The position numbers and the translations under genes were made by a program. Source: Acetobacter peroxydans (GTDB taxonomy: Bacteria > Pseudomonadota > Alphaproteobacteria > Acetobacterales > Acetobacteraceae). Taken from it: a stretch of DNA of 64,000 nt. Position 1 is the first letter of the stretch; every line of letters begins with the position of its first letter. This document shows, in pieces, positions 1-64,000 of the stretch. The stretch lies in contig NZ_BJMV01000001.1 of NCBI RefSeq assembly GCF_006539345.1, forward strand, positions 124,001 through 188,000, given 5' to 3'. Below the pieces are notes generated by a model that saw nothing but the letters and a program-made list of their open reading frames with translations, searched no databases and had not been told where the DNA came from.

Positions 1-2045
<2,045 letters not shown>

Positions 2046-2073
2046 GCGCCAGCTATCGCTGATAGAGACACGG

Positions 2074-2107
2074 AAAAAAGGATCGGCCTCGCGCCGGTCC
2101 TTTTTTT
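2074..2107 (+). terminator. Intrinsic terminator after rpoC
   Basis: A GGATCGGC / GCCGGTCC stem (one G-T pair) with a 5-base loop is followed by seven T residues and preceded by an A-run. It separates rpoC from the str cluster, so rpsL needs its own promoter. Confidence 0.9.
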
Positions 2108-2152
2108 ATGGGGGCGGAGGAGAATGCCCCGCAGAGAATCGCCAGGGAATGC

Positions 2153-2181
2153 TTGACTTCACCGGGGGGGAGGGGTAGTTA
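2153..2181 (+). promoter_or_regulatory. Predicted sigma-70-type promoter of the str cluster
   Basis: TTGACT at 2153-2158 is followed, 17 bases later, by TAGTTA at 2176-2181. The -35 box is near consensus and the -10 is weak. The same TTGACTT box with 17-base spacing occurs before rpsM at 16193, which supports the call. The position just downstream of the rpoC terminator is where a promoter is required. Confidence 0.45.
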
Positions 2182-2333
2182 GCAGCCCTCAGCTTTGAGC
2201 ATCATTCGTGATGTTCGGGCAATCAGGTTCTCTGTACGAGTTTCCAGCATGCGGCAGGCTTCCGGTGGAAGCAGAGCCGGATGCCAATATAGCCTCATTC
2301 CGGTATCTGCCGGTTGGGATATTTTTAATGGAA

Positions 2334-2362
2334 GTCGGCAGCCAGTAAAAAGGCTGGCCGAC
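2334..2362 (+). promoter_or_regulatory. Strong hairpin in the rpsL leader
   Basis: GTCGGCAGCC pairs with GGCTGGCCGAC (one bulged base) around an A-rich loop, ending 28 bases before the rpsL start. No T-run follows, so it is not an intrinsic terminator. It could be a regulatory or stabilising element in the mRNA leader. Confidence 0.5.
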
Positions 2363-2390
2363 CGAACTGTGTAAGGATCGGGAAAGGCGC

Positions 2391-3253
<863 letters not shown>

Positions 3254-3267
3254 CTCGTGAAAGTTTG

Positions 3268-3287
3268 CCTCTCCCCGTGTGGAGAGG
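3268..3287 (+). promoter_or_regulatory. Hairpin in the rpsG-tuf gap
   Basis: CCTCTCC and GGAGAGG form a perfect 7-bp stem around a 6-base loop, followed only by a weak TT. It sits exactly where fusA would normally be found. It may be a partial terminator, an attenuator or a processing site between rpsG and tuf. Confidence 0.45.
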
Positions 3288-3336
3288 TTGGCTTGCAACA
3301 ACTGCATCCCGATTGTTCTGGGGTATGGAGTAGACA

Positions 3337-4527
<1,191 letters not shown>

Positions 4528-4554
4528 TCGATAACGGGGTTTGAGACTGAGTGG

Positions 4555-4584
4555 CCCCCGGCCGAGTTGTTCGGTCGGGGGTTT
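4555..4584 (+). terminator. Intrinsic terminator between tuf and rpsJ
   Basis: CCCCCGGCCGA pairs with TCGGTCGGGGG (one G-T pair) over a 5-base loop and is followed by TTTACTT. A second, smaller stem (CCGGG/CCCGG, 4594-4608) follows. The short T-tract suggests incomplete termination, which could let some str transcripts enter the S10 cluster. Confidence 0.7.
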
Positions 4585-4636
4585 ACTTGGCGGCCGGGTT
4601 TCCCCCGGACAAGTTAAGTGTTGGACTAAGAAACAA

Positions 4637-4945
4637 ATGGACAACCAGAACATCCGCATTCGCCTGAAAGCGTACGATCACCGCGTGCTCGACAACAGCA
4701 CGAAGGAAATCGTGAACACGGCGAAGCGTACGGGTGCGCGGGTTCGGGGTCCTATCCCGCTGCCGACGCATATCGAACGGTTTACGGTTAACCGTTCACC
4801 TCACGTAGACAAGAAGAGCCGCGAGCAGTTCGAAATCCGGACGCATCGCCGCCTGCTTGATATTGTTGAGCCCACTCCGCAGACCGTGGACGCTCTCATG
4901 AAGCTCGACCTCGCCGCTGGCGTTGATGTCGAGATCAAACTCTAA
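4637..4945 (+). CDS. rpsJ: 30S ribosomal protein S10
   Basis: S10 is a head protein of the 30S subunit and, as NusE, a partner in transcription antitermination. The ATG at 4637 gives [19 protein letters not shown] and 102 residues, the family length; the frame is open further upstream to 4541, but that part would overlap the tuf terminator and matches nothing in S10. The [29 protein letters not shown] segment, read in pieces, is the family core. It opens the S10 cluster. No clear promoter is visible between the tuf terminator and this start. Confidence 0.98.
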
Positions 4946-4955
4946 GGTCCAGACG

Positions 4956-5639
4956 ATGCGCACCGGATTGATCGCAAAGAAGCTGGGCATGTCCCGGCTG
5001 TTCAAGGAAGACGGCACACATGTGCCCGTCACAGTTCTGCATGTCGATGATGTGCAGGTGGTTGATGTCCGCACCCAGGAGCGGGATGGCTACGTGGCCG
5101 TTCAGTTGGGTATGGGCAAGGCCAAGGTCAAAAACGTTTCCAAGCCCAATCGTGGCCATTTTGCCCGCGTGAAGGTTGAGCCCAAGAAGGTGGTTCGGGA
5201 ATTCCGCGTGGCAGACGATGCTACGGTGGAAGTCGGAGCCTCCCTGTCTGCTGTTCACTTTGTTGTTGGCCAGAAGGTCGACGTCACGGGGACCAGCAAG
5301 GGTAAGGGATTTGCTGGCGCGATGAAGCGCTGGAATTTCGCCGGTCTGGAAGCTTCGCATGGTGTGTCGATTTCGCACCGTTCGCATGGTTCGACCGGTA
5401 ACCGCCAGGATCCCGGCAAGACCTTTAAAAACAAGAAAATGGCTGGTCATCTGGGCGATGAGCGCGTGACCACATTGAACCTCGAAATTGCTGCGGTCGA
5501 TCCGGAAAAGAATCTGATCATGGTTCGTGGCTCCGTCCCTGGGGCAAAGAACAGTGTCGTTCTCATCCGTGACGCGATCAAGAAAGCCCGCCATGGCGAC
5601 GCGCCCTATCCGGCCGGCCTTGTGACGGCGGAAGGCTGA
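4956..5639 (+). CDS. rplC: 50S ribosomal protein L3
   Basis: L3 is an early-assembly protein near the peptidyl transferase centre. I start it at ATG 4956 ([16 protein letters not shown]), which follows an AAGGT ribosome-binding site and gives 227 residues; 11 extra codons are open upstream but overlap rpsJ. The central region with [11 protein letters not shown] and [15 protein letters not shown] is conserved, including the loop whose Gln (NRQDPG) is methylated by PrmB in other bacteria. A short C-terminal extension is usual in alphaproteobacteria. Confidence 0.98.
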
Positions 5640-5643
5640 GATC

Positions 5644-6258
5644 ATGGAAATCGAAATCAAGACGCTTGATAACGGCACGGCTGGCTCTGCTACTCTGCCG
5701 GATGAACTTTTCGCGGTTGCTCCGCGCGCGGATATCATGGCGCGTGTTGTGCATTGGCAGCTGGCTAAGCGCCGCGCCGGCACGCACAAGGTCAAGGGCA
5801 TGGGCGAAGTGTCCGGCACGACCAAGAAGCCGTACCGTCAGAAAGGCACTGGTAGCGCCCGTCAGGGTTCGCTCCGTGCGCCGCAGTATCGTACCGGTGG
5901 TGCGGTGCATGGTCCGGTTGTTCGCGACCACGGCTATGACCTGCCCAAGAAGGTGCGTCGTCTCGGCCTGATTTCCGCTCTGTCGCAGAAGGCGAAGGAC
6001 GGCAAGCTGATCGTCCTGCAGTCCGCTTCCGGCGTGAATAAGACCAGCGAACTTGCCAAGAAGCTCAAAGGGCTTGGTCTGGTGTCAGCGCTGATCGTTG
6101 ACGGCGCGGTGGACGAAGGCTTCGTTCGTGCGGCCCGCAACCTGCCGCGGATCGACGTTCTGCCGACAATCGGCGCGAATGTGTATGACATTCTGAACCA
6201 TGAGGTGCTTGCGATCACCCAGGCTGGCCTCGAAGGACTGAAGGAGCGCCTGGCATGA
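5644..6258 (+). CDS. rplD: 50S ribosomal protein L4
   Basis: L4 lines the peptide exit tunnel; in enterobacteria it also represses the S10 operon. The product has 204 residues with the tunnel-loop block [15 protein letters not shown] near residues 60-75. It starts 4 bases after the rplC stop and its stop overlaps the rplW start (ATGA), so translation of the two is probably coupled. No L4-type leader structure was identified before rpsJ. Confidence 0.98.
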
Positions 6259-6590
6259 CCAACATTCTTGCGGTGCGCAGGAAGGCTGAGCGTCTGTCTC
6301 GCGAGGCCCTGTGCGATATCGTTCGCGCCCCGGTTATTACCGAAAAGGCTTCGGCCCTTTCGGAAAAGAACCAGGTGGTTTTCAAAGTCGCGATGTCCGC
6401 CAGCAAGCCTGAAATCAAGGTGGCGGTTGAAACGCTGTTCGGGGTCAAGGTGGTTGGTGTCAACACCCTTGTCCAGAAGGGCAAGACCAAGCGCTTCAAG
6501 GGGCGCGTGGGGCAGCGTTCCGACGTGAAGAAAGCGTTCATTCAGCTCGCTGAAGGTCAGTCCATTGACCTTACGGCCAAGCTGGCGTGA
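6255..6590 (+). CDS. rplW: 50S ribosomal protein L23
   Basis: L23 sits at the exit of the peptide tunnel and docks trigger factor and SRP. The 111-residue product carries the [15 protein letters not shown] and [18 protein letters not shown] blocks. The ATG at 6255 overlaps the rplD stop by 4 bases; about 20 residues precede the usual family start, and I see no better ATG, so the longer N-terminus is kept. rplB follows after 16 bases. Confidence 0.95.
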
Positions 6591-6606
6591 GCAGGGGTAG
6601 AAACAA

Positions 6607-7437
6607 ATGGCACTGAAGCACTTTAATCCTGTCACGCCGAGCATGCGTGGTACGGTTCTGATTGACAGGGCTGACCTTTGGAAGGGCAAGCCGGTCAAGC
6701 AGTTGACCGAAGGTAAGAACAAGTCGGGCGGCCGTAACAACAACGGTCGTATCACCTCCCGTTTCCGTGGGGGTGGTCACAAGCAGTCCTATCGTTACGT
6801 TGACTTCAAGCGTCGCAAGTTTGATGTTGTCGGCACGGTTGAGCGTCTGGAATACGACCCCAACCGTACGGCCTTCATCGCTCTGGTTAAGTACGAAGAT
6901 GGCGAGCTGGCCTATATCCTGGCTCCGCAGCGTCTGAAGGTTGGCGATTCCGTCATTTCCGGCACGCGTGTGGATATCAAGCCGGGCAACGCTATGCCCT
7001 TGGCCGCCATTCCGGTTGGCACCATCGTGCACAACATCGAACTGAAGCAGGGCGCTGGTGGTAAGCTGGCCCGTTCTGCCGGTACGTATGCCCAGCTGGT
7101 CGGTAAGGACTCTGGCTACGCCCAGATCAAGCTGCAGTCCGGTGAACTGCGTGTTGTGCGCGGCGAATGCATGGCTACTGTTGGCGCGGTTTCTAACCCC
7201 GACAACATGAACCAGCACATGGGTAAGGCTGGCCGTACGCGCTGGCTGGGTCGCCGTCCGCATAACCGCGGCGTCGTCATGAACCCGGTCGATCACCCGC
7301 ATGGTGGTGGTGAAGGGCGTACTTCGGGCGGCCGTCATCCGGTTACGCCGTGGGGTAAGCCGACCAAAGGATATAAAACTCGGGTCAACAAGCGGACGGA
7401 CAGCCTGATTATCCGTCGCCGGAAGACCGGCAAGTAA
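6607..7437 (+). CDS. rplB: 50S ribosomal protein L2
   Basis: L2 is needed for subunit association and peptidyl transfer. The 276 residues match the family. The conserved [21 protein letters not shown] block, which contains the His important for activity in E. coli L2, lies near residues 229-249. The N-terminal [15 protein letters not shown] rRNA-binding part is intact. The gene sits between rplW and rpsS with short gaps typical of one transcript. Confidence 0.99.
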
Positions 7438-7450
7438 GGGGCAATAGAAG

Positions 7451-7729
7451 ATGGCACGTTCCGTCTGGAAAGGTCCGTTCGTCGACGGGTATCTGCTGAA
7501 CAAGGCTGAAGCATCCCGCGCCTCGGGCCGTAACGAAGTGATCAAGATCTGGTCGCGTCGTTCGACAATTCTTCCCCAGTTCGTGGGGTTGACGTTTGGT
7601 GTTTACAACGGTCAGAAGTTCCTGCCTGTGCAGGTGACGGAGAACATGGTTGGCCACAAGTTTGGCGAATTTTCTCCCACCCGCACGTTTCACGGGCATG
7701 GTGCTGACAAAAAGTCTAAGCGGGGCTGA
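7451..7729 (+). CDS. rpsS: 30S ribosomal protein S19
   Basis: S19 is a head protein contacting the A-site finger and S13. The product is 92 residues long and starts [16 protein letters not shown]. The family blocks [13 protein letters not shown] and [16 protein letters not shown] are present. It is 13 bases after rplB and 8 bases before rplV. Confidence 0.99.
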
Positions 7730-7737
7730 GAGCAAAG

Positions 7738-8148
7738 ATGAGCAAGCCGAAGCATCCGCGCACGCTCGCGGAAACCGAAGCGCAAGCTGTCACGCGTAAC
7801 ATTCGGGTCAGCCCCCGCAAGCTGAATCTTGTGGCGGGTCTGATCCGCAACAAGCCTGCTTCTCAGGCGATCGCGACGCTGACATTCTCCAAGCGCCGCA
7901 TTGCCCAGCAGGTCAAGAAGACGCTTGAAAGCGCCATTGCCAACGCGGAAAACAATCACCAGCTGGACGTTGACCAGCTGGTGGTGAAAGCTGCTGAAGT
8001 GGGCAAGTCCATTGTGATGCGCCGCTTTCATGCTCGCGGTCGTGGTCGTTCCGCGCGCGTCGAGAAGTTCTTCAGCCATCTGAAGATTGTTGTGGCCGAA
8101 CGGGCGGTTGAGCCTGAAGCGGCTTCCTCCGAGCAGAAGGCGGCCTGA
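7738..8148 (+). CDS. rplV: 50S ribosomal protein L22
   Basis: L22 helps form the peptide exit tunnel with its beta-hairpin. The 136-residue product has the [10 protein letters not shown]-like start ([21 protein letters not shown], around residues 18-38) and the hairpin block [21 protein letters not shown]. The C-terminus has an Ala/Glu-rich tail of about 20 residues beyond the E. coli protein, common in alphaproteobacteria. rpsC starts 2 bases after the stop. Confidence 0.98.
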
Positions 8149-8150
8149 GT

Positions 8151-8828
8151 ATGGGGCATAAAGTCAATCCGATCGGGCTGCGGCTCGGCATCAACCGCAC
8201 GTGGGACAGCCGCTGGTACGCTGGCGCTGACTACTCCCGCCTGCTGCATGAAGACCTGAAGCTGCGCGCATTCCTGCGCCGCAAGCTGGCAGGTGCGGGC
8301 GTGTCCCGCGTGGTGATCGAACGTCCGGCCAAAAAGCCGCGCGTGACCATCTACGCGGCGCGTCCGGGCGTGGTGATCGGCAAGAAGGGTCAGGATATTG
8401 ACGCTCTGCGTAAAGAGCTGACCCGTATGGCTGGCACCGAGGTTGCGCTGAACATCGTCGAAATCCGCAAGCCGGAAATCGATGCGACCCTGGTGGCAGA
8501 AAACATTGCCCAGCAGCTTGAGCGCCGCGTTGCGTTCCGCCGTGCAATGAAGCGCGCCGTGCAGTCCGCCATGCGTCTTGGTGCGCAGGGTATTCGTATC
8601 AACTGCTCCGGTCGTCTGGGTGGTGCTGAAATCGCGCGTATCGAATGGTACCGCGAAGGACGCGTGCCCCTTCACACGCTGCGTGCCGACATTGACTACG
8701 GCACGGCAACCGCCATGACCACCTATGGTACATGCGGTGTGAAGGTCTGGATCTTCAAGGGTGAAATTCTCGCCCATGATCCGTTGGCTCAGGATCGCCG
8801 GGCGGCCGAACAGGCTCCTCAGCGCTGA
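8151..8828 (+). CDS. rpsC: 30S ribosomal protein S3
   Basis: S3 lies at the mRNA entry and has helicase-like activity with S4 and S5. The 225-residue protein starts [29 protein letters not shown]-binding domain is marked by [18 protein letters not shown] near residues 65-82, and the C-terminal domain has [24 protein letters not shown]. It is immediately downstream of rplV, suggesting coupled translation. Confidence 0.99.
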
Positions 8829-8845
8829 GGAGAGGATAAAAGACA

Positions 8846-9262
8846 ATGCTTTCCCCGAAGCGGACAAAGTTCCGTAAAGCTCATAAAGGCCGTATTCACG
8901 GCCTTGCCAAAAGTGGCACCACGCTGAACTTCGGCACCTTTGGTCTGAAGGCCCTGCAGCCCGAACGGATCACGGCGCGCCAGATCGAAGCCTCCCGTCG
9001 GGCCATCACCCGCGCTATGAAGCGTGCCGGTCGTGTCTGGATTCGTATTTTTCCTGACATTCCGGTCTCGACAAAACCTGCGGAAGTGCGTATGGGCTCC
9101 GGTAAAGGTTCACCTGAATACTGGGTGGCCCGTGTGAAGCCTGGCCGCATCCTGTTCGAAATCGAAGGTGTGCCGCCGGAGCTGGCGCGTGAAGCGCTGG
9201 CTCTCGGTGCGGCAAAACTGCCGATCAAGACCAAGTTTGTGACCCGAATTGGAGATGCGTGA
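8846..9262 (+). CDS. rplP: 50S ribosomal protein L16
   Basis: L16 organises the A-site region of the 50S subunit. The 138-residue product starts [17 protein letters not shown], as in the family, and keeps the RGRI-like Arg-rich N-terminus, the [19 protein letters not shown] block and the C-terminal KLPIKTKFV. The ribosome-binding site GAGAGG lies upstream of the ATG. Confidence 0.99.
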
Positions 9263-9263
9263 G

Positions 9264-9500
9264 ATGGTAAAGGCAGCCAAGCCGGCTGATTTGCGCGCGA
9301 AAACCCCGGACGAGCTGCAGGCTCGTCTGGTGGAACTGAAGCGTGAGCAGCTGAACCTGCGTTTCCAGCAGGCCACGGGTCAGACTGAATCGCAGAGCCG
9401 CGTTCGCGTGGTTCGCCGTGAAATTGCGCGCATCAAGACGATTGCCGCGCAGAATGCAAAGACAGTGGCGGGTGCTCAAACATCCGCCGCCAATGCCTGA
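9264..9500 (+). CDS. rpmC: 50S ribosomal protein L29
   Basis: L29 binds near the tunnel exit together with L23. I choose ATG 9264, directly after the rplP stop: the GGAG at 9251-9254 is then 9 bases upstream. ATG 9255 and TTG 9249 are open alternatives but sit on or before that GGAG. The 78-residue product has the family block ELQARLVELKREQLNLRFQQATGQ, read in parts, and a longer Ala-rich tail than the E. coli protein (63 residues). Confidence 0.95.
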   Translation: MVKAAKPADLRAKTPDELQARLVELKREQLNLRFQQATGQTESQSRVRVVRREIARIKTIAAQNAKTVAGAQTSAANA

Positions 9501-9513
9501 GGAGAGTTAGCCG

Positions 9514-9783
9514 ATGCCAAGGCGCGTCCTGAGCGGGCGTGTGACCAGCGACAAGATGGACAAGACCATTACGGTTCTTGTCGATCGTCGCGTCATGCAT
9601 CCGCTGTATAAGAAGTTCATTCGTCGTTCCAAGAAGTATGCGGCGCATGATGAAGACAATCTGTGCAAGGTGGGTGACACCGTGCGTATTGTCGAATGCC
9701 CGCCCATTTCGCGGCGTAAGACGTGGACCGTGATTTCCCGCAACGGCGAAGCCGTGGGCGCGGAAGCTGGCGCGTCGGCCTAA
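9514..9783 (+). CDS. rpsQ: 30S ribosomal protein S17
   Basis: S17 is an OB-fold protein of the 30S body. The 89-residue product starts [26 protein letters not shown] and includes [19 protein letters not shown] and the [18 protein letters not shown] block. A GGAGAG ribosome-binding site precedes the ATG, 13 bases after rpmC. Confidence 0.99.
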
Positions 9784-9800
9784 CGTAAGGATATCAGGTT

Positions 9801-10169
9801 ATGATCCATCCCGAGACCAACCTTGACGTGGCGGATAACTCCGGCGCGCGTCAGGTGCAGTGCATCAAGGTGCTGGGCGGTTCCAAGCGGAAATCTGCCT
9901 CGGTCGGCGACGTGATCGTCGTTTCCGTCAAGGAAGCCATTCCCCGTGGGAAGGTAAAGAAGGGCGACGTTCACCAGGCCGTTATCGTGCGGACTTCCTA
10001 TCCGGTTCGTCGGCCTGATGGAAGCGCCATCCGTTTCGACCGGAACGCGGCGGTGCTCATCAACAAGCAGCAGGAGCCGATCGGTACCCGTATCTTTGGG
10101 CCGGTTGTGCGTGAACTGCGTGCGAAGAAGTTCATGAAGATCATCTCTCTGGCGCCGGAGGTGCTGTAA
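9801..10169 (+). CDS. rplN: 50S ribosomal protein L14
   Basis: L14 contributes to intersubunit bridges and is the docking site of the silencing factor RsfS. The 122-residue length is exact for the family. It starts [27 protein letters not shown]; the expected second residue is usually Ile followed by Gln or Met, so the His-Pro is a small variation. The C-terminal [24 protein letters not shown] is intact. Its stop overlaps the rplX start by one base (TAATG). Confidence 0.99.
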
Positions 10170-10489
10170 TGGCTGCCCGTATTAAAAAAGGTGATACGGT
10201 CCTCGTCATCAGCGGTTCCTCCAAGGGAACGCAGGGGGAAGTTCTTGAGGTCCGTCCGACCGAAAACCGTGCGGTTGTTCGTGGCGTTGCGGTGGCCAAG
10301 CGCCATCAGCGTGCCCGTCGCATGGGTGAGGAAGGCGGAATCATTGCTCGTGAGGCGCCCGTCCATCTCTCCAACCTGAAGCTGGTCGATCCTGCATCCA
10401 AGAAGCCCACAAAGGTTGGCTTCCGGGTGCTGGAAGATGGCCGCAAGGTCCGTGTCGCCAAGGCGACTGGCGAAGTGATTGAAGGCTGA
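10169..10489 (+). CDS. rplX: 50S ribosomal protein L24
   Basis: L24 is a 50S assembly initiator with a KOW motif. The 106-residue product carries the KOW segment [21 protein letters not shown] at residues 4-24, followed by [21 protein letters not shown]. Start and upstream stop overlap as TAATG, so it is likely co-translated with rplN. rplE starts 10 bases after its stop. Confidence 0.98.
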
Positions 10490-10499
10490 GGGATCAGGA

Positions 10500-11069
10500 A
10501 TGAGTGCGAATAACGAAAGTCGTTCCATCCCGCGCTTTCAGCAGCGCTATGAGAACGAACTGCGTGCCAAGCTGAAAGAACAGTTTGGTTACGGCAATGA
10601 GATGCAGGTTCCGCGCCTGGAAAAGATCGTCCTGAACATGGGCGTGGGCGAAGCTGCGGGCGACCAGAAGAAGCTTGATGCCGCTGTGGCGGAAATGACG
10701 CTGATTGCTGGTCAGAAGCCGGTCAAGACCCTTGCCAAGAAGGCTATCGCGGGTTTCAAGATCCGTGAAGGCCTGCCGATTGGCTGCAAGGTGACGCTGC
10801 GTCGCGCGCGGATGTACGAATTCCTTGACCGTTTGGTCACGATTGCGATGCCCCGCATCCGCGATTTCCGTGGTCTGCCTGCTGGTAAAGGGTTCGATGG
10901 GCGCGGTAATTTTGCGCTGGGCCTGAAAGAGCAGATCGTGTTCCCTGAAATCGATTACGACAAGGTGGACGAAGTCCGCGGTATGGATGTCGTGTTCGTG
11001 ACCAGTGCGAAGACGGATGCCGAAGCTAAGGCTCTGTTGAAGGCGTTTGATCTTCCCTTCGCTGGGTGA
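10500..11069 (+). CDS. rplE: 50S ribosomal protein L5
   Basis: L5 binds 5S rRNA and contacts P-site tRNA. I choose ATG 10500 ([21 protein letters not shown]), preceded by GGATCAGG; seven further codons upstream are open but lie in rplX. The resulting 189 residues carry [37 protein letters not shown] and the RDFRGLP block. A 73-base gap with a small stem-loop separates it from rpsN. Confidence 0.98.
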
Positions 11070-11098
11070 TATCAGGCTGGCTTTATTGTGTGATCTTG

Positions 11099-11118
11099 GA
11101 AAACCGTCGAAGGTTTTC
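11099..11118 (+). promoter_or_regulatory. Stem-loop in the rplE-rpsN gap
   Basis: GAAAACC and GGTTTTC form a perfect 7-bp stem around a 6-base loop, ending 24 bases before the rpsN start. It is A/T-rich at its outer end and has no T-run, so a terminator is unlikely. It may stabilise or pace the mRNA; its function is unknown. Confidence 0.35.
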
Positions 11119-11142
11119 GAAGGGTTCCGGAGGTAATCGAGT

Positions 11143-11448
11143 ATGGCTAAAACATCTGCCATCCTGCGTAATGCGAAGCGCGCGCGCATGGCGGCACGTG
11201 ACAAAGAGAAGCGTACAGCTCTCAAGAATATCGTGAAGGACCGGTCTCTCCCCGTGGAGGATCGGTTTGAAGCGTCTTTGAAGTTGGCTGAGCTGCCGCG
11301 TAACGGTTCGCGCGTTCGCGTGCGTCTGCGCTGCAAGCTGACCGGTCGTTCTCGTGGTAACTACCGCAAGTTCGAGCTGTGTCGTGTCGCTTTCCGTGAT
11401 CTGGCCTCCACCGGTCAGATTCCGGGAGTGGTCAAAGCTAGCTGGTAA
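11143..11448 (+). CDS. rpsN: 30S ribosomal protein S14 (zinc-independent type)
   Basis: S14 is a late-assembling head protein. The 101-residue protein lacks the CxxC-Cx2C zinc ribbon of the short form, so it is the zinc-independent C- type usual in proteobacteria. [35 protein letters not shown], read in pieces, is the conserved C-terminal half. GGAGGTAA forms a strong ribosome-binding site. rpsH begins 9 bases downstream. Confidence 0.99.
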
Positions 11449-11457
11449 GGGCGGGAT

Positions 11458-11856
11458 ATGTCACTTTCTGATCCGTTGGGTGATATGCTCACCCGTATTC
11501 GCAACGCTCAGCGTGCGCGTCACAACTCCTGCGTTGCGCCGGCTTCCAGCCTGCGCGTGAACGTTCTGGAGGCGCTGCAGCGCGAGGGTTATATCCGTGG
11601 GTACAAGCGTGAGGAAGTCCGCAAGGGCATCGCGCAGCTTCACATCGAGCTGAAATATGCCGAAGGTGAGCCGGTTATCCGTGAGATTCAGCGCGTTTCG
11701 CGTCCTGGTCGTCGCGTTTATTCAAAAATCAAGGAACTGCCGCGGGTGCGCGCAGGACTGGGTGTTTCCATCCTGTCCACGCCGCGTGGTGTTCTGTCCG
11801 ATGTAGAGGCACGGGCCGCCAATGTTGGCGGCGAAGTCCTCTGCCGCGTGTTCTAA
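11458..11856 (+). CDS. rpsH: 30S ribosomal protein S8
   Basis: S8 binds the central domain of 16S rRNA and in E. coli represses the spc operon. The 132 residues begin [22 protein letters not shown] and end in the family's [14 protein letters not shown] and GGEVLCRVF segments. The gap to rpsN is 9 bases and to rplF 10 bases. No S8-type repressor site was identified with confidence. Confidence 0.99.
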
Positions 11857-11866
11857 GGAGGGATAC

Positions 11867-12400
11867 ATGTCACGTGTAGGCAAATATCCCGTTGACGTGC
11901 CGGCGGGGGTTACCGTTTCTATCGTTGACGGCGTGTTCAAGGCCAAAGGCAAGCTCGGTGAGCTTTCCCTGCCGATTTCCACGCATGTTACGGCTGAAGT
12001 GCAGGAAAGCAAGGTTGTTGTGCAGCCCGTCGGTACGGCCAGTCAGGCCCGTATGATGTGGGGTACGACCCGTGCGCTGATCGCCTCTGCTGTCAAAGGC
12101 GTTTCTGAAGGTTTTTCCAAGACACTGGAAATCACCGGCACGGGTTATCGTGCGGCGGTGCAGGGTTCCAACCTGGTTCTGAACCTTGGCTTCTCCCATG
12201 ACGTGATCTATCCGATCCCGGCTGGTATCAAGATTTCAACGCCGCGGCCGACGGCCGTTGTCGTTGAAGGCATTGACAAGCAGCGGGTTGGCCAGGTGGC
12301 GCTGGACATTCGTAGCTACCGTAAGCCGGAACCCTATAAGGGTAAGGGCGTGCGCTACGATACGGAGACCATTCGTCGCAAGGAAGGCAAGAAGAAATAA
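11867..12400 (+). CDS. rplF: 50S ribosomal protein L6
   Basis: L6 lies near the sarcin-ricin loop. ATG 11867 follows an AAGGAGG ribosome-binding site and gives [15 protein letters not shown] and 177 residues, the family length; the frame is open 15 codons further up but inside rpsH. The C-terminal block [26 protein letters not shown] is conserved. The stop overlaps the rplR start by one base (TAATG). Confidence 0.98.
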
Positions 12401-12762
12401 TGAGCAATCAGCAGGAATTGCGGAACCGGCGGCGCGCTCGCCTCCGTTTCCAGCTTCGCCGCAAGGCTGCTGGCCGTCCGCGTTTGTCGGTCTTCCGGTC
12501 TGGCAAGAACATTTATGCTCAGGTCATTGACGATGCTCAGGGCGTGACCCTGGCCGCCGCGTCGAGCCTGGATAAGGAACTGCGTAGCGCGCTGAAGAGC
12601 GGTGCAACGCAGGAAAGCGCCGGTGCAGTCGGCAAGCTGGTTGCCCGGCGTGCAGTTGCGGCAGGCGTCTCCCAGGTTGTGTTCGACAGGGGGTCTTATC
12701 TTTATCACGGGCGTGTCAAGGCCCTGGCGGAGGCGGCCCGTGAGGGCGGTCTCTCCTTCTGA
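12400..12762 (+). CDS. rplR: 50S ribosomal protein L18
   Basis: L18 brings 5S rRNA into the large subunit with L5. The 120-residue protein shows the basic N-terminus [16 protein letters not shown], the [20 protein letters not shown] block and the C-terminal [24 protein letters not shown]. It is translationally coupled to rplF by the TAATG overlap. Confidence 0.98.
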
Positions 12763-12777
12763 GGAAAGGATCACGCA

Positions 12778-13353
12778 ATGGCTCGTGAACCAAGAGAAGG
12801 CGGTCGAGGCGGCCGTGAGCGTGAGCGCGAAGCTGATGAACTGGTTGACAAGCTGGTCACCATCAATCGCGTTGCGAAGGTTGTAAAGGGTGGTCGGCGT
12901 TTTGCGTTTGCCGCTCTGGTTGTTGTCGGTGACCAGAAAGGTCGCGTAGGGTATGGCGCGGGCAAAGCCCGTGAAGTGCCCGAAGCGATCCGCAAGGCGA
13001 CTGAACGCGCCAAGCGCAGCATGATCCGCGTTCCGATGAAGGAAGGCCGGACCCTGCATCACGACGTTGCCGGCCATTTTGGCGCTGGTAAGGTCGTGCT
13101 GCGTTCGGCTGAAGCCGGCACCGGGATCATCGCTGGTGGCCCGATGCGCGCCGTGTTCGAAAGCCTGGGCATCAATGACGTGGTGGCGAAGTCCCTCGGG
13201 ACCCGCAACCCGCACAACATGGTCAAGGCGACGTTTGACGCCCTGACGCGTTGCGCCAGCCCCCGTGCAGTGGCCAACCGTCGTGGCAAGAAGGTTGCCG
13301 AGATTTTTGGCAAGCGCGATCAGGCTGCCGGAGCGGAGGCCGCTGATGTCTGA
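12778..13353 (+). CDS. rpsE: 30S ribosomal protein S5
   Basis: S5 acts in decoding accuracy and mRNA unwinding. The 191-residue protein has the double-stranded-RNA-binding part [26 protein letters not shown] near residues 28-53 and the [12 protein letters not shown] and [13 protein letters not shown] blocks. The N-terminal 20 residues are charged ([13 protein letters not shown]) and longer than in E. coli. The last 8 bases overlap rpmD. Confidence 0.99.
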
Positions 13354-13531
13354 GAAAAAGACCTTCAAGGTTGTGCAGGTGGCGTCCGGTAACGGACGCA
13401 AACCCGGCCAGAAAGAAACCCTGATCGGGCTGGGTCTGAACAAGATCGGGCGCGAAAAGGTTCTGGAAGATACGCCGTCCACGCGGGGTATGGTCCGCAA
13501 GGTGGCCCACCTGGTGAAGGTGGAGGATTGA
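13346..13531 (+). CDS. rpmD: 50S ribosomal protein L30
   Basis: L30 is a small 50S protein found in most but not all bacteria. I start it at ATG 13346 ([36 protein letters not shown] in part), giving 61 residues, the family length; a longer open frame upstream is inside rpsE. It overlaps the rpsE stop by 8 bases, suggesting translational coupling. rplO starts 1 base after the stop. Confidence 0.95.
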
Positions 13532-13532
13532 A

Positions 13533-14021
13533 ATGAAGCTGAACGAACTTCGTGATAACGAAGGCTCCCGCTATCGCAAGAAGCGGCTCGGCCGTGGTAT
13601 TGGGTCCGGCAAGGGCAAGACGTCAGGTAAGGGTGTGAAAGGCCAGAAGGCGCGTGAGGGTGTTTCCCTCAACGGGTTTGAAGGTGGTCAGCTTCCTATC
13701 TACCGTCGTCTGCCCAAGCGCGGCTTCAAGAACATCTTCCGCAAGGTGTATGCCCCGGTCAACCTGGGTGCCATTGAGCAGGCGCTGGCTGAAGGCAAGC
13801 TGGAAACCGCAGCTCCGGTGACGGAAGCAGCGCTGAAGAAGGCTGGCTTGGTTGGCTCCGGTAAATATGCCGGCGTTCGTATCCTTGGTGAAGGTGAACT
13901 GACCAAGGGTGTGGCGTTCGAGGTGTCGGGTGTTTCCGCTTCTGCCCGCGTTGCCATTGAAAAGGTCGGGGGCAGCATCAAGCTGCTCGCGCCCGTGGCG
14001 GTGGAAGCCAGCGCGTCCTGA
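13533..14021 (+). CDS. rplO: 50S ribosomal protein L15
   Basis: L15 is a late-assembly 50S protein. The 162 residues start [41 protein letters not shown] (in part), the Gly/Lys-rich rRNA-binding arm, followed by the [17 protein letters not shown] block. The C-terminal domain is slightly longer than in E. coli (144 residues). A terminator-like hairpin separates it from secY. Confidence 0.98.
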
Positions 14022-14030
14022 GTATGGCGG

Positions 14031-14068
14031 GGGAGAGAGCAGTGATGAAAGCTGTTCTCTCCCTTTCT
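14031..14068 (+). terminator. Terminator-like hairpin between rplO and secY
   Basis: GGGAGAGAGCAG pairs with CTGTTCTCTCCC (one G-T pair) around a 9-base loop and is followed by TTTCTT. The T-tract is short, so it may work as an attenuator that lowers secY-adk expression relative to the ribosomal genes. About 97 bases follow before secY. Confidence 0.6.
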
Positions 14069-14164
14069 TGCGTACGACTGGAAATGCTGTCTGGAATTTT
14101 TCAGACCATCATACCAGCGTCTCCACGTTTCGTGGCGGCGCTGTTTGTGTGAAAGGACGGATGC

Positions 14165-15517
14165 ATGGCTTCCGCGGCTGAGCAGCTGGCTGCCAATTTC
14201 AATGTTGGTTCATTCGCCAAGGCGACTGAACTGAAAAAGCGGATATGGTTCACGCTCGGTGCGCTGATTGTCTACCGCCTTGGTACCTACATTCCGGTTC
14301 CCGGAGTGGATGCCACGGTCATGGGGCAACTGCTTGCACAGAACCAGGGCGGTATTCTGGGGATGTTCAACATGTTTACGGGGGGTGCGCTGGGGCGCAT
14401 GACCGTATTCGCGCTGAATATCATGCCGTATATTTCCGCTTCCATTATCGTCCAGCTCATGTCCACGGCTCTGCCTTCTCTTGAAGCGCTCAAGAAGGAA
14501 GGTGAGCAGGGGCGTAAGAAGCTGAATGAGTACACGCGTTATCTGACGGTCATTATCGCGATCGTTCAGGCTTACAGCATTGCTTTCGGGCTTGAGAACG
14601 TTCATGACGGCACGGCGGTGGTTAACCCCGGTCCACTGTTCCTGATTACCTGTGTGACCGCTCTTGTCGGGGGCACCATGTTCCTGATGTGGCTGGGCGA
14701 GCAGATTACGTCGCGCGGGGTCGGTAACGGTATATCGCTGATCATTTTCACCGGTATTGTCGCCAATCTGCCGCAGGCTCTGGCGAGCCTGTTCCAGCTT
14801 GGGTACACAGGCGCCCTGTCTCCCTTCTTCGTGCTGCTGTTTCTGGTGCTGGCAGTTGGCACCATCATGTTCATCGTGTTCATGGAGCAGGCGCAGCGCC
14901 GGGTTGTGATTCAATACCCCAAGCGGCAGGTAGGCCAGCGCATGTTTGGCGGTGATACGACGCACATGCCGCTAAAGGTGAATACCGCCGGTGTTATCCC
15001 GCCGATCTTTGCCTCGTCTGTGCTGCTGTTGCCGGTGACACTGCAGGGGATCATGAGCGGCAAGAACCTTCCCGGCTGGCTGTCCTTTCTGGGGCAGGAA
15101 CTGGGGCAGGGGCAGCCGTTGTACATGCTGTTCTACGCAGCCATGATTGTGTTCTTTTCCTACTTTTATGCGGCGGTTACCTTCAATCCGACGGAAACGG
15201 CGGATAATCTGCGCAAGCAGGGCGGGTTTATTCCGGGGGTCAGGCCGGGTGCGTCAACAGCGGCCTATTTTGACCGGATTTTGACGCGGCTGACGACAAT
15301 CGGCGCTGCGTATATGGTGGCGGTCTGTCTTCTGCCCCAAATTCTGGTCAGTCATTACAATGTGCCGTTCTATTTCGGCGGGACGAGCCTGATTATTATC
15401 GTATCGGTCACGATTGATACGGTAACACAGATACAGTCTCATCTTGTGGCGCATCAGTATCAAGGGTTGATGCGCAAGAGCCGGAGTGGCCGGAAACAGA
15501 GGATCATCAGGCGATGA
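14165..15517 (+). CDS. secY: Protein translocase channel subunit SecY
   Basis: SecY forms the inner-membrane channel through which proteins cross or enter the membrane, with SecE, SecG, SecA and ribosomes as partners. The 450 residues show ten hydrophobic segments; the N-terminal block TELKKRIWFTLGALIVYRLGTYIPVPGVD (in part), the plug region after TM1 and the RGVGNGISLIIFTGIVA block near residue 190 are family features. The C-terminus ends in the basic tail RKSRSGRKQRIIRR. Its last 4 bases overlap adk (ATGA). Confidence 0.99.
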   Translation: MASAAEQLAANFNVGSFAKATELKKRIWFTLGALIVYRLGTYIPVPGVDATVMGQLLAQNQGGILGMFNMFTGGALGRMTVFALNIMPYISASIIVQLMSTALPSLEALKKEGEQGRKKLNEYTRYLTVIIAIVQAYSIAFGLENVHDGTAVVNPGPLFLITCVTALVGGTMFLMWLGEQITSRGVGNGISLIIFTGIVANLPQALASLFQLGYTGALSPFFVLLFLVLAVGTIMFIVFMEQAQRRVVIQYPKRQVGQRMFGGDTTHMPLKVNTAGVIPPIFASSVLLLPVTLQGIMSGKNLPGWLSFLGQELGQGQPLYMLFYAAMIVFFSYFYAAVTFNPTETADNLRKQGGFIPGVRPGASTAAYFDRILTRLTTIGAAYMVAVCLLPQILVSHYNVPFYFGGTSLIIIVSVTIDTVTQIQSHLVAHQYQGLMRKSRSGRKQRIIRR

Positions 15518-16182
15518 ATATTATTTTTCTCGGCCCGCCGGGGGCGGGGAAGGGCACCCAGTCCAAACTGCTGGAAGATCAGTACGGACTGGTGCAGATC
15601 TCCACCGGTGACATGCTGCGCGCGGAAGTGGCGCGTGGTTCTGCTATCGGGCAGGAAGCCAAGAGCCTGATGGACGCAGGCAAGCTGGTTTCCGATGCGC
15701 TGATCATTGCCATGCTGAAGGGCCGCATTGCCCAGGATGACTGTCAGAACGGCTTCATTCTGGATGGTTTCCCCCGCACGCTGGCTCAGGCTGAAGCGCT
15801 GGACGAGATGCTGAAGGCCGACGGCAAGAGCATTGATGTGGTTCTGTTCCTCGATGTTGATGAAGACATCCTGGCAGACCGTATTTCCGGGCGGTTTACC
15901 TGCGCGAACTGTGGTCGCACCTACAATGAGGTTTCAAACCCGCCGCGTGTGGCCGGCAAGTGTGATGCCTGTGGCAGCCACGAGTTTACCCGCCGCGCGG
16001 ATGATAAGCGCGAAACGGTTGTGGAACGCCTGAAGGAATATCGGAAACTGACCGCTCCGATTCTGCCATTCTATGAAAAAACTGGTCGTTTGCACTCCAT
16101 TAACGGGATGTTGCCGACAGCCGAAGTCACGGCGGAAATTAAAGCGGCTCTTGGAGAAATTCCCAAGATCACGCAAAAGTGA
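15514..16182 (+). CDS. adk: Adenylate kinase with zinc-binding LID
   Basis: This enzyme interconverts ATP plus AMP and two ADP. The P-loop GPPGAGKG is at residues 7-14, followed by the AMP-binding STGDMLR and DGFPRT segments. The LID carries four cysteines (130, 133, 150, 153), the structural zinc-site pattern absent from E. coli Adk but common in other bacteria. The protein has 222 residues. The start overlaps the secY stop, and placement between secY and rpsM is the usual alphaproteobacterial order. Confidence 0.99.
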   Translation: MNIIFLGPPGAGKGTQSKLLEDQYGLVQISTGDMLRAEVARGSAIGQEAKSLMDAGKLVSDALIIAMLKGRIAQDDCQNGFILDGFPRTLAQAEALDEMLKADGKSIDVVLFLDVDEDILADRISGRFTCANCGRTYNEVSNPPRVAGKCDACGSHEFTRRADDKRETVVERLKEYRKLTAPILPFYEKTGRLHSINGMLPTAEVTAEIKAALGEIPKITQK

Positions 16183-16192
16183 TCTGTTTTCG

Positions 16193-16230
16193 TTGACTTG
16201 TGCCGGTGGCCAGTATATTTCGCGGCCACC
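16193..16230 (+). promoter_or_regulatory. Predicted rpsM/alpha-cluster promoter with overlapping palindrome
   Basis: TTGACT at 16193-16198 and TATTTC at 16216-16221 are 17 bases apart (TATATT at 16214 would give a 15-base spacer). A perfect inverted repeat, GGTGGCC at 16205-16211 and GGCCACC at 16224-16230, encloses the -10 region. This could be an operator, or a hairpin at the start of the transcript. It provides the alpha cluster with its own promoter, separate from secY-adk. Confidence 0.55.
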
Positions 16231-16304
16231 AGAATGAAATCCGCCCTACACTCAGGGCAAGTTGAGTCGTTCGTTATCATGACGGGCGAACAGGAGTAGA
16301 AAGC

Positions 16305-16682
16305 GTGGCACGTATTGCCGGCGTGAATGTCCCGACCACCAAGCGGGTTGTGATTGGGCTTCAGTATATTTACGGGATTGGCGCGACCAGGGCTGCTGAA
16401 ATCTGCAAGGCCACGGGCATTGCCGAGACGAAGCGCGTGAACGAGCTCAGCGATGACGAAGTGCAGAAGCTGCGCGAAGTGATCGATACCGATTACCGCG
16501 TGGAAGGTGATCTTCGTCGTGAAGTGGCGATGAACATCAAGCGTCTGATGGATCTGGGTTGCTACCGTGGCCTGCGCCACCGTCGCGGTCTGCCGGTTCG
16601 TGGTCAGCGTACGCATACCAACGCCCGCACCCGCAAGGGTAAGGCTGTTGCGATTGCCGGCAAGAAGAAAGCCACGCGTTAA
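16305..16682 (+). CDS. rpsM: 30S ribosomal protein S13
   Basis: S13 forms intersubunit bridges and contacts P-site tRNA. The start codon is GTG at 16305, with CAGGAG about 10 bases upstream; it gives [26 protein letters not shown] and 125 residues. The helix-two-turn-helix core and the C-terminal [19 protein letters not shown] block are conserved. It is the first gene of the alpha cluster. Confidence 0.98.
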
Positions 16683-16744
16683 TCCTGAATACTACAAGCC
16701 CGGCCAGCACAGGCTGGCCCGGGCAGGGACTGAGGTAAAAAGAC

Positions 16745-17137
16745 ATGGCGAAAGCCGCAACACCGCGTATTCGCAAAAAAGAACGCAAGAACATTATTTC
16801 CGGCGTGGCGCACGTGCTCTCCACGTTCAACAACACCATGATCACCATTTCCGACGCTCAGGGGAACGCGATTTCCTGGTCTTCGGCTGGTGCGCAGGGT
16901 TTCAAGGGGTCACGGAAGTCCACGCCGTACGCGGCGCAGGTGGCGGCTGAGGATGCCGGGCGCAAGGCGCGTGAACACGGCATGGAAACGCTGGAAATCG
17001 AAGTCTCCGGCCCTGGTTCGGGTCGTGAAAGCGCCCTGCGCGCCCTGCAGGCTGTTGGTTTCACGATCACGTCTATCCGTGATATGACGCCGGTCCCGCA
17101 CAATGGATGCCGGCCGCGCAAGCGTCGCCGCGTCTAA
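16745..17137 (+). CDS. rpsK: 30S ribosomal protein S11
   Basis: S11 lies on the platform close to the E site. The 130 residues include [27 protein letters not shown] (in part), the [24 protein letters not shown] block near 52-72 and the C-terminal [18 protein letters not shown]. Asn121-Gly122 in PHNGCRP is the position of isoaspartate formation in E. coli S11. A structured 110-base gap separates it from rpoA. Confidence 0.99.
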
Positions 17138-17149
17138 GCGCCTGATCCG

Positions 17150-17227
17150 CCTGGCAGTCTTTTCGTGAAGGCTGTCGGGTGGACGTTGTGTCCACTTCAG
17201 AGAAATCGCTGCCAGGCAGTGGTTTTT
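17150..17227 (+). promoter_or_regulatory. Structured rpsK-rpoA intergenic element
   Basis: CCTGGCAG (17150-17157) can pair with CTGCCAGG (17209-17216). Inside lie GTGGAC-GTTGT-GTCCAC (17179-17195) and CAGTCTT/AAGGCTG (17155-17176, one G-T pair). A TTTTT run follows at 17223-17227. The nested stems resemble a folded mRNA element or a weak terminator that could set rpoA expression relative to the ribosomal genes. Confidence 0.5.
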
Positions 17228-17247
17228 CGTATTGAAAGGCCGGTACA

Positions 17248-18267
17248 TTGGTCCTTCAGAAAAACTGGCAATCTCTGATCAAGCCCGAAAAGCTTGAAGT
17301 CGAATCCGGAGTGGAGCCCGCGCGTATCGCAACCGTGGTGGCCGAACCGCTTGAACGCGGTTTTGGTATGACACTGGGGAATGCGCTGCGGCGTATCCTT
17401 CTGTCTTCCCTTCAGGGGGCGGCGGTTACGGCGGTTCAGATCGACGGCGTGCTGCACGAGTTTTCGTCTGTTTCCGGCGTGCGTGAAGATGTCACGGATA
17501 TTGTCCTGAACATCAAGCAGCTTGCGCTGCGGATGCACGGCGAAGCGCCCAAGCGTATGGTGCTGACGGCTACCGGCCCCGGCGAAGTGCGCGCGAGCCA
17601 GATCCAGACCGGACATGATATTGAAATCATGAACCCCGATCTCGTGATCTGCACGCTCGACGACGGCGTCAAGCTGGGCATGGAGTTTATTGTCAATACG
17701 GGTAAGGGCTATGTTCCTGCTGCTGCGAACCGGCCGGAAGACGCGCCGATCGGGCTGATCCCGGTTGATGCGATCTATTCACCCGTCAAGCGCGTGTCCT
17801 ACAAGGTTGACCCGACCCGCGTGGGCCAGGTGACCGACTATGACAAGCTGCTGCTGACGGTTGAAACCAACGGCGCGGTGACACCTGAAGATGCGGTGGC
17901 TCTGGCCGCCCGTATTCTGCAGGATCAGCTTCAGCTGTTCATCAACTTTGATGAGCCGCGTCCGGTTCAGGCTGATGAGCCCGAAGACGACCTGCCGTTC
18001 AACCGCAATCTGCTGCGGAAGGTGGATGAGCTCGAACTGTCTGTTCGTAGCGCCAACTGCCTGAAGAACGACAATATCATCTACATTGGGGATCTGGTTC
18101 AGAAGAGCGAGCAGGAAATGCTGCGCACGCCGAATTTTGGCCGTAAGTCCCTGAATGAAATCAAGGAAGTCCTGACTTCTATGGGACTTGCTCTGGGTAT
18201 GAACGTGCCGGCCTGGCCGCCGGAAAATATCGAAGAGCTGGCTAAGCGGCTTGATGAGCCGTTCTGA
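17248..18267 (+). CDS. rpoA: RNA polymerase subunit alpha
   Basis: Alpha nucleates RNA polymerase assembly and contacts UP elements and activators. The conserved N-terminus [17 protein letters not shown] starts at TTG 17248; no ATG or GTG lies nearby, so an unusual TTG start is likely. The N-terminal domain covers about residues 1-230 and the C-terminal domain about 250-320, with [12 protein letters not shown] containing the DNA-contacting Arg (about 266) and [14 protein letters not shown]. The 339 residues match alphaproteobacterial alpha. Confidence 0.98.
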
Positions 18268-18298
18268 GCTGACTTTTCATCGATTTAGGAACTGAACC

Positions 18299-18724
18299 AT
18301 GCGTCACCGTGTTGCCGGCCGTAAGCTCGGCGTTACCTCTTCCCATCGTGCAGCCATGTTCCGTAACATGGCTGTGGCCCTGATCAAGCATGAGCAGATC
18401 ACGACGACCCTGCCCAAGGCGAAGGAACTTCGCCCTGTGGTCGAAAAGCTGATCACGCTCGGCAAGCGGGGCGATCTGCATGCCCGTCGTCAGGCTTTCG
18501 CTCAGCTGCGCGATGAGGTGATTGTCCGCAAGCTGTTCGCTGCCGTGGCAGAACGCTACAAGGGTCGTAATGGTGGTTACACCCGCGTCCTGCGCGCTGG
18601 TGTGCGCTATGGCGATGCTGCTCCCATGGCTGTGATCGAACTGGTTGACCGCGATGTGAGCGCGAAGGGCCAGGATAGCGGCCCCCGCCCGCAGGCGGAT
18701 GACTCGCAGGAACTGGCGGCCTGA
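18299..18724 (+). CDS. rplQ: 50S ribosomal protein L17
   Basis: L17 sits near the tunnel exit. The 141-residue product starts [24 protein letters not shown] and contains the [19 protein letters not shown] block. The C-terminal 20 residues are a polar extension. It is the last gene of the alpha cluster; the perfect terminator at 18751 ends the transcript. Confidence 0.98.
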
Positions 18725-18750
18725 ACTTATTCAGACCCCGGAGGCAAAGA

Positions 18751-18780
18751 AGCTGGCTCTTCACAGAGCCAGCTTTTTTT
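18751..18780 (+). terminator. Intrinsic terminator after rplQ
   Basis: A perfect 10-bp stem, AGCTGGCTCT / AGAGCCAGCT, with a TCAC loop, is followed by an uninterrupted run of T. It closes the ribosomal gene block. The following 148 bases are clearly A/T-richer than the surroundings and should hold the promoter of the next operon, but I could not fix its boxes. Confidence 0.95.
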
Positions 18781-18928
18781 ACGCGTGCACGCTCACGGCA
18801 AGTGTAATTGTCTTGGGTCTGATTTATATGATTTTGTGGAATAGATATTTCACTATTTATGATTGCAGCATATAGTCGCACTTCATCCTTGCACGATATT
18901 GTTGCGTGGGTAGGAGTGAGAGGATCAT

Positions 18929-19966
18929 ATGATGCGTAGGTTTTTCAGTGTGCTTCTGGGCGCACTGCTGCTGATGGCGGCAGAATTCGGTCCAGCCCAG
19001 GCCGCCGAGACAATCCGAATTGGTTATATTCCGGTGCTGGGCTCATCTGCGCTGTTCGTTCTGGATGGCAAGGGCTGGGCAAAAGAAGCTGGGCTGGATG
19101 TGGAACTGGTTCGGTTTACATCCGGGCCGCAAGCCATTCAGGCGCTCACTTCAGGCAGGATTGATGGCTACGTGGCCGGGGTGCTGCCGCTGCTGCAGGC
19201 CCGCGCGCATGGCGTGGATGTAAAGGTTGTGGCGGCGGCCTCGATCGAAGAACTCTCCGTTGTGGCACGTGGCAAGCTGGCATCTGAATTGCCCAAGGAA
19301 GCCGCGAATGCCCTGACGCCTGCGACCGTTAAGGCGGCACTGGAACGCTTTGCGGTCGAACAGGGGCATCCGGCGCGGATTGCGGCACAGCCGCCGGGCT
19401 CTGTTCCCGACACATTGCTGCGTTACTGGCTGAAAAAGCAGCTTGGCTTTGCCGATCCGGCGAAGGCTGCCTCCATTGTCGGGGTGGGAATTGATGCGGC
19501 CCAGCAGGCTTTTCTGGCAGGCGCCGTGGATGCGGTTGTGCTGCGTGAACCGGCGTTGACAGTGGTAGAAGCCAAGGTGCCGGACTTGCGGGTGCTGGCA
19601 ACCGGACATGACATGATGCCTGATCAGCCGGGTTCGGTGCTGGCGTTGGTTAAGCCGGACGCGGCGGATCATCAGGCATGGGCCAGGACGCTCACAGCCC
19701 TGTTCGTGCGGGCTACGACCTTGCTGGCCCAGCATCCAGATGAAGCCGTGCCCTATGTCCAGACGGCTCTGGGGGGCGGTATGTTGGATGATGCTGTTCT
19801 GAAAAAGGCTCTTGAACGTTCGGCTGCGTCTTTCATCAGTGACCCGAGCCGGATTGTGGCGGGCGTGACGGCTTTGCAGGATTTTGAAGTCGAACTGGGG
19901 CTGCTGCGCAAGGCTGAGCCGGTGAGCGACCTGTTCAACCAGACATTGTGGCGGCCGACACCGTGA
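18929..19966 (+). CDS. ABC importer substrate-binding protein, NMT1/SsuA type
   Basis: This is a periplasmic binding protein of the nitrate/sulfonate/taurine class (NMT1/SsuA-like fold). A Sec signal peptide covers residues 1-25 and probably ends at AQA. The mature start ETIRIGYIPVLGSSALFVLDGKGWAKEAGLDVELV (in part) is the hallmark of the family. It is 345 residues long, and the next two genes encode the permease and ATPase, overlapping by 4 bases each. The ligand cannot be read from sequence; sulfonates, taurine, pyrimidine precursors or cofactors are all possible. A second ATG at 18932 is an equal start. Confidence 0.85.
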   Translation: MMRRFFSVLLGALLLMAAEFGPAQAAETIRIGYIPVLGSSALFVLDGKGWAKEAGLDVELVRFTSGPQAIQALTSGRIDGYVAGVLPLLQARAHGVDVKVVAAASIEELSVVARGKLASELPKEAANALTPATVKAALERFAVEQGHPARIAAQPPGSVPDTLLRYWLKKQLGFADPAKAASIVGVGIDAAQQAFLAGAVDAVVLREPALTVVEAKVPDLRVLATGHDMMPDQPGSVLALVKPDAADHQAWARTLTALFVRATTLLAQHPDEAVPYVQTALGGGMLDDAVLKKALERSAASFISDPSRIVAGVTALQDFEVELGLLRKAEPVSDLFNQTLWRPTP

Positions 19967-20727
19967 AAGGACGTCTGAGCAAGCGGTTACATGTCGGGCT
20001 TGGTATATTTGGTCTGGCTGTTTTCTTTGGGAGTTGGCAGGCAGCGGTCAGCCTTGGCTGGCTACCGGGTAACATGGTGCCGGCACCGCTGGACCTGGGC
20101 CCTGCATGGCTGGCGGAAGTGCGTGGCGGTTTCTGGCAGCAGGCAATTCAGGACAGTCTGGGGCATTACAGCCTCGGGCTGCTGATTGGTTCGACGTTGG
20201 GCACAGCAGTTGGCCTGCTGTGCGGGATGAGCCGTATTCTGGACAGTCTGCTGGAAGGGGTTATCCGCCTGCTCAGGCCCGTGCCGGGACTGGCGTGGGT
20301 GCCGTTCGCCATTCTGTGGTTTGGTCTGAGTACGGCCGGAGCGACGTTTGTAATCGCCATCTCGGTTTTCTGGATCAACTTCTATGCGGCTTACGGGGCC
20401 GTGCGCGGTGTCGACCCGGAATTGTTCGAGCTTGCGGCGGCCTTTGGTCATGGCGGATTTATGGCGCGTCTGTTCAAGGTGGTGCTGCCAGCCTCCATGC
20501 CGGGTATTCTGGCGGGGCTGCGCACAGGGCTGGGACAGGGGTGGATGTCTGTCGTGGCGGCGGAACTGTTCGGAGTTCCGGGGATTGGCGCGCGGATGAT
20601 GCAGGCCTCCAGCCTGTTGGCTACTGATGTTGTGGTGGTGTACATGCTCACGATGGCGTTTCTCTACGCTATTACGGATTTTCTGTTCGGCTTTATTCGG
20701 GGGCACTTGCTCAAGTGGCAGCCATGA
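19963..20727 (+). CDS. ABC importer permease, SsuC/TauC type
   Basis: This is the inner-membrane channel of the importer. GTG 19963 forms a GTGA overlap with the upstream stop and gives 254 residues; GTG 19948 is an alternative adding five residues. The ATPase-docking EAA motif is visible as ELAAAFGHGGFMARLFKVVLP followed by GLRTGLGQGWMSVVAAEL around residues 150-200. About six transmembrane segments can be seen. It belongs to the binding-protein-dependent permease family (BPD_transp_1). Confidence 0.88.
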   Translation: MKGRLSKRLHVGLGIFGLAVFFGSWQAAVSLGWLPGNMVPAPLDLGPAWLAEVRGGFWQQAIQDSLGHYSLGLLIGSTLGTAVGLLCGMSRILDSLLEGVIRLLRPVPGLAWVPFAILWFGLSTAGATFVIAISVFWINFYAAYGAVRGVDPELFELAAAFGHGGFMARLFKVVLPASMPGILAGLRTGLGQGWMSVVAAELFGVPGIGARMMQASSLLATDVVVVYMLTMAFLYAITDFLFGFIRGHLLKWQP

Positions 20728-21491
20728 TTGACGGAACGTGTGTTGCCAGCCTTGAGGAGGCAGGTTTTTCGCATGATGGTGGTGCGCATTTCGTTTTCAG
20801 GCACGTGAGTCTGACGTTGGCGCGCGGTGAGTTCGTGGCGGTGCTTGGCCCTTCGGGCGTAGGGAAATCGACACTGCTGCGTGTGCTGATGGGGCTGGTG
20901 CGGCCGACAGAAGGGCAGGTGGGAGGCTCGGCCTGTGCGGTCGGAGCAGTGGGCTCGCAAGGCGCCGGAAGGCGGAGCAGGGCCATGGTCTTTCAGGATG
21001 CCCGCCTGCTGCCGTGGCGCTCGGTTTTGCGCAATGTGGAGTTCGGGCTGGAAGGGCTGGGACTCAACAGTGCGGAGCGTGCGACGCGTGCGCGTGAGGC
21101 TCTGCGTCTTGTCGGGCTTGAGCAGGAGGCCGGGCGTTGGCCGCGCAGGCTTTCGGGTGGGCAACGACAGCGCGTGGGCGTGGCGCGGGCGCTGACGGTT
21201 GATCCTGACCTGCTGCTGATGGATGAACCGTTTGGCGCGCTTGACGCCATTACCCGCACGGGGTTGCAGGATGAACTGCGGCGGATCTGGCGACAGACAG
21301 GCAAAACGGTCATTTTTGTCACGCATGATATTGAAGAGGCGCTGCGCCTTGCCACACGCATTATTGTGCTGGCAGGGGGGCCGCCCGCTCATATTGTGGG
21401 TGAAATTGCGCCGACGGATGCGCAGAGAAATCCTGAAACACAGGATTTTGCCCAATGCGCGGCCCGGTTGCGGGCACTGATCGCGCATTAG
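20724..21491 (+). CDS. ABC importer ATPase, SsuB/TauB type
   Basis: This cytoplasmic ATPase powers the importer. ATG 20724 overlaps the permease stop (ATGA) and gives 255 residues. Walker A GPSGVGKST is at 42-50, the Q-loop Gln at 91, the LSGGQ signature at 143-147, Walker B LLLMDE at 163-168 and the switch His at 201. PFGALDAITR is typical of the nitrate/sulfonate group. A short tail of about 20 residues follows the H-loop region. No enzyme gene for a substrate is adjacent. Confidence 0.92.
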   Translation: MIDGTCVASLEEAGFSHDGGAHFVFRHVSLTLARGEFVAVLGPSGVGKSTLLRVLMGLVRPTEGQVGGSACAVGAVGSQGAGRRSRAMVFQDARLLPWRSVLRNVEFGLEGLGLNSAERATRAREALRLVGLEQEAGRWPRRLSGGQRQRVGVARALTVDPDLLLMDEPFGALDAITRTGLQDELRRIWRQTGKTVIFVTHDIEEALRLATRIIVLAGGPPAHIVGEIAPTDAQRNPETQDFAQCAARLRALIAH

Positions 21492-21593
21492 GGACAGTGG
21501 TATAGAGGCAGGGCTTTATGGGTATGCGTCCTGTGCGGCATCCTAAAGCGATTTTCTGCGTTATTGTATCGAGAGCCGGGAAAGGCAATGTGC

Positions 21594-21827
21594 ATGAGTG
21601 GGTATGACGGAACGACGTACAGGCTGGAGGATGGCGTCAGCCTCCTGCGTGACGGTGCCGAAGGTTTCTTCAGTCATGTTGGTGGGTACGATGCACTCGG
21701 GCCGGAACGGCGTAGTTTGGCGGTGGATCGGGTGCGGGATATTGTGATTGACCACCCCGCGGTGACGCTGGCGCTGACTGCTGGGGTGGCCGGACTTGCG
21801 GGTGTTTTTCTGCGGCGTCTTGGGTAA
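21594..21827 (+). CDS. Small protein with one C-terminal membrane segment
   Basis: I do not recognise a named gene. ATG 21594 is preceded by GGGAAAGG with 8-base spacing and gives 77 residues; ATG 21588 is too close to that site. The N-terminal 50 residues are soluble and acidic (DGVSLLRDGAEGFFSH), and residues from about 54 are hydrophobic (VTLALTAGVAGLAGVFL), ending in RRLG. This layout resembles ElaB/DUF883-like inner-membrane-anchored proteins. The DUF1328 gene begins 31 bases downstream, so the two may be co-transcribed. Confidence 0.6.
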   Translation: MSGYDGTTYRLEDGVSLLRDGAEGFFSHVGGYDALGPERRSLAVDRVRDIVIDHPAVTLALTAGVAGLAGVFLRRLG

Positions 21828-21858
21828 GTAGGTAGGCTTGTAGATAAGGAGAACGGAC

Positions 21859-22035
21859 GTGCTTAAGCTGGCTTTGTTTTTTCTGGTTGTTTCGCTTGTT
21901 GCTGGTCTGTTCGGCTTTGGCGGCATTTCGTCCGTTGCTGCGGGCATGGCCAAGATTCTGTTCTTTATCGGCATTGTCCTGTTTGTCGTTTTTCTGGTGT
22001 TGGCGCTTATTGCCGGGAGCGCGGTGCTGAAATAG
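21859..22035 (+). CDS. DUF1328 small membrane protein (YtjA-like)
   Basis: A 58-residue product starts at GTG 21859, after AAGGAG with 9-base spacing. It reads [21 protein letters not shown], then [27 protein letters not shown]: two hydrophobic helices joined by a glycine-rich FGFGG turn, the pattern of the DUF1328/YtjA family. Proteins of this family are tiny inner-membrane proteins of unknown role, often stress-induced. The gene is easy to miss because of its size and GTG start. Confidence 0.85.
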
Positions 22036-22042
22036 CAGCACA

Positions 22043-22068
22043 CCCCCGACCGGCTGTCCGCTCGGGGG
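22043..22068 (+). terminator. GC-rich hairpin after the DUF1328 gene
   Basis: CCCCCGA and TCGGGGG form a 7-bp stem around a 12-base loop just after the stop. There is no T-run, so it is probably an accessory stem ahead of the real terminator at 22088. Confidence 0.35.
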
Positions 22069-22087
22069 GGCAGAAATGGAACGCCAG

Positions 22088-22125
22088 GACCGGAACAGAC
22101 GAAAGACGTCAGTTCCGGTCTTTTT
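22088..22125 (+). terminator. Intrinsic terminator after the DUF1328 gene
   Basis: GACCGGAAC (22088-22096) and GTTCCGGTC (22112-22120) form a perfect 9-bp stem followed by TTTTT. The T-run works only in the plus direction. It overlaps the last codons of the convergent outer-membrane-channel gene, whose own terminator is not obvious. Confidence 0.85.
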
Positions 22126-23665
22126 GTATGAAGTCAGGCAGGAAGGGATTGTCCGTCTGCATGGAGGCCTTGCTGGGCAGGGAGGACGCATTCCAGCCAC
22201 CGCCCAGGGCTTGGACCAGACTGACGGAATCCACCATGCGGCTCTGCTGGATCTGTAGGGCGGTTTCGGCGTTGGACAGGGCGGTGACTTCCGCCGTGAT
22301 GACGGTTGTATAGATTTGGGTGCCCGCCATGTACTGATTGAAGGAAATGCCAGCGGCTCTGTTGGCGGCTTTCAGGGCGACGTCCTGCTGCGCGGCCTGA
22401 TCTGCCAGAATACGCAGGTTGGAAAGCTGGTCTTCCACGTTTTGCAGGGCGGTCAGCACCGTTTGGCGGTAGGCAGCGGTATAGTAATCATAATTGGTGT
22501 TGGCTTCACGCACGGCAGCGGTGCGCGACCCGCCTTCAAACAGGGTTTCCGTAGCGGAAGCACCAAGAGACCAGATCCGGTTGACGACCTGCACCAGAGT
22601 GCCCACGGGGTCACCACTGTAGGAATAGGAGGCCGTGAGCTTTACGTCGGGGTAAAACGCGGCGAGGGCGGCACCAATCTGGGCATTGTATTCTTCCATC
22701 CGTCGTTCTGCGGCGGCGATGTCCGGCCGTCTTTGCAGCAGGGTCGCGGGCACGCTGACAGGAATGGGCGGGATAACGCGGGACAGCGCTCCACGAGGGA
22801 TGGAAAGATCGGCCGGGGGCTTGCCAATTAGAATGGCGATGGCGTGTTCGTACTGCGCGCGGTTGATGCCCGTGGCAATGGCCTGCGCGCGGGTCTGCTC
22901 AAGCTGGGTCTTGGCCTGCATCAGACTGGTGGGGTCGGCGGTGCCTGCGTCATACTGGTTCTTGGTAATCTGGTACGAGCGTTCGTAAAATGTCACGTTG
23001 CGCTCAAGCAGATCATACAGGCTATCCTGATAGCGCAGGTTGAAATACGCGGTGGCAAGCTGGGCCTGGTAGGAGAGGGCGGCATTGGCCAGATCCGCGG
23101 CCGAGGCCTGCGCTTCTGTCACCTGCGCCTGAATCTGGCGGCGTATCTTGCCCCACAGGTCCAGATCCCACGAAGCACTCAGGCCCATGGCGTAGGTGTT
23201 CTCAGTGGTATTGGTGACGTCGCCGCTCGTGGTGCTCTGGCCGTAATTGATAATCGTGCCGGATGAGCGCGAGCCAACGCCCGAGCTTTGCCGGTTGAAG
23301 GAAAGCGAGCCGTTCAGTGTGGGAAATAACTGGGCGCGGATGCCGTTGATGGTGGCCCGTGCGTTACGGTAGCGGGCCTCATATTCGCGTACGTTCTGGT
23401 TGTTGAGCGCGACCTGCTCCTCAAGCTGGTTGAGCAACGGGTCATTATAGATTTCCCACCACTTGCCTTTGGGCAGTTCCGCCAGATGAGGCTGCGCATA
23501 TTGCCAGCCTGGTGCGGGCCGTAGTTCCTTGAAGGCGGGGGAGATGATGGCGGCAGGCCGCTTGTAATCCGGCCCGACCATGCACCCCGTGGCCACCAGC
23601 GGTATCAGCAGGGGGGCAAGGCGCGTGCGTGCGGTGGACGAAAGGCGGGAGAAAGGCTTGACCAT
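22109..23665 (-). CDS. Outer-membrane efflux lipoprotein, NodT/OprM family
   Basis: This is the TolC-like outer-membrane channel of the RND pump encoded upstream. The 518-residue product has a lipoprotein signal with lipobox VATGC ending near residue 28, followed by MVGPDYKRP, the typical start of NodT-family channels. Two repeated outer-membrane-efflux domains with long helical coiled-coil regions follow. Its ATG shares one base with the stop of the preceding pump gene (TGATG), so the genes are co-translated. It completes a self-contained tripartite system. Confidence 0.92.
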   Translation of the reverse strand: MVKPFSRLSSTARTRLAPLLIPLVATGCMVGPDYKRPAAIISPAFKELRPAPGWQYAQPHLAELPKGKWWEIYNDPLLNQLEEQVALNNQNVREYEARYRNARATINGIRAQLFPTLNGSLSFNRQSSGVGSRSSGTIINYGQSTTSGDVTNTTENTYAMGLSASWDLDLWGKIRRQIQAQVTEAQASAADLANAALSYQAQLATAYFNLRYQDSLYDLLERNVTFYERSYQITKNQYDAGTADPTSLMQAKTQLEQTRAQAIATGINRAQYEHAIAILIGKPPADLSIPRGALSRVIPPIPVSVPATLLQRRPDIAAAERRMEEYNAQIGAALAAFYPDVKLTASYSYSGDPVGTLVQVVNRIWSLGASATETLFEGGSRTAAVREANTNYDYYTAAYRQTVLTALQNVEDQLSNLRILADQAAQQDVALKAANRAAGISFNQYMAGTQIYTTVITAEVTALSNAETALQIQQSRMVDSVSLVQALGGGWNASSLPSKASMQTDNPFLPDFIQKDRN

Positions 23666-26600
23666 CAGCGAACCTGTTTGGCGGTGCGGTGGAAACGGGA
23701 AGAGAGCCGGGCCTGTACGTTCTGGATACGCAGGCGCAGGCCGTCGAAGGCAAGATAGATAACGGGGGTAGTGTACAGTGTCATGGCCTGACTGACGATA
23801 AGCCCGCCTACGATGGCAATACCCAGCGGACGACGCAGTTCGGAGCCATAGCCGTTGGCAATGATCAGCGGCGCGGCGCCCAGAGCGGCCGCAGCCGAGG
23901 TCATCATGATGGGGCGGAAACGCAGCAGACAGGCGGTGCGGATAGCTTCAAGCGGCGGGAGCCCCTGTTCGCGCTCGGCCATAATGGCAAAATCAACCAG
24001 CATGATGGCGTTTTTCTTGACGATGCCAATCAGGAGGATCACCCCGATCAGCGCGATGAGGGAAAACTCCTCGCCTGCCAGTTGCAGCGCCAGGAGCGCA
24101 CCGACACCGGCGGAAGGCAGGGTGGAAAGAATGGTCAGCGGGTGGATGTAGCTTTCGTACAGAATGCCGAGCGTGACATAAACCGCGACCAGAGCAGCAA
24201 GAATCAGCAGTGGTTCGTTGCTGACCGTCTTCTGGAACTGCGCGGCATTACCTGCGAAGCGGCCGTGAATGGTCTCGGGCATGTGCAGGGCCAGTCGCGT
24301 GGAATCAATGATCTGGGTTGCCTCTCCCAGCGATACGCCTTTGGCAAGGTTGAAGGAGAGGGTGCTGGCCACCACCAGCCCCTGATGGTTGACGGTCAGT
24401 GCCGTCTGGCCCGGAACAAGGGTTGTCACCAGCGTCAGTGGAACCATAGTCTCAGACGAGGTGCTGACGGCCGAACCGCTCGAAGCTCCATTGCCGCCCG
24501 CCAGCGTATTGGCGATCTGGTTGCGGAAGGAGAGCGCACTCATGCTGGTGGACGTGCTCTGCGAGGTGGCGCTGTCGCGAACGCGGATGGTGTTGGATTT
24601 TGTGCCTCCGCCTGCAGAGCCACCCGCGACACTAACCCACACCTGCATCAGGCTGTTGGGTGTGGACCACTGGGCGGGGTCGGCTTCCATAATGATACGG
24701 TACTGGTTAAGGCGGTTGTAGATTACGGAGGCGGCCCGCTGGCCAAAGGCATCAAACAGCGTGTTGGAAATAAGCTGGGGCGTGATGCTGACGCGTGCCG
24801 TCGTGTCACGGTCTATTCTGGTGGTAACGGCAGCGCCGCCAACCTGCATATCAGAGGAAAGGCTGGTCAGTTGCGGGTGGGTGTGCAGGGCTGCCAGCAG
24901 CTTGCCGCTCCATTCGTAGAGTGATGCGGCATCGTCGCTTTCCAGCGTGTATTGATAGGCGGCGTTGCTTTCCCGTGCGCCGGTTCGCACGGCGCCGGGC
25001 TGCATCAGAAAGAAATCCGCGCCGACAACGTGCCGCAGTTTGCGGCTGACCCGCGCAATCAGGTCTGTGGGGGTGTCATTACGCTCTGACTTGTCTTTGA
25101 GTTCCAAAAACAGGTTGGCCTGGTTGGTCGAGCCTCGCCCGCCGATGAATGAGGATACACCCGCGACATCGCGGTCGTGCAGCAGGATGTTCTGCACATA
25201 GGCCAGTTTCTGCGTCAGCGCCGTGAAGGAGATGGACTGGTCGGCCTGCAGGTGGCCCATGAGCATCCCTGTATCTTCAACAGGAAAGAACCCTTTTGGC
25301 ATCCGCATGAACAGGGCTGCTATCAGCACCAGTGTCAGCGGCAGGCTGCACAGCACCAGCCGGTGATGCCGCAGAGCGATGTCGAGCGTGCGGACATAAA
25401 AAGTCTGCGTGGCGTTCAGCACGTTTTCAGCCAGCCGGCCGGGGTGGAGGCGGGCCATGAGGCCCGGGCGCTGTGCCGTCTCCTCGGAAGGGGCCAATGT
25501 GGCGCCGGGAGCCCCAAGCAGAATGGCCGCCATCATGGGGGTGAGGGTCAGCGAGAGCACCAGCGAGACCATGATGGTGATGGCGACCGTCATGGCGAAT
25601 TCATGGAACAGCCGCCCTGCCAGCCCGCCCATGAGCAGGATGGGCAGAAAAACCGCGATCAGCGAAATGGAAATGGAAATGACGGTAAAGGCAACCTCGC
25701 TACTGCCTACAACGGCAGCTTTGCGGGGTTCCATGCCCTGCTCGATGTAACGGGCGATATTTTCTGTCACCACGATGGCATCGTCCACCACAAAGCCGGT
25801 GGAGACCGTCAGTGCCATGAGCGACATGTTATCGAGCGAAAACCCGAGCAACGCCATGAACCCGAACGTGGCGATAATGGAGGTGGGCACCACGACGGCG
25901 GGGATCAGGGTCATACGCGGCGAGCGCAGGAACAGCAGCACGACCAGAACGACCAGCACCACGGAAATGAACAGTGTCCACTGCGTATCGGCCAGAGCAG
26001 CGCGGATGGTCAGGGAACGGTCCAACGCGACATGCAGGTCAACTCCGCCGGGCAGCGCGGCCTTGAGCATGGGCAACTGCGCCTTGATCTGGTCCACCGT
26101 GTTGATGACATTGGCCCCCGCCTGCGCGAATGTGACGGCAATGACCGAAGGCTGCCCGTTGTAATAGCCCGCGTTGCGCAGGTCTTCCACGCTGTCGCGC
26201 ACATCGGCCACATCCGCCAGCCTGACGGGGCGGTTGTTGCGCCAGGCAATGATCAGGTCGCGGTAGTCCTGCGCTTTCGTAACCTGATCGTTGGTATCCA
26301 GCGTAAAGCGCTGCCCCGCCTGATCAATAATTCCCTTGGGGGTATGGGCATTGGCCGAGGCCAGAGCCGCGCGTACGTCTTCAAACCCGATGCCGTAATG
26401 GAACAGGGGCAGGGGGTTTATTTCCGCCCGGATGGCGGGCATGGCGCTGCCGGTGATATCGACCTGCCCGACCCCCTGAATGGACGACAGGTGCTGCATC
26501 AGCACGTTTGTCGCATAATCGTAAAGCTGTGCGCGGCTATGGGTGGCGGAAGTCAGGGTCAGGATCAGGATAGGCGCGCCGTTGGGGTTGGCCTTGTGAT

Positions 26601-26985
26601 AGCTGGGGTTCTGCCGCAGGGTGGAGGGCATGTCCGCGCGCGCGGCCTGGAGGGCTGCCTCCACATCCCGCGCGGCGCCGTTGATATCGCGGTTCAGGGA
26701 AAACTGAAGCGTAATACGCGTGGTGTTCTCAGTGGATTGCGACGTCATCTCCGTGACATCGGCAATCTGCCCCAGCCGCCGCTCCAGCGGCGCGGCTACT
26801 GCGCTGGCGATTTCCTCGGGCGAGCCACCGGCCTGCCGTGCTGTCACCTGAATAACCGGCAGGTCCACGTTGGGCAGGTCGGCGACGGGCAGGGTTCTAT
26901 ACCCCAGAATACCGCCCAGTATGGCGGCTATGGCCAGCAGAGTGGTCGCGACCGGCCTGTCTATGAAAAACCGGCTGACTGTCAC
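23665..26985 (-). CDS. mdtC: RND efflux pump subunit, MdtC-like
   Basis: This is an inner-membrane proton/drug antiporter of the HAE1 RND family. I choose GTG 26985 ([21 protein letters not shown]), which overlaps the stop of the upstream pump gene as GTGA and gives 1106 residues; 26 further codons upstream lie inside that gene. The proton-relay Asp pair is present in [14 protein letters not shown] and the TM10 Lys in [14 protein letters not shown]. Two periplasmic loops and twelve membrane segments fit the family. Two adjacent RND subunits argue for an MdtBC-type mixed trimer. Confidence 0.9.
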
Positions 26986-29900
26986 GTGTTTGCAGGCCCA
27001 GAGGCGGCACGCGTCTGGACGGCGAGCGGATGGCTGCCGCGTTTTTTCCACCGTTGCGCCCATGTGTCGAGCGTGAGGTAGATGACCGGCGTGGTGAACA
27101 GTGTCAGCAGTTGCGAGAGCGCGAGCCCGCCAATGATGGCCAGCCCCAGCGGGTAGCGCAGTTCAGACCCCGTGCCGTGGGAAATGACCATGGGCACCGC
27201 CCCCAGCATGGCGGCCAGTGTGGTCATGAGAATGGGCCTGAAACGCAGGGTGGCCGCGGTGCGGATGGATTGCAGCGAGTCCATGCCGTGCTCGCGCTCG
27301 GCTTCAAGTGCGAAGTCGATCATCATGATGGCATTTTTCTTCACGATGCCAATCAGCAGCACGATGCCGATAATCCCCATGATATCCAGTCCTGTTCCCG
27401 CGATCATGAGGGTCAGCAGCGCGCCGATGGCCGCCGATGGCAGGGTGGACAGGATGGTAACGGGGTGGATGAAGCTCTCGTACAGGATGCCCAGCACAAT
27501 ATAGACGGCGATCAGCGCCGCCGCGACCAGAAACAGCTCGTTGGTGAGCGAGCCTTCAAAAGCCGCGGCGGTTCCCTGAAACGATGTCTGGAAAGAGGAC
27601 GGCAGGCCAATCTGTTTTTCCACCCGGCGGATGGCGGCTGTGGCGTCGCCCAGCGCGTAGCCGGGGCGCAGGTTGAACGAAATTGTCGTGGCCGGGAACT
27701 GGCCAAAATGCGTCAGCAGCAGAGGGGCCGTTTCTTCCCGCACGGAGGTCACGCTGGCCAACGGCACCAGCCCGGAGGTGGGCTGGCGGGTGGGGCCGGA
27801 TGTGCTGCTTCCCGTGTTGCTGCTAATGCCCGGCAGGTAAAGCTGGTTTAACGATGCGAGATTGCTCTGAAACCGCGGGGCGGCCTCAAGAATCACCCGA
27901 TACTGGTTGGACTGGGTGTAGATTGTGGAAATCTGGCGCTGGCCGAAGCTGTCATACAACACGTTATCGATGGTCTGGGGCGTGATCGAGTAACGTGCCC
28001 CTGTCGGGCGGTCGAGCGTGACGCGCGCCACAAGCCCTTCAGCTTGCAGGTCGGATGTTACATCGGCCAGAGCCGGTTCCTTGCGCAGCAACTCCAGCAG
28101 TTTCGGCACCCAGGTCTTGAAGGCGTTGTAATCCGGGTTTTCAAGCAGGAACTGGTATTGCGTGGCGGTTACGGTCGTATCGAGCGAGAGGTCCTGCACA
28201 GGCTGCAGGTAGAGCCTGATACCGGCAACAGAGGCTGTTTCCTGCTCCAGCCGCTGGGCAATTACGCTCGCGGAGGCGGAGCGGCTGTCATGTGGCTTGA
28301 GGTTGATCAGAAAGCGGCCCTGATTGAGCGTGGCGTTCTGGCCATCAACCCCCACGAAGGAGGAGAGTGAGAGCACGTCAGGGTCGCGCAGGAGCACTCT
28401 GGCCAATTCCTGCTGATGCGCCTTCATGTTGTCGAAAGAGATGCTCTGGGCCGCTACGGAAATGCCCTGAAGCACCCCGGTATCCTGCACGGGAAAGAAA
28501 CCCTTGGGGATCATCCAGCCCAGCACGCCTGTCAGCACGAGGGTTCCTGCCGCGACCAGCAGTGTCAGGCCCCGGTGCAGCAGAACCACATCCAGCATCC
28601 GGTCATAAGTCGCAATGAGTTTTTCGGTGGCGACTTCCATCCGGGCGGACCAGCGGGCGAACAGGCCGGAGGCCTGCGTATCATGTTCACGCTCGGACAG
28701 GATGCGCGCGCACATCATGGGCACGAGCGTGAGCGAGACAACGGCGGAAATGACGATAGTGGTGGCCAGTGTTAGCGCGAATTCATGAAACAGCCGCCCC
28801 ACGACATCGCTCATGAACAGCAGCGGGATCAGCACCGCTATGAGCGAGATGGTGAGCGAGATGATGGTGAAGCCGATCTCGCCAGCGCCTTTCAGCGCGG
28901 CGGTCATACGGTCTTCGCCCGCCTCGATATAGCGTGAAATGTTCTCGATCATGACAATGGCATCGTCCACCACGAAGCCGGTCGCGATGGTGAGCGCCAT
29001 CAGCGAGAGATTGTCGAGCGAGAAATCGAGCAGATACATGATCGCCAGCGTGCCGATGATGGACAGCGGCACCGACAGGCTGGGAATGATGGTGGCGGGA
29101 ATGTTGCGCAGGAATACGAAAATGACCGCAACCACCAGCACAAGAGCCAGAAACAGTTCGAACTGCACATCAGCCACCGAGGCGCGGATGGTTGTCGTGC
29201 GGTCGGTCAGCGGTACGATGTCTATCCCTGGCGGCAGGGTCTGACGTAGCGCGGGCAGGGCGGCCTTGATGTCGTCCACCACTGAAATCACGTTGGCGCC
29301 GGGCTGACGCTGCACGTTCATGACCAGCGCGGGTGTGAGGTTCGACCAGGCGGCGAGCTGGGTATTTTCCGCTCCGATAATAACCTGCGCTACATCGCGC
29401 ACACGCACCGGCCCGCTGTCCTGATAGGCAATCACCTGATTAAGCAGCATCTCGGTGCTGGTGATCTGCCCGTCAACGCGCAGGGTGGTCGAGCGGCGTG
29501 CCCCATCAAATGTGCCGGTGGGCGAATTCACGTTCACATTGCCGATGGTGGTGCGCAGGGTGTCGAGGTCGATGCCGTAGGAGGTCAGTTTGGGAATGTT
29601 GACCTGTACCCGTATGGCTTTGCGGTTTCCCCCTGAAAGGGTAACGAGCCCTACGCCCGAAATCTGACTGATTTTCTGTGCCAGCCGGGTGTCCACATAA
29701 TCTTCGACTTCGGGCAGGGGAATGGTACTGGACGTGATTCCCAGCGTGATGACGGGCGTATCCGCCGGGTTAACCTTGGCGTAAACCGGAGGGGCCGGCA
29801 GGTCGGTCGGCAGCAGCGAGTTGGCCTGATTGATGGCGGCCTGCACCTCCTGCTCCGCCACGTCCATGGACATGGACAGATCAAAGCGCAGTGTGATGAC

Positions 29901-30167
29901 GGACGCTCCGCCAGATGAACGCGACGTCATCTGATCCAGCCCGGGCATCTGCCCGAACTGGGTTTCCAGCGGTGCGGTAATAGATGTTTCCATCACGTCC
30001 GGCCCGGCGCCGGGGTAGAAGGTCTCGACCGTTATGGTGGGGTAATCGACCTGAGGCAGGGCTGATATGGGCAGGAAATGGTAACCCAGCAGGCCAGCCA
30101 GAAAAATGGCCAGCATCAGCAGCGTGGTAGCGACGGGCCTGCGGATGAAAATGGCCGAAGGGTTCAC
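26982..30167 (-). CDS. mdtB: RND efflux pump subunit, MdtB-like
   Basis: This is the first of two RND transporter subunits. The 1061-residue protein starts [29 protein letters not shown], as MdtB/MuxB proteins do. The TM4 Asp pair is in [14 protein letters not shown] and the TM10 Lys in [14 protein letters not shown]. It overlaps the adaptor gene upstream by 4 bases and the MdtC-like gene downstream by 4 bases. In E. coli the MdtABC system exports bile salts, novobiocin and metal chelators; the substrates here are unknown. Confidence 0.92.
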
Positions 30168-31390
30168 GGCGAAACCCCATTGGCCGTGGCGGCGGGAATG
30201 GAAACCGGCATACCTTCGCGCAGGTGGTCGGTGCCGTCGGTCACAACCTTGTCGCCCGCGCTCAGGCCGGTTTTCACCACGGTATTGGTGCCGTCTGAAA
30301 TGCCCGTGGTCACGGATTTGACGGTTACGGTATTGTCCGCCTTCACCACGTAAACGAACAGGCCCGAAGGGCCGGTCTGTATGGCGGTGGCAGGCAGTAG
30401 CAGCACGTTGTCGAGCGTGCGCACCAACAGCCGCGCATTGACGAACTGGTTGGGGAAGAGGTGCTCATCCGCATTGGGGAAAATGGCGCGCAGGCGCACC
30501 GTGCCGGTGGCGGTGTCGATCTCGCTGTCCAGCGCGCTGACTGTGCCGTCTGCGATCTTGTCTGTATTGGTGCTGTTCCAGGCTTCTACCGACAGCGTCT
30601 TGTGGGCGCGCAGTTCTTCCGCCACCTGCGGGAGCTGGTCCTGCGGTAGCGTGAAAATAACTGATATGGGCTGCATCTGTGTCAGCACAGCCAGCCCGCC
30701 GGACTGTCCGGCTGTCACGTAATTACCGCGGTCCACGGCCCTGATGCCGATACGCCCGTCAACCGGGGCGGTAATGTGGCAGTAAATAAGCTGGAGTTTT
30801 TCGTTATCCACCTGCGCCTGATCGGATTTGACGGTACCTTCAAGCTGCTTAACCATGAACTGCTGATCGCGCGCGGTTTTGGCGTCGATACTGTCCTGAC
30901 GGATCAGCTTCTGATAGCGCGCGTTGTCCACGCGGGCCTGATCAAGCTGGGCCTGATCGCGCGCAAGCTGGCCCTCGTACTGCTCAAGCAGCACCTGATA
31001 GGGGCGTGGGTCTATAATGGCCAGCAGATCGCCCTTGTGGACATGCTGGCCTTCGGTAAACAGCACGTCCATCAGGTAGCCGTCCACACGGGTCTGAACC
31101 GTCACGTTGGTGATGGGTATGACCGTGCCCAGTTCCGTCAGGACTACGGGCATGGAACCGCTCTTTACCACCTGCACCGCAACAGGCTGTTTTTGCTCAT
31201 TGGCGGATTGACTATGTCGGCTGTCGTTCTGTCCGCCATGAGGGCGCAGAAATGCAAAACCCAGTATGCCTACGACCGCTATACCAACGCCTGTCAGAAC
31301 CAGCTTGCGCCTGCGTGACGGCGGACTGGCCGGGGCGGACGCCTGTGCGGAAGAGACGGGAGAGGAAGGTGCCGTGTTGTGTTCATCCAT
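30164..31390 (-). CDS. mdtA: RND periplasmic adaptor, MdtA-like
   Basis: This membrane-fusion protein links the RND pump to the outer-membrane channel. ATG 31390 ([16 protein letters not shown]) gives 408 residues; about 35 more codons are open upstream but look unlike coding sequence. One membrane segment ([19 protein letters not shown]) lies near residues 30-48, after a Pro/Ser/Ala-rich start. The lipoyl-like half motifs [28 protein letters not shown] and a helical hairpin follow. The 212-base gap upstream may hold a separate promoter. Confidence 0.9.
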
Positions 31391-31602
31391 GAGGCGCGCT
31401 GCTCGTTTTTTTACCGGGGTTATATTAAGGCGGAATGAGGAAAGGGCGGCGCGAAACGGGCCGGTGCAGTCTGTTACAGGCGGACTGTATCGCATGTCCT
31501 GTGGCGAAAATCGGGCGCGCTGGTGTGCGGTGCATTGAGCGTGCTCCGCCCAGGCATTGTGGCTGGGTCTGTGGTGTCTGTCCAGCGCGCGGTAGGTTCA
31601 GT

Positions 31603-33003
31603 TTAACTGCGGTTGCCGCTCATGTCTGCTCCGGCGGCAGGGGGCATGGTGGCCGCTATGGGGGTTGCCAGTATGGAAATGCCTCCCGTAACCAGCAGGG
31701 CGATGGAAAAATCGTTCAGCGTTGGCTCGCTTTGCCCCGAGAGGGCATTGAGCAGTGTCAGCGTGCCCGCCGCGATGCAGATCCCGCTTGAAAGCATGAT
31801 CTGCTGCATGGTGGAATACAGGCTGGTGGCCGCACTCATGCGCTGCGGCGGGATATCCGCATAAGCCACGGTGTTATAAGCAGAAAACTGCACGGCCTGT
31901 GCCGCCCCCGCCATGACGAGCACAACGGAGATGACCCACAGCGGTGTGGGAGGACGGTAGGCGGCTATCAGGGCGAAGATAACCGCAGCCGAAAGCGCGT
32001 TGAGCATCAGCACCCGGCGAAAGCCCCAGCGTTTGAGAATGGCGGGCACCAGCGGGCGTATGGCGATTGAGCCCAATGGCCCCACAAAGGTAATAACACC
32101 ACTCTGGGCGGCGTTCAGCCCCGCACCAATTTGCAGGAAAGTCGGTAGTAGAAACGGCAGTGACCCTACGGCAATGCGCGTGGCCGCCCCCGCCACGAGC
32201 GAAATACGAAAGGTCGGAAAGCGCATCAGCCGGAAATCCAGCAGCGGGTCGGTAATACGTCTCGCGTGGCGTGCATAGACCGCCATCAGCACCACGCCGC
32301 CGACCAGCAGCCCGACCAGCACGGGCCAGCCTGCCGCATCATGGCTGAAGAGTTCGGCCAGAATGGACAGCGTGGCCAGACCGCCTCCGGCCAGCACCAT
32401 GCCTTTGACGTCGAACGGCGGGGGCGAGGGCTCACGCACCTGCGGGATAAAGCGCCACGTCATGAGCAACCCGAGGAGACCTACGGGAATGTTAAGGTAA
32501 AAATTCCAGCGCCATGAAAACCACGTGGTGATGAAGCCGCCCACGACTGGCCCCATCAGCGGGCCGAGTGTGGCGGGCAGCATCATCCACGCCATGGCGC
32601 GCACAAGATCCTTGCGTGGCGTGTCACGAATGACCACCAGCCGCCCCACAGGCACCATCAGCGCGCCGCCAGCGCCTTGCAGCATCCGCATGACCGCCAG
32701 AAACGGCAGAGAATGGGCCACGCCGCACAGGATGGAGCAGATCAGAAAGACCGTGATGGCAAGGCTGAGGATAGTGCGGCTGCCCAGCCTGTCCGCCAGC
32801 GCCCCGGAGGCAGGAATGAAAATGGCCAGTCCGATGATGTAGGAAGTCAGGGCCACGGAAGTCGCCACCGTGCCAACATGCAGGTCACGCGCAATGGCGG
32901 GCAGCGCCGTGGCGAGGATGGTGCCATCAAGCTGTTCCATAAAGAACATGGCGGAGACCGTGAGTGCCGTCAGTTGGATGCGCGTAGGAAAAGGAAAAGC
33001 CAT
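31603..33003 (-). CDS. MFS multidrug transporter, DHA2 family (MdtD-like)
   Basis: This inner-membrane antiporter of the 14-segment DHA2 drug:proton family has 466 residues. It starts MAFPFPTRIQLTALTVSAMFFMEQLDGTILATALPAIARDL (in part), with the family's LDGTIL motif in TM1 and the ALADRLGSRTI loop 2-3 motif. GPVVGGFITTWFSWRWNFYLNIPVG is the typical TM5-TM6 region. In E. coli a similar protein, MdtD, is encoded after mdtABC; here it is placed before mdtA. A perfect palindrome lies 39 bases upstream. Confidence 0.88.
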   Translation of the reverse strand: MAFPFPTRIQLTALTVSAMFFMEQLDGTILATALPAIARDLHVGTVATSVALTSYIIGLAIFIPASGALADRLGSRTILSLAITVFLICSILCGVAHSLPFLAVMRMLQGAGGALMVPVGRLVVIRDTPRKDLVRAMAWMMLPATLGPLMGPVVGGFITTWFSWRWNFYLNIPVGLLGLLMTWRFIPQVREPSPPPFDVKGMVLAGGGLATLSILAELFSHDAAGWPVLVGLLVGGVVLMAVYARHARRITDPLLDFRLMRFPTFRISLVAGAATRIAVGSLPFLLPTFLQIGAGLNAAQSGVITFVGPLGSIAIRPLVPAILKRWGFRRVLMLNALSAAVIFALIAAYRPPTPLWVISVVLVMAGAAQAVQFSAYNTVAYADIPPQRMSAATSLYSTMQQIMLSSGICIAAGTLTLLNALSGQSEPTLNDFSIALLVTGGISILATPIAATMPPAAGADMSGNRS

Positions 33004-33041
33004 GCCTGCTTGGGAACCCTAGTCAGCGTTATGTTTTTGCG

Positions 33042-33058
33042 GTCTGATAGGATCAGAC
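33042..33058. promoter_or_regulatory. Palindrome in the MFS/CsbD divergent promoter region
   Basis: GTCTGAT-AGG-ATCAGAC is a perfect 17-base palindrome between the divergent MFS and CsbD-like genes, 39 bases before the MFS start and 73 before the other. Size and position fit a repressor dimer site. No regulator gene is adjacent. Confidence 0.45.
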
Positions 33059-33130
33059 AACCGTAAAGCCGGGATCACGCCCGATACGCGGACCGTGGAC
33101 CAAGCGGTTGGAGAAGGGAGGACTATGGTC

Positions 33131-33436
33131 ATGGCTGATGACAAAATCAAGAAACTGGAAAACAGGGTCGAAGGCGTCGCCAGGGATGTGCAGGGGCATC
33201 TGAAAGATGCTGTCGGCGGGCTGACGGGCAATATCGGCCTGCAGGCGGAAGGCAAGTTCGACCAGTTCGCCGGGCATATGCAGCAGGATTTCGCTGATCT
33301 GTACGACGAAGGCGAGGGCGTGGTGGAAAAGGCCGTAACCCTTGTGCGCGACAAGCCCCTGCTGGCTCTGGGCGTTGTTTCCTTTGTCGGGATCGTACTG
33401 GGCTGGCTGCTCGCGCCCCGCTCAAAACGCTCCTGA
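33131..33436 (+). CDS. CsbD-like stress protein with membrane anchor
   Basis: The 101-residue product begins MADDKIKKLENRVEGVARDVQGHLKDAVGGLTGN, close to the CsbD-family pattern, and continues with a second helical stretch (AEGKFDQFAGHMQQDFADLYDEGEG, in part). Its C-terminus PLLALGVVSFVGIVLGWLLAP is one membrane segment, as in ElaB/DUF883 proteins. I choose ATG 33131, 9 bases after GGGAGG; ATG 33125 is very close to that site. The family is linked to general stress response, but its molecular role is unknown. Confidence 0.7.
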   Translation: MADDKIKKLENRVEGVARDVQGHLKDAVGGLTGNIGLQAEGKFDQFAGHMQQDFADLYDEGEGVVEKAVTLVRDKPLLALGVVSFVGIVLGWLLAPRSKRS

Positions 33437-33454
33437 AAAAAATCATTTCATCAG

Positions 33455-33541
33455 GACTCTTGCGCTCCTGGGTGAAAAAATGCTTCTCCTTCCCAACGGA
33501 GTCGCAGTTAGAGCGACTCGGTTATTTTAGCCGAGTCGCTC
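33455..33541. promoter_or_regulatory. Cluster of four GANTC sites before rnhB-ccrM
   Basis: GACTC at 33455-33459, GAGTC at 33499-33503, GACTC at 33515-33519 and GAGTC at 33533-33537 lie within 83 bases. GANTC is the recognition sequence of CcrM, whose gene is second in the downstream operon. The last two sites sit inside a perfect inverted repeat (33511-33521 and 33531-33541, 11-bp arms, 9-base A/T-rich loop). The arrangement suggests methylation-dependent control of the operon. Confidence 0.55.
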
Positions 33542-33575
33542 AAAACGGGCGATCAGTTGGACGGAACGGGAAGCA

Positions 33576-34202
33576 ATGCCGGATTTCAGGCGTGAACAAC
33601 AGCATGGCGGGCGTGTCGCCGGGGTGGACGAAGTGGGCCGTGGCCCGCTCGCTGGCCCCGTGGTGGCGGCTGCGGTGGTGTTCGCGGCCGGTGTGCCAGA
33701 TGATCTGGCCAGCCTGATTGATGATTCCAAAAAACTGAAACCCGCCGTGCGCGAAGCTATCGCGGCCCGGCTTCCCGATGTGCCGGGCGTGGAAATCGGC
33801 CTTGGCGCCGCCTCTGTTGGGGAGGTGGACAGGCTGAACATCCATCATGCGGCGCATCTGGCGATGCAGCGCGCCGTGGCCCGGCTGCCGGCAATGCCCG
33901 ACCATGTTCTGGTGGACGGCAACAAGCTGCCCAGCTTCGGCTGTAGCGCGGAGGCGCTGGTAGGGGGCGACGGGCTGAGCCTGTCCATCGCGGCGGCCTC
34001 CATCGTGGCCAAAGTGGTGCGTGACCGCATCATGGCGCGGCTGGATGTGCGCTGGCCCGATTACGGCTGGGACGGCAACGCGGGATACGGCACGCAGGCG
34101 CACCGGCGCGCGCTGGTGCAGGTGGGGGTTACGCCTCACCACAGAAAGACATTCGGTACGGTACGGCGGCAATTGGAACTGGCAGGAGCGGCAGGGCAGT
34201 GA
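33576..34202 (+). CDS. rnhB: Ribonuclease HII
   Basis: RNase HII cleaves RNA-DNA hybrids and starts removal of single ribonucleotides from DNA. The 208-residue product has the catalytic Asp18-Glu19 in [14 protein letters not shown], a third Asp at about 114 (VLVDGN) and a fourth at about 150 in the [11 protein letters not shown] segment. The C-terminal [23 protein letters not shown] is conserved. The ATG follows an ACGGGAAG-like site. The stop overlaps the ccrM start (TGATG). Confidence 0.97.
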
Positions 34203-35317
34203 TGAGCGGCATGAAAAAATCGGTTCCCATGGAACTTCCTCTCGACAGGATCATCCGTGGTGAATGCGTGGACGTGATGCGCGGCTTGCCCAGCGGGTCT
34301 GTGGACTGCATCTTCGCAGACCCGCCCTATAACCTGCAGCTTCGTGGCGAACTGCGTCGCCCGGATGATACGCTGGTGGACGGCGTGGATGACGAATGGG
34401 ACAAGTTCTCCGATCTGGAAGAATATGACCGCTTTACCCGCGCATGGCTTTCCGAGGCGCACCGCCTGCTGCGCAAGGATGGCACGATCTGGGTGATCGG
34501 CTCCTACCACAACATTTTCCGTCTGGGCGCTATTCTGCAGGATCTGGGGTTCTGGATTCTGAATGACATCGTGTGGCGCAAGTCCAACCCCATGCCGAAC
34601 TTCCGTGGCCGCCGCTTTACCAACGCGCATGAAACGCTGATCTGGGCCGCCCGCGGGCCGGAAAGTCGCTACCGCTTCAATTATCAGGCCATGAAGGCGC
34701 TGAATGACGATGTGCAGATGCGCTCGGACTGGTACCTGCCCCTGTGCACCGGTAACGAACGCCTGCGGAATGAACACGGCCTGAAGCTGCACCCGACCCA
34801 GAAGCCTGAAAGCCTGCTGCACAGGGTGCTGGTTTCATCCACCACGGTTGATGATGTCGTGCTCGACCCGTTCTCCGGTTCCGGCACAACGGCGGCCATG
34901 GCGCGGCGGCTGCGGCGGCACTTTATCGGGATCGAACGCCACCCGGACTACATTGAGGCTTCGCTGGCGCGTATCGCGCGCGAGCAGCCTCTGCCGGAAG
35001 ATGCCGTGCAGACAACGCAGGATCGCCGCGAGGCTCCGCGCGTGCCGTTCGGCAGTCTGGTGGAGCAGGGCCTGATTGTGGCTGGAACGGTCGTGTGCGA
35101 CAAGAAGCAGCGCCTGCACGCGACAGTCTCGCCGGATGGCAGTCTGGTCAGTGGCACGCATCGTGGTTCCATCCACAAGCTGGGCGCACAGTTGACCAAT
35201 GCACCTTCCTGCAATGGCTGGACGTTCTGGCATTTTGAGCGCGAAGGGGTGCTCCTGCCGCTTGACGTGCTGCGTCAGGAAAGCCTGCAGATGGCGGCGG
35301 AGAGCGCGCAGGGCTGA
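34202..35317 (+). CDS. ccrM: Cell-cycle DNA adenine methyltransferase CcrM (GANTC)
   Basis: CcrM methylates adenine in GANTC and in Caulobacter controls cell-cycle genes. ATG 34202 gives 371 residues and overlaps the rnhB stop. DPPY (motif IV) is at 40-43 and comes before the SAM-binding DPFSGSG (motif I, 222-228), the beta-class order. HPTQKPESLLHRVL follows the central part. A C-terminal domain from about residue 285 with GTVVCDKKQRLHATVSPDG and SIHKLGAQLTNAPSCNGWTFWHFE (in part) is the extension needed for DNA binding in CcrM proteins. No matching restriction endonuclease is adjacent, so it is a solitary methylase here. Confidence 0.95.
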   Translation: MSGMKKSVPMELPLDRIIRGECVDVMRGLPSGSVDCIFADPPYNLQLRGELRRPDDTLVDGVDDEWDKFSDLEEYDRFTRAWLSEAHRLLRKDGTIWVIGSYHNIFRLGAILQDLGFWILNDIVWRKSNPMPNFRGRRFTNAHETLIWAARGPESRYRFNYQAMKALNDDVQMRSDWYLPLCTGNERLRNEHGLKLHPTQKPESLLHRVLVSSTTVDDVVLDPFSGSGTTAAMARRLRRHFIGIERHPDYIEASLARIAREQPLPEDAVQTTQDRREAPRVPFGSLVEQGLIVAGTVVCDKKQRLHATVSPDGSLVSGTHRGSIHKLGAQLTNAPSCNGWTFWHFEREGVLLPLDVLRQESLQMAAESAQG

Positions 35318-35350
35318 TAACCGGCCCTGCCAGTAGGGAAGCGGGGCGGC

Positions 35351-35935
35351 CTAGCTGCCGCCAAACCCGAGGAACCCGGCGGAAGGCTGGGCAATGCCCC
35401 CTGTGGAATCATAACCGTGCCCGGCCGGGCCCGTGTTCATTCGGGCTGCGTTGATGCCGCCAGTCACGACAGGCCGTGCGTTTTCCATGCCCTGATTGGC
35501 GTAGCCTGCGCCCACGCGGTCATCCGACGTGCGGAGTGAGAGCAGCAGGAAGGTAATGGGATTGCGATTGAGGTCGATGGACATTTCCAGCGGCGTCTGT
35601 CCCAGAATATTGTGCCCGCCCAGATCAGCCCCACGGTTTACCGCATCCTTCGCCGCGGCAACGCTGCCCCGGTTGATGGCTTCGAACAGCGCCGTCGTCG
35701 GCTCCACGTCCTTGCCAATGCGGTCGCCGTCATCCTCGTCCATGCCTTCCGACCCCGGAATGGCTGAGGGGGGCGCGGCGCGTTTGGCGGCCTTGGCGCT
35801 TTCCGCTTTCTGCGATGCTTCCTCGGCAGCGCTCTGCTCTTCCTCTTCGGAAGCGGCCATGGCCGGGAGAGCATGGAAATGGGCCAGGCTACAGAACAGC
35901 AGGGCGCAGGTAACAGGGCGGAATAAGCGGTTCAT
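35351..35935 (-). CDS. Secreted protein with ankyrin-like repeat
   Basis: I do not recognise a named gene. ATG 35935, after GGACAG, gives 194 residues. A Sec signal peptide covers about residues 1-28 (ending ALPAMA). A Glu/Lys/Ala-rich stretch, EEEEQSAAEEASQKAESAKAAKR, follows. TTALFEAINRGSVAAAKDAVNRGADLGGHNILGQTPLEMSIDLNR, read in parts, matches about one and a half ankyrin repeats. The tail is Gly/Asn-rich and ends FLGFGGS. It is likely periplasmic or cell-surface; partners are unknown. Confidence 0.65.
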   Translation of the reverse strand: MNRLFRPVTCALLFCSLAHFHALPAMAASEEEEQSAAEEASQKAESAKAAKRAAPPSAIPGSEGMDEDDGDRIGKDVEPTTALFEAINRGSVAAAKDAVNRGADLGGHNILGQTPLEMSIDLNRNPITFLLLSLRTSDDRVGAGYANQGMENARPVVTGGINAARMNTGPAGHGYDSTGGIAQPSAGFLGFGGS

Positions 35936-36038
35936 GATCTGTCCATTGATGCGCGATGCCAAATGTTACCACAGCCCCCAGATGTCGCAAAGGCGGACAC
36001 CGATTCGCCATGCTTTGGGAGAGCGCGGTTCCAACTCA

Positions 36039-38183
36039 TTAGCCCGGCCGGCGTCCTTCACGCCACCATGCACCCAGTATCAGGGGGAGGGCCAGCAGCA
36101 GGTAAACCCATGTCGGCAGGAGCGGGGCGGCTGTCCGGCCGATGACGGTATGCGCCCCGCGTGCGGGGAATGCGAGCCAGTCCGCGCCATGCAGGTCGGA
36201 TGAACGCGTTACACGGGCGGAGGGCACGTGCAGGCTGTCGGGTGAATCCCCAAGCCAGAACACGCCGCCGCCGGTCTGGGTGGCGAATTCGGCGGGGTCC
36301 GCTTGCACCGGGGCCGCGTAGGTCGTGTGTGTACCATCACTGATCTGCCATATGCCGTTTTCCGTGGCGTGCAGGGTAGCCCTGAACGTGCCAGGGTCCT
36401 GCGGGTCCGGGCGCAGGCTTACGCTCTGGCTGGTGCCGGAGGGTGCGGTCACGCTAACGGTGCTGGATGCAGTGGTGGAAACGCTGTGACGGGTTATGCT
36501 CAGCACCCCGTCTGACAGGCTGGCCGAAAGCTGCTCTTCCTCCAGTTCGGGTTCTTTCATGAGCCAGTGTGAAATCCGGCGCAGCAGTTCGGCCTGTGGC
36601 CCGCCTCCGCCCTCACCGCGTGACCAGAGCCAGATCTGATCCGACAGGAGCAGGGCGACGCGCCCACGTTCGACATGGTCGAGCAGCAGCAGCGGCGCGC
36701 CATCCGGCCCGTTCATCAGCACTTCGCCGCGGGTACGGTCGGGGCGTAGGGCACGGTACCATGGCCCCCAAGCCCCAGTGCCTTCGCTCGCTCCTACCGC
36801 AGGGGCGGCCCCGCTGGCGGTTGCGGCAGGCGGGCTCTGAGGCGCGCCGGGCAGGGCAGCCGTGACCGGGTGCCTGCGGCCAGTCGCGGTCAGCGTCGGG
36901 CGGAAACGCTGGGTGATAATGCTGTTCTCAAACGGTACGTGGGCGGGCAGGACGTCGCCCAACGGGGTGTCCTGCAAGGAACCGGGACCAACGAATTCCG
37001 GCCCGGCCGTCAACAGCAGGCCGCCGCCCTGACGCACGAAGTCCGCGATGTTTTCCAGATAGAGGCGCGGCAGGATATGGCGGTTTTCAAATCCGTCGAG
37101 AATGATCAGGTCAAACTGACGGATTTTTTCCTGAAAGAGTTCGCGCACAGGAAAGGCGATCAGCGCCAGATCGGAAAGCGGCGTGCCATCGTCCTTTTCC
37201 GGTGGCCGCAGAATGGTGAAGTGGATGAGATCCACCGCCGGATCAGCCTTGAGCAGCCTGCGCCAGACCCGTTCACCCTGATTGGGCGTGCCTGAAACCA
37301 GCAGGACACGCAGCCTGTCCCGTATGCCGGTGATGCTGACGACGGTCTGGTTGTTGAGCGTCGAAACCTCGCCTTCCAGCGCAGAGACGGCAAGGCTCAC
37401 CAGCAGCGGACCGGGATGCGCCACATGGACGGTAATATCCTGCGTGCTGCCGGTCTGCACAGGTACAGTGCGCGCGGGTTCGCCGTTTACGCGTACGCTC
37501 AGCGTGGCGGGCGTGCCGTCATGCGTGTCCGGCCCGGCATCCTGCACGCGCACCCGCAGGTGCGCATCCTGCCCGGCTATGGCGTAAGGCGGAGCCTCAA
37601 GCACTTCCAGCCTGCGGTCTGTTTCTTCGTCGCGGGCGCTGAGCAGGACATGCAGGGGCAGAATGGTATGGCGGCTACCGTTTTCCGCCGGGCGCAGCCT
37701 GTCGGGAATGGTGTCGGGCGTGTCGAGGTTCTGCCCGTCGGTCAGCATGACCGCTCCGGCAAAACGCGCGGGCGGAATATCCGCCGCGGCTTGATCAAGG
37801 GCTTCAAACAGTCGGGTGCCGTCATGGCCGTTTTCACGCACATTGACCATGCGGAATTCGAGCCCAGGTGTCCGCGCGTGCGCCAGAATGTCGGCGGCCT
37901 GGCGGGCTATGGCGTTTCTCTGGCCCAGGGACATGGAGCCGGAGTGGTCAACCAGCAGCAGGGCGGTCTGGGGCAGTGGGTGGCGGTTCTCGTGCAGGCG
38001 TTGAGGCCCAGCCAGCCATGTCAGGATGACAAGAGCCGCGCCGAGCCGCAGCAGCGCCCCAGAACGGCTGGCCCGCAACAGCCCCACGATGCACAGGGCC
38101 AGCGCAAGCAGGGCGAGAGCTCCCAGCAGCCATAACGGGACAAGCGGCTCAAAGGTGACAGAATGAGAAAGCAGGTCTGTCAT
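36039..38183 (-). CDS. Membrane protein with VWA and glutamine-amidotransferase-like domains
   Basis: This is the last gene of the moxR operon. The 714-residue protein has two N-terminal membrane segments (about residues 15-60), a von Willebrand A-like domain whose MIDAS motif DHSGSMS is intact near residue 79, a middle beta-rich region, and a ThuA/glutamine-amidotransferase-like part (DRLRVLLVSGTPNQGERVWRRLLKAD near 290-315; LIILDGFENRHILPRLYLENIADFVRQGGGLLLTAGPEF, in pieces). One C-terminal membrane segment precedes a basic tail. The role is unknown; such proteins may handle cell-envelope stress with MoxR. It overlaps the upstream gene by 4 bases. Confidence 0.75.
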   Translation of the reverse strand: MTDLLSHSVTFEPLVPLWLLGALALLALALCIVGLLRASRSGALLRLGAALVILTWLAGPQRLHENRHPLPQTALLLVDHSGSMSLGQRNAIARQAADILAHARTPGLEFRMVNVRENGHDGTRLFEALDQAAADIPPARFAGAVMLTDGQNLDTPDTIPDRLRPAENGSRHTILPLHVLLSARDEETDRRLEVLEAPPYAIAGQDAHLRVRVQDAGPDTHDGTPATLSVRVNGEPARTVPVQTGSTQDITVHVAHPGPLLVSLAVSALEGEVSTLNNQTVVSITGIRDRLRVLLVSGTPNQGERVWRRLLKADPAVDLIHFTILRPPEKDDGTPLSDLALIAFPVRELFQEKIRQFDLIILDGFENRHILPRLYLENIADFVRQGGGLLLTAGPEFVGPGSLQDTPLGDVLPAHVPFENSIITQRFRPTLTATGRRHPVTAALPGAPQSPPAATASGAAPAVGASEGTGAWGPWYRALRPDRTRGEVLMNGPDGAPLLLLDHVERGRVALLLSDQIWLWSRGEGGGGPQAELLRRISHWLMKEPELEEEQLSASLSDGVLSITRHSVSTTASSTVSVTAPSGTSQSVSLRPDPQDPGTFRATLHATENGIWQISDGTHTTYAAPVQADPAEFATQTGGGVFWLGDSPDSLHVPSARVTRSSDLHGADWLAFPARGAHTVIGRTAAPLLPTWVYLLLALPLILGAWWREGRRPG

Positions 38184-40990
38184 GGCGTGTTTTCCAGCCG
38201 TTTGAGCAGCATGGGCACATGCACCTGATCTGCCTTGTAACTGCCTGTCAGGGCGTAGATGACGGCATTCAGACCGAAGCGATACGCCTGAATCCGCTGT
38301 TCCGCGCCGCCGGGCAGCACGGCGTAGGGCGTTCCGCCGCTGCCGTCGACCGCCCAGGCATGAACCCAGTCCGCCGAACCGATAATCACGGGGCTGACAT
38401 CATCATTTTCCGCATCGCCTTCCCGCGCCACCCAGACTGGCTGGCCCGCGTAGCGGCCGGGAAAGTCGTGCAGCAGGTAAAAGGTATGGGCCAGCAGATG
38501 GTGGTCGGTCATGGTTGTCAGTGGGGGGATCTGTAGTCCCGCTGTTACACGGCGCAGGGCGCGACCGGTGCTGGCACTGGCCGGGCCGCCATCCTCGCCT
38601 GAAGCATCGTCGCCTTGCGTGTCGATCAGAAGAATGCCGCCATGCGTCATGAAACTGTTCAGGTTGGCGGTGATGGCGGGCGATGTCTCGGCATCAGCCG
38701 TCACAGGCCAGTAAATCAGCGGATAGTAGCTGAGATCGTCCTGTCCGGGACGTATTGCGTCCGGCACGCCCAGCTTGGCGGAGGTACGTGCATTGACGAA
38801 ATCCGACAGGCCCTGAAGACCCTGACGGGAGACCTCGTCCACATCCGCATGGCCGGTCACCACATAAGCCAGCCGGGTTTCCAGCGCTGCGGGTGGTACG
38901 GTCGGCGGGGGCTGGGTTGCGCCGGACTGGGCATCACTGGCAGCGGGCATAGCCTGCGGTGCCACCGTCACAGGGGAGGGCATGTGGCCCGTATCGTCGT
39001 CTGGTGCCTGCGCCCGCGCCGTGCCGGTGGCCACGATCAGACCGGCGGCAAGGATGGCTGCCAGTCCGTGTGGCGAAGGACGACGCGCCACCCGCATGAC
39101 CAGCATGGCCAGCCCATCCACCAGCATGAGCACAAGAGCCGCCAGCAGGCTGTATCGCCCCAGTGGCCTGTCGGGCTGGCGGGTTTGCGGGTCGATGAGT
39201 GTGCCCACGGGCGCCGCTGCCTGGAGGGCTGTAATCTGGCTGGTGGCGTTGAGCGCGCGACGGCCGTTGCGGGGGCCGTAAAGGCCGGGCGGATGCTCGG
39301 GAGAAACCGGGGTGCTGACAAAAGCGCTGGCCCTGAGCCCGCGTGCCGTGGCGGGGGGCGGTCCGAGATTGCCTTCACCATCAAGGCTCAACGCAGGTGA
39401 GAGCAGCGTATCATCCGCCGGAATGGCCAGGCCGTTGGCGTGTTCTGTCAGGCGTTGCAGCATGGAGACAAACAGCCCCGACAGGGGCAGGTTGGACCAG
39501 TCCGCCGTGCTGCTGATATGGAACAGAACCAGCGTGCCCTTGCCCATGCTGGCATAGGTGACAAGCGGCGTGCCATCGGCCAGTCGCGCCCAGCTTTGTT
39601 CACTCAGCGTGTCTGTCGGGCTGGCGAGAACCTGCCGGCTGACAGTGACATCTGCTGGAACAGGCAGGCCACGGAAAGGCGAAAGCGCATCAAAGGGGGC
39701 GAGTTTCTGTGGCGCGCCCCACGTCATGGAGCCGCCAAGCTGGCGCGTGCCATCCAGGAGCGGCACGGGTAACAGGCTGTCGGCGGGGCTGGTGCCTTCG
39801 TGGGGGGCTCCGGCCAGAGCTGGCCCGGCAAAGCGGATGAGTGTGCCGCCTTTTTCCACCCAGTCGCGCACCGCCCGCTGCGTCTGGGTTCCGGTCAGGG
39901 TGCCGTCAGGAGCGATCAGCACGGAAAGAGGGCGGCTCAGCAGGGCTTCGGGAGTGCCTTCGTGCAGGTCGGTCGTGGGGGCCAGTGCGCGGCGGATATA
40001 GAAGAGTGAACCAACCAGCGGCGTATCCGCCCCGCCTGCCGAAAGCAGGCCCACAGGGCGCATCCGGTTTGTCTCATCCATCAGGAACGTGGTGGCGGCC
40101 CCTGCGATGCCACGCAGCGTGATGGTCTCAATCTGGTTGCGGACTTCTGGCGGCAGGGAAAGGCGGATATCTGCCTCCGTAGCATGGGCGGGCAGGGAGA
40201 CGGGCACAGAGGCCAGCGTTGCGCCATCGGCCGTGCGGGCAAGGGCTGTCAGATCCTGCGGTATGGCGGAGGGAACGGCCAGCACGCGCGCCATGACATC
40301 ACCCGAACCCGGCGCAGGCGCGGCGAGTGCCAGAGAAGTCTGATGGGGAAAGCGAACTTCGCGTACGGGGCCTGCATCGCGCAGAGCCTGCGCAAAACCG
40401 CCATCCTGCGTTCCCGCGACCCCGTCGGCCAGATAGAGCACCTGTGCGTAAGTGTGGCCGAGTGTCTTCAGGCGCTTTGCGGCCTGTGCGCGTTCGACTG
40501 GCCAGGGAGAGGGGCGCAGGGCGTTGAGCACCTGCTCTGCCTCGCTGGATGACTGGGCGCGCGGCATGTCTTCAGCGGATTGTTCCGTCGGCGTGGGCGC
40601 GGTCAGCAGCAGGGAAACGGGGCTTTGGGTGCGGCCGGCGTTTTCCACAATGGCCTGCGCAGTGCTGATCCGTTCTGCCCAGTCGGGTGCGGCAAACAGA
40701 CCGTTATCCATGACCAGCAGCACAGGGCCGGATGCCGGAGCCGAACCCGTGTCGTGCCGCAGGAACGGCCCGGCAAGCCCCACGACCAGCAGGCTGAAAA
40801 CCAGCGCGCGGATCACCAGTAGCCATAACGGAGAGCGTACGGGGTCGATCTGGCGTGTGCGCAGCCCTGATAGCAGCGCCACAGGCGGAAAAACCTGCCT
40901 GCGTGGTTGTGGTGGTGTAGCCCGCAGCAACCACCAGACTAGAGGTAGCCCCGCCAGTGCCAGCAGCAGGAAGGGGGATGAAAAACTCAT
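38180..40990 (-). CDS. DUF4159 membrane protein with BatA-like N-terminus
   Basis: The 936-residue protein starts with the BatA N-terminal pattern MSFSSPFLLLALAGLPLVWWLLRATPP and two membrane segments. The following VWA-like domain has VLLVMDNGLFAAPD where DxSxS is expected, so its metal site looks lost. Another membrane segment lies near residue 625. The C-terminal 210 residues form a DUF4159 domain (LAYVVTGHADVDEVSRQGLQGL, YYPLIYWPVTAD, GGILLIDTQGDD, LTTMTDHHLLAHTFYLL). It overlaps both neighbours by 4 bases, so all four operon genes are tightly coupled. Function is unknown. Confidence 0.78.
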   Translation of the reverse strand: MSFSSPFLLLALAGLPLVWWLLRATPPQPRRQVFPPVALLSGLRTRQIDPVRSPLWLLVIRALVFSLLVVGLAGPFLRHDTGSAPASGPVLLVMDNGLFAAPDWAERISTAQAIVENAGRTQSPVSLLLTAPTPTEQSAEDMPRAQSSSEAEQVLNALRPSPWPVERAQAAKRLKTLGHTYAQVLYLADGVAGTQDGGFAQALRDAGPVREVRFPHQTSLALAAPAPGSGDVMARVLAVPSAIPQDLTALARTADGATLASVPVSLPAHATEADIRLSLPPEVRNQIETITLRGIAGAATTFLMDETNRMRPVGLLSAGGADTPLVGSLFYIRRALAPTTDLHEGTPEALLSRPLSVLIAPDGTLTGTQTQRAVRDWVEKGGTLIRFAGPALAGAPHEGTSPADSLLPVPLLDGTRQLGGSMTWGAPQKLAPFDALSPFRGLPVPADVTVSRQVLASPTDTLSEQSWARLADGTPLVTYASMGKGTLVLFHISSTADWSNLPLSGLFVSMLQRLTEHANGLAIPADDTLLSPALSLDGEGNLGPPPATARGLRASAFVSTPVSPEHPPGLYGPRNGRRALNATSQITALQAAAPVGTLIDPQTRQPDRPLGRYSLLAALVLMLVDGLAMLVMRVARRPSPHGLAAILAAGLIVATGTARAQAPDDDTGHMPSPVTVAPQAMPAASDAQSGATQPPPTVPPAALETRLAYVVTGHADVDEVSRQGLQGLSDFVNARTSAKLGVPDAIRPGQDDLSYYPLIYWPVTADAETSPAITANLNSFMTHGGILLIDTQGDDASGEDGGPASASTGRALRRVTAGLQIPPLTTMTDHHLLAHTFYLLHDFPGRYAGQPVWVAREGDAENDDVSPVIIGSADWVHAWAVDGSGGTPYAVLPGGAEQRIQAYRFGLNAVIYALTGSYKADQVHVPMLLKRLENTP

Positions 40991-42018
40991 GCGGGCTGGC
41001 TCATCAACGTGTGCAGGCTCAGCAGGGCCGGGAGCGCTGTCTGGTCTGTCTGGTGCCGTGTCAGATCATGCCCGTAACGCGTGGCGATGTCGCTCAGCCA
41101 GGCTTCACGGGTGGAGACAAGATCGGCATAGGCCGGGCGGATGTCGCTGGTTTCAGAGAGTTCGACCGGCGTCTCGCCTTCCAGCCCGGTAAACAGAACC
41201 CGCCCGGCATAGGGCAGACAGGCTTCCGCCGGGTCACGCACCTGTATCAGATGCGCATGTACGGGCAGGGCCGCCAGATGGCGCAGGAAAGCCTGTATGT
41301 CTTCCTGCGGGGCGAGGAAGTCACTGGCCATCAGCAGGTGCGCATGGCGGGGCAGGTGCAGCGGGGCGCGCAGGAAGGGGCCTGATATATCCTGCGCGGC
41401 GATCTGCTCCTCCCGCACCTGGGCGACCAGCCCCATGGCCAGCCGTTCCAGTGGCGGCCCGCCGACAGGCAGGGGGAACAGGCCCGCAGGCCCGGCCAGT
41501 TGCACGGATTCTCCCGCGCGGAGCAGCAAGGCGGCCATGGTCAGCAGCAAGGTGATGGCGCTGTCGCGTTTGGAAGGCAGGGCAGCGGCCGAGCACCAGT
41601 CCATTGAGCGCGACAAGTCGCACCACAAAATGACGGTCTGGGCGGTTTCAGCTTCTTTTTCGCGCACCTGTGCATGGTGGGTGCGGGCGGATTGCCGCCA
41701 GTCGATCCGGGAGGCAGGTTCGCCCGGCTGGGCTGGACGGTACTGCCAGAAATTGTCGCCCCATCCGGCGCGGCGTTGTGGGTGCAGGCCCGCCGCCAGT
41801 GTGGCGGCCGTCTGGCGGGCGCGCAGCAGCAGGTCCGGCATCCGGGCAGCCAGTGCCGCGGCCGAGGCAGCACCAGAGGACAGGGGAGTGCCTGCCGCGC
41901 TCCCGCCATGCGACCGGAGCCCGTTCCGTCTCGTTGTATGGGCATCGCCGTCGTGTTGAGCCGCCCGCCGAAGGAAAGCCGGCAGAAAAGAGGTGATGTG
42001 CTGCGCGAGCCCGGCCAA
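40987..42018 (-). CDS. DUF58 domain protein of the MoxR operon
   Basis: DUF58 proteins are usual partners of MoxR ATPases. The 343-residue product has the family signature YRPAQPGEPASRIDWRQSARTHHAQVREKEAET (in part) near residues 92-124 and a VWA-type MIDAS motif DLSRSMD near 134. The first 60 residues are Ala/Gly-rich and poorly conserved. No membrane segments are evident, unlike many DUF58 proteins. It starts 6 bases after the moxR stop. Confidence 0.85.
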   Translation of the reverse strand: MAGLAQHITSFLPAFLRRAAQHDGDAHTTRRNGLRSHGGSAAGTPLSSGAASAAALAARMPDLLLRARQTAATLAAGLHPQRRAGWGDNFWQYRPAQPGEPASRIDWRQSARTHHAQVREKEAETAQTVILWCDLSRSMDWCSAAALPSKRDSAITLLLTMAALLLRAGESVQLAGPAGLFPLPVGGPPLERLAMGLVAQVREEQIAAQDISGPFLRAPLHLPRHAHLLMASDFLAPQEDIQAFLRHLAALPVHAHLIQVRDPAEACLPYAGRVLFTGLEGETPVELSETSDIRPAYADLVSTREAWLSDIATRYGHDLTRHQTDQTALPALLSLHTLMSQPA

Positions 42019-42024
42019 AAGACG

Positions 42025-43077
42025 TCAGCCCAGCCGGTTGACGAGCCGGGTAATGACATCGGCCGGGGTCAGGCCATCGGCGCGGGCCGCGAAGCTGAGC
42101 GCCATACGGTGTGCCAGAACCGGTTGGGCCAGCGCCGCTACGTCATCAAGGCTGGGAGACAGCCTGCCATCCAGCAGGGCACGCGCGCGGGTCGCGAGCA
42201 TGAGCGTTTGGGCGGCGCGCGGGCCGGGGCCCCAGGCAATGGCGGTTTTCAGGTCCTGATCCGGTGTTGTCTGCGGGCGGGCGGCGCGCACCAGTGCCAG
42301 AATGGCATCCACAATGCTTTCCCCAACCGGCATGGCGCGCACCATATTCTGGGCCTCGATCAGCCCGCGCGCGCTCAGCACCTGCTCGGCCTCGGGGCGG
42401 CTGGCACCGGTTGTGGCCAGCAGCATCTGGCGTTCGGCCTCCTCGGGAGGGAAGTCTAGCGCGATCTGGAGCATAAAGCGGTCAAGCTGGGCTTCAGGCA
42501 GGGGGTATGTGCCTTCCTGCTCGATAGGGTTCTGGGTTGCCAGCACATGGAAGGGCTGGGGCAGCGCGTATTCCGTCCCCGCGACGCTTACGTGATGTTC
42601 CTGCATGGCCTGCAACAGGGCCGACTGCGTTCGCGGGCTGGCGCGGTTGATTTCATCCGCCATGAGAAGCTGGCAGAAAACCGGCCCCTTTACAAAGCGA
42701 AAGCTCCTGCGGCCCGTGCTGTCTTCATCAAGGATTTCGCCGCCGGTAATGTCGGAGGGCATGAGGTCGGGCGTGAACTGTACGCGCCGGGCATCCAGCC
42801 CCAGTACGGTGCCCAGAGTCGTGACTAGCAGGGTCTTGCCCAGACCGGGCGGGCCAACCAGCAGCGCGTGCCCACCTGAAAGCAGGGTGACAAGCGTCTG
42901 GCGGATGACGGTATCCTGCCCGAAGATGATGTCACCAAGGGCCTGCTGCACGGCCGACAGCCGTTCGCAGATGCGGTCTGCCTCCCGCACATCGGGGCGG
43001 GTGGCGGAGGAAAGTGCTGAGAGCGAAGCGTCTGATGCGGTCATTTGTCCAGTCTTGAAGACATGCGGGGCTTTCAT
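42025..43077 (-). CDS. MoxR-family AAA+ ATPase
   Basis: MoxR ATPases act as chaperones, often for insertion of cofactors or maturation of VWA-containing complexes. The P-loop GPPGLGKT is near residues 75-82, GPVFCQLLMADEINRASPRTQSALLQAM (in part) holds Walker B, and NPIEQEGTYPLPEAQLDRF is the sensor region. ATG 43077 gives 350 residues; ATG 43044 (MTASDASLSALSS) is an alternative, and neither has a strong ribosome-binding site. It leads the four-gene operon with DUF58, DUF4159 and VWA proteins and is divergent from the DUF1285 gene. Confidence 0.92.
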   Translation of the reverse strand: MKAPHVFKTGQMTASDASLSALSSATRPDVREADRICERLSAVQQALGDIIFGQDTVIRQTLVTLLSGGHALLVGPPGLGKTLLVTTLGTVLGLDARRVQFTPDLMPSDITGGEILDEDSTGRRSFRFVKGPVFCQLLMADEINRASPRTQSALLQAMQEHHVSVAGTEYALPQPFHVLATQNPIEQEGTYPLPEAQLDRFMLQIALDFPPEEAERQMLLATTGASRPEAEQVLSARGLIEAQNMVRAMPVGESIVDAILALVRAARPQTTPDQDLKTAIAWGPGPRAAQTLMLATRARALLDGRLSPSLDDVAALAQPVLAHRMALSFAARADGLTPADVITRLVNRLG

Positions 43078-43144
43078 CAAGCGGGGTTCGCTCCCTATAT
43101 CATTGGAAGACGCATATGGACACGCATTACGGGGTGATCAGGTC

Positions 43145-43846
43145 GTGAAAGGCGAAAACGCTCAGAACACGGGGGTGGCCCCGTGCGGGGAAGAGGAAAC
43201 CGGCCTGCCCGTTTATTCGGAGGCGGGGCTGGACTCCGTGGCGGCGCGTCTGTCCCACGGGGGCCATGCGGGTGCGAAGGGCGACGTGCCGCGTCTGCCA
43301 TTTCTGATCCGACGTGATGGAAGCTGGCTTTATCGGGGCGGTGTTATCAAGCGCAAGGCCATGCTGTGCCTGTTCGGTTCCCTGCTGACCCGCGACGCGC
43401 AGGGTGCCTATCTGCTGCGCTCGCCTTTCGAGAGCGGGATGATCGAGGTTGAAGATGCTCCCTTCGTAGCGGTGGAGCTGACGTGGACAGGCGTTGGCCG
43501 TACCCAGCGGCTGTGTTTCCGCACCAATATGGATGAAACCGTCACGGCCAGTTGCGAGCATCCGATTCGAACTGAATGGGATGTTCCTCCCGAAGCCAGC
43601 GCCGATGCCCGTCCCCCGTACCTGCTGGTGCGGGCGGGAGATGGCCGATGGCCACTGGAGGCCCGGCTGAGCCGCAGTGTGTGGTACGAACTGGCGGCCC
43701 TGGCCGAGCCGGGAGTCTACCGCGGCGTGCGGTGCATGGGGGTGTGGAGCTGCGGCAGCTTCTTCCCGCTGGCCCGCTGTGAGACAGCCACCGGGCAGGC
43801 AGGCGCGGACGCTGGGTGCTTTGGCGAGCCGGACGATACGGAGTGA
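43145..43846 (+). CDS. DUF1285 protein
   Basis: The 233-residue product from GTG 43145 carries the DUF1285 pattern: FLIRRDGSWLYRGGVIKRKAMLCLFGSLLTRDAQGAYLL in parts, then SPFESGMIEVEDAPFVAVELTW. Proteins of this family are small, cytoplasmic and of unknown biochemical function, and commonly sit between moxR and the CCA-adding enzyme in alphaproteobacteria. The start is uncertain: TTG 43103 is also in frame. Its stop overlaps the cca start (GTGA), so translation of the two is probably coupled. Confidence 0.78.
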   Translation: MKGENAQNTGVAPCGEEETGLPVYSEAGLDSVAARLSHGGHAGAKGDVPRLPFLIRRDGSWLYRGGVIKRKAMLCLFGSLLTRDAQGAYLLRSPFESGMIEVEDAPFVAVELTWTGVGRTQRLCFRTNMDETVTASCEHPIRTEWDVPPEASADARPPYLLVRAGDGRWPLEARLSRSVWYELAALAEPGVYRGVRCMGVWSCGSFFPLARCETATGQAGADAGCFGEPDDTE

Positions 43847-45087
43847 GCCAGGTCTCTCAACTGCCATCCCTTGTGCAGCGCCTGTCTGCTCGGCAGCGCG
43901 CGCTGCTGACGGTTTTATGGCGTATTCTGCCTGAGGCCCGGCTGGTGGGCGGCGTCGTGCGCGATCTTCTGGCGGGCAGGCAGGTGGCCGATATCGACAT
44001 GGCCATTCCTCTCGCGCCAGAACAGGTGATGGCGCGCCTGCGGGCGGCAGGCGTTGTGGCAGTGCCGACCGGGCTGGCTCATGGCACGATTACGGCCGTT
44101 GTGGACGGGCTGCCCTGTGAAATAACAACTCTGCGGCGTGATCTGCAGACTGACGGCCGCCATGCCGTGGTGGCTTGGACGGACGACTGGCAGCTTGACG
44201 CGGCCCGGCGTGATTTCACTATCAACGCCCTGTTTCTGGATCAGGCGGGCACACTGTACGACTGGTTCGGCGGACAGGCGGACCTGCGTGCGGGGCGTGT
44301 GCGCTTCGTGGGGGACGCGCAGAGCCGGATTGAGGAGGATGCCTTACGTATTCTCCGCTTTTTCCGCTTTCAGGCTCGTTACGGCACGGGAGAACCTGCG
44401 CCGGATACGGTGGCGGTGATAAGCCGGGGGGCTGCCTTGCTCGCGGGGCTTTCTGTCGAGCGTGTGTGGTCGGAGCTTAAACAGATTCTTGCTCTGCCGC
44501 AGGTCGTGCCCGCTGTAAGGCTGATGGCGCAGACAGGCGTTATGACCGTCATTATGCCCGAGGGTGTGACGCTGCCCCGGCTTGAGGCGCTGGAAGCCTG
44601 CCAGCCCCCGCCTGATCCGTTGCTGCGGTTGGCGGCGCTGACACAGGCGCCTGCTGCTCTGGCAACCCGGTTGAAACTTTCAAAGGCGGAAACCGGGCGG
44701 CTGCGCTGTATTGCCCGCACGGGCGCGCCGGATGGCCCTCTGGCCTGGCTGGAGGATGATCAGCACGCAGAAAACGTCTTGCGCAGCCTGCTAGTCGATG
44801 CCTCGCATGATTGCCTGCTGGCGGCGCTATGGCTCTGTCAGGCGCAGAACCCGCCCCAGAGTGCGCGCGCGCAGGCTTGTATTCACCTGCGGCAGCGCCT
44901 GTCCGGGCTTGATGTGCCGGTGTTTCCGCTGGCCGGGCGCGATGCGCTGGCCATGGGGATGGCACCTGGCCCGGCCATGGGGCGGCTGATTGCGCAGGTC
45001 AGACAGTGGTGGCAGCAGGGGGGCTGCACGGCCTCGGCGGAAGCGTGCCGGGCTGAGCTTGCGCGGATTCTGCACACCGAGCCCTGA
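43843..45087 (+). CDS. cca: CCA tRNA nucleotidyltransferase / poly(A) polymerase family
   Basis: This enzyme adds or repairs the 3' CCA of tRNA. GTG 43843 overlaps the upstream stop, has CGGAG before it, and gives 414 residues; GTG 43816 is an upstream alternative. The nucleotidyltransferase core shows LVGGVVRD at 34-41, the metal-binding Asp pair at 50 and 52 (ADIDMAIP), RRDFTINALF and EEDALRILRFFRFQARYG. It is a class II enzyme without an HD domain. The family also contains poly(A) polymerases, but the flanking genes and motifs favour CCA addition. Confidence 0.9.
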   Translation: MSQVSQLPSLVQRLSARQRALLTVLWRILPEARLVGGVVRDLLAGRQVADIDMAIPLAPEQVMARLRAAGVVAVPTGLAHGTITAVVDGLPCEITTLRRDLQTDGRHAVVAWTDDWQLDAARRDFTINALFLDQAGTLYDWFGGQADLRAGRVRFVGDAQSRIEEDALRILRFFRFQARYGTGEPAPDTVAVISRGAALLAGLSVERVWSELKQILALPQVVPAVRLMAQTGVMTVIMPEGVTLPRLEALEACQPPPDPLLRLAALTQAPAALATRLKLSKAETGRLRCIARTGAPDGPLAWLEDDQHAENVLRSLLVDASHDCLLAALWLCQAQNPPQSARAQACIHLRQRLSGLDVPVFPLAGRDALAMGMAPGPAMGRLIAQVRQWWQQGGCTASAEACRAELARILHTEP

Positions 45088-45156
45088 AGGTGTTGGCGTC
45101 GGCGCAGGGCGATGGCCCCCTTTGCACGCGGGGCATGAGGGCTGCTACATGGGGGC

Positions 45157-46938
45157 ATGACAGCTACCCAAACGGCCACACGCCCCGACAAGCGTAAATT
45201 CCTGTCCGATGATACGTTCGCCTTGCTGCGCAGGCTGTGGCACGGGCAGATTCGCCACCACAGGGCGCATCTGGTGGTAACAGCGGCGCTGCCGATCGTA
45301 ACGGCCCTGCTGACGGCCTTGTATCCGCTGGTGATCCAGCGGGCGCTGGATATGTTCTCGGCCCGCGATTCCCGCATTCTGTATCAGGTACCGCTGCTTG
45401 TGGTGCTGCTTACCGCTGCCAAATCATTGGCCCAGTACGGGCAGACTATCGTGACACAGGGGCTGGTGCTCAAGGTGGTGCGCGGCCTGCAGGGCGAAAT
45501 GTTCGACCACATGATCCGCTGCGATATTACGCAGGTGGAAAGCGAGGCCCCGGCCAAGCAGGCTGCCCGGTTCACCACCGATGCCGTGGCCGTGCGTGAC
45601 GCCATGCTTCGGGCCGTAAGCTCTGTGGGCGATGCGGTAACAGTCGTGGGGCTGGTGGTGTCCATGGTCTACATGGACTGGGAACTGAGCCTGATCGCCG
45701 CCCTGCTTTACCCGCCGGCGGTGTTGCCGATCCAGAAACTCGGCCGCCGCGTGCGGCGGGCTTCGGGGGGGATGCAGGAGCGTATGGGGGAAACCTCGGC
45801 CCTGCTGACCGAAAGTTTTTCGCAGGCGCGCACCGTACGGGTTTACAGGCTGGAACGGGCCGAACGTGCGCGTGCCGCCCTGTCTTTTGACAGGCTGTAC
45901 CAGTCTGTTCTGCAAATCGCCCGCAGTCGTGCGCGGGTTGAGCCTATGCTGGAAACACTGGGCGGAGCCGCAGTAGCGGCGGTGCTGGGGTTCGCAGGCT
46001 GGCGGGCCGCTACGGGCGGGGCCACGCTGGGCGACTTTTCCGGCTTTGTCGCCGCCCTGCTGCTGGCGGCACGGCCCCTGCGTGCGCTGGGGGCTGTGCA
46101 CTCCGCCCTGCAGGAAGGGATGGCGGGGCTTAGCCGCGTATTTCGGATCATTGATGAAAAACCCACGGTCATGGACCGCGCAAATGCCGTGCCGTTGCCG
46201 GAGGGCAAGGGACATCTTGTGTTTGAAGCTGTCGGTTTTGTTTATGCCGACGGGCGTACGGGCCTTACGGGGCTAAGCTTCGATGCCCGTCCGGGCAGTA
46301 CGGTCGCCTTGGTGGGGGCTTCGGGTGCGGGCAAGTCTACGGCGCTGTCGCTGGTGCCGCGCCTGCATGACGTCACGAGCGGGCGCATCCTGCTCGACGG
46401 GCTGGACCTGCGTGATATCCAGCTTGCCAGTCTGCGTGATGCCATAGCCTATGTCAGTCAGGACCCGCTCTTGTTCGACTTCTCCGTGCGCGACAACATT
46501 TTGGTGGGCCGTCCTGATGCCTCGGAGGCAGAGGTATGGGAGGCCGCTCGTGCCGCTTCGGCCGCGCAGTTCATCGAAGAACTCCCCGAAGGGATGGAGA
46601 CGCGCGTGGGGCCGGGGGGGCAGCGGCTTTCCGGGGGGCAGCGGCAGCGTGTGGCTCTGGCGCGCGCACTGTTGCGCAATCCGCGTCTGCTCCTGCTGGA
46701 CGAAGCCACCAGCGCGCTCGACAGCCAGAACGAAGCCGCGGTGCAGCACGCGCTAGCAACCCTGCGCCATGGCCGTACGACGCTGATTGTGGCGCATCGC
46801 CTTTCAACCGTGCGGTCTGCGGATATGGTCGTGGTTATGGACGAGGGACGTGCGGTCGAATGTGGCACGCATGACGGGCTGATGGCGCAGGATGGCGTGT
46901 ACGCGCAACTGGTGCGCACGCAGGGGCTCGAACGTTAA
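45157..46938 (+). CDS. ABC exporter, MsbA/multidrug type half-transporter
   Basis: This is a fused membrane/ATPase half-transporter working as a homodimer in the inner membrane. Five or six membrane segments lie within about residues 35-330. Walker A GASGAGKST is at 387-395, the LSGGQ signature at 491-495, Walker B LLLLDE at 511-516 and the switch His at 547. The 593-residue length fits MsbA-like lipid or drug exporters. It has its own start 69 bases after cca. The substrate cannot be assigned; a lipid A flippase is possible but not shown. Confidence 0.88.
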   Translation: MTATQTATRPDKRKFLSDDTFALLRRLWHGQIRHHRAHLVVTAALPIVTALLTALYPLVIQRALDMFSARDSRILYQVPLLVVLLTAAKSLAQYGQTIVTQGLVLKVVRGLQGEMFDHMIRCDITQVESEAPAKQAARFTTDAVAVRDAMLRAVSSVGDAVTVVGLVVSMVYMDWELSLIAALLYPPAVLPIQKLGRRVRRASGGMQERMGETSALLTESFSQARTVRVYRLERAERARAALSFDRLYQSVLQIARSRARVEPMLETLGGAAVAAVLGFAGWRAATGGATLGDFSGFVAALLLAARPLRALGAVHSALQEGMAGLSRVFRIIDEKPTVMDRANAVPLPEGKGHLVFEAVGFVYADGRTGLTGLSFDARPGSTVALVGASGAGKSTALSLVPRLHDVTSGRILLDGLDLRDIQLASLRDAIAYVSQDPLLFDFSVRDNILVGRPDASEAEVWEAARAASAAQFIEELPEGMETRVGPGGQRLSGGQRQRVALARALLRNPRLLLLDEATSALDSQNEAAVQHALATLRHGRTTLIVAHRLSTVRSADMVVVMDEGRAVECGTHDGLMAQDGVYAQLVRTQGLER

Positions 46939-47015
46939 GGAACAGGCTGAAGGCGGGGCGCTTTCGGGCATGGATTCACGGCCATGCTTGAAGCGGAAGG
47001 ATGAACGTGCCACAT

Positions 47016-47038
47016 ACTGACCGAACAGGTCGGTCAGT
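47016..47038. promoter_or_regulatory. TetR-type operator before emrAB
   Basis: ACTGACCGA-ACAGG-TCGGTCAGT is a perfect inverted repeat with 9-base arms and a 5-base spacer. Many TetR-family repressors bind operators of this size and core (TGACCG / CGGTCA). It lies 53 bases before emrA, in the ABC exporter/emrA gap. No tetR-like gene is present in the window. Confidence 0.65.
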
Positions 47039-47090
47039 GCGGTGCGCTATGGACTTCTTACGACACGGTGTTTGCAGGCAGGGATAAAGT

Positions 47091-48290
47091 ATGGCGGACG
47101 AGAACCACGAACAGTCTCCCGAGACATCCGGCGCACAGGGTGACGGGCAGGCGGGCGCAAACGGGAAATCCGAAGGAAAGAAACCTTCTCGTCTCAAGCC
47201 GATTCTGACGGCTGTTGTTGCCATTCTGGTTGTTGCAGCCGGGCTTTACTGGTTTTTCACCCGTAACGATATTGAAACGGACGACGCCTTTACGGCCGGG
47301 CGCGCTGTCGGTATCGCCCCGCATGTCGAAGGTTACGTGGTGGACCTGCTGGTGGACGACAACCAGTTTGTGCGCAAGGGCCAGATTCTTGCGCGGATCG
47401 ACCCGCGTGACTGGCAGATTGCGCGCGACAGGGCGGCGGCGTCTCTCGACGCGGCGAAAGCGGCGGCTCAGGCCAGCGAAATGATGCACGCCGTGGCTCT
47501 GCTCGAATATCCGGGCGCGCTGCTGCAGGCGCAGGGGCGTCTATCGGAAGCCCACGCGCAGGAGTTCCGTGCCCAGACAGATTATCGCCGTCAGCATACG
47601 GTGGCCCGCGCCGCCACGTCGCAGCAGGACAGGGACTACGCTCAGGCTGCCCTTGATGCGGCACGCGCGCAGGTGACAGCGGCTCAGGGTGCGGTGCAGA
47701 TGGCCACGCCCGTGCAGCCCAACATCCGAAATACCGTCGTGCGTGTGACGCAGGACGAGGCGAATGCGCATGTCGCTGATGCCGACCTGGCCAATGCCGA
47801 CCTGAACCTTGGCTGGACAGTCATCCGTGCTCCATGTGACGGCTGGATCAGCCAGCGCAACATTGAACAGGGCAACTATGTCCATAAGGGACAGACGGTT
47901 TTCTCCATCGTGGAGCCCGAAGTCTGGGTGGTGGCCAACTACAAGGAAACACAGATTACGCGCATGAGGCCGGGGCAGAAGGTGGATGTGCGTGTTGATG
48001 CCTATCCGGGCCTGAAGCTGCGTGGGCATGTTGATTCCCTGCAGAAAGGTACGGGGGCCACGTTCAGCGCCTTCCCGCCCGAAAACGCAACGGGTAACTA
48101 CGTCAAGATCGTGCAGCGCGTGCCGGTCAAGATCCTTATTGACGAGGGGCTGGACCCTGACCAGCCGCTGGCCCTTGGTCTGTCTGTCGAACCCGTGGTG
48201 CATGTGGATACCCAGGGCCGTTCCGATGCTCCGCCGCCCCGTGGCGCGGCTAATGGCGCGGCGCAGGGCAGCCAGCAGGCCCATCCCTGA
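47091..48290 (+). CDS. emrA: Multidrug efflux adaptor, EmrA-like (HlyD family)
   Basis: This periplasmic adaptor links the EmrB pump to an outer-membrane channel. The 399-residue product has one membrane segment near residues 36-56 (PILTAVVAILVVAAGLYWF), then the EmrA hallmark DIETDDAFTAGRAVGIAPHVEGYVVDLLVDDNQ in parts, a helical hairpin, and the NLGWTVIRAPCDGWISQRNIEQGNYV lipoyl-like half. The tail is Gly/Ala/Gln-rich. Its stop overlaps emrB by one base. The TetR-type operator upstream suggests drug-inducible expression. Confidence 0.93.
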   Translation: MADENHEQSPETSGAQGDGQAGANGKSEGKKPSRLKPILTAVVAILVVAAGLYWFFTRNDIETDDAFTAGRAVGIAPHVEGYVVDLLVDDNQFVRKGQILARIDPRDWQIARDRAAASLDAAKAAAQASEMMHAVALLEYPGALLQAQGRLSEAHAQEFRAQTDYRRQHTVARAATSQQDRDYAQAALDAARAQVTAAQGAVQMATPVQPNIRNTVVRVTQDEANAHVADADLANADLNLGWTVIRAPCDGWISQRNIEQGNYVHKGQTVFSIVEPEVWVVANYKETQITRMRPGQKVDVRVDAYPGLKLRGHVDSLQKGTGATFSAFPPENATGNYVKIVQRVPVKILIDEGLDPDQPLALGLSVEPVVHVDTQGRSDAPPPRGAANGAAQGSQQAHP

Positions 48291-49870
48291 TGGCCTCGGC
48301 AGCCGACCCCGTCGCATCCGGCGGGTGGAAGCCCAAGTATAATCCATGGACGGTCGCTTTTGTGGTGACACTGGCGGCGTTCATGGAAATTCTGGACACC
48401 ACGATCGTCAACGTGTCGCTGCCGCATATCGCGGGCAGCCTGTCGAGTACCTACGACGATGCGACCTGGACACTGACGGCCTATCTGGTCGCCAATGGCA
48501 TCGTGCTGACCATTTCAGGCTGGCTTGGCAAAGTATTTGGACGAAAAAACTATTTTCTGATTTGCATCACCATGTTCACGGCGTCCTCCTTTCTGTGTGG
48601 CATGGCCACCAGTCTGAACGAGCTGGTCGTGTTCAGGCTGATGCAGGGCTTTTTTGGTGGCGGGCTGCAACCCAATCAGCAATCTATCATTCTGGACAGC
48701 TTTCCTCCGGCCAAACGTGCGGCAGCCTTTGGGCTGACGGCCATTGCCGCCGTGGTGGGGCCTGTTATCGGCCCGACGCTTGGCGGGTGGATTACGGATA
48801 ATTTCTCGTGGCGCTGGATTTTTTTCATTAACGTACCGTTCGGCATCCTGACGACAGTCGGGGTCATGGCGGTAGTGGAAGACCCGCCGTGGGCGCGTAA
48901 ACAGAAAGCCCCGGTCGATGTGATCGGCATCAGCCTGATCACCATCGGGTTCAGTTGCCTGGAAATCATGGTCGATCGTGGTGAGGATGCGGACTGGTTC
49001 GGCTCCACCTTCATTCGCCTCATGGGGGTTCTGGCTGTTTTTGGTCTGGGTGGAGCTGTTCTGTGGCTCCTGCATACGGATAAGCCCGCTGTGGATCTAC
49101 GGGTTTTCAAAGACCGTAACTTCGCCATGGGCACGGCCCTCATGGGGGCCATGGGCGCGCTGCTCTATGCTTCGGCCATTGTGGTGCCGCAGTTTGCCCA
49201 GCAGGTCATGGGCTACACCGCAACCCTTTCCGGGCTTGTGCTCTCGCCCGGCGGGCTTGCGGTGATTGTGCTGATCCCCATCGTGGGTAAGCTTATGACA
49301 CTCATGAGTGTGCGGAGCGTGATTGCTACGGGCTTTACGCTCATGGGGTGCGCGCTGTTCTTTTCGGCCCAGCTTCTGCCGCTGCTCGATTTCAGGCATC
49401 TGGTGCTGTTCCGCATGAGCCAGACGGCCTGTCTGGCCTTTCTGTTCGTGCCGCTTTCTACCATCGCGTATGCCACGATTCCTGAACGGCTGAACGCCGA
49501 CGCCTCGGCGCTGTTCAGTATGTCCCGCAACGTGCTGGGGTCTTTGGCGATTTCAGGCGCGACAGCCCTGCTGACCGAACGCAAGCAGGCCAGACAGGCG
49601 CATATGACGCACTGGATGACCACGTATCACCAGCCATTCAATGACTATATGGACCGGGTGCGCAGTGTGGCGCAGGCACGGGGGACTTCGCCCGCTCTGC
49701 TGGACAGTGTAGCCCAGCATACGACGTTCCAGCAGTTTACCCAGCAGGTTTCGATGCTGGCCTACAATGAGGTTTTCATGATTTTGGGGATCGGGGCGTT
49801 TTTGTGTGTCCCGTTCTGCTTCCTGTGCTCCCCCATGCGGGGTGATGGCAAGGTCAAGGCCACGCATTAA
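48290..49870 (+). CDS. emrB: Multidrug efflux MFS pump, EmrB-like (DHA2)
   Basis: This is the 14-segment proton antiporter of the EmrAB system. The 526-residue product has the EmrB motifs MEILDTTIVNVSLPHIAGSL, the KVFGRKNYFLI loop 2-3 segment and GPTLGGWITDNFSWRWIFFINVPFG around residues 160-185. A long periplasmic loop, GTSPALLDSVAQHTTFQQFTQQ, precedes the last membrane segment, as in EmrB proteins. The ATG overlaps the emrA stop (TGATG). No outer-membrane partner is encoded next to it. Confidence 0.93.
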   Translation: MASAADPVASGGWKPKYNPWTVAFVVTLAAFMEILDTTIVNVSLPHIAGSLSSTYDDATWTLTAYLVANGIVLTISGWLGKVFGRKNYFLICITMFTASSFLCGMATSLNELVVFRLMQGFFGGGLQPNQQSIILDSFPPAKRAAAFGLTAIAAVVGPVIGPTLGGWITDNFSWRWIFFINVPFGILTTVGVMAVVEDPPWARKQKAPVDVIGISLITIGFSCLEIMVDRGEDADWFGSTFIRLMGVLAVFGLGGAVLWLLHTDKPAVDLRVFKDRNFAMGTALMGAMGALLYASAIVVPQFAQQVMGYTATLSGLVLSPGGLAVIVLIPIVGKLMTLMSVRSVIATGFTLMGCALFFSAQLLPLLDFRHLVLFRMSQTACLAFLFVPLSTIAYATIPERLNADASALFSMSRNVLGSLAISGATALLTERKQARQAHMTHWMTTYHQPFNDYMDRVRSVAQARGTSPALLDSVAQHTTFQQFTQQVSMLAYNEVFMILGIGAFLCVPFCFLCSPMRGDGKVKATH

Positions 49871-49883
49871 TGACTGCGTGGCC
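49858..49883. terminator. Hairpin between convergent emrB and rppH
   Basis: GGCCACGCA and TGCGTGGCC form a perfect 9-bp stem around 8 bases that include the emrB stop. A second small stem (CCGCTG/CAGCGG) follows. There is no T-run, so it is a candidate factor-dependent or bidirectional terminator. Confidence 0.4.
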
Positions 49884-49894
49884 GCTGCGGCTCC

Positions 49895-50410
49895 TCAGCG
49901 GGGAGAGGCGAAGTCCGCAAAGTCGCGGATAAGCCGCTCGTAAATAGGTTTTTTAAAGCCGACATTGCGGGTGGGCAGCGTGTGCAGATCAGCCCACATC
50001 CACGTGTCGAATTCGGCGGGCGTGTGCGCGTCCAGCCGGATATCCGTATCCTGTCCGGTAAAGGCCAGAGCGAACCATTTCTGTGTCTGCCCGCGATACC
50101 GGCCGCCCAGCGCCTTGCCGATCAGGGGGGCAGGCAGGTCATAGCTGATCCATTCAGGGTGTTCGGCCAGAATGCGTACAGCCCGTGTGCCAGTTTCTTC
50201 CCACACTTCACGCAGAACAGCCTGTGCTGGGTCTTCCCCTTCATCAATCCCGCCTTGCGGGCATTGCCATGTGCCTTCGTTCAGGGGGCCACCGGCTCCC
50301 GGCATGTCCGTGCGCCGGGCAATGAACACCCGGCCATCGGGGTGGAAAATCATCGCCCCGACATTGGGGCGATAAGGCAGGGCTGAAGCCTGCGTGGTGG
50401 TTTCTGGCAT
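49895..50410 (-). CDS. rppH: RNA pyrophosphohydrolase (Nudix)
   Basis: RppH removes pyrophosphate from 5'-triphosphate RNA and starts 5'-dependent mRNA decay. The 171-residue protein has the start YRPNVGAMIFHPDGRVFIARR and a complete Nudix box at residues 53-74 (GGIDEGEDPAQAVLREVWEETG in pieces: Gly53, Glu57, Arg68, Glu69, Glu72). The WISYDLP and KWFALAFTG segments are typical of the RppH branch rather than generic Nudix enzymes. It is the last gene of the run that begins with gpmI. Confidence 0.92.
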   Translation of the reverse strand: MPETTTQASALPYRPNVGAMIFHPDGRVFIARRTDMPGAGGPLNEGTWQCPQGGIDEGEDPAQAVLREVWEETGTRAVRILAEHPEWISYDLPAPLIGKALGGRYRGQTQKWFALAFTGQDTDIRLDAHTPAEFDTWMWADLHTLPTRNVGFKKPIYERLIRDFADFASPR

Positions 50411-50416
50411 GATGGT

Positions 50417-51505
50417 TTATCGACCCTGCGCGGCTGTGGGAGAGGCCAGGTTCACGCGCATGGCTCCGTTGGGGGTTGCGGGCGGGGTATCGGCCGGGTC
50501 AGGGGGCAGGATAAGCTGGCTGACCGGCACAAGGGCAATGCCGATGTCTTGCAGATGTGCGATCCACGCCCGCAGGCAGGCGAGTGCTACAGGCCGCAGC
50601 GGGCTCATGACGCCAATGGCGTGGCCGTTACGCCGGGCTGCCTGCTGGAGCTTGAGGAGCTGGATATCGATGCCCACGATATCCGCATCTGCGTTGATCT
50701 GCACATCGGCTTGCCCGAGCAGCCCTGGCCCGTTTATGGACTGACCCGCCGTCCCATTTACGTACAGCAGGCCGCGCTTGTTCAGCTCGGTCAGCATGTT
50801 TGTAAAATCCTGTGCGTGCAGAAGGGTATTTGCGTTCGCACCCGTGGGCGTGCCCATTACCCCCACATAGCCTGCCATGCGCGAGAGAACCCAGTTCAGG
50901 TTTTCCGTGTTCTGCTGGGCGGAGTTCATCAGGCTGATGGCCCGTGGCCCGGCATCATCAGCGGGGGCCGTCTGGCTGACGGCGGGTTTGGTGCTGCTGG
51001 TCTGCATGGGCAGGGTCAGCAGGGTTTCATGCTGGTATTGGCGCGCCGTTTCCATGAGCGTGTCCGCACCTGACAGATAGGGCGAAAACGCAACCGACAC
51101 CGCGCCGGGCAGCGAGGCCATGGCGTCGGTTGTCTGTGCATCAGGCTCGCTTATGCCTTCGAGCACGACCGCCACCATGGGCGTGCCGGGCGGGACATCC
51201 ACTGTTGGCGCAGCATAAAGCTGGCGGGCGGTCTGTCCGTGCGGGCCTGTCAGGGGCAGGGGAAAACCACCCGTGCCGTTATGTTTTTCCAGCAGCGCCA
51301 TCTGCGGTTGCAGAATGGTGTTGTGGTCACCTTTCAGGCGGTGCCGTCCCACATCTGCATTCCATTGCGCGATGGAGGGGTGCGGTGGCCTGATAAAGTG
51401 CAGGCTTGCCGCCAAGATGGCGGCAATCGCTCCAACGGCAAGCCAGAACCAGATGAACAGTCTGCCGCGGCTTGTGAGCCGTCGCCACAGGGATGGGGTG
51501 CGCAT
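50417..51505 (-). CDS. Divergent polysaccharide deacetylase family protein (YibQ-like)
   Basis: The 362-residue product has one N-terminal membrane anchor (FIWFWLAVGAIAAILAASLHF, about residues 17-37) and a periplasmic domain of the divergent polysaccharide deacetylase family (DUF610/YibQ): VVLEGISEPDAQTTDAMASLPGAVSVAFSPY, then the NAQQNTENLNWVLSRMAGYVGVMGT-like stretch and LLYVNGTAGQS. These proteins lie next to envC and ctpA in many proteobacteria and are thought to act on the cell envelope; an enzymatic activity is not established. The gap to ctpA is 27 bases and to rppH 6 bases. Confidence 0.85.
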   Translation of the reverse strand: MRTPSLWRRLTSRGRLFIWFWLAVGAIAAILAASLHFIRPPHPSIAQWNADVGRHRLKGDHNTILQPQMALLEKHNGTGGFPLPLTGPHGQTARQLYAAPTVDVPPGTPMVAVVLEGISEPDAQTTDAMASLPGAVSVAFSPYLSGADTLMETARQYQHETLLTLPMQTSSTKPAVSQTAPADDAGPRAISLMNSAQQNTENLNWVLSRMAGYVGVMGTPTGANANTLLHAQDFTNMLTELNKRGLLYVNGTAGQSINGPGLLGQADVQINADADIVGIDIQLLKLQQAARRNGHAIGVMSPLRPVALACLRAWIAHLQDIGIALVPVSQLILPPDPADTPPATPNGAMRVNLASPTAAQGR

Positions 51506-51532
51506 GACGGCTCCCTTACTTGCTTCGCGTCA

Positions 51533-52984
51533 TTACTGATGCGGCGCGCTGTCCGCCTTCGCGGGGGTTTTGGGGGCCGGTGCGGCCGGAACCGTCGGTG
51601 CCGGAGCGGGCAGCCCCGCCATGGAGCGCACAACCCTTAGCCCTTCCTGTAGCTGGAAGTCGGTGGAAGGCTTACTGTAGTCGAATTCCGGCCAGTTCGC
51701 AGGCGGCTGGGAGGGAACATCCGCCGCGATGGCTGGCAGGTCGGTGCGCGGCTGGGCCTTTGTCGTGTTGCCGCCCTGATTCTTGAGGATATGCTCAAGA
51801 TCCGCTTCACGCAGGCTCAGGCCCGGATCGTCACGCGTTTCCTTGACCGTGATGTCAGGCATAATGCCCAGTGCCTGAATGGAACGGCCAGAAGGCGTGT
51901 AATAGCGCGCGGTGGTCAGGCGTACGGCACCATTGCCCGGAATGGGAATGATGGACTGAACCGAGCCCTTGCCGAACGAGCGCGTGCCTAGCAGTACAGC
52001 ACGATGATGATCCTGCAGGGCGCCAGAAACGATTTCAGAGGCCGAGGCCGAGCCACCGTTGATCAGCACCACAATGGGCAGACCATCGGTAATGTCGGTG
52101 CCGTGGGCATCCCAGCGCTGGCTATCCTTGGGATGGCGCGCGCGGGTGGAGACAATCTCGCCAGAGCGGATGAAACTGGAAGAAACATCAACGGCCTGAT
52201 CCAGTAACCCGCCGGGGTCATTGCGCAGGTCGAGCACAAGACCCGCCAGCTTGCCGCCCGCCTGCTGCCGCAGGCTGTTATAGGCCTTCAGCAGTTCCTT
52301 TTCCGTGGTTTCGTTAAACTGCGCGATGCGGATATAGCCGATCCGACCGTACAGCGCCGACTTCACCACGTCGATATGGATGATCTCGCGCGTAAGCGTG
52401 ACCACGATGGGCTTGGGCGTTTTTTCACGCACCAGTGTCAGCGTGATCTTGGTGTCGGGTTTGCCGCGCATTTTCTTCACGGCTTCGTCCAGCGGAGTGC
52501 CGTCCACAGTGTGGCCGTCCACGGCGATGATGTAGTCGCCCGGTTTGATCCCGGCCCGGAAACCCGGCGTGCCATCGATGGGGGAAACAACGCGGATATG
52601 GCCGTCCTGCTGTTGCAGCTCCAGCCCCAGGCCGCCGAACTCGCCCTTCATCTGCACCATCATGTCTTCGTACTGTTTCTGGGTCATGTACGAACTGTGC
52701 GGATCAAGGCCGCTGAGCATCCCGTTCAGCGCGTTGGTGATCAGGTCGCGGTCGGATACGGGCTCGACATAATCGGAGCGCACCAGATCCAGCACCGTGC
52801 CGAACAGGGTCAGCAGGCGGTAGGTTTCGGCGTGGTTTGCGGTGGGCGCGGCATCGGGGGTCGCGGTCTGCGCCTGAACGGGGGCGGGCAGAAGGAATCC
52901 GGCAGGGAAGTGGCCTGGAGAGAAAGCCAGGGCAAGGCCAGTCATGGCGGTAGCACCGAGCATCAGACCTGTGCGGAACTTCAT
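51533..52984 (-). CDS. ctpA: Carboxy-terminal processing protease (S41 family)
   Basis: This is a periplasmic Ser/Lys protease that trims or degrades envelope proteins. The 483-residue protein starts with a signal peptide (to about residue 38, PVQAQ), then a PDZ domain near residues 115-185 (GGLGLELQQQDGHIRVVSPIDGTPGFRAGIKPGD, in part). The catalytic Ser314 (GGSASASEI) and Lys339 (FGKGSVQ) are 25 residues apart, as in other members. The C-terminal 60 residues are Pro/Ala-rich. It follows envC, a pairing seen across proteobacteria. Confidence 0.94.
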   Translation of the reverse strand: MKFRTGLMLGATAMTGLALAFSPGHFPAGFLLPAPVQAQTATPDAAPTANHAETYRLLTLFGTVLDLVRSDYVEPVSDRDLITNALNGMLSGLDPHSSYMTQKQYEDMMVQMKGEFGGLGLELQQQDGHIRVVSPIDGTPGFRAGIKPGDYIIAVDGHTVDGTPLDEAVKKMRGKPDTKITLTLVREKTPKPIVVTLTREIIHIDVVKSALYGRIGYIRIAQFNETTEKELLKAYNSLRQQAGGKLAGLVLDLRNDPGGLLDQAVDVSSSFIRSGEIVSTRARHPKDSQRWDAHGTDITDGLPIVVLINGGSASASEIVSGALQDHHRAVLLGTRSFGKGSVQSIIPIPGNGAVRLTTARYYTPSGRSIQALGIMPDITVKETRDDPGLSLREADLEHILKNQGGNTTKAQPRTDLPAIAADVPSQPPANWPEFDYSKPSTDFQLQEGLRVVRSMAGLPAPAPTVPAAPAPKTPAKADSAPHQ

Positions 52985-53167
52985 GCGATCTTGTCTCCTG
53001 TCGCCGGAACCGGGAAAAATCCCGTGGCGCGTGTTCGTCCTGTCTTTTTTTCCGGCCCGCCATACCTTGCCGAAGGAGGAAAAAGGCGTGTGGCGGGTTA
53101 CGTCGTGGGCGAGCCTAGCCTGTTCCGCAACACAGGGAAACCGCCCATCCCGTTATGGCTTTCGGCT

Positions 53168-54610
53168 TTACAGGAAAGGGGCCGGGTTGATGCTCTGCTG
53201 CCCGTGCCGGAGTTGTATGAACAGTCTGGCGGAACTGCCAGTGTTTCCCATGTGTCCTATGGGTGCACCCTTTGTCAAATCCTGTCCGGTATCGACCGAA
53301 AGCTCGGAAAGTCCTGCCAGAATAAAGCGGTAGTGGCGGCCGCAGTTCAGAATGACCATTTGCCCGTAAGTGCGGAATACCCCCGCGAAATCGACCCCGC
53401 CGGTACAGGGCGCGCGTACGCTTGCGCCGGAGGGGGTGCGGTAGGTTATGCCGGTGGCGGGGCCGGATTCGGTGTGGCTACCCCACGCGCTCAGCACTGT
53501 TCCAGCCACGGGCTTGAGGCCGGATGCCGAGCCTCCCTGCGCGTTCAGGCCGGGGCCTTCTGCTGTGCTGTCCTGTACGGTGTCCTGCTGGCTGGTGGTG
53601 GCCTGTGTGTCAGGACTTTGCGCACCGGAAGACTGGCCGGCAGGAGGTGTGAGCTCGTGAGGTACGGGCGGGCGCGCACGGGCAGCACTTAGGGCATGGT
53701 GCAGGCGGGCTTCGGCTGCGGTTTGCAGGGCTTCCAGCCGGGCCACGGCGTCCTGCAGGCTTGAGGCGCGGTGCATCGCGGCCTGCAATGCCCGCGTGGC
53801 GACACGCGCGGCGCTGTCGGCGCGTTTCTGTGCCTTGCGCGCCTGAGCAGCCTGCTGGCGCACGGTTGCGCGTTCGCTGGCCTGCTGGCGCTCAAGGGCT
53901 TCGAGCTGGGTCTTCTGCGCTGTAAGATCCTGATCGAGCACTGTCAGACGCGCCTGTTTTTCCCGCAGATCACGCGCTTCGTCCTGTAACTGATGCGACA
54001 GGCCGCGCAGAACCAGAAAGCCGGTTACGGCATCATTCTGGGGCAGGGGGGCGGCTAGCAATGTGTCGGACGGATAAACTGAAAGTCGCACCGCCAGCGG
54101 CAGGATAGGAGCCAGCGCCTGCTCATGTCCCAACAGACTTGCGGACAGGGCCTGCTGCTCCTGATGGGTTGCGTCCATGCGGTCAGACAGGTCGGCAATC
54201 TGCTGTTCGGTATCCTGGAGTTGTGCCGTGGCGCTGAGGGTCGCGGCAGAGAGGGCGCGGGCCTGACTGCGGGCATTTGCGGCGGCCGCCATGGCGGCAT
54301 CCTGTTTCGCGCGGGATGCGGCAACCGCTGCGGCCTGTCGTTCCGTGGCGGCCTGTGCGGCCTCATGCTGGGCGCGTGCGCTTTCAAGGGCATGACGGGC
54401 CTGAACAACCGAACGGCTGCTGGGTGCTGTGGAGGGCTTGTGGAGTGTATGGTGAGGCTGGGTATGGTGCGGTTTATGGCTGGTGTCGGCCGTTGCGGCC
54501 TGCGCTGGAGCCGGAGTGTAGGCAATGGTGACAACAGATAGGCCCCAGAGCAGCGCGGGTAGCAGTGCCGCCCGGAGCAGCATGGGAGTCCGTCCGGGCG
54601 AGCGTATCAT
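53168..54610 (-). CDS. envC: Murein hydrolase activator, EnvC-like
   Basis: EnvC activates amidases that split septal peptidoglycan at division. ATG 54610 (MIRSPGRTPMLLRAALLPALLWGLS) gives 480 residues with a signal peptide ending at AQAA; ATG 54694, right after the gpmI stop, is possible but gives an odd 65-residue leader. A coiled-coil region with Gln/Ala-rich heptads covers about residues 65-300. The C-terminal LytM (M23) domain, from about 385, lacks the zinc-binding His residues (LAGLSEL and RLFIQL where His is expected), which fits an activator, not an enzyme. Confidence 0.88.
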   Translation of the reverse strand: MIRSPGRTPMLLRAALLPALLWGLSVVTIAYTPAPAQAATADTSHKPHHTQPHHTLHKPSTAPSSRSVVQARHALESARAQHEAAQAATERQAAAVAASRAKQDAAMAAAANARSQARALSAATLSATAQLQDTEQQIADLSDRMDATHQEQQALSASLLGHEQALAPILPLAVRLSVYPSDTLLAAPLPQNDAVTGFLVLRGLSHQLQDEARDLREKQARLTVLDQDLTAQKTQLEALERQQASERATVRQQAAQARKAQKRADSAARVATRALQAAMHRASSLQDAVARLEALQTAAEARLHHALSAARARPPVPHELTPPAGQSSGAQSPDTQATTSQQDTVQDSTAEGPGLNAQGGSASGLKPVAGTVLSAWGSHTESGPATGITYRTPSGASVRAPCTGGVDFAGVFRTYGQMVILNCGRHYRFILAGLSELSVDTGQDLTKGAPIGHMGNTGSSARLFIQLRHGQQSINPAPFL

Positions 54611-54694
54611 GAGCCGGATGTCTGCCCTTGCCTTCCGCTGAAACAGGGGCGGAAGAGCCACAGGGCGGAAAGGAAAAAGCCGACGCGCGTGCAT

Positions 54695-56233
54695 TCAGGG
54701 GGTGAGCAGCGAGGAACCCGTCATCTCGGCGGGCTTGGGCAGGCCCATGATGTCCAGCAGGGTGGGGGCGAGGTCGGCCAGACGCCCGCCATCACGCAGG
54801 GCCCTACCGTCCGTGCCAAGAGCGACAAGCGGCACGAGGTTGAGAGTATGCGCGGTGTGCGGACCGCCGGTTTCGGGGTCGATCATGGTTTCGCAGTTCC
54901 CGTGATCAGCCGTGATCAGCAGCGCGCCTCCCTGACGGGTGATGGCCTGAGCAAGACGGCCCACTCCAGTATCTACCGCTTCCACGGCTTTGACGGCGGC
55001 TGCCAGAATTCCGGTATGCCCTACCATGTCCGGGTTGGCGTAGTTGAGCACGATCAGGTCATACGTGCCGCTGTCGATGGCGCTCACGGCCTTGTCCGTC
55101 AGTTCAGCGGCGGACATTTCCGGTTGCAGGTCGTATGTGGCCACCTTGGGAGAGGGCACCAGAATACGGTCTTCCCCTTCGAACAGCGTTTCGCGGCCGC
55201 CGTTCATGAAGTAGGTGACATGCGGGTATTTTTCGGTTTCCGCCATGCGGAGCTGGCGCAGACCCGCGCGGGAGACAACTTCGCCCAGCAGGTTTTCCAA
55301 TGTTTCGGGCGGGAACAGAACCGTCATGCGTGCGGCCAGCGTTTCGCTGTACTGCGTCATGGAGGCTACGGCGTCAAAACGGATGACCCGTGCCCGGGCG
55401 AAGCCGTCAAAATTCGGTTCCAGCAGCGCGTCCATTAGCTGGCGGATGCGGTCGGCGCGGAAGTTGAACGACAGGATGCCATCTCCATCCTTCATGCCGG
55501 TGTAGCCGGGCAGAACGGTGGGGAGAATGAATTCGTCAGACACATCGGCCGCGTAGGCGGCGGCAATCACCTCATCCGGGGTGGCGCCGGTTTCGCCCTG
55601 TGCGCAGACAATCGCATTATAGGCTTTTTCAACACGGTCCCAGCGCTTGTCGCGGTCCATGGCATAGTAACGCCCGGACAGGGTGGCAAGCTGTACGGAG
55701 GCTGGCAGGCTTTCCTGAAGCGCGCGCACGTATTCACGGGCGGAACGCGGGGCCGTGTCACGTCCGTCCGTGAACAGGTGGAAAGCCACGGGCACGCCCG
55801 CCGCTGCCACGATACGCGCAAGTGCTGCCGCATGATCCTGATGGGAATGTACGCCGCCGGGAGAAACGAGGCCCATCAGGTGGCAGGTGCCGCCGCTGGC
55901 CTTCAGCCGGGCGATGAAATCCGTCATGACGGCGGAAGACGCCAGACTGCCATCCTCAATCGCGGAGAAAATGCGCGGCAGTTCCTGCATGACAATGCGG
56001 CCAGCACCGATATTCAGATGCCCCACTTCGGAATTGCCCATCTGCCCTTCCGGCAGGCCAACATCCTCGCCGCTGGTGCGCAGGAAGCTGTGCGGGTTGT
56101 CGCGCCACAGAGCGTCAAAACTGGGCGTACTCGCCTGATGGACCGCGTTATTGTCTGTTTCCTCCCGCCAGCCGAAGCCGTCGAGAATGACAAGCATGAC
56201 AGGACGTTTTGGCTGCGGAGCGGGGGAAGTCAT
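54695..56233 (-). CDS. gpmI: Phosphoglycerate mutase, 2,3-bisphosphoglycerate-independent
   Basis: This manganese-dependent enzyme interconverts 3- and 2-phosphoglycerate. ATG 56233 (MTSPAPQPKRPVMLVILDGFGWRE), with AGAGG 8 bases before it, gives 512 residues, the family length. Metal-binding Asp18 and nucleophile Ser68 (MGNSEVGHLN) are present, as are GVHSHQDHA, FTDGRDT and LITADHGNCE, the last with the second metal cluster. The envC gene starts soon after the stop. No cofactor-dependent mutase is seen nearby. Confidence 0.96.
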   Translation of the reverse strand: MTSPAPQPKRPVMLVILDGFGWREETDNNAVHQASTPSFDALWRDNPHSFLRTSGEDVGLPEGQMGNSEVGHLNIGAGRIVMQELPRIFSAIEDGSLASSAVMTDFIARLKASGGTCHLMGLVSPGGVHSHQDHAAALARIVAAAGVPVAFHLFTDGRDTAPRSAREYVRALQESLPASVQLATLSGRYYAMDRDKRWDRVEKAYNAIVCAQGETGATPDEVIAAAYAADVSDEFILPTVLPGYTGMKDGDGILSFNFRADRIRQLMDALLEPNFDGFARARVIRFDAVASMTQYSETLAARMTVLFPPETLENLLGEVVSRAGLRQLRMAETEKYPHVTYFMNGGRETLFEGEDRILVPSPKVATYDLQPEMSAAELTDKAVSAIDSGTYDLIVLNYANPDMVGHTGILAAAVKAVEAVDTGVGRLAQAITRQGGALLITADHGNCETMIDPETGGPHTAHTLNLVPLVALGTDGRALRDGGRLADLAPTLLDIMGLPKPAEMTGSSLLTP

Positions 56234-56326
56234 GAACGGGCCTCTGTTTTTGGGTCTTGCCGTAGGGGTTCGGGTGTTTGTGTCCGCCGGACAGTGCCAT
56301 GAGAACGTGCGCAAACAAAGGCAGGT

Positions 56327-57523
56327 TCACGCGCGGCGGACGATGTAGCTCTTTTCCAGTTCCTGTGTGATGCGTTCGGCATGGGCAGGGTCGCGCGCTT
56401 CGATCATGACTTCGAGCTCCGCTGCCTGTACGGATGGCGCTGCGAAAAGCCGCTGATGCGAAACTTCGATGATGTTGCCGCCCGCGCCGCCGATCGTGCG
56501 CGAAATATCGGCCAGCACACCGGGCCGGTCGGGAATTTCCATGATCAGCCGCAGGATACGACCATCACGCAGCATGGCGCGCAGGAGGGTATTGGCCAGA
56601 ATGCGGCTGTCGATATTTCCGCCCGAGACAGGCAGCGCCACTTTTTGGCCCGCGAACAGGTCCGGATAAGTCAGCACGGCGGCAAGGCCAGCGGCCCCGG
56701 CCCCTTCACTGACCTGTTTGGCCCCTTCGGCCAGCAGGGTGATGGCGGTTTCCAGCGCACATTCGGGCACAACCAGCACCTGATCTACCAGCTTGCGGAT
56801 CACCTCGTCCGTCTGCTGCCCGATCTGGAGTACGGCAATGCCTTCGGCAATGGTGGCCCCGCCGGTCGGCATGGTGGCCGGGCCGGGGAAGGCGCACAGG
56901 GAGTCGTATTTTTCCACCTGCACACCAATCAGGCGCAGGTTGGGGCGCATGGCGCGCGCGGCTACGGCGCAGCCGGAAAGCAGCCCGCCACCGCCAATAG
57001 GCACGACAAGCGCATCGAGTTCGCCCGCGTCTTCCAGCAGTTCCAGCGCGCAGGTGCCCTGGCCCGCCATGATGGCGACGTCGTCATACGGGTGAATGAA
57101 GGTGCGGCCTTCGCGGGACTGCAGGTCCTGCGCGAAGGCGAGCGCCTCGGTGAAGTTGTCTCCCTCAAGGATGACGCGTGCGCCCCAGTCACGGGTGCGC
57201 ACGACCTTCGCGCCGGGCGTGAAGCGGGGCATGACAATGACTGCGTCAATCCCGAGCAGGCTGGCGTGGCGCGCGACCCCCTGCGCATGGTTGCCTGCCG
57301 AAACCGCGATAACGCCACGCGCGCGCTCGTCGGCATTGAGCAGGGCGAGCTTGTTGGCGGCCCCGCGCTCCTTGAAAGACCCAACCGCCTGAAGGTTTTC
57401 GAGCTTGAGGGTAATCTCAGCCCCGGTTGCGCGGGAAAGGGAGTGCGAGGCAATGGTGGGGGTGCGGATCACCTTGCCGCGGATTCTGTCGGCCGCGGCG
57501 GTGATATCCTGAAACGAGATCAT
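56327..57523 (-). CDS. ilvA: Threonine ammonia-lyase with C-terminal ACT domain
   Basis: This PLP enzyme converts threonine to 2-oxobutanoate, the first step to isoleucine. Lys51 in GSFKERGA forms the Schiff base; SAGNHAQGVA and VPIGGGGLLSG bind substrate and phosphate. At 398 residues with a single C-terminal ACT domain (from about 325, LIMEIPDRPGVLADISRTIGGAGGNIIEVSH in parts), it is the intermediate-length type, between TdcB (about 330) and E. coli IlvA (about 514, two regulatory domains). It starts one base after greA and probably shares its transcript. Confidence 0.93.
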   Translation of the reverse strand: MISFQDITAAADRIRGKVIRTPTIASHSLSRATGAEITLKLENLQAVGSFKERGAANKLALLNADERARGVIAVSAGNHAQGVARHASLLGIDAVIVMPRFTPGAKVVRTRDWGARVILEGDNFTEALAFAQDLQSREGRTFIHPYDDVAIMAGQGTCALELLEDAGELDALVVPIGGGGLLSGCAVAARAMRPNLRLIGVQVEKYDSLCAFPGPATMPTGGATIAEGIAVLQIGQQTDEVIRKLVDQVLVVPECALETAITLLAEGAKQVSEGAGAAGLAAVLTYPDLFAGQKVALPVSGGNIDSRILANTLLRAMLRDGRILRLIMEIPDRPGVLADISRTIGGAGGNIIEVSHQRLFAAPSVQAAELEVMIEARDPAHAERITQELEKSYIVRRA

Positions 57524-57524
57524 G

Positions 57525-57998
57525 TCAGATGAATTTTACGGACAGGATTTCATAGGTGCGGTCGCCGCCGGGCGCGGGCACGGACACGGTATCGCCTTCC
57601 TGCTTGCCGATCAGCGATTTGGCTAGCGGCGAGGAAATGGAAATCTTGCCCTGCTTGATGTCGGCCTCATGCAGGCCCACGATCTGGTAGGTGATTTCCT
57701 TGTCGGTATCTTCATCGACAAGGCAGACGGTTGCCCCGAACTTGACCTGACTGCCTGACAGTGTGGTCGGGTCGATCACCTCGGCGGTGGAGACCAGCTC
57801 TTCCAGTTCCAGAATACGGCCTTCAATGAACGACTGGCGCTCACGAGCGGCGTGGTATTCGGCGTTTTCTGACAGGTCGCCGTGGCTGCGGGCTTCCGCG
57901 ATGGCGCGGATTACCGCCGGACGCTCCTCGGATTTGAGCTTGCGCAGCTCATCTTCGAGAAGCTGAAGGCCTTTGCCTGTCATCGGAGTTTTCTGCAA
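57525..57998 (-). CDS. greA: Transcription elongation factor GreA
   Basis: GreA rescues backtracked RNA polymerase by stimulating transcript cleavage. I place the start at TTG 57998, 5 bases after GGGGAC: it yields [21 protein letters not shown], the usual family start, and 157 residues. ATG 57983 would cut five conserved residues, and the open frame further upstream is not GreA-like. The coiled-coil tip has Asp41 and Glu44 in DLSENAEY. A terminator hairpin ends only about 16 bases before the start codon, which points to attenuation. Confidence 0.95.
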
Positions 57999-58014
57999 GA
58001 CAAGTCCCCGGAAT

Positions 58015-58041
58015 AAAACTGTCGGCCCTCGGGGGCCGACA
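58015..58041 (-). terminator. Terminator/attenuator directly before greA
   Basis: On the minus strand TGTCGGCC and GGCCGACA form a perfect 8-bp stem with a 6-base loop, followed by GTTTTATT. It ends the carBA transcript, or stops greA transcripts early; only 16 bases remain before the greA TTG start, too few for another promoter. Confidence 0.75.
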
Positions 58042-58058
58042 CGCAGGTTGCATACGCG

Positions 58059-58102
58059 CTTTGCGGTGCGCCGGGGAGTTTTGCCCCCGCCACACCGCAA
58101 AG
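58059..58102 (-). promoter_or_regulatory. Long stem-loop after carB
   Basis: CTTTGCGGTG (58059-58068) and CACCGCAAAG (58093-58102) are perfect inverted arms enclosing a further GC-rich pairing. It begins 3 bases after the carB stop and lacks a T-run. Together with the next hairpin it forms a tandem structure in the carB-greA gap. Confidence 0.5.
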
Positions 58103-58105
58103 TGT

Positions 58106-61100
58106 TTAGAACGATCCGCTAAAGTATGACTGAAGCGGCGCAACATCAAGCGGTCCCTCGCGCATTGCCGCGATAGCGTGGATAGCGGCGCGCGCTCCGG
58201 CCATGGTGGTGTAGTGCGGAATGCCCAGCACCAGCGCCGAGCGGCGGATGTCGAAGCTGTCCGCTACCGACTGCGCGCCCTGCGCCGTGTTGATCACCAT
58301 CTGCACTTCGCCCGAGCGGATGGCATCCACGCAGTGGGGACGACCTTCGAGCACCTTGTTGACCAGTTCCACCTCGATACCTGACTCGCGCAGGCGGCCT
58401 GCCGTGCCCCGCGTTGCGAGGATCTTGAAGCCCATGGAGGCCAGCAGGCGGCCCAGTGCGGGCAGGTGCGGCTTGTCGCTCGCCCGCACGGACAGGAAGA
58501 CCGTGCCGCTTGCGGGCAGTTTCACGCCCGCGCCAAGCTGCGACTTGGCAAAGGCGCGCTCGAACGACGTATCCAGCCCCATGACCTCACCCGTCGAGCG
58601 CATTTCCGGCCCGAGGATGGTGTCCACCTCAGCAAAGCGGTTGAACGGGAACACCGCTTCCTTCACGGCCACATGCGGCACCACCGCCCGGTCGTCCAGA
58701 TTGAAGGCGGAAAGCTTGTCGCCCGCCATCACCCGGGCACCGATCTTGGCCACCGGCACGCCGGTCGCCTTGGCCACGAAGGGCACCGTACGCGAGGCAC
58801 GCGGGTTGACTTCCAGCACGAAGACTTCCTGATCCTTGATCGCGTACTGCACGTTCATCAGGCCGACAATGCCCAGTTCGCGCGCCATGGCTTCGGTCTG
58901 GGCCTTGAGTTCGGTCACGATGGCGGGCGAGAGCGTGTAGGGCGGGAGGGCGCAGGCACTGTCACCGGAATGGATGCCCGCTTCCTCAATGTGCTCCATC
59001 ACGCCAGCTACATAAACGCTGGTGCCGTCGGAAATGCAGTCCACATCGGCTTCGATGGCGTCGTTCAGGTAGCGGTCGAGCAGGATCGGGCCAGAGGAAA
59101 CCTCATGCCCGGCCAGGCGCAGCACATCGCGCATGTAGCGCTGGAGCGAAGCCCGGTCGTACACGATTTCCATCGCGCGGCCGCCCAGCACGTAGGAGGG
59201 GCGCACCACAACCGGGTAGCCCACGCGCTCGGCCACGGCTTCGGCTTCTTCCTGATTACGGGCGATGCCGTTTTCGGGCTGACGCAGGCCCAGCTTGTGC
59301 AGCATGGTCTGGAAGCGTTCACGGTCTTCCGCGCGGTCGATGGCATCCGCCGGGGTGCCCAGCAGCGGAATACCGGCGGCTTCCAGCGCGCGGGAAAGCT
59401 TGAGCGGCGTCTGTCCGCCGTACTGGACAATGCAGCCCTTCACCGTGCCGCGCTTCTGCTCGCAGCGGATAAGGGAGATCACGTCCTCGGCCGTCAGCGG
59501 CTCGAAATACAGCCTGTCCGATGTGTCGTAGTCGGTGGAGACGGTTTCGGGGTTGCAGTTGACCATAATGGTTTCATAACCGGCCTCGCGCAGGGCGTAG
59601 GCAGCATGAACACAGCAGTAGTCGAACTCGATGCCCTGACCGATCCTGTTGGGGCCACCGCCCAGGATCACGATCTTCTCGCGGTCGGTAGGTGCGGATT
59701 CACAGGCGGGGGGCGCGAAAACCCCTTCGTAGCTCGAATACATATACGGCGTTGCGGAAGCGAACTCGCCCGCGCAGGTGTCGATCCGGCGGTAGGCGGG
59801 CACCACGCCCGCTTCCTCGCGCAGACGCGCCACTTCTGCGGCCTGCGTGCCGGACAGGCGTGCGAGCTGCACGTCAGAAAAGCCAAGCGCCTTGAGCTGG
59901 CGCAGACCCTGCGCATCCTTGGGCAGACCGTGGTTTTCCACAGTGCGTTCAGCGGCAACAATGGTTTCAAGCTGGCGCAGGAACCACGGCTCGAACTTGC
60001 AGGCTTCGTGAATATCCTCGACCGAAAGCCCCGCGCGCAGAGCCTGTGCCGCCATGAGAATACGCTCGGGCCGCTGCTGCGACAGGGCGGCGCGGAACGC
60101 ATCCACCCCGCCATCGCCCGGCACGTCCACGGGGTCCAGACCGTTCAGCCCGGTTTCCATGGAGCGCAGGCCCTTCTGAAGGGCTTCGGCAAAGGAGCGG
60201 CCGATGGCCATGGCTTCGCCCACCGACTTCATGGAGGTGGACAGCAGGGCCGGTGCGCCGGGGAACTTTTCGAACGTAAAGCGCGGGATCTTGACGACAA
60301 CGTAGTCGATGGTCGGCTCGAAGGAGGCCGGGGTCGTGCGGGTGATGTCGTTTTTGAGTTCGTCCAGCGTGTAGCCTACGGCCAGCTTGGCCGCGACCTT
60401 GGCAATGGGGAAGCCCGTTGCCTTGGAGGCCAGCGCGGATGAACGCGAAACGCGCGGGTTCATCTCGATCACCACCATACGGCCGTCTTTCGGGTTGACA
60501 CCGAACTGCACGTTGGAGCCGCCGGTTTCCACCCCGATCGCCCGTAGGCAGGCGATGGAGGCGTCACGCATACGCTGGTATTCCTTGTCGGTCAGCGTCA
60601 GCGCCGGTGCGACCGTAACGGAATCACCCGTATGGACGCCCATGGGGTCGATGTTTTCGATAGAGCAGATGATGATGCAGTTGTCCGCCGTGTCGCGCAC
60701 GACTTCCATCTCGTATTCTTTCCAGCCCAGCACGGACTCTTCCACCAGCACTTCCGTGGTGGGCGAGGCATCGAGGCCGGAGGCTACGATCTGGTCGAAT
60801 TCCTCGCGGTTATAGGCGATGCCGCCGCCCGAACCACCCATGGTGAAGGAGGGGCGGATGATGGCGGGAAAGCCAATTTCACGCAGGGCTTCATGCGCCT
60901 CTGCCATGGTGTGGGCAATGAGGCTGCGCGGGCTTTCGATGCCGATGGCATCCATGGTCTCGCGGAATTTCTGCCGGTCTTCGGCGCGGTCGATCACGTC
61001 CGCCTTGGCACCGATCAGTTCCACACCGTGCTTTTCCAGAAAGCCCGAGGCGTGTAGGGCCATGGCGGTGTTGAGCGCCGTCTGCCCGCCCATGGTGGGC

Positions 61101-61360
61101 AGCACCGCATCCGGGCGTTCCTTGAGAATGATGCGTTCGACCACTTCGGGGGTGATGGGCTCGACATAGGTCGCGTCGGCCAGCCCCGGGTCGGTCATGA
61201 TGGTGGCCGGGTTGGAGTTGACCAGAATGACCCGGTAGCCTTCCTCTTTCAGCGCCTTGCAGGCCTGTGCGCCGGAGTAGTCAAACTCGCACGCCTGCCC
61301 GATGACAATGGGGCCTGCGCCGATGATGAGGATGGAGCGGATGTCTGTCCGTTTGGGCAT
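58106..61360 (-). CDS. carB: Carbamoyl-phosphate synthase large subunit
   Basis: CarB makes carbamoyl phosphate from ammonia, bicarbonate and two ATP for pyrimidine and arginine synthesis. The 1084-residue protein starts [30 protein letters not shown]. Two ATP-grasp halves are visible, with the first [11 protein letters not shown]-type loop near residue 170 and the second half from about 560 ([22 protein letters not shown]). The MGS-like allosteric domain covers the last 140 residues, with [25 protein letters not shown]. The gap to carA is 20 bases. Confidence 0.98.
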
Positions 61361-61380
61361 GATGCGTCGATCCTGTCAGT

Positions 61381-62814
61381 TCAGTTGTGGGCGCCGGCGG
61401 TGCGGTCGATCAGGGCGGTGAAACGCTCGAAGAGATAGAAGCTGTCCGAGGGGCCGGGGCTGGCCTCAGGGTGATACTGCACGGAAAAAGCCGCGTAACG
61501 GTCAGAGGCGATGCCTTCGTTCGAACCGTCGAACAGGCTCACATGCGTCACGCGCGCATCTTCGGGCAGGGTGTCGGCATCCACGGCAAAGCCATGGTTC
61601 TGGCTGGTGATTTCTACACGGCCACTGGCCAGATCCTTTACAGGCTGGTTGGCGCCCCGGTGGCCCTGTTCCATTTTGTAGGTCTTGGCGCCCAGTGTCA
61701 GTGCCAGCAACTGGTGGCCAAGGCAGATGCCAAACAGCGGCACGCCTGCTTCCAGCACCGCGCGGATGGCGGGTACGGCGTAGCGGGCCGTTGCCGCCGG
61801 ATCGCCGGGGCCATTGGAGAGGAAAACGCCTTCGGGCTTGAGCGCGAGGATTTCTTCTCCGCTGGTGGTGGCGGGTACGACCGTGACATCACAGCCCGCG
61901 GCGACCAGGCAGCGCAGGATATTGCGTTTGGCCCCGAAATCGACCGCCACGACGCGGCGGCGCTTTTCCGGCACGGGGCGGGTGGCGTGCGGCCATTCCC
62001 ATACGCTCTGGGTCCACTGGTAGGGAGCGCTGCAGGTGACATCCTGCGCCAGATCCATCCCTTCCAGTCCCGGCCATGCGCGGGCTGTGCTGGTGGCAGC
62101 TTCAGGGTCGATCCGGCCGTCCTGCGGGAACAGCAGGATGGCGGTCTGCGGCCCGCCATCGCGGATGCGCAGCGTCAGGGCGCGGGTGTCCACCCCGGCA
62201 ATGCCGGTTACGCCGCGCTCTTTCAGCCAGGCGTCCAACCCTTCGGTCGCGCGCCAGTTGGCGGGCGCGGTGACATCTTCCTTCACCACAAGGCCGCGTG
62301 CGAACACGCGGGCGGCTTCGTCATCTTCCGCATTCGTGCCGACGTTGCCAATATGCGGGAAGGTGAAGGTGATGATCTGCCCGGCGAAGGAAGGGTCGGT
62401 CAGGGTTTCCTGATAACCTGTCATACTGGTGGAAAAGCAGATTTCGCCCATGGACTGGCCTGCGTTTTCGGCCGCGCTCTGCGCGGGGGTAAAGGCGCCA
62501 AAGCCCTTTCCCCAGAATACGCTTCCATCGGCGAGAACAAGAGCGGCGGTGGCGCCGTCCGGGCGGGCGTCGGGCATGGAGGTTCCTGTCTTGCTGCTTC
62601 CCGTTGCGGGGGAGTGTCTGTCTGTCATGGTGGAGGCGGGGCGGAGGTCTTCCAGCGAAAGTCCCGCGGCCTGGGCGATAACCGGCCAGTGCCGGGCCGG
62701 AATAGCCTGGGCCTGCCGCCATTTGCGGATGGCTTCTGTGCCCACGCCGGTCAGGCTGGCGGTGGCCTCTGGCCCGCCGAGGCGGGCAATGATGGAGTCG
62801 ATCGACATGGACAT
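61381..62814 (-). CDS. carA: Carbamoyl-phosphate synthase small subunit with N-terminal helix-turn-helix
   Basis: CarA supplies ammonia from glutamine to CarB. The amidotransferase triad is Cys364 (GICLGHQ), His448 and Glu450 (YHPEAS). Unlike standard CarA (about 380 residues) this has 477. Residues 1-60 read MSIDSIIARLGGPEATASLTGV, then TEAIRKWRQAQAIPARHWPVI, then AQAAGLSLEDLRP: a YdaS/Cro-like helix-turn-helix pattern. A polar linker covers about 61-85. There is no stop between the parts; internal ATGs at 62628 and 62577 could give standard CarA, the latter with AGGA upstream. Thus either a fusion, or two products. Two palindromes lie upstream. Confidence 0.93.
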   Translation of the reverse strand: MSMSIDSIIARLGGPEATASLTGVGTEAIRKWRQAQAIPARHWPVIAQAAGLSLEDLRPASTMTDRHSPATGSSKTGTSMPDARPDGATAALVLADGSVFWGKGFGAFTPAQSAAENAGQSMGEICFSTSMTGYQETLTDPSFAGQIITFTFPHIGNVGTNAEDDEAARVFARGLVVKEDVTAPANWRATEGLDAWLKERGVTGIAGVDTRALTLRIRDGGPQTAILLFPQDGRIDPEAATSTARAWPGLEGMDLAQDVTCSAPYQWTQSVWEWPHATRPVPEKRRRVVAVDFGAKRNILRCLVAAGCDVTVVPATTSGEEILALKPEGVFLSNGPGDPAATARYAVPAIRAVLEAGVPLFGICLGHQLLALTLGAKTYKMEQGHRGANQPVKDLASGRVEITSQNHGFAVDADTLPEDARVTHVSLFDGSNEGIASDRYAAFSVQYHPEASPGPSDSFYLFERFTALIDRTAGAHN

Positions 62815-62887
62815 GGCCTGGTTCTGCCTCCCGCCTGTGACGCTTCTGGCATCTGATGCGCAGGCTCTCTAGCACCCTGTCTGGGCG

Positions 62888-62907
62888 GTTGGGAAGAAAA
62901 TTCCCAC
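62888..62907. promoter_or_regulatory. Operator-like palindrome 1 before carA
   Basis: GTTGGGAA-GAAAA-TTCCCAC: 6-base perfect arms (TGGGAA/TTCCCA), 5-base spacer, centred 84 bases before the carA start. Its arm sequence is the same as in the palindrome at 62932. The half-site nearest carA may overlap a weak -35 box. Confidence 0.55.
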
Positions 62908-62931
62908 TCATCCCGGGTGGCGCTCGGGGGT

Positions 62932-62952
62932 GTTGGGAAGTTTTTTCCCAAC
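62932..62952. promoter_or_regulatory. Operator-like palindrome 2 between carA and yqeY
   Basis: GTTGGGAA-GTTTT-TTCCCAAC: 8-base perfect arms with a 5-base spacer, centred 44 bases (about four helix turns) from palindrome 1. It lies about 110 bases before yqeY and about 120 before carA, so it could serve both divergent genes. Confidence 0.6.
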
Positions 62953-63062
62953 TGTGTCGTTTTTCCATCATCCGGGCGGGTGAAATCATAAGGCCGGGGT
63001 GATAAGGTGCCGCGGATCAAACGCACGGGCTGTCGTGCGGGAAGTCATGCAGGAGCAAACCG

Positions 63063-63518
63063 ATGTCCCTTCGAGATCAACTGATGTCCGATCTGAAAAC
63101 CGCCATGAAAGCCGGTGAAAGCGCGCGGGTGACGACAATCCGCATGATCACCGCCAAGCTGAAGGATGTCGAGATCGCCGGTCGCGCCAAGGGAGCGGAA
63201 GGGCTGAGCGATGAGGAAGGCGTGTCCGCCCTGCGTGGCATGATCAAGTCACGGGTGGAATCCGCCACGATGTACCGCGACGCCGGCCGCCCTGAACTGG
63301 CGGACAAGGAAGAAGCGGAAATTGCCGTGATCCGTGCCTATCTGCCGCCAGAAATGGACGATGCCTCGCTGGCGGCTGCGGTGCAGGCGGCCGTGGCGGA
63401 AAGCGGTGCCACCTCCATCAAGGAGATGGGCAAGGTCATGGCCGTGCTGAAAGGCCGTTTCGGCGCGGGGCTGGACATGGCCCGCGCGAGTGCGGCGGTC
63501 AAGGCGCTTCTGGGCTAG
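63063..63518 (+). CDS. GatB/YqeY domain protein
   Basis: The 151-residue protein is a stand-alone YqeY: MSLRDQLMSDLKTAMKAGESARVTTIRMITAKLKD and a C-terminal helical domain ATSIKEMGKVMAVLKGRFGAGLDMARASAAVKALL, read in parts. The same fold is the tail domain of GatB, which binds tRNA in the glutamyl-tRNA amidotransferase. The role of the free protein is unknown; it is regularly found next to dnaG and rpoD in proteobacteria. AGGAG lies 7 bases before the ATG. dnaG begins 54 bases after the stop. Confidence 0.93.
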   Translation: MSLRDQLMSDLKTAMKAGESARVTTIRMITAKLKDVEIAGRAKGAEGLSDEEGVSALRGMIKSRVESATMYRDAGRPELADKEEAEIAVIRAYLPPEMDDASLAAAVQAAVAESGATSIKEMGKVMAVLKGRFGAGLDMARASAAVKALLG

Positions 63519-63572
63519 TTCTGGCGCAGGTGGCGGGGTTTCGGGCAGCCGACGAGCAGGGAGCGATGCAGC

Positions 63573-64000
63573 ATGGCGATTGACGCCGGTTTTCTTGACG
63601 AACTGCGCGCCCGCACACCCATAGCCTCCGTTATCGGGCGGCGGGTCAAGCTCACCCGTTCTGGGCGGAACTGGAAAGGGTGCTGCCCTTTCCATGGCGA
63701 AAAAACGCCCTCTTTTTATGTCTATGACGACCACTTTCACTGCTTCGGCTGTGGCGTGCATGGCGATGTGATCTCCTATGTCATGCAGAGCGAGGGACGG
63801 AGCTTTCCCGAGGCGGTGGAGGAGCTGGCCTCGGCCGCCGGGCTGGAAGTGCCCGCCCAGACGCGCGAAAGCCGCGAGGCCGTGGTCCATGCGCGCTCGC
63901 TCGAAGATGTGCTCAACGCCACGCAGGCTTTGTGGGCGCAGGCCCTTTACCAGCCTGAGGGCCGGGCGGGGCTGGACTACCTGCTGGCGCGCGGGCTGAC
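63573..64000 (+). CDS. dnaG: DNA primase (N-terminal part, cut by window edge)
   Basis: DnaG makes RNA primers for replication. ATG 63573 opens MAIDAGFLDELRARTPIASVIGRRVKLTRSGRNWKGCCPFH (in part), and 142 codons are in the window. The CHC2 zinc finger is complete: CCPFH near residues 37-41 and CFGCGVHGD near 58-66. The helicase- and primer-synthesis domains lie beyond the edge. The usual next gene would be rpoD; this cannot be seen. Confidence 0.97.
   Translation, partial: MAIDAGFLDELRARTPIASVIGRRVKLTRSGRNWKGCCPFHGEKTPSFYVYDDHFHCFGCGVHGDVISYVMQSEGRSFPEAVEELASAAGLEVPAQTRESREAVVHARSLEDVLNATQALWAQALYQPEGRAGLDYLLARGL

Follow-up and report, generated by a model that had tools for sequence, protein, structure and literature searches.

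Paired promoter palindromes and a Cro-like head on carbamoyl-phosphate synthase suggest an enzyme-repressor of carAB in Acetobacteraceae

The stretch of DNA considered here (the window, 64,000 nucleotides of the Acetobacter peroxydans genome) contains carA and carB, both encoded on the minus strand, and the divergent gene yqeY, with two palindromes located between carA and yqeY. The carA product consists of a helix-turn-helix (HTH) domain fused to the small subunit of carbamoyl-phosphate synthase, and carB, since it lies directly downstream of carA, is probably a part of the operon whose control is discussed below. The features of the locus are as follows:

58106–61360, minus strand: carB, directly downstream of carA (from the list of open reading frames; named from sequence and position)
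61381–62814, minus strand: carA, 477 aa, HTH domain fused to the carbamoyl-phosphate synthase small subunit (open reading frame and profile search)
61405–62547, minus strand: catalytic part of CarA, residues 90–470 (TIGR01368, 444.5 bits, cut-off 307.35)
62572–62640, minus strand: variable linker, residues 59–81 (pLDDT below 50 in the full-length model)
62644–62802, minus strand: Cro-like HTH domain (carph-isopro), CarA residues 5–57 (NF046037, 66 bits, cut-off 38)
62710–62739, minus strand: recognition helix of the HTH domain, residues 26–35 (TEAIRKWRQA; helix of the model; Gln34 codon at 62713–62715)
62866–62874, minus strand: predicted extended −10 element of carA (TGC TAGAGA), fitting the Acetobacter box-anchored consensus TGCTAGAA with a one-base shift
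62890–62906, minus strand: predicted promoter-proximal operator box, TGGGAATTTTCTTCCCA when read on the carA strand, kept across Acetobacteraceae
62934–62950, minus strand: predicted promoter-distal operator box, TGGGAAAAAACTTCCCA when read on the carA strand, with perfect arms reaching 62932–62952
63063–63518, plus strand: yqeY, divergent neighbour (PF09424, 145 bits)

The enzyme part of CarA looks intact, with Cys364, His448, and Glu450, the residues of the GATase triad, invariant in a 33-row alignment, and the linker joins this part to a Cro-like HTH. As in an enzyme-repressor, a DNA-binding domain is fused into the enzyme, the Cro-like HTH and CarA being encoded in one frame. The model of the HTH domain consists of four helices (mean pLDDT 86.6), and its top fold matches in the PDB were the Cro proteins of Xfaso 1 and of N15, the latter both free and operator-bound, with a weak best E-value of 0.021. 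The same Cro proteins came first in a sequence search of the PDB, also weakly (E about 0.003–0.005; best 0.0029). The gathering score of P22_Cro (PF14549), 30.2, was missed by the whole CarA (19.5 bits) as well as by the domain alone (22.9 bits); the CarA HTH is of Cro-like fold and not a member of PF14549. A search of the Acetobacter genome gave a single NF046037 domain, and the closest named relatives of the domain from the window belong to A. papayae and A. suratthaniensis (98% identity). It is also worth mentioning that the window carA contains an internal ATG at 62577 of the minus strand (MPDARPDG), with AGGA 6 nt before it, and that the HTH-less CarA of two reduced Acetobacter genomes (L116 and L282) begins at the place of this ATG. 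An HTH-free CarA made from this internal start is possible.

Twin palindromes with equal arms had been noticed before carA in a preliminary description of this DNA, and they proved to be real: two TGGGAA-N5-TTCCCA palindromes are located between carA and the divergent yqeY, 44 bp apart (start to start), and are the sole exact copies in the genome. The window reads GTTGGGAAGAAAATTCCCA at 62888–62906 and GTTGGGAAGTTTTTTCCCAAC at 62932–62952, the 17-bp boxes themselves being TGGGAAGAAAATTCCCA (62890–62906) and TGGGAAGTTTTTTCCCA (62934–62950). The equality of arms holds for the 6-bp TGGGAA/TTCCCA of both boxes but not for the full 8-bp arms, which are present in the distal copy only, whereas the proximal one continues with CTC. 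With at most one mismatch, TGGGAA-N5-TTCCCA occurs twice in the 64-kb window, both times here, where 0.14 sites would be expected; among 100 dinucleotide shuffles of the 64 kb, one reached two such sites anywhere. A longer palindrome pattern allowing up to three mismatches was found 5 times in the window against 4.4 expected, that is, at chance level, and therefore it is the exact copies that constitute the evidence for the boxes. No further copy of TTGGGAA-N5-TTCCCA or TGGGAA-N5-TTCCCA was found in the 2.70-Mb genome. The motif is not a common hairpin scattered over genomes of this kind, as the genus, away from carA, also has it at background level: 7 exact sites in 49 genomes, compared with 6 for a reversed control pattern. 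A broad regulon was considered on the same grounds and is unsupported by these counts. Within the family, at least 62 of 100 genomes contain any exact TGGGAA-N5-TTCCCA site. One outlier (G500, contigs C5, C7, and C14) has 11 exact sites, which, among the matches listed, represent one sequence and its mirror; a repeated element is therefore more probable here than a set of operators.

The boxes and the HTH domain occur together. In Acetobacteraceae, 194 distinct HTH-carA loci spanning 96 genera were compared, and a scoring box, defined as one within 260 bp upstream of carA whose score reached at least the 99% quantile obtained from shuffles, was present in 193 of them and in 95 of the 96 genera, with two boxes in 176 loci. 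The sole locus without a box by the matrix (L296) has boxes of the Ser type described below. Since the score matrix was derived from part of the scored loci, a count with the plain consensus and no matrix is safer: a box with at most one mismatch was found in 68 of 78 loci and in 0 of 3,900 shuffles, which, like those for the HTH-less family loci, preserved single-letter content only. The 194 loci include one with a frameshifted HTH (L192, genome G009), and L193, having no carA, was left out. In L192 the HTH frame is broken after EAIR and both boxes are intact; the frameshift may be an assembly error, the genome being 91% complete.

The reciprocal comparison concerns carA genes without the HTH domain. 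In other alphaproteobacterial families, 0 of 28 HTH-less carA loci had a box, while a divergent yqeY adjoins carA in 23 of the 28. Inside Acetobacteraceae, a box was found in 0 of the 3 HTH-less loci with readable upstream DNA (L116, L307, and L308); this set was defined without L282 and L303, which have less than 100 bp upstream, and without L311, a fragment. L307 and L308 (G461 and G544) represent one genus with genomes of 1.9–2.1 Mb, in which the divergent yqeY is kept, and their product is, as read from the gene, a natural HTH-free CarA. L116 on the one hand and L307/L308 on the other form two HTH-less lineages, the three genomes being of 1.7, 1.9, and 2.1 Mb. Taken over all testable HTH-less carA loci, a box was found in 0 of 31 and a divergent yqeY in 25 of 31. 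The check proposed earlier, a search for the motif upstream of carA in related genomes, has returned a box at nearly all loci with the HTH and at none of the 31 testable loci without it. Among 372 genomes, strong matches of the CarA-type domain were restricted to the five Acetobacteraceae members. The six weaker matches outside the family (L407–L412) had no carA, and the three scanned (L407, L408, and L412) had no box. Likewise, carA was found at 0 of 29 carph-isopro loci elsewhere in the class (new loci L049–L077). The domains at those loci are mostly located in long frames without CarA, often with a VxVTTVQGWK-like helix followed by low-complexity Ala/Pro-rich sequence.

The presence of the domain is not the only property that follows the boxes; the end of its recognition helix does so too. 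The residue after RKWR, at position 34, is Gln in 181 loci, including the window, Ser in 25, Thr in 3, His in 2, and Ala in 1. In the Gln loci, 586 of 670 arms have G at arm position 2, and in the Ser loci 73 of 84 arms have C there. The boxes for these counts were located by a scan for the GGAA-N5-TTCC core, which itself fixes positions 3–6 and leaves 1 and 2 free, so that only positions 1 and 2 are informative; two loci with TGGGAA boxes (L152 and L155) were lost from the scan because of their GC-rich spacers. The Ser34 loci have arms that are mostly CCGGAA instead of TGGGAA, and 24 of the 25 have no TGGGAA arm. Searching 397 family genomes for non-Gln codons by the coding pattern alone gave 36 matched genomes and 30 returned loci (G494, G511, G573, and G616 were covered by other sets, and G550 and G722 were left out). 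carA is present in 25 of these 30 loci (24 Ser, 1 Ala; L396–L399 and L401 have no carA), and a TGGGAA arm in 0 of the 25, the common form being CCGGAA-N5-TTCCGG. Among 50 columns of the domain, residue 34 is the most informative on box type (genus-weighted mutual information 0.177 bits; next column 0.123).

The debatable issue is the number of independent events. In a 115-row tree, residue 34 changes five times and box type four times, but well-supported branches carry only one independent pair of changes, and two neighbouring clades contain 24 of the 25 Ser loci; because of this single pair, a sign test cannot attain 0.05 and significance based on events is out of reach. Exceptions are also present: L310 has Ser34 and yet one TGGGAA box, the three Thr loci are mixed, one of the two His loci is mostly of the G type, and four Gln34 loci have mostly non-G arms. 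Some Ser-type loci (L376, L382, L385; L373, L374, L378, and similar) have one clear box only, or a proximal box with GGAT for GGAA. The switch at residue 34 and arm position 2 is compatible with a direct contact between helix and base, with few independent events behind it. The suggestion of the preliminary description that the HTH domain of CarA is the candidate binder, tying carA to its own product, gains support from these comparisons, in which the box tracks both the presence or absence of the domain and the change in its recognition helix.

The position of the boxes points to the core promoter. A group of 98 loci from 54 genera other than Acetobacter has a proximal box that ends 11–15 nt before the ATG; TTG is located exactly 6 nt 5′ of the box in 90 of them, [TC]A directly 3′ in 85, and both in 81. 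Because these flanks have fixed positions, the 17-bp box can be read as the spacer between a −35 (TTGnnn) and a −10 (TAtaat-like) element, and transcription probably starts at or near the ATG, giving a leaderless carA mRNA in these loci (e.g., L121, L122, and L130). A box that fills the predicted spacer before a probably leaderless start codon would be promoter DNA, not an mRNA hairpin. In lineages with longer leaders, including Acetobacter, it is the −35 region that the proximal box overlaps, and a predicted −10 element follows about 17 bp after the box, being of the TGCTAGAA type in Acetobacter and weaker elsewhere. The predicted −35 position of the window carA coincides with the inner arm of the proximal box, at about 62889–62894. 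For Acetobacter itself, the promoter is placed by prediction, with a consensus weaker than that of the 98 loci. The consensus measured in Gluconobacter oxydans, ttGnnn with Tatnnn added for abundant transcripts, as given in PMC5756330, agrees with the predicted carA elements. By comparison, an operator matched to the domain appears to lie in the promoter of the gene's own operon, as in an enzyme-repressor.

The spacing between the boxes is less strict than had been assumed. The 44 bp of the window had been taken to place both boxes on the same face of the helix; as this distance corresponds to 4.2 turns, the placement is only approximate, and the claim is not supported by the loci outside Acetobacter, where 38–40 bp predominates. 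Among 176 pairs, the distance is 38–40 bp in 117 and 44 bp in 24, 22 of the latter being Acetobacter (22 of 32 loci of this genus). What is conserved in the sequences is two sites at a limited distance, not integral helical turns.

Taken together, the comparison indicates that the HTH and the boxes co-occur, that residue and base change together, and that the boxes are located within the predicted promoter. With high probability, HTH-CarA of Acetobacteraceae is a bifunctional enzyme-repressor that lowers transcription of its own carAB operon via paired HTH domains on two core-promoter operators. In the proposed mechanism, the N-terminal HTH domains of CarA oligomers would bind each palindromic operator as a pair, the bound protein would block polymerase at the carAB promoter, and carAB transcription would fall when the CarA enzyme is plentiful. 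Physical binding, repression rather than activation, and any control by effectors such as UMP and ornithine are inferred. In E. coli, carbamoyl-phosphate synthase occurs as a heterodimer when UMP is present and as (αβ)4 with ornithine, according to PMC6245113. Since two operators provide four half-sites and the E. coli enzyme forms (αβ)4, an assembly-coupled switch can be considered, in which an oligomer with up to four HTH domains fills the four half-sites and allosteric effectors directly set the strength of autorepression; this extension is tentative and possible rather than probable.

Several other explanations of the boxes have to be weighed against an HTH-CarA repressor. The divergent genes yqeY-dnaG could be the target, alone or together with carA, and the preliminary description had suggested control of this primase operon. 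A divergent yqeY adjoins carA in 174 of the 194 loci (the flank covered for the remaining 20 showed no yqeY), but no conserved −10 or −35 element was found on the yqeY side at a fixed distance from the boxes, and outside the family the same divergent neighbours occur without boxes, which makes this target unlikely and leaves that suggestion unsupported. It could also be argued that bound HTH-CarA activates carAB. In the longer-leader lineages, including Acetobacter, the proximal box is on the −35 region and the distal one is mostly 38–50 bp further up, where activators can sit. However, in the 98 loci the box fills a normal 17-bp spacer between −35 and −10, in which a bound protein is expected to block polymerase, and a biosynthetic enzyme activating itself would be an unstable logic; we consider activation quite improbable.

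If the boxes were bound by another transcription factor, encoded elsewhere and specific to carA, with the HTH of CarA serving otherwise, then the loss of both HTH and box could follow a wider loss of the circuit in the reduced genomes (1.7, 1.9, and 2.1 Mb). Such a factor would, however, leave unexplained the joint absence of HTH and box in 31 of 31 testable loci and the fact that, among the domain columns, the one at the end of the CarA recognition helix is the best predictor of the base in the box; its involvement is very unlikely. A structured RNA in the carA leader (attenuator, riboswitch, or masking of the ribosome site) was a further candidate, as each box could fold into a stem of 6 bp closed by a loop of 5 nt, the Ser-type clades changed both arms (CCGGAA/TTCCGG) with the stem preserved, which fits a protein dimer equally, and Polynucleobacter has a known carA RNA motif (PMC8632094). 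It was rejected mainly on the promoter position: the predicted −10 elements are downstream of the boxes, which would therefore be outside the mRNA. In addition, 94 one-sided changes of the arms against 3 compensatory ones, among 131 family sites, look more like recognition by a protein, and all Rfam matches were below threshold. RNA hairpins are the least credible of these explanations and extremely improbable.

Autorepression by HTH-CarA can be compared with known systems. The name of the carph-isopro family (NF046037), of which the window domain is a member, appears to refer to carbamoyl phosphate synthase, and the fusion is for this reason very probably known to NCBI curators; the family entry gives no operator or role. 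The examined members outside Acetobacteraceae are located on other proteins and have a different recognition helix. In open-licence PMC papers, neither the carph-isopro name nor a publication on the operator or role of the HTH-CarA fusion was found. BirA, PutA, and NadR are enzyme-repressors. HTH-CarA resembles them, as well as the trigger enzymes PepA and PyrH, in being a metabolic enzyme with a proposed part in transcription control; in E. coli, PepA and PyrH act at carAB and PepA represses P1 (PMC6245113). In sequence and fold, the closest matches are found among the phage Cro proteins (N15/Xfaso 1/P22 type), one of them in complex with its operator (6on0); for Cro proteins, correlations between helix and half-site were described (Hall 2005, as cited in PMC4997575). 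Unlike phage Cro, the HTH of CarA is part of a metabolic enzyme, and the operator proposed for it is TGGGAA-N5-TTCCCA. The Polynucleobacter carA motif is likewise a cis element directly before carA, but it is described as a proposed betaproteobacterial RNA hairpin (PMC8632094), whereas the Acetobacteraceae boxes would act as DNA. The domain fusion has already been catalogued, and enzymes that double as repressors, through a fused domain or by moonlighting, are a known kind; a carbamoyl-phosphate synthase small subunit as the predicted repressor of its own operon appears to be new.

The Acetobacteraceae include vinegar-making and cellulose-making bacteria, and the fusion is present in nearly every genus of the family examined. 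With the present comparison, a catalogued fusion gains a candidate operator, a candidate base-specificity residue, and a predicted role. If this is true, then the enzyme at the common entry to arginine and pyrimidine synthesis, carbamoyl-phosphate synthase, has a built-in gene switch in these organisms, which would replace the control by many factors described for E. coli (PMC6245113).
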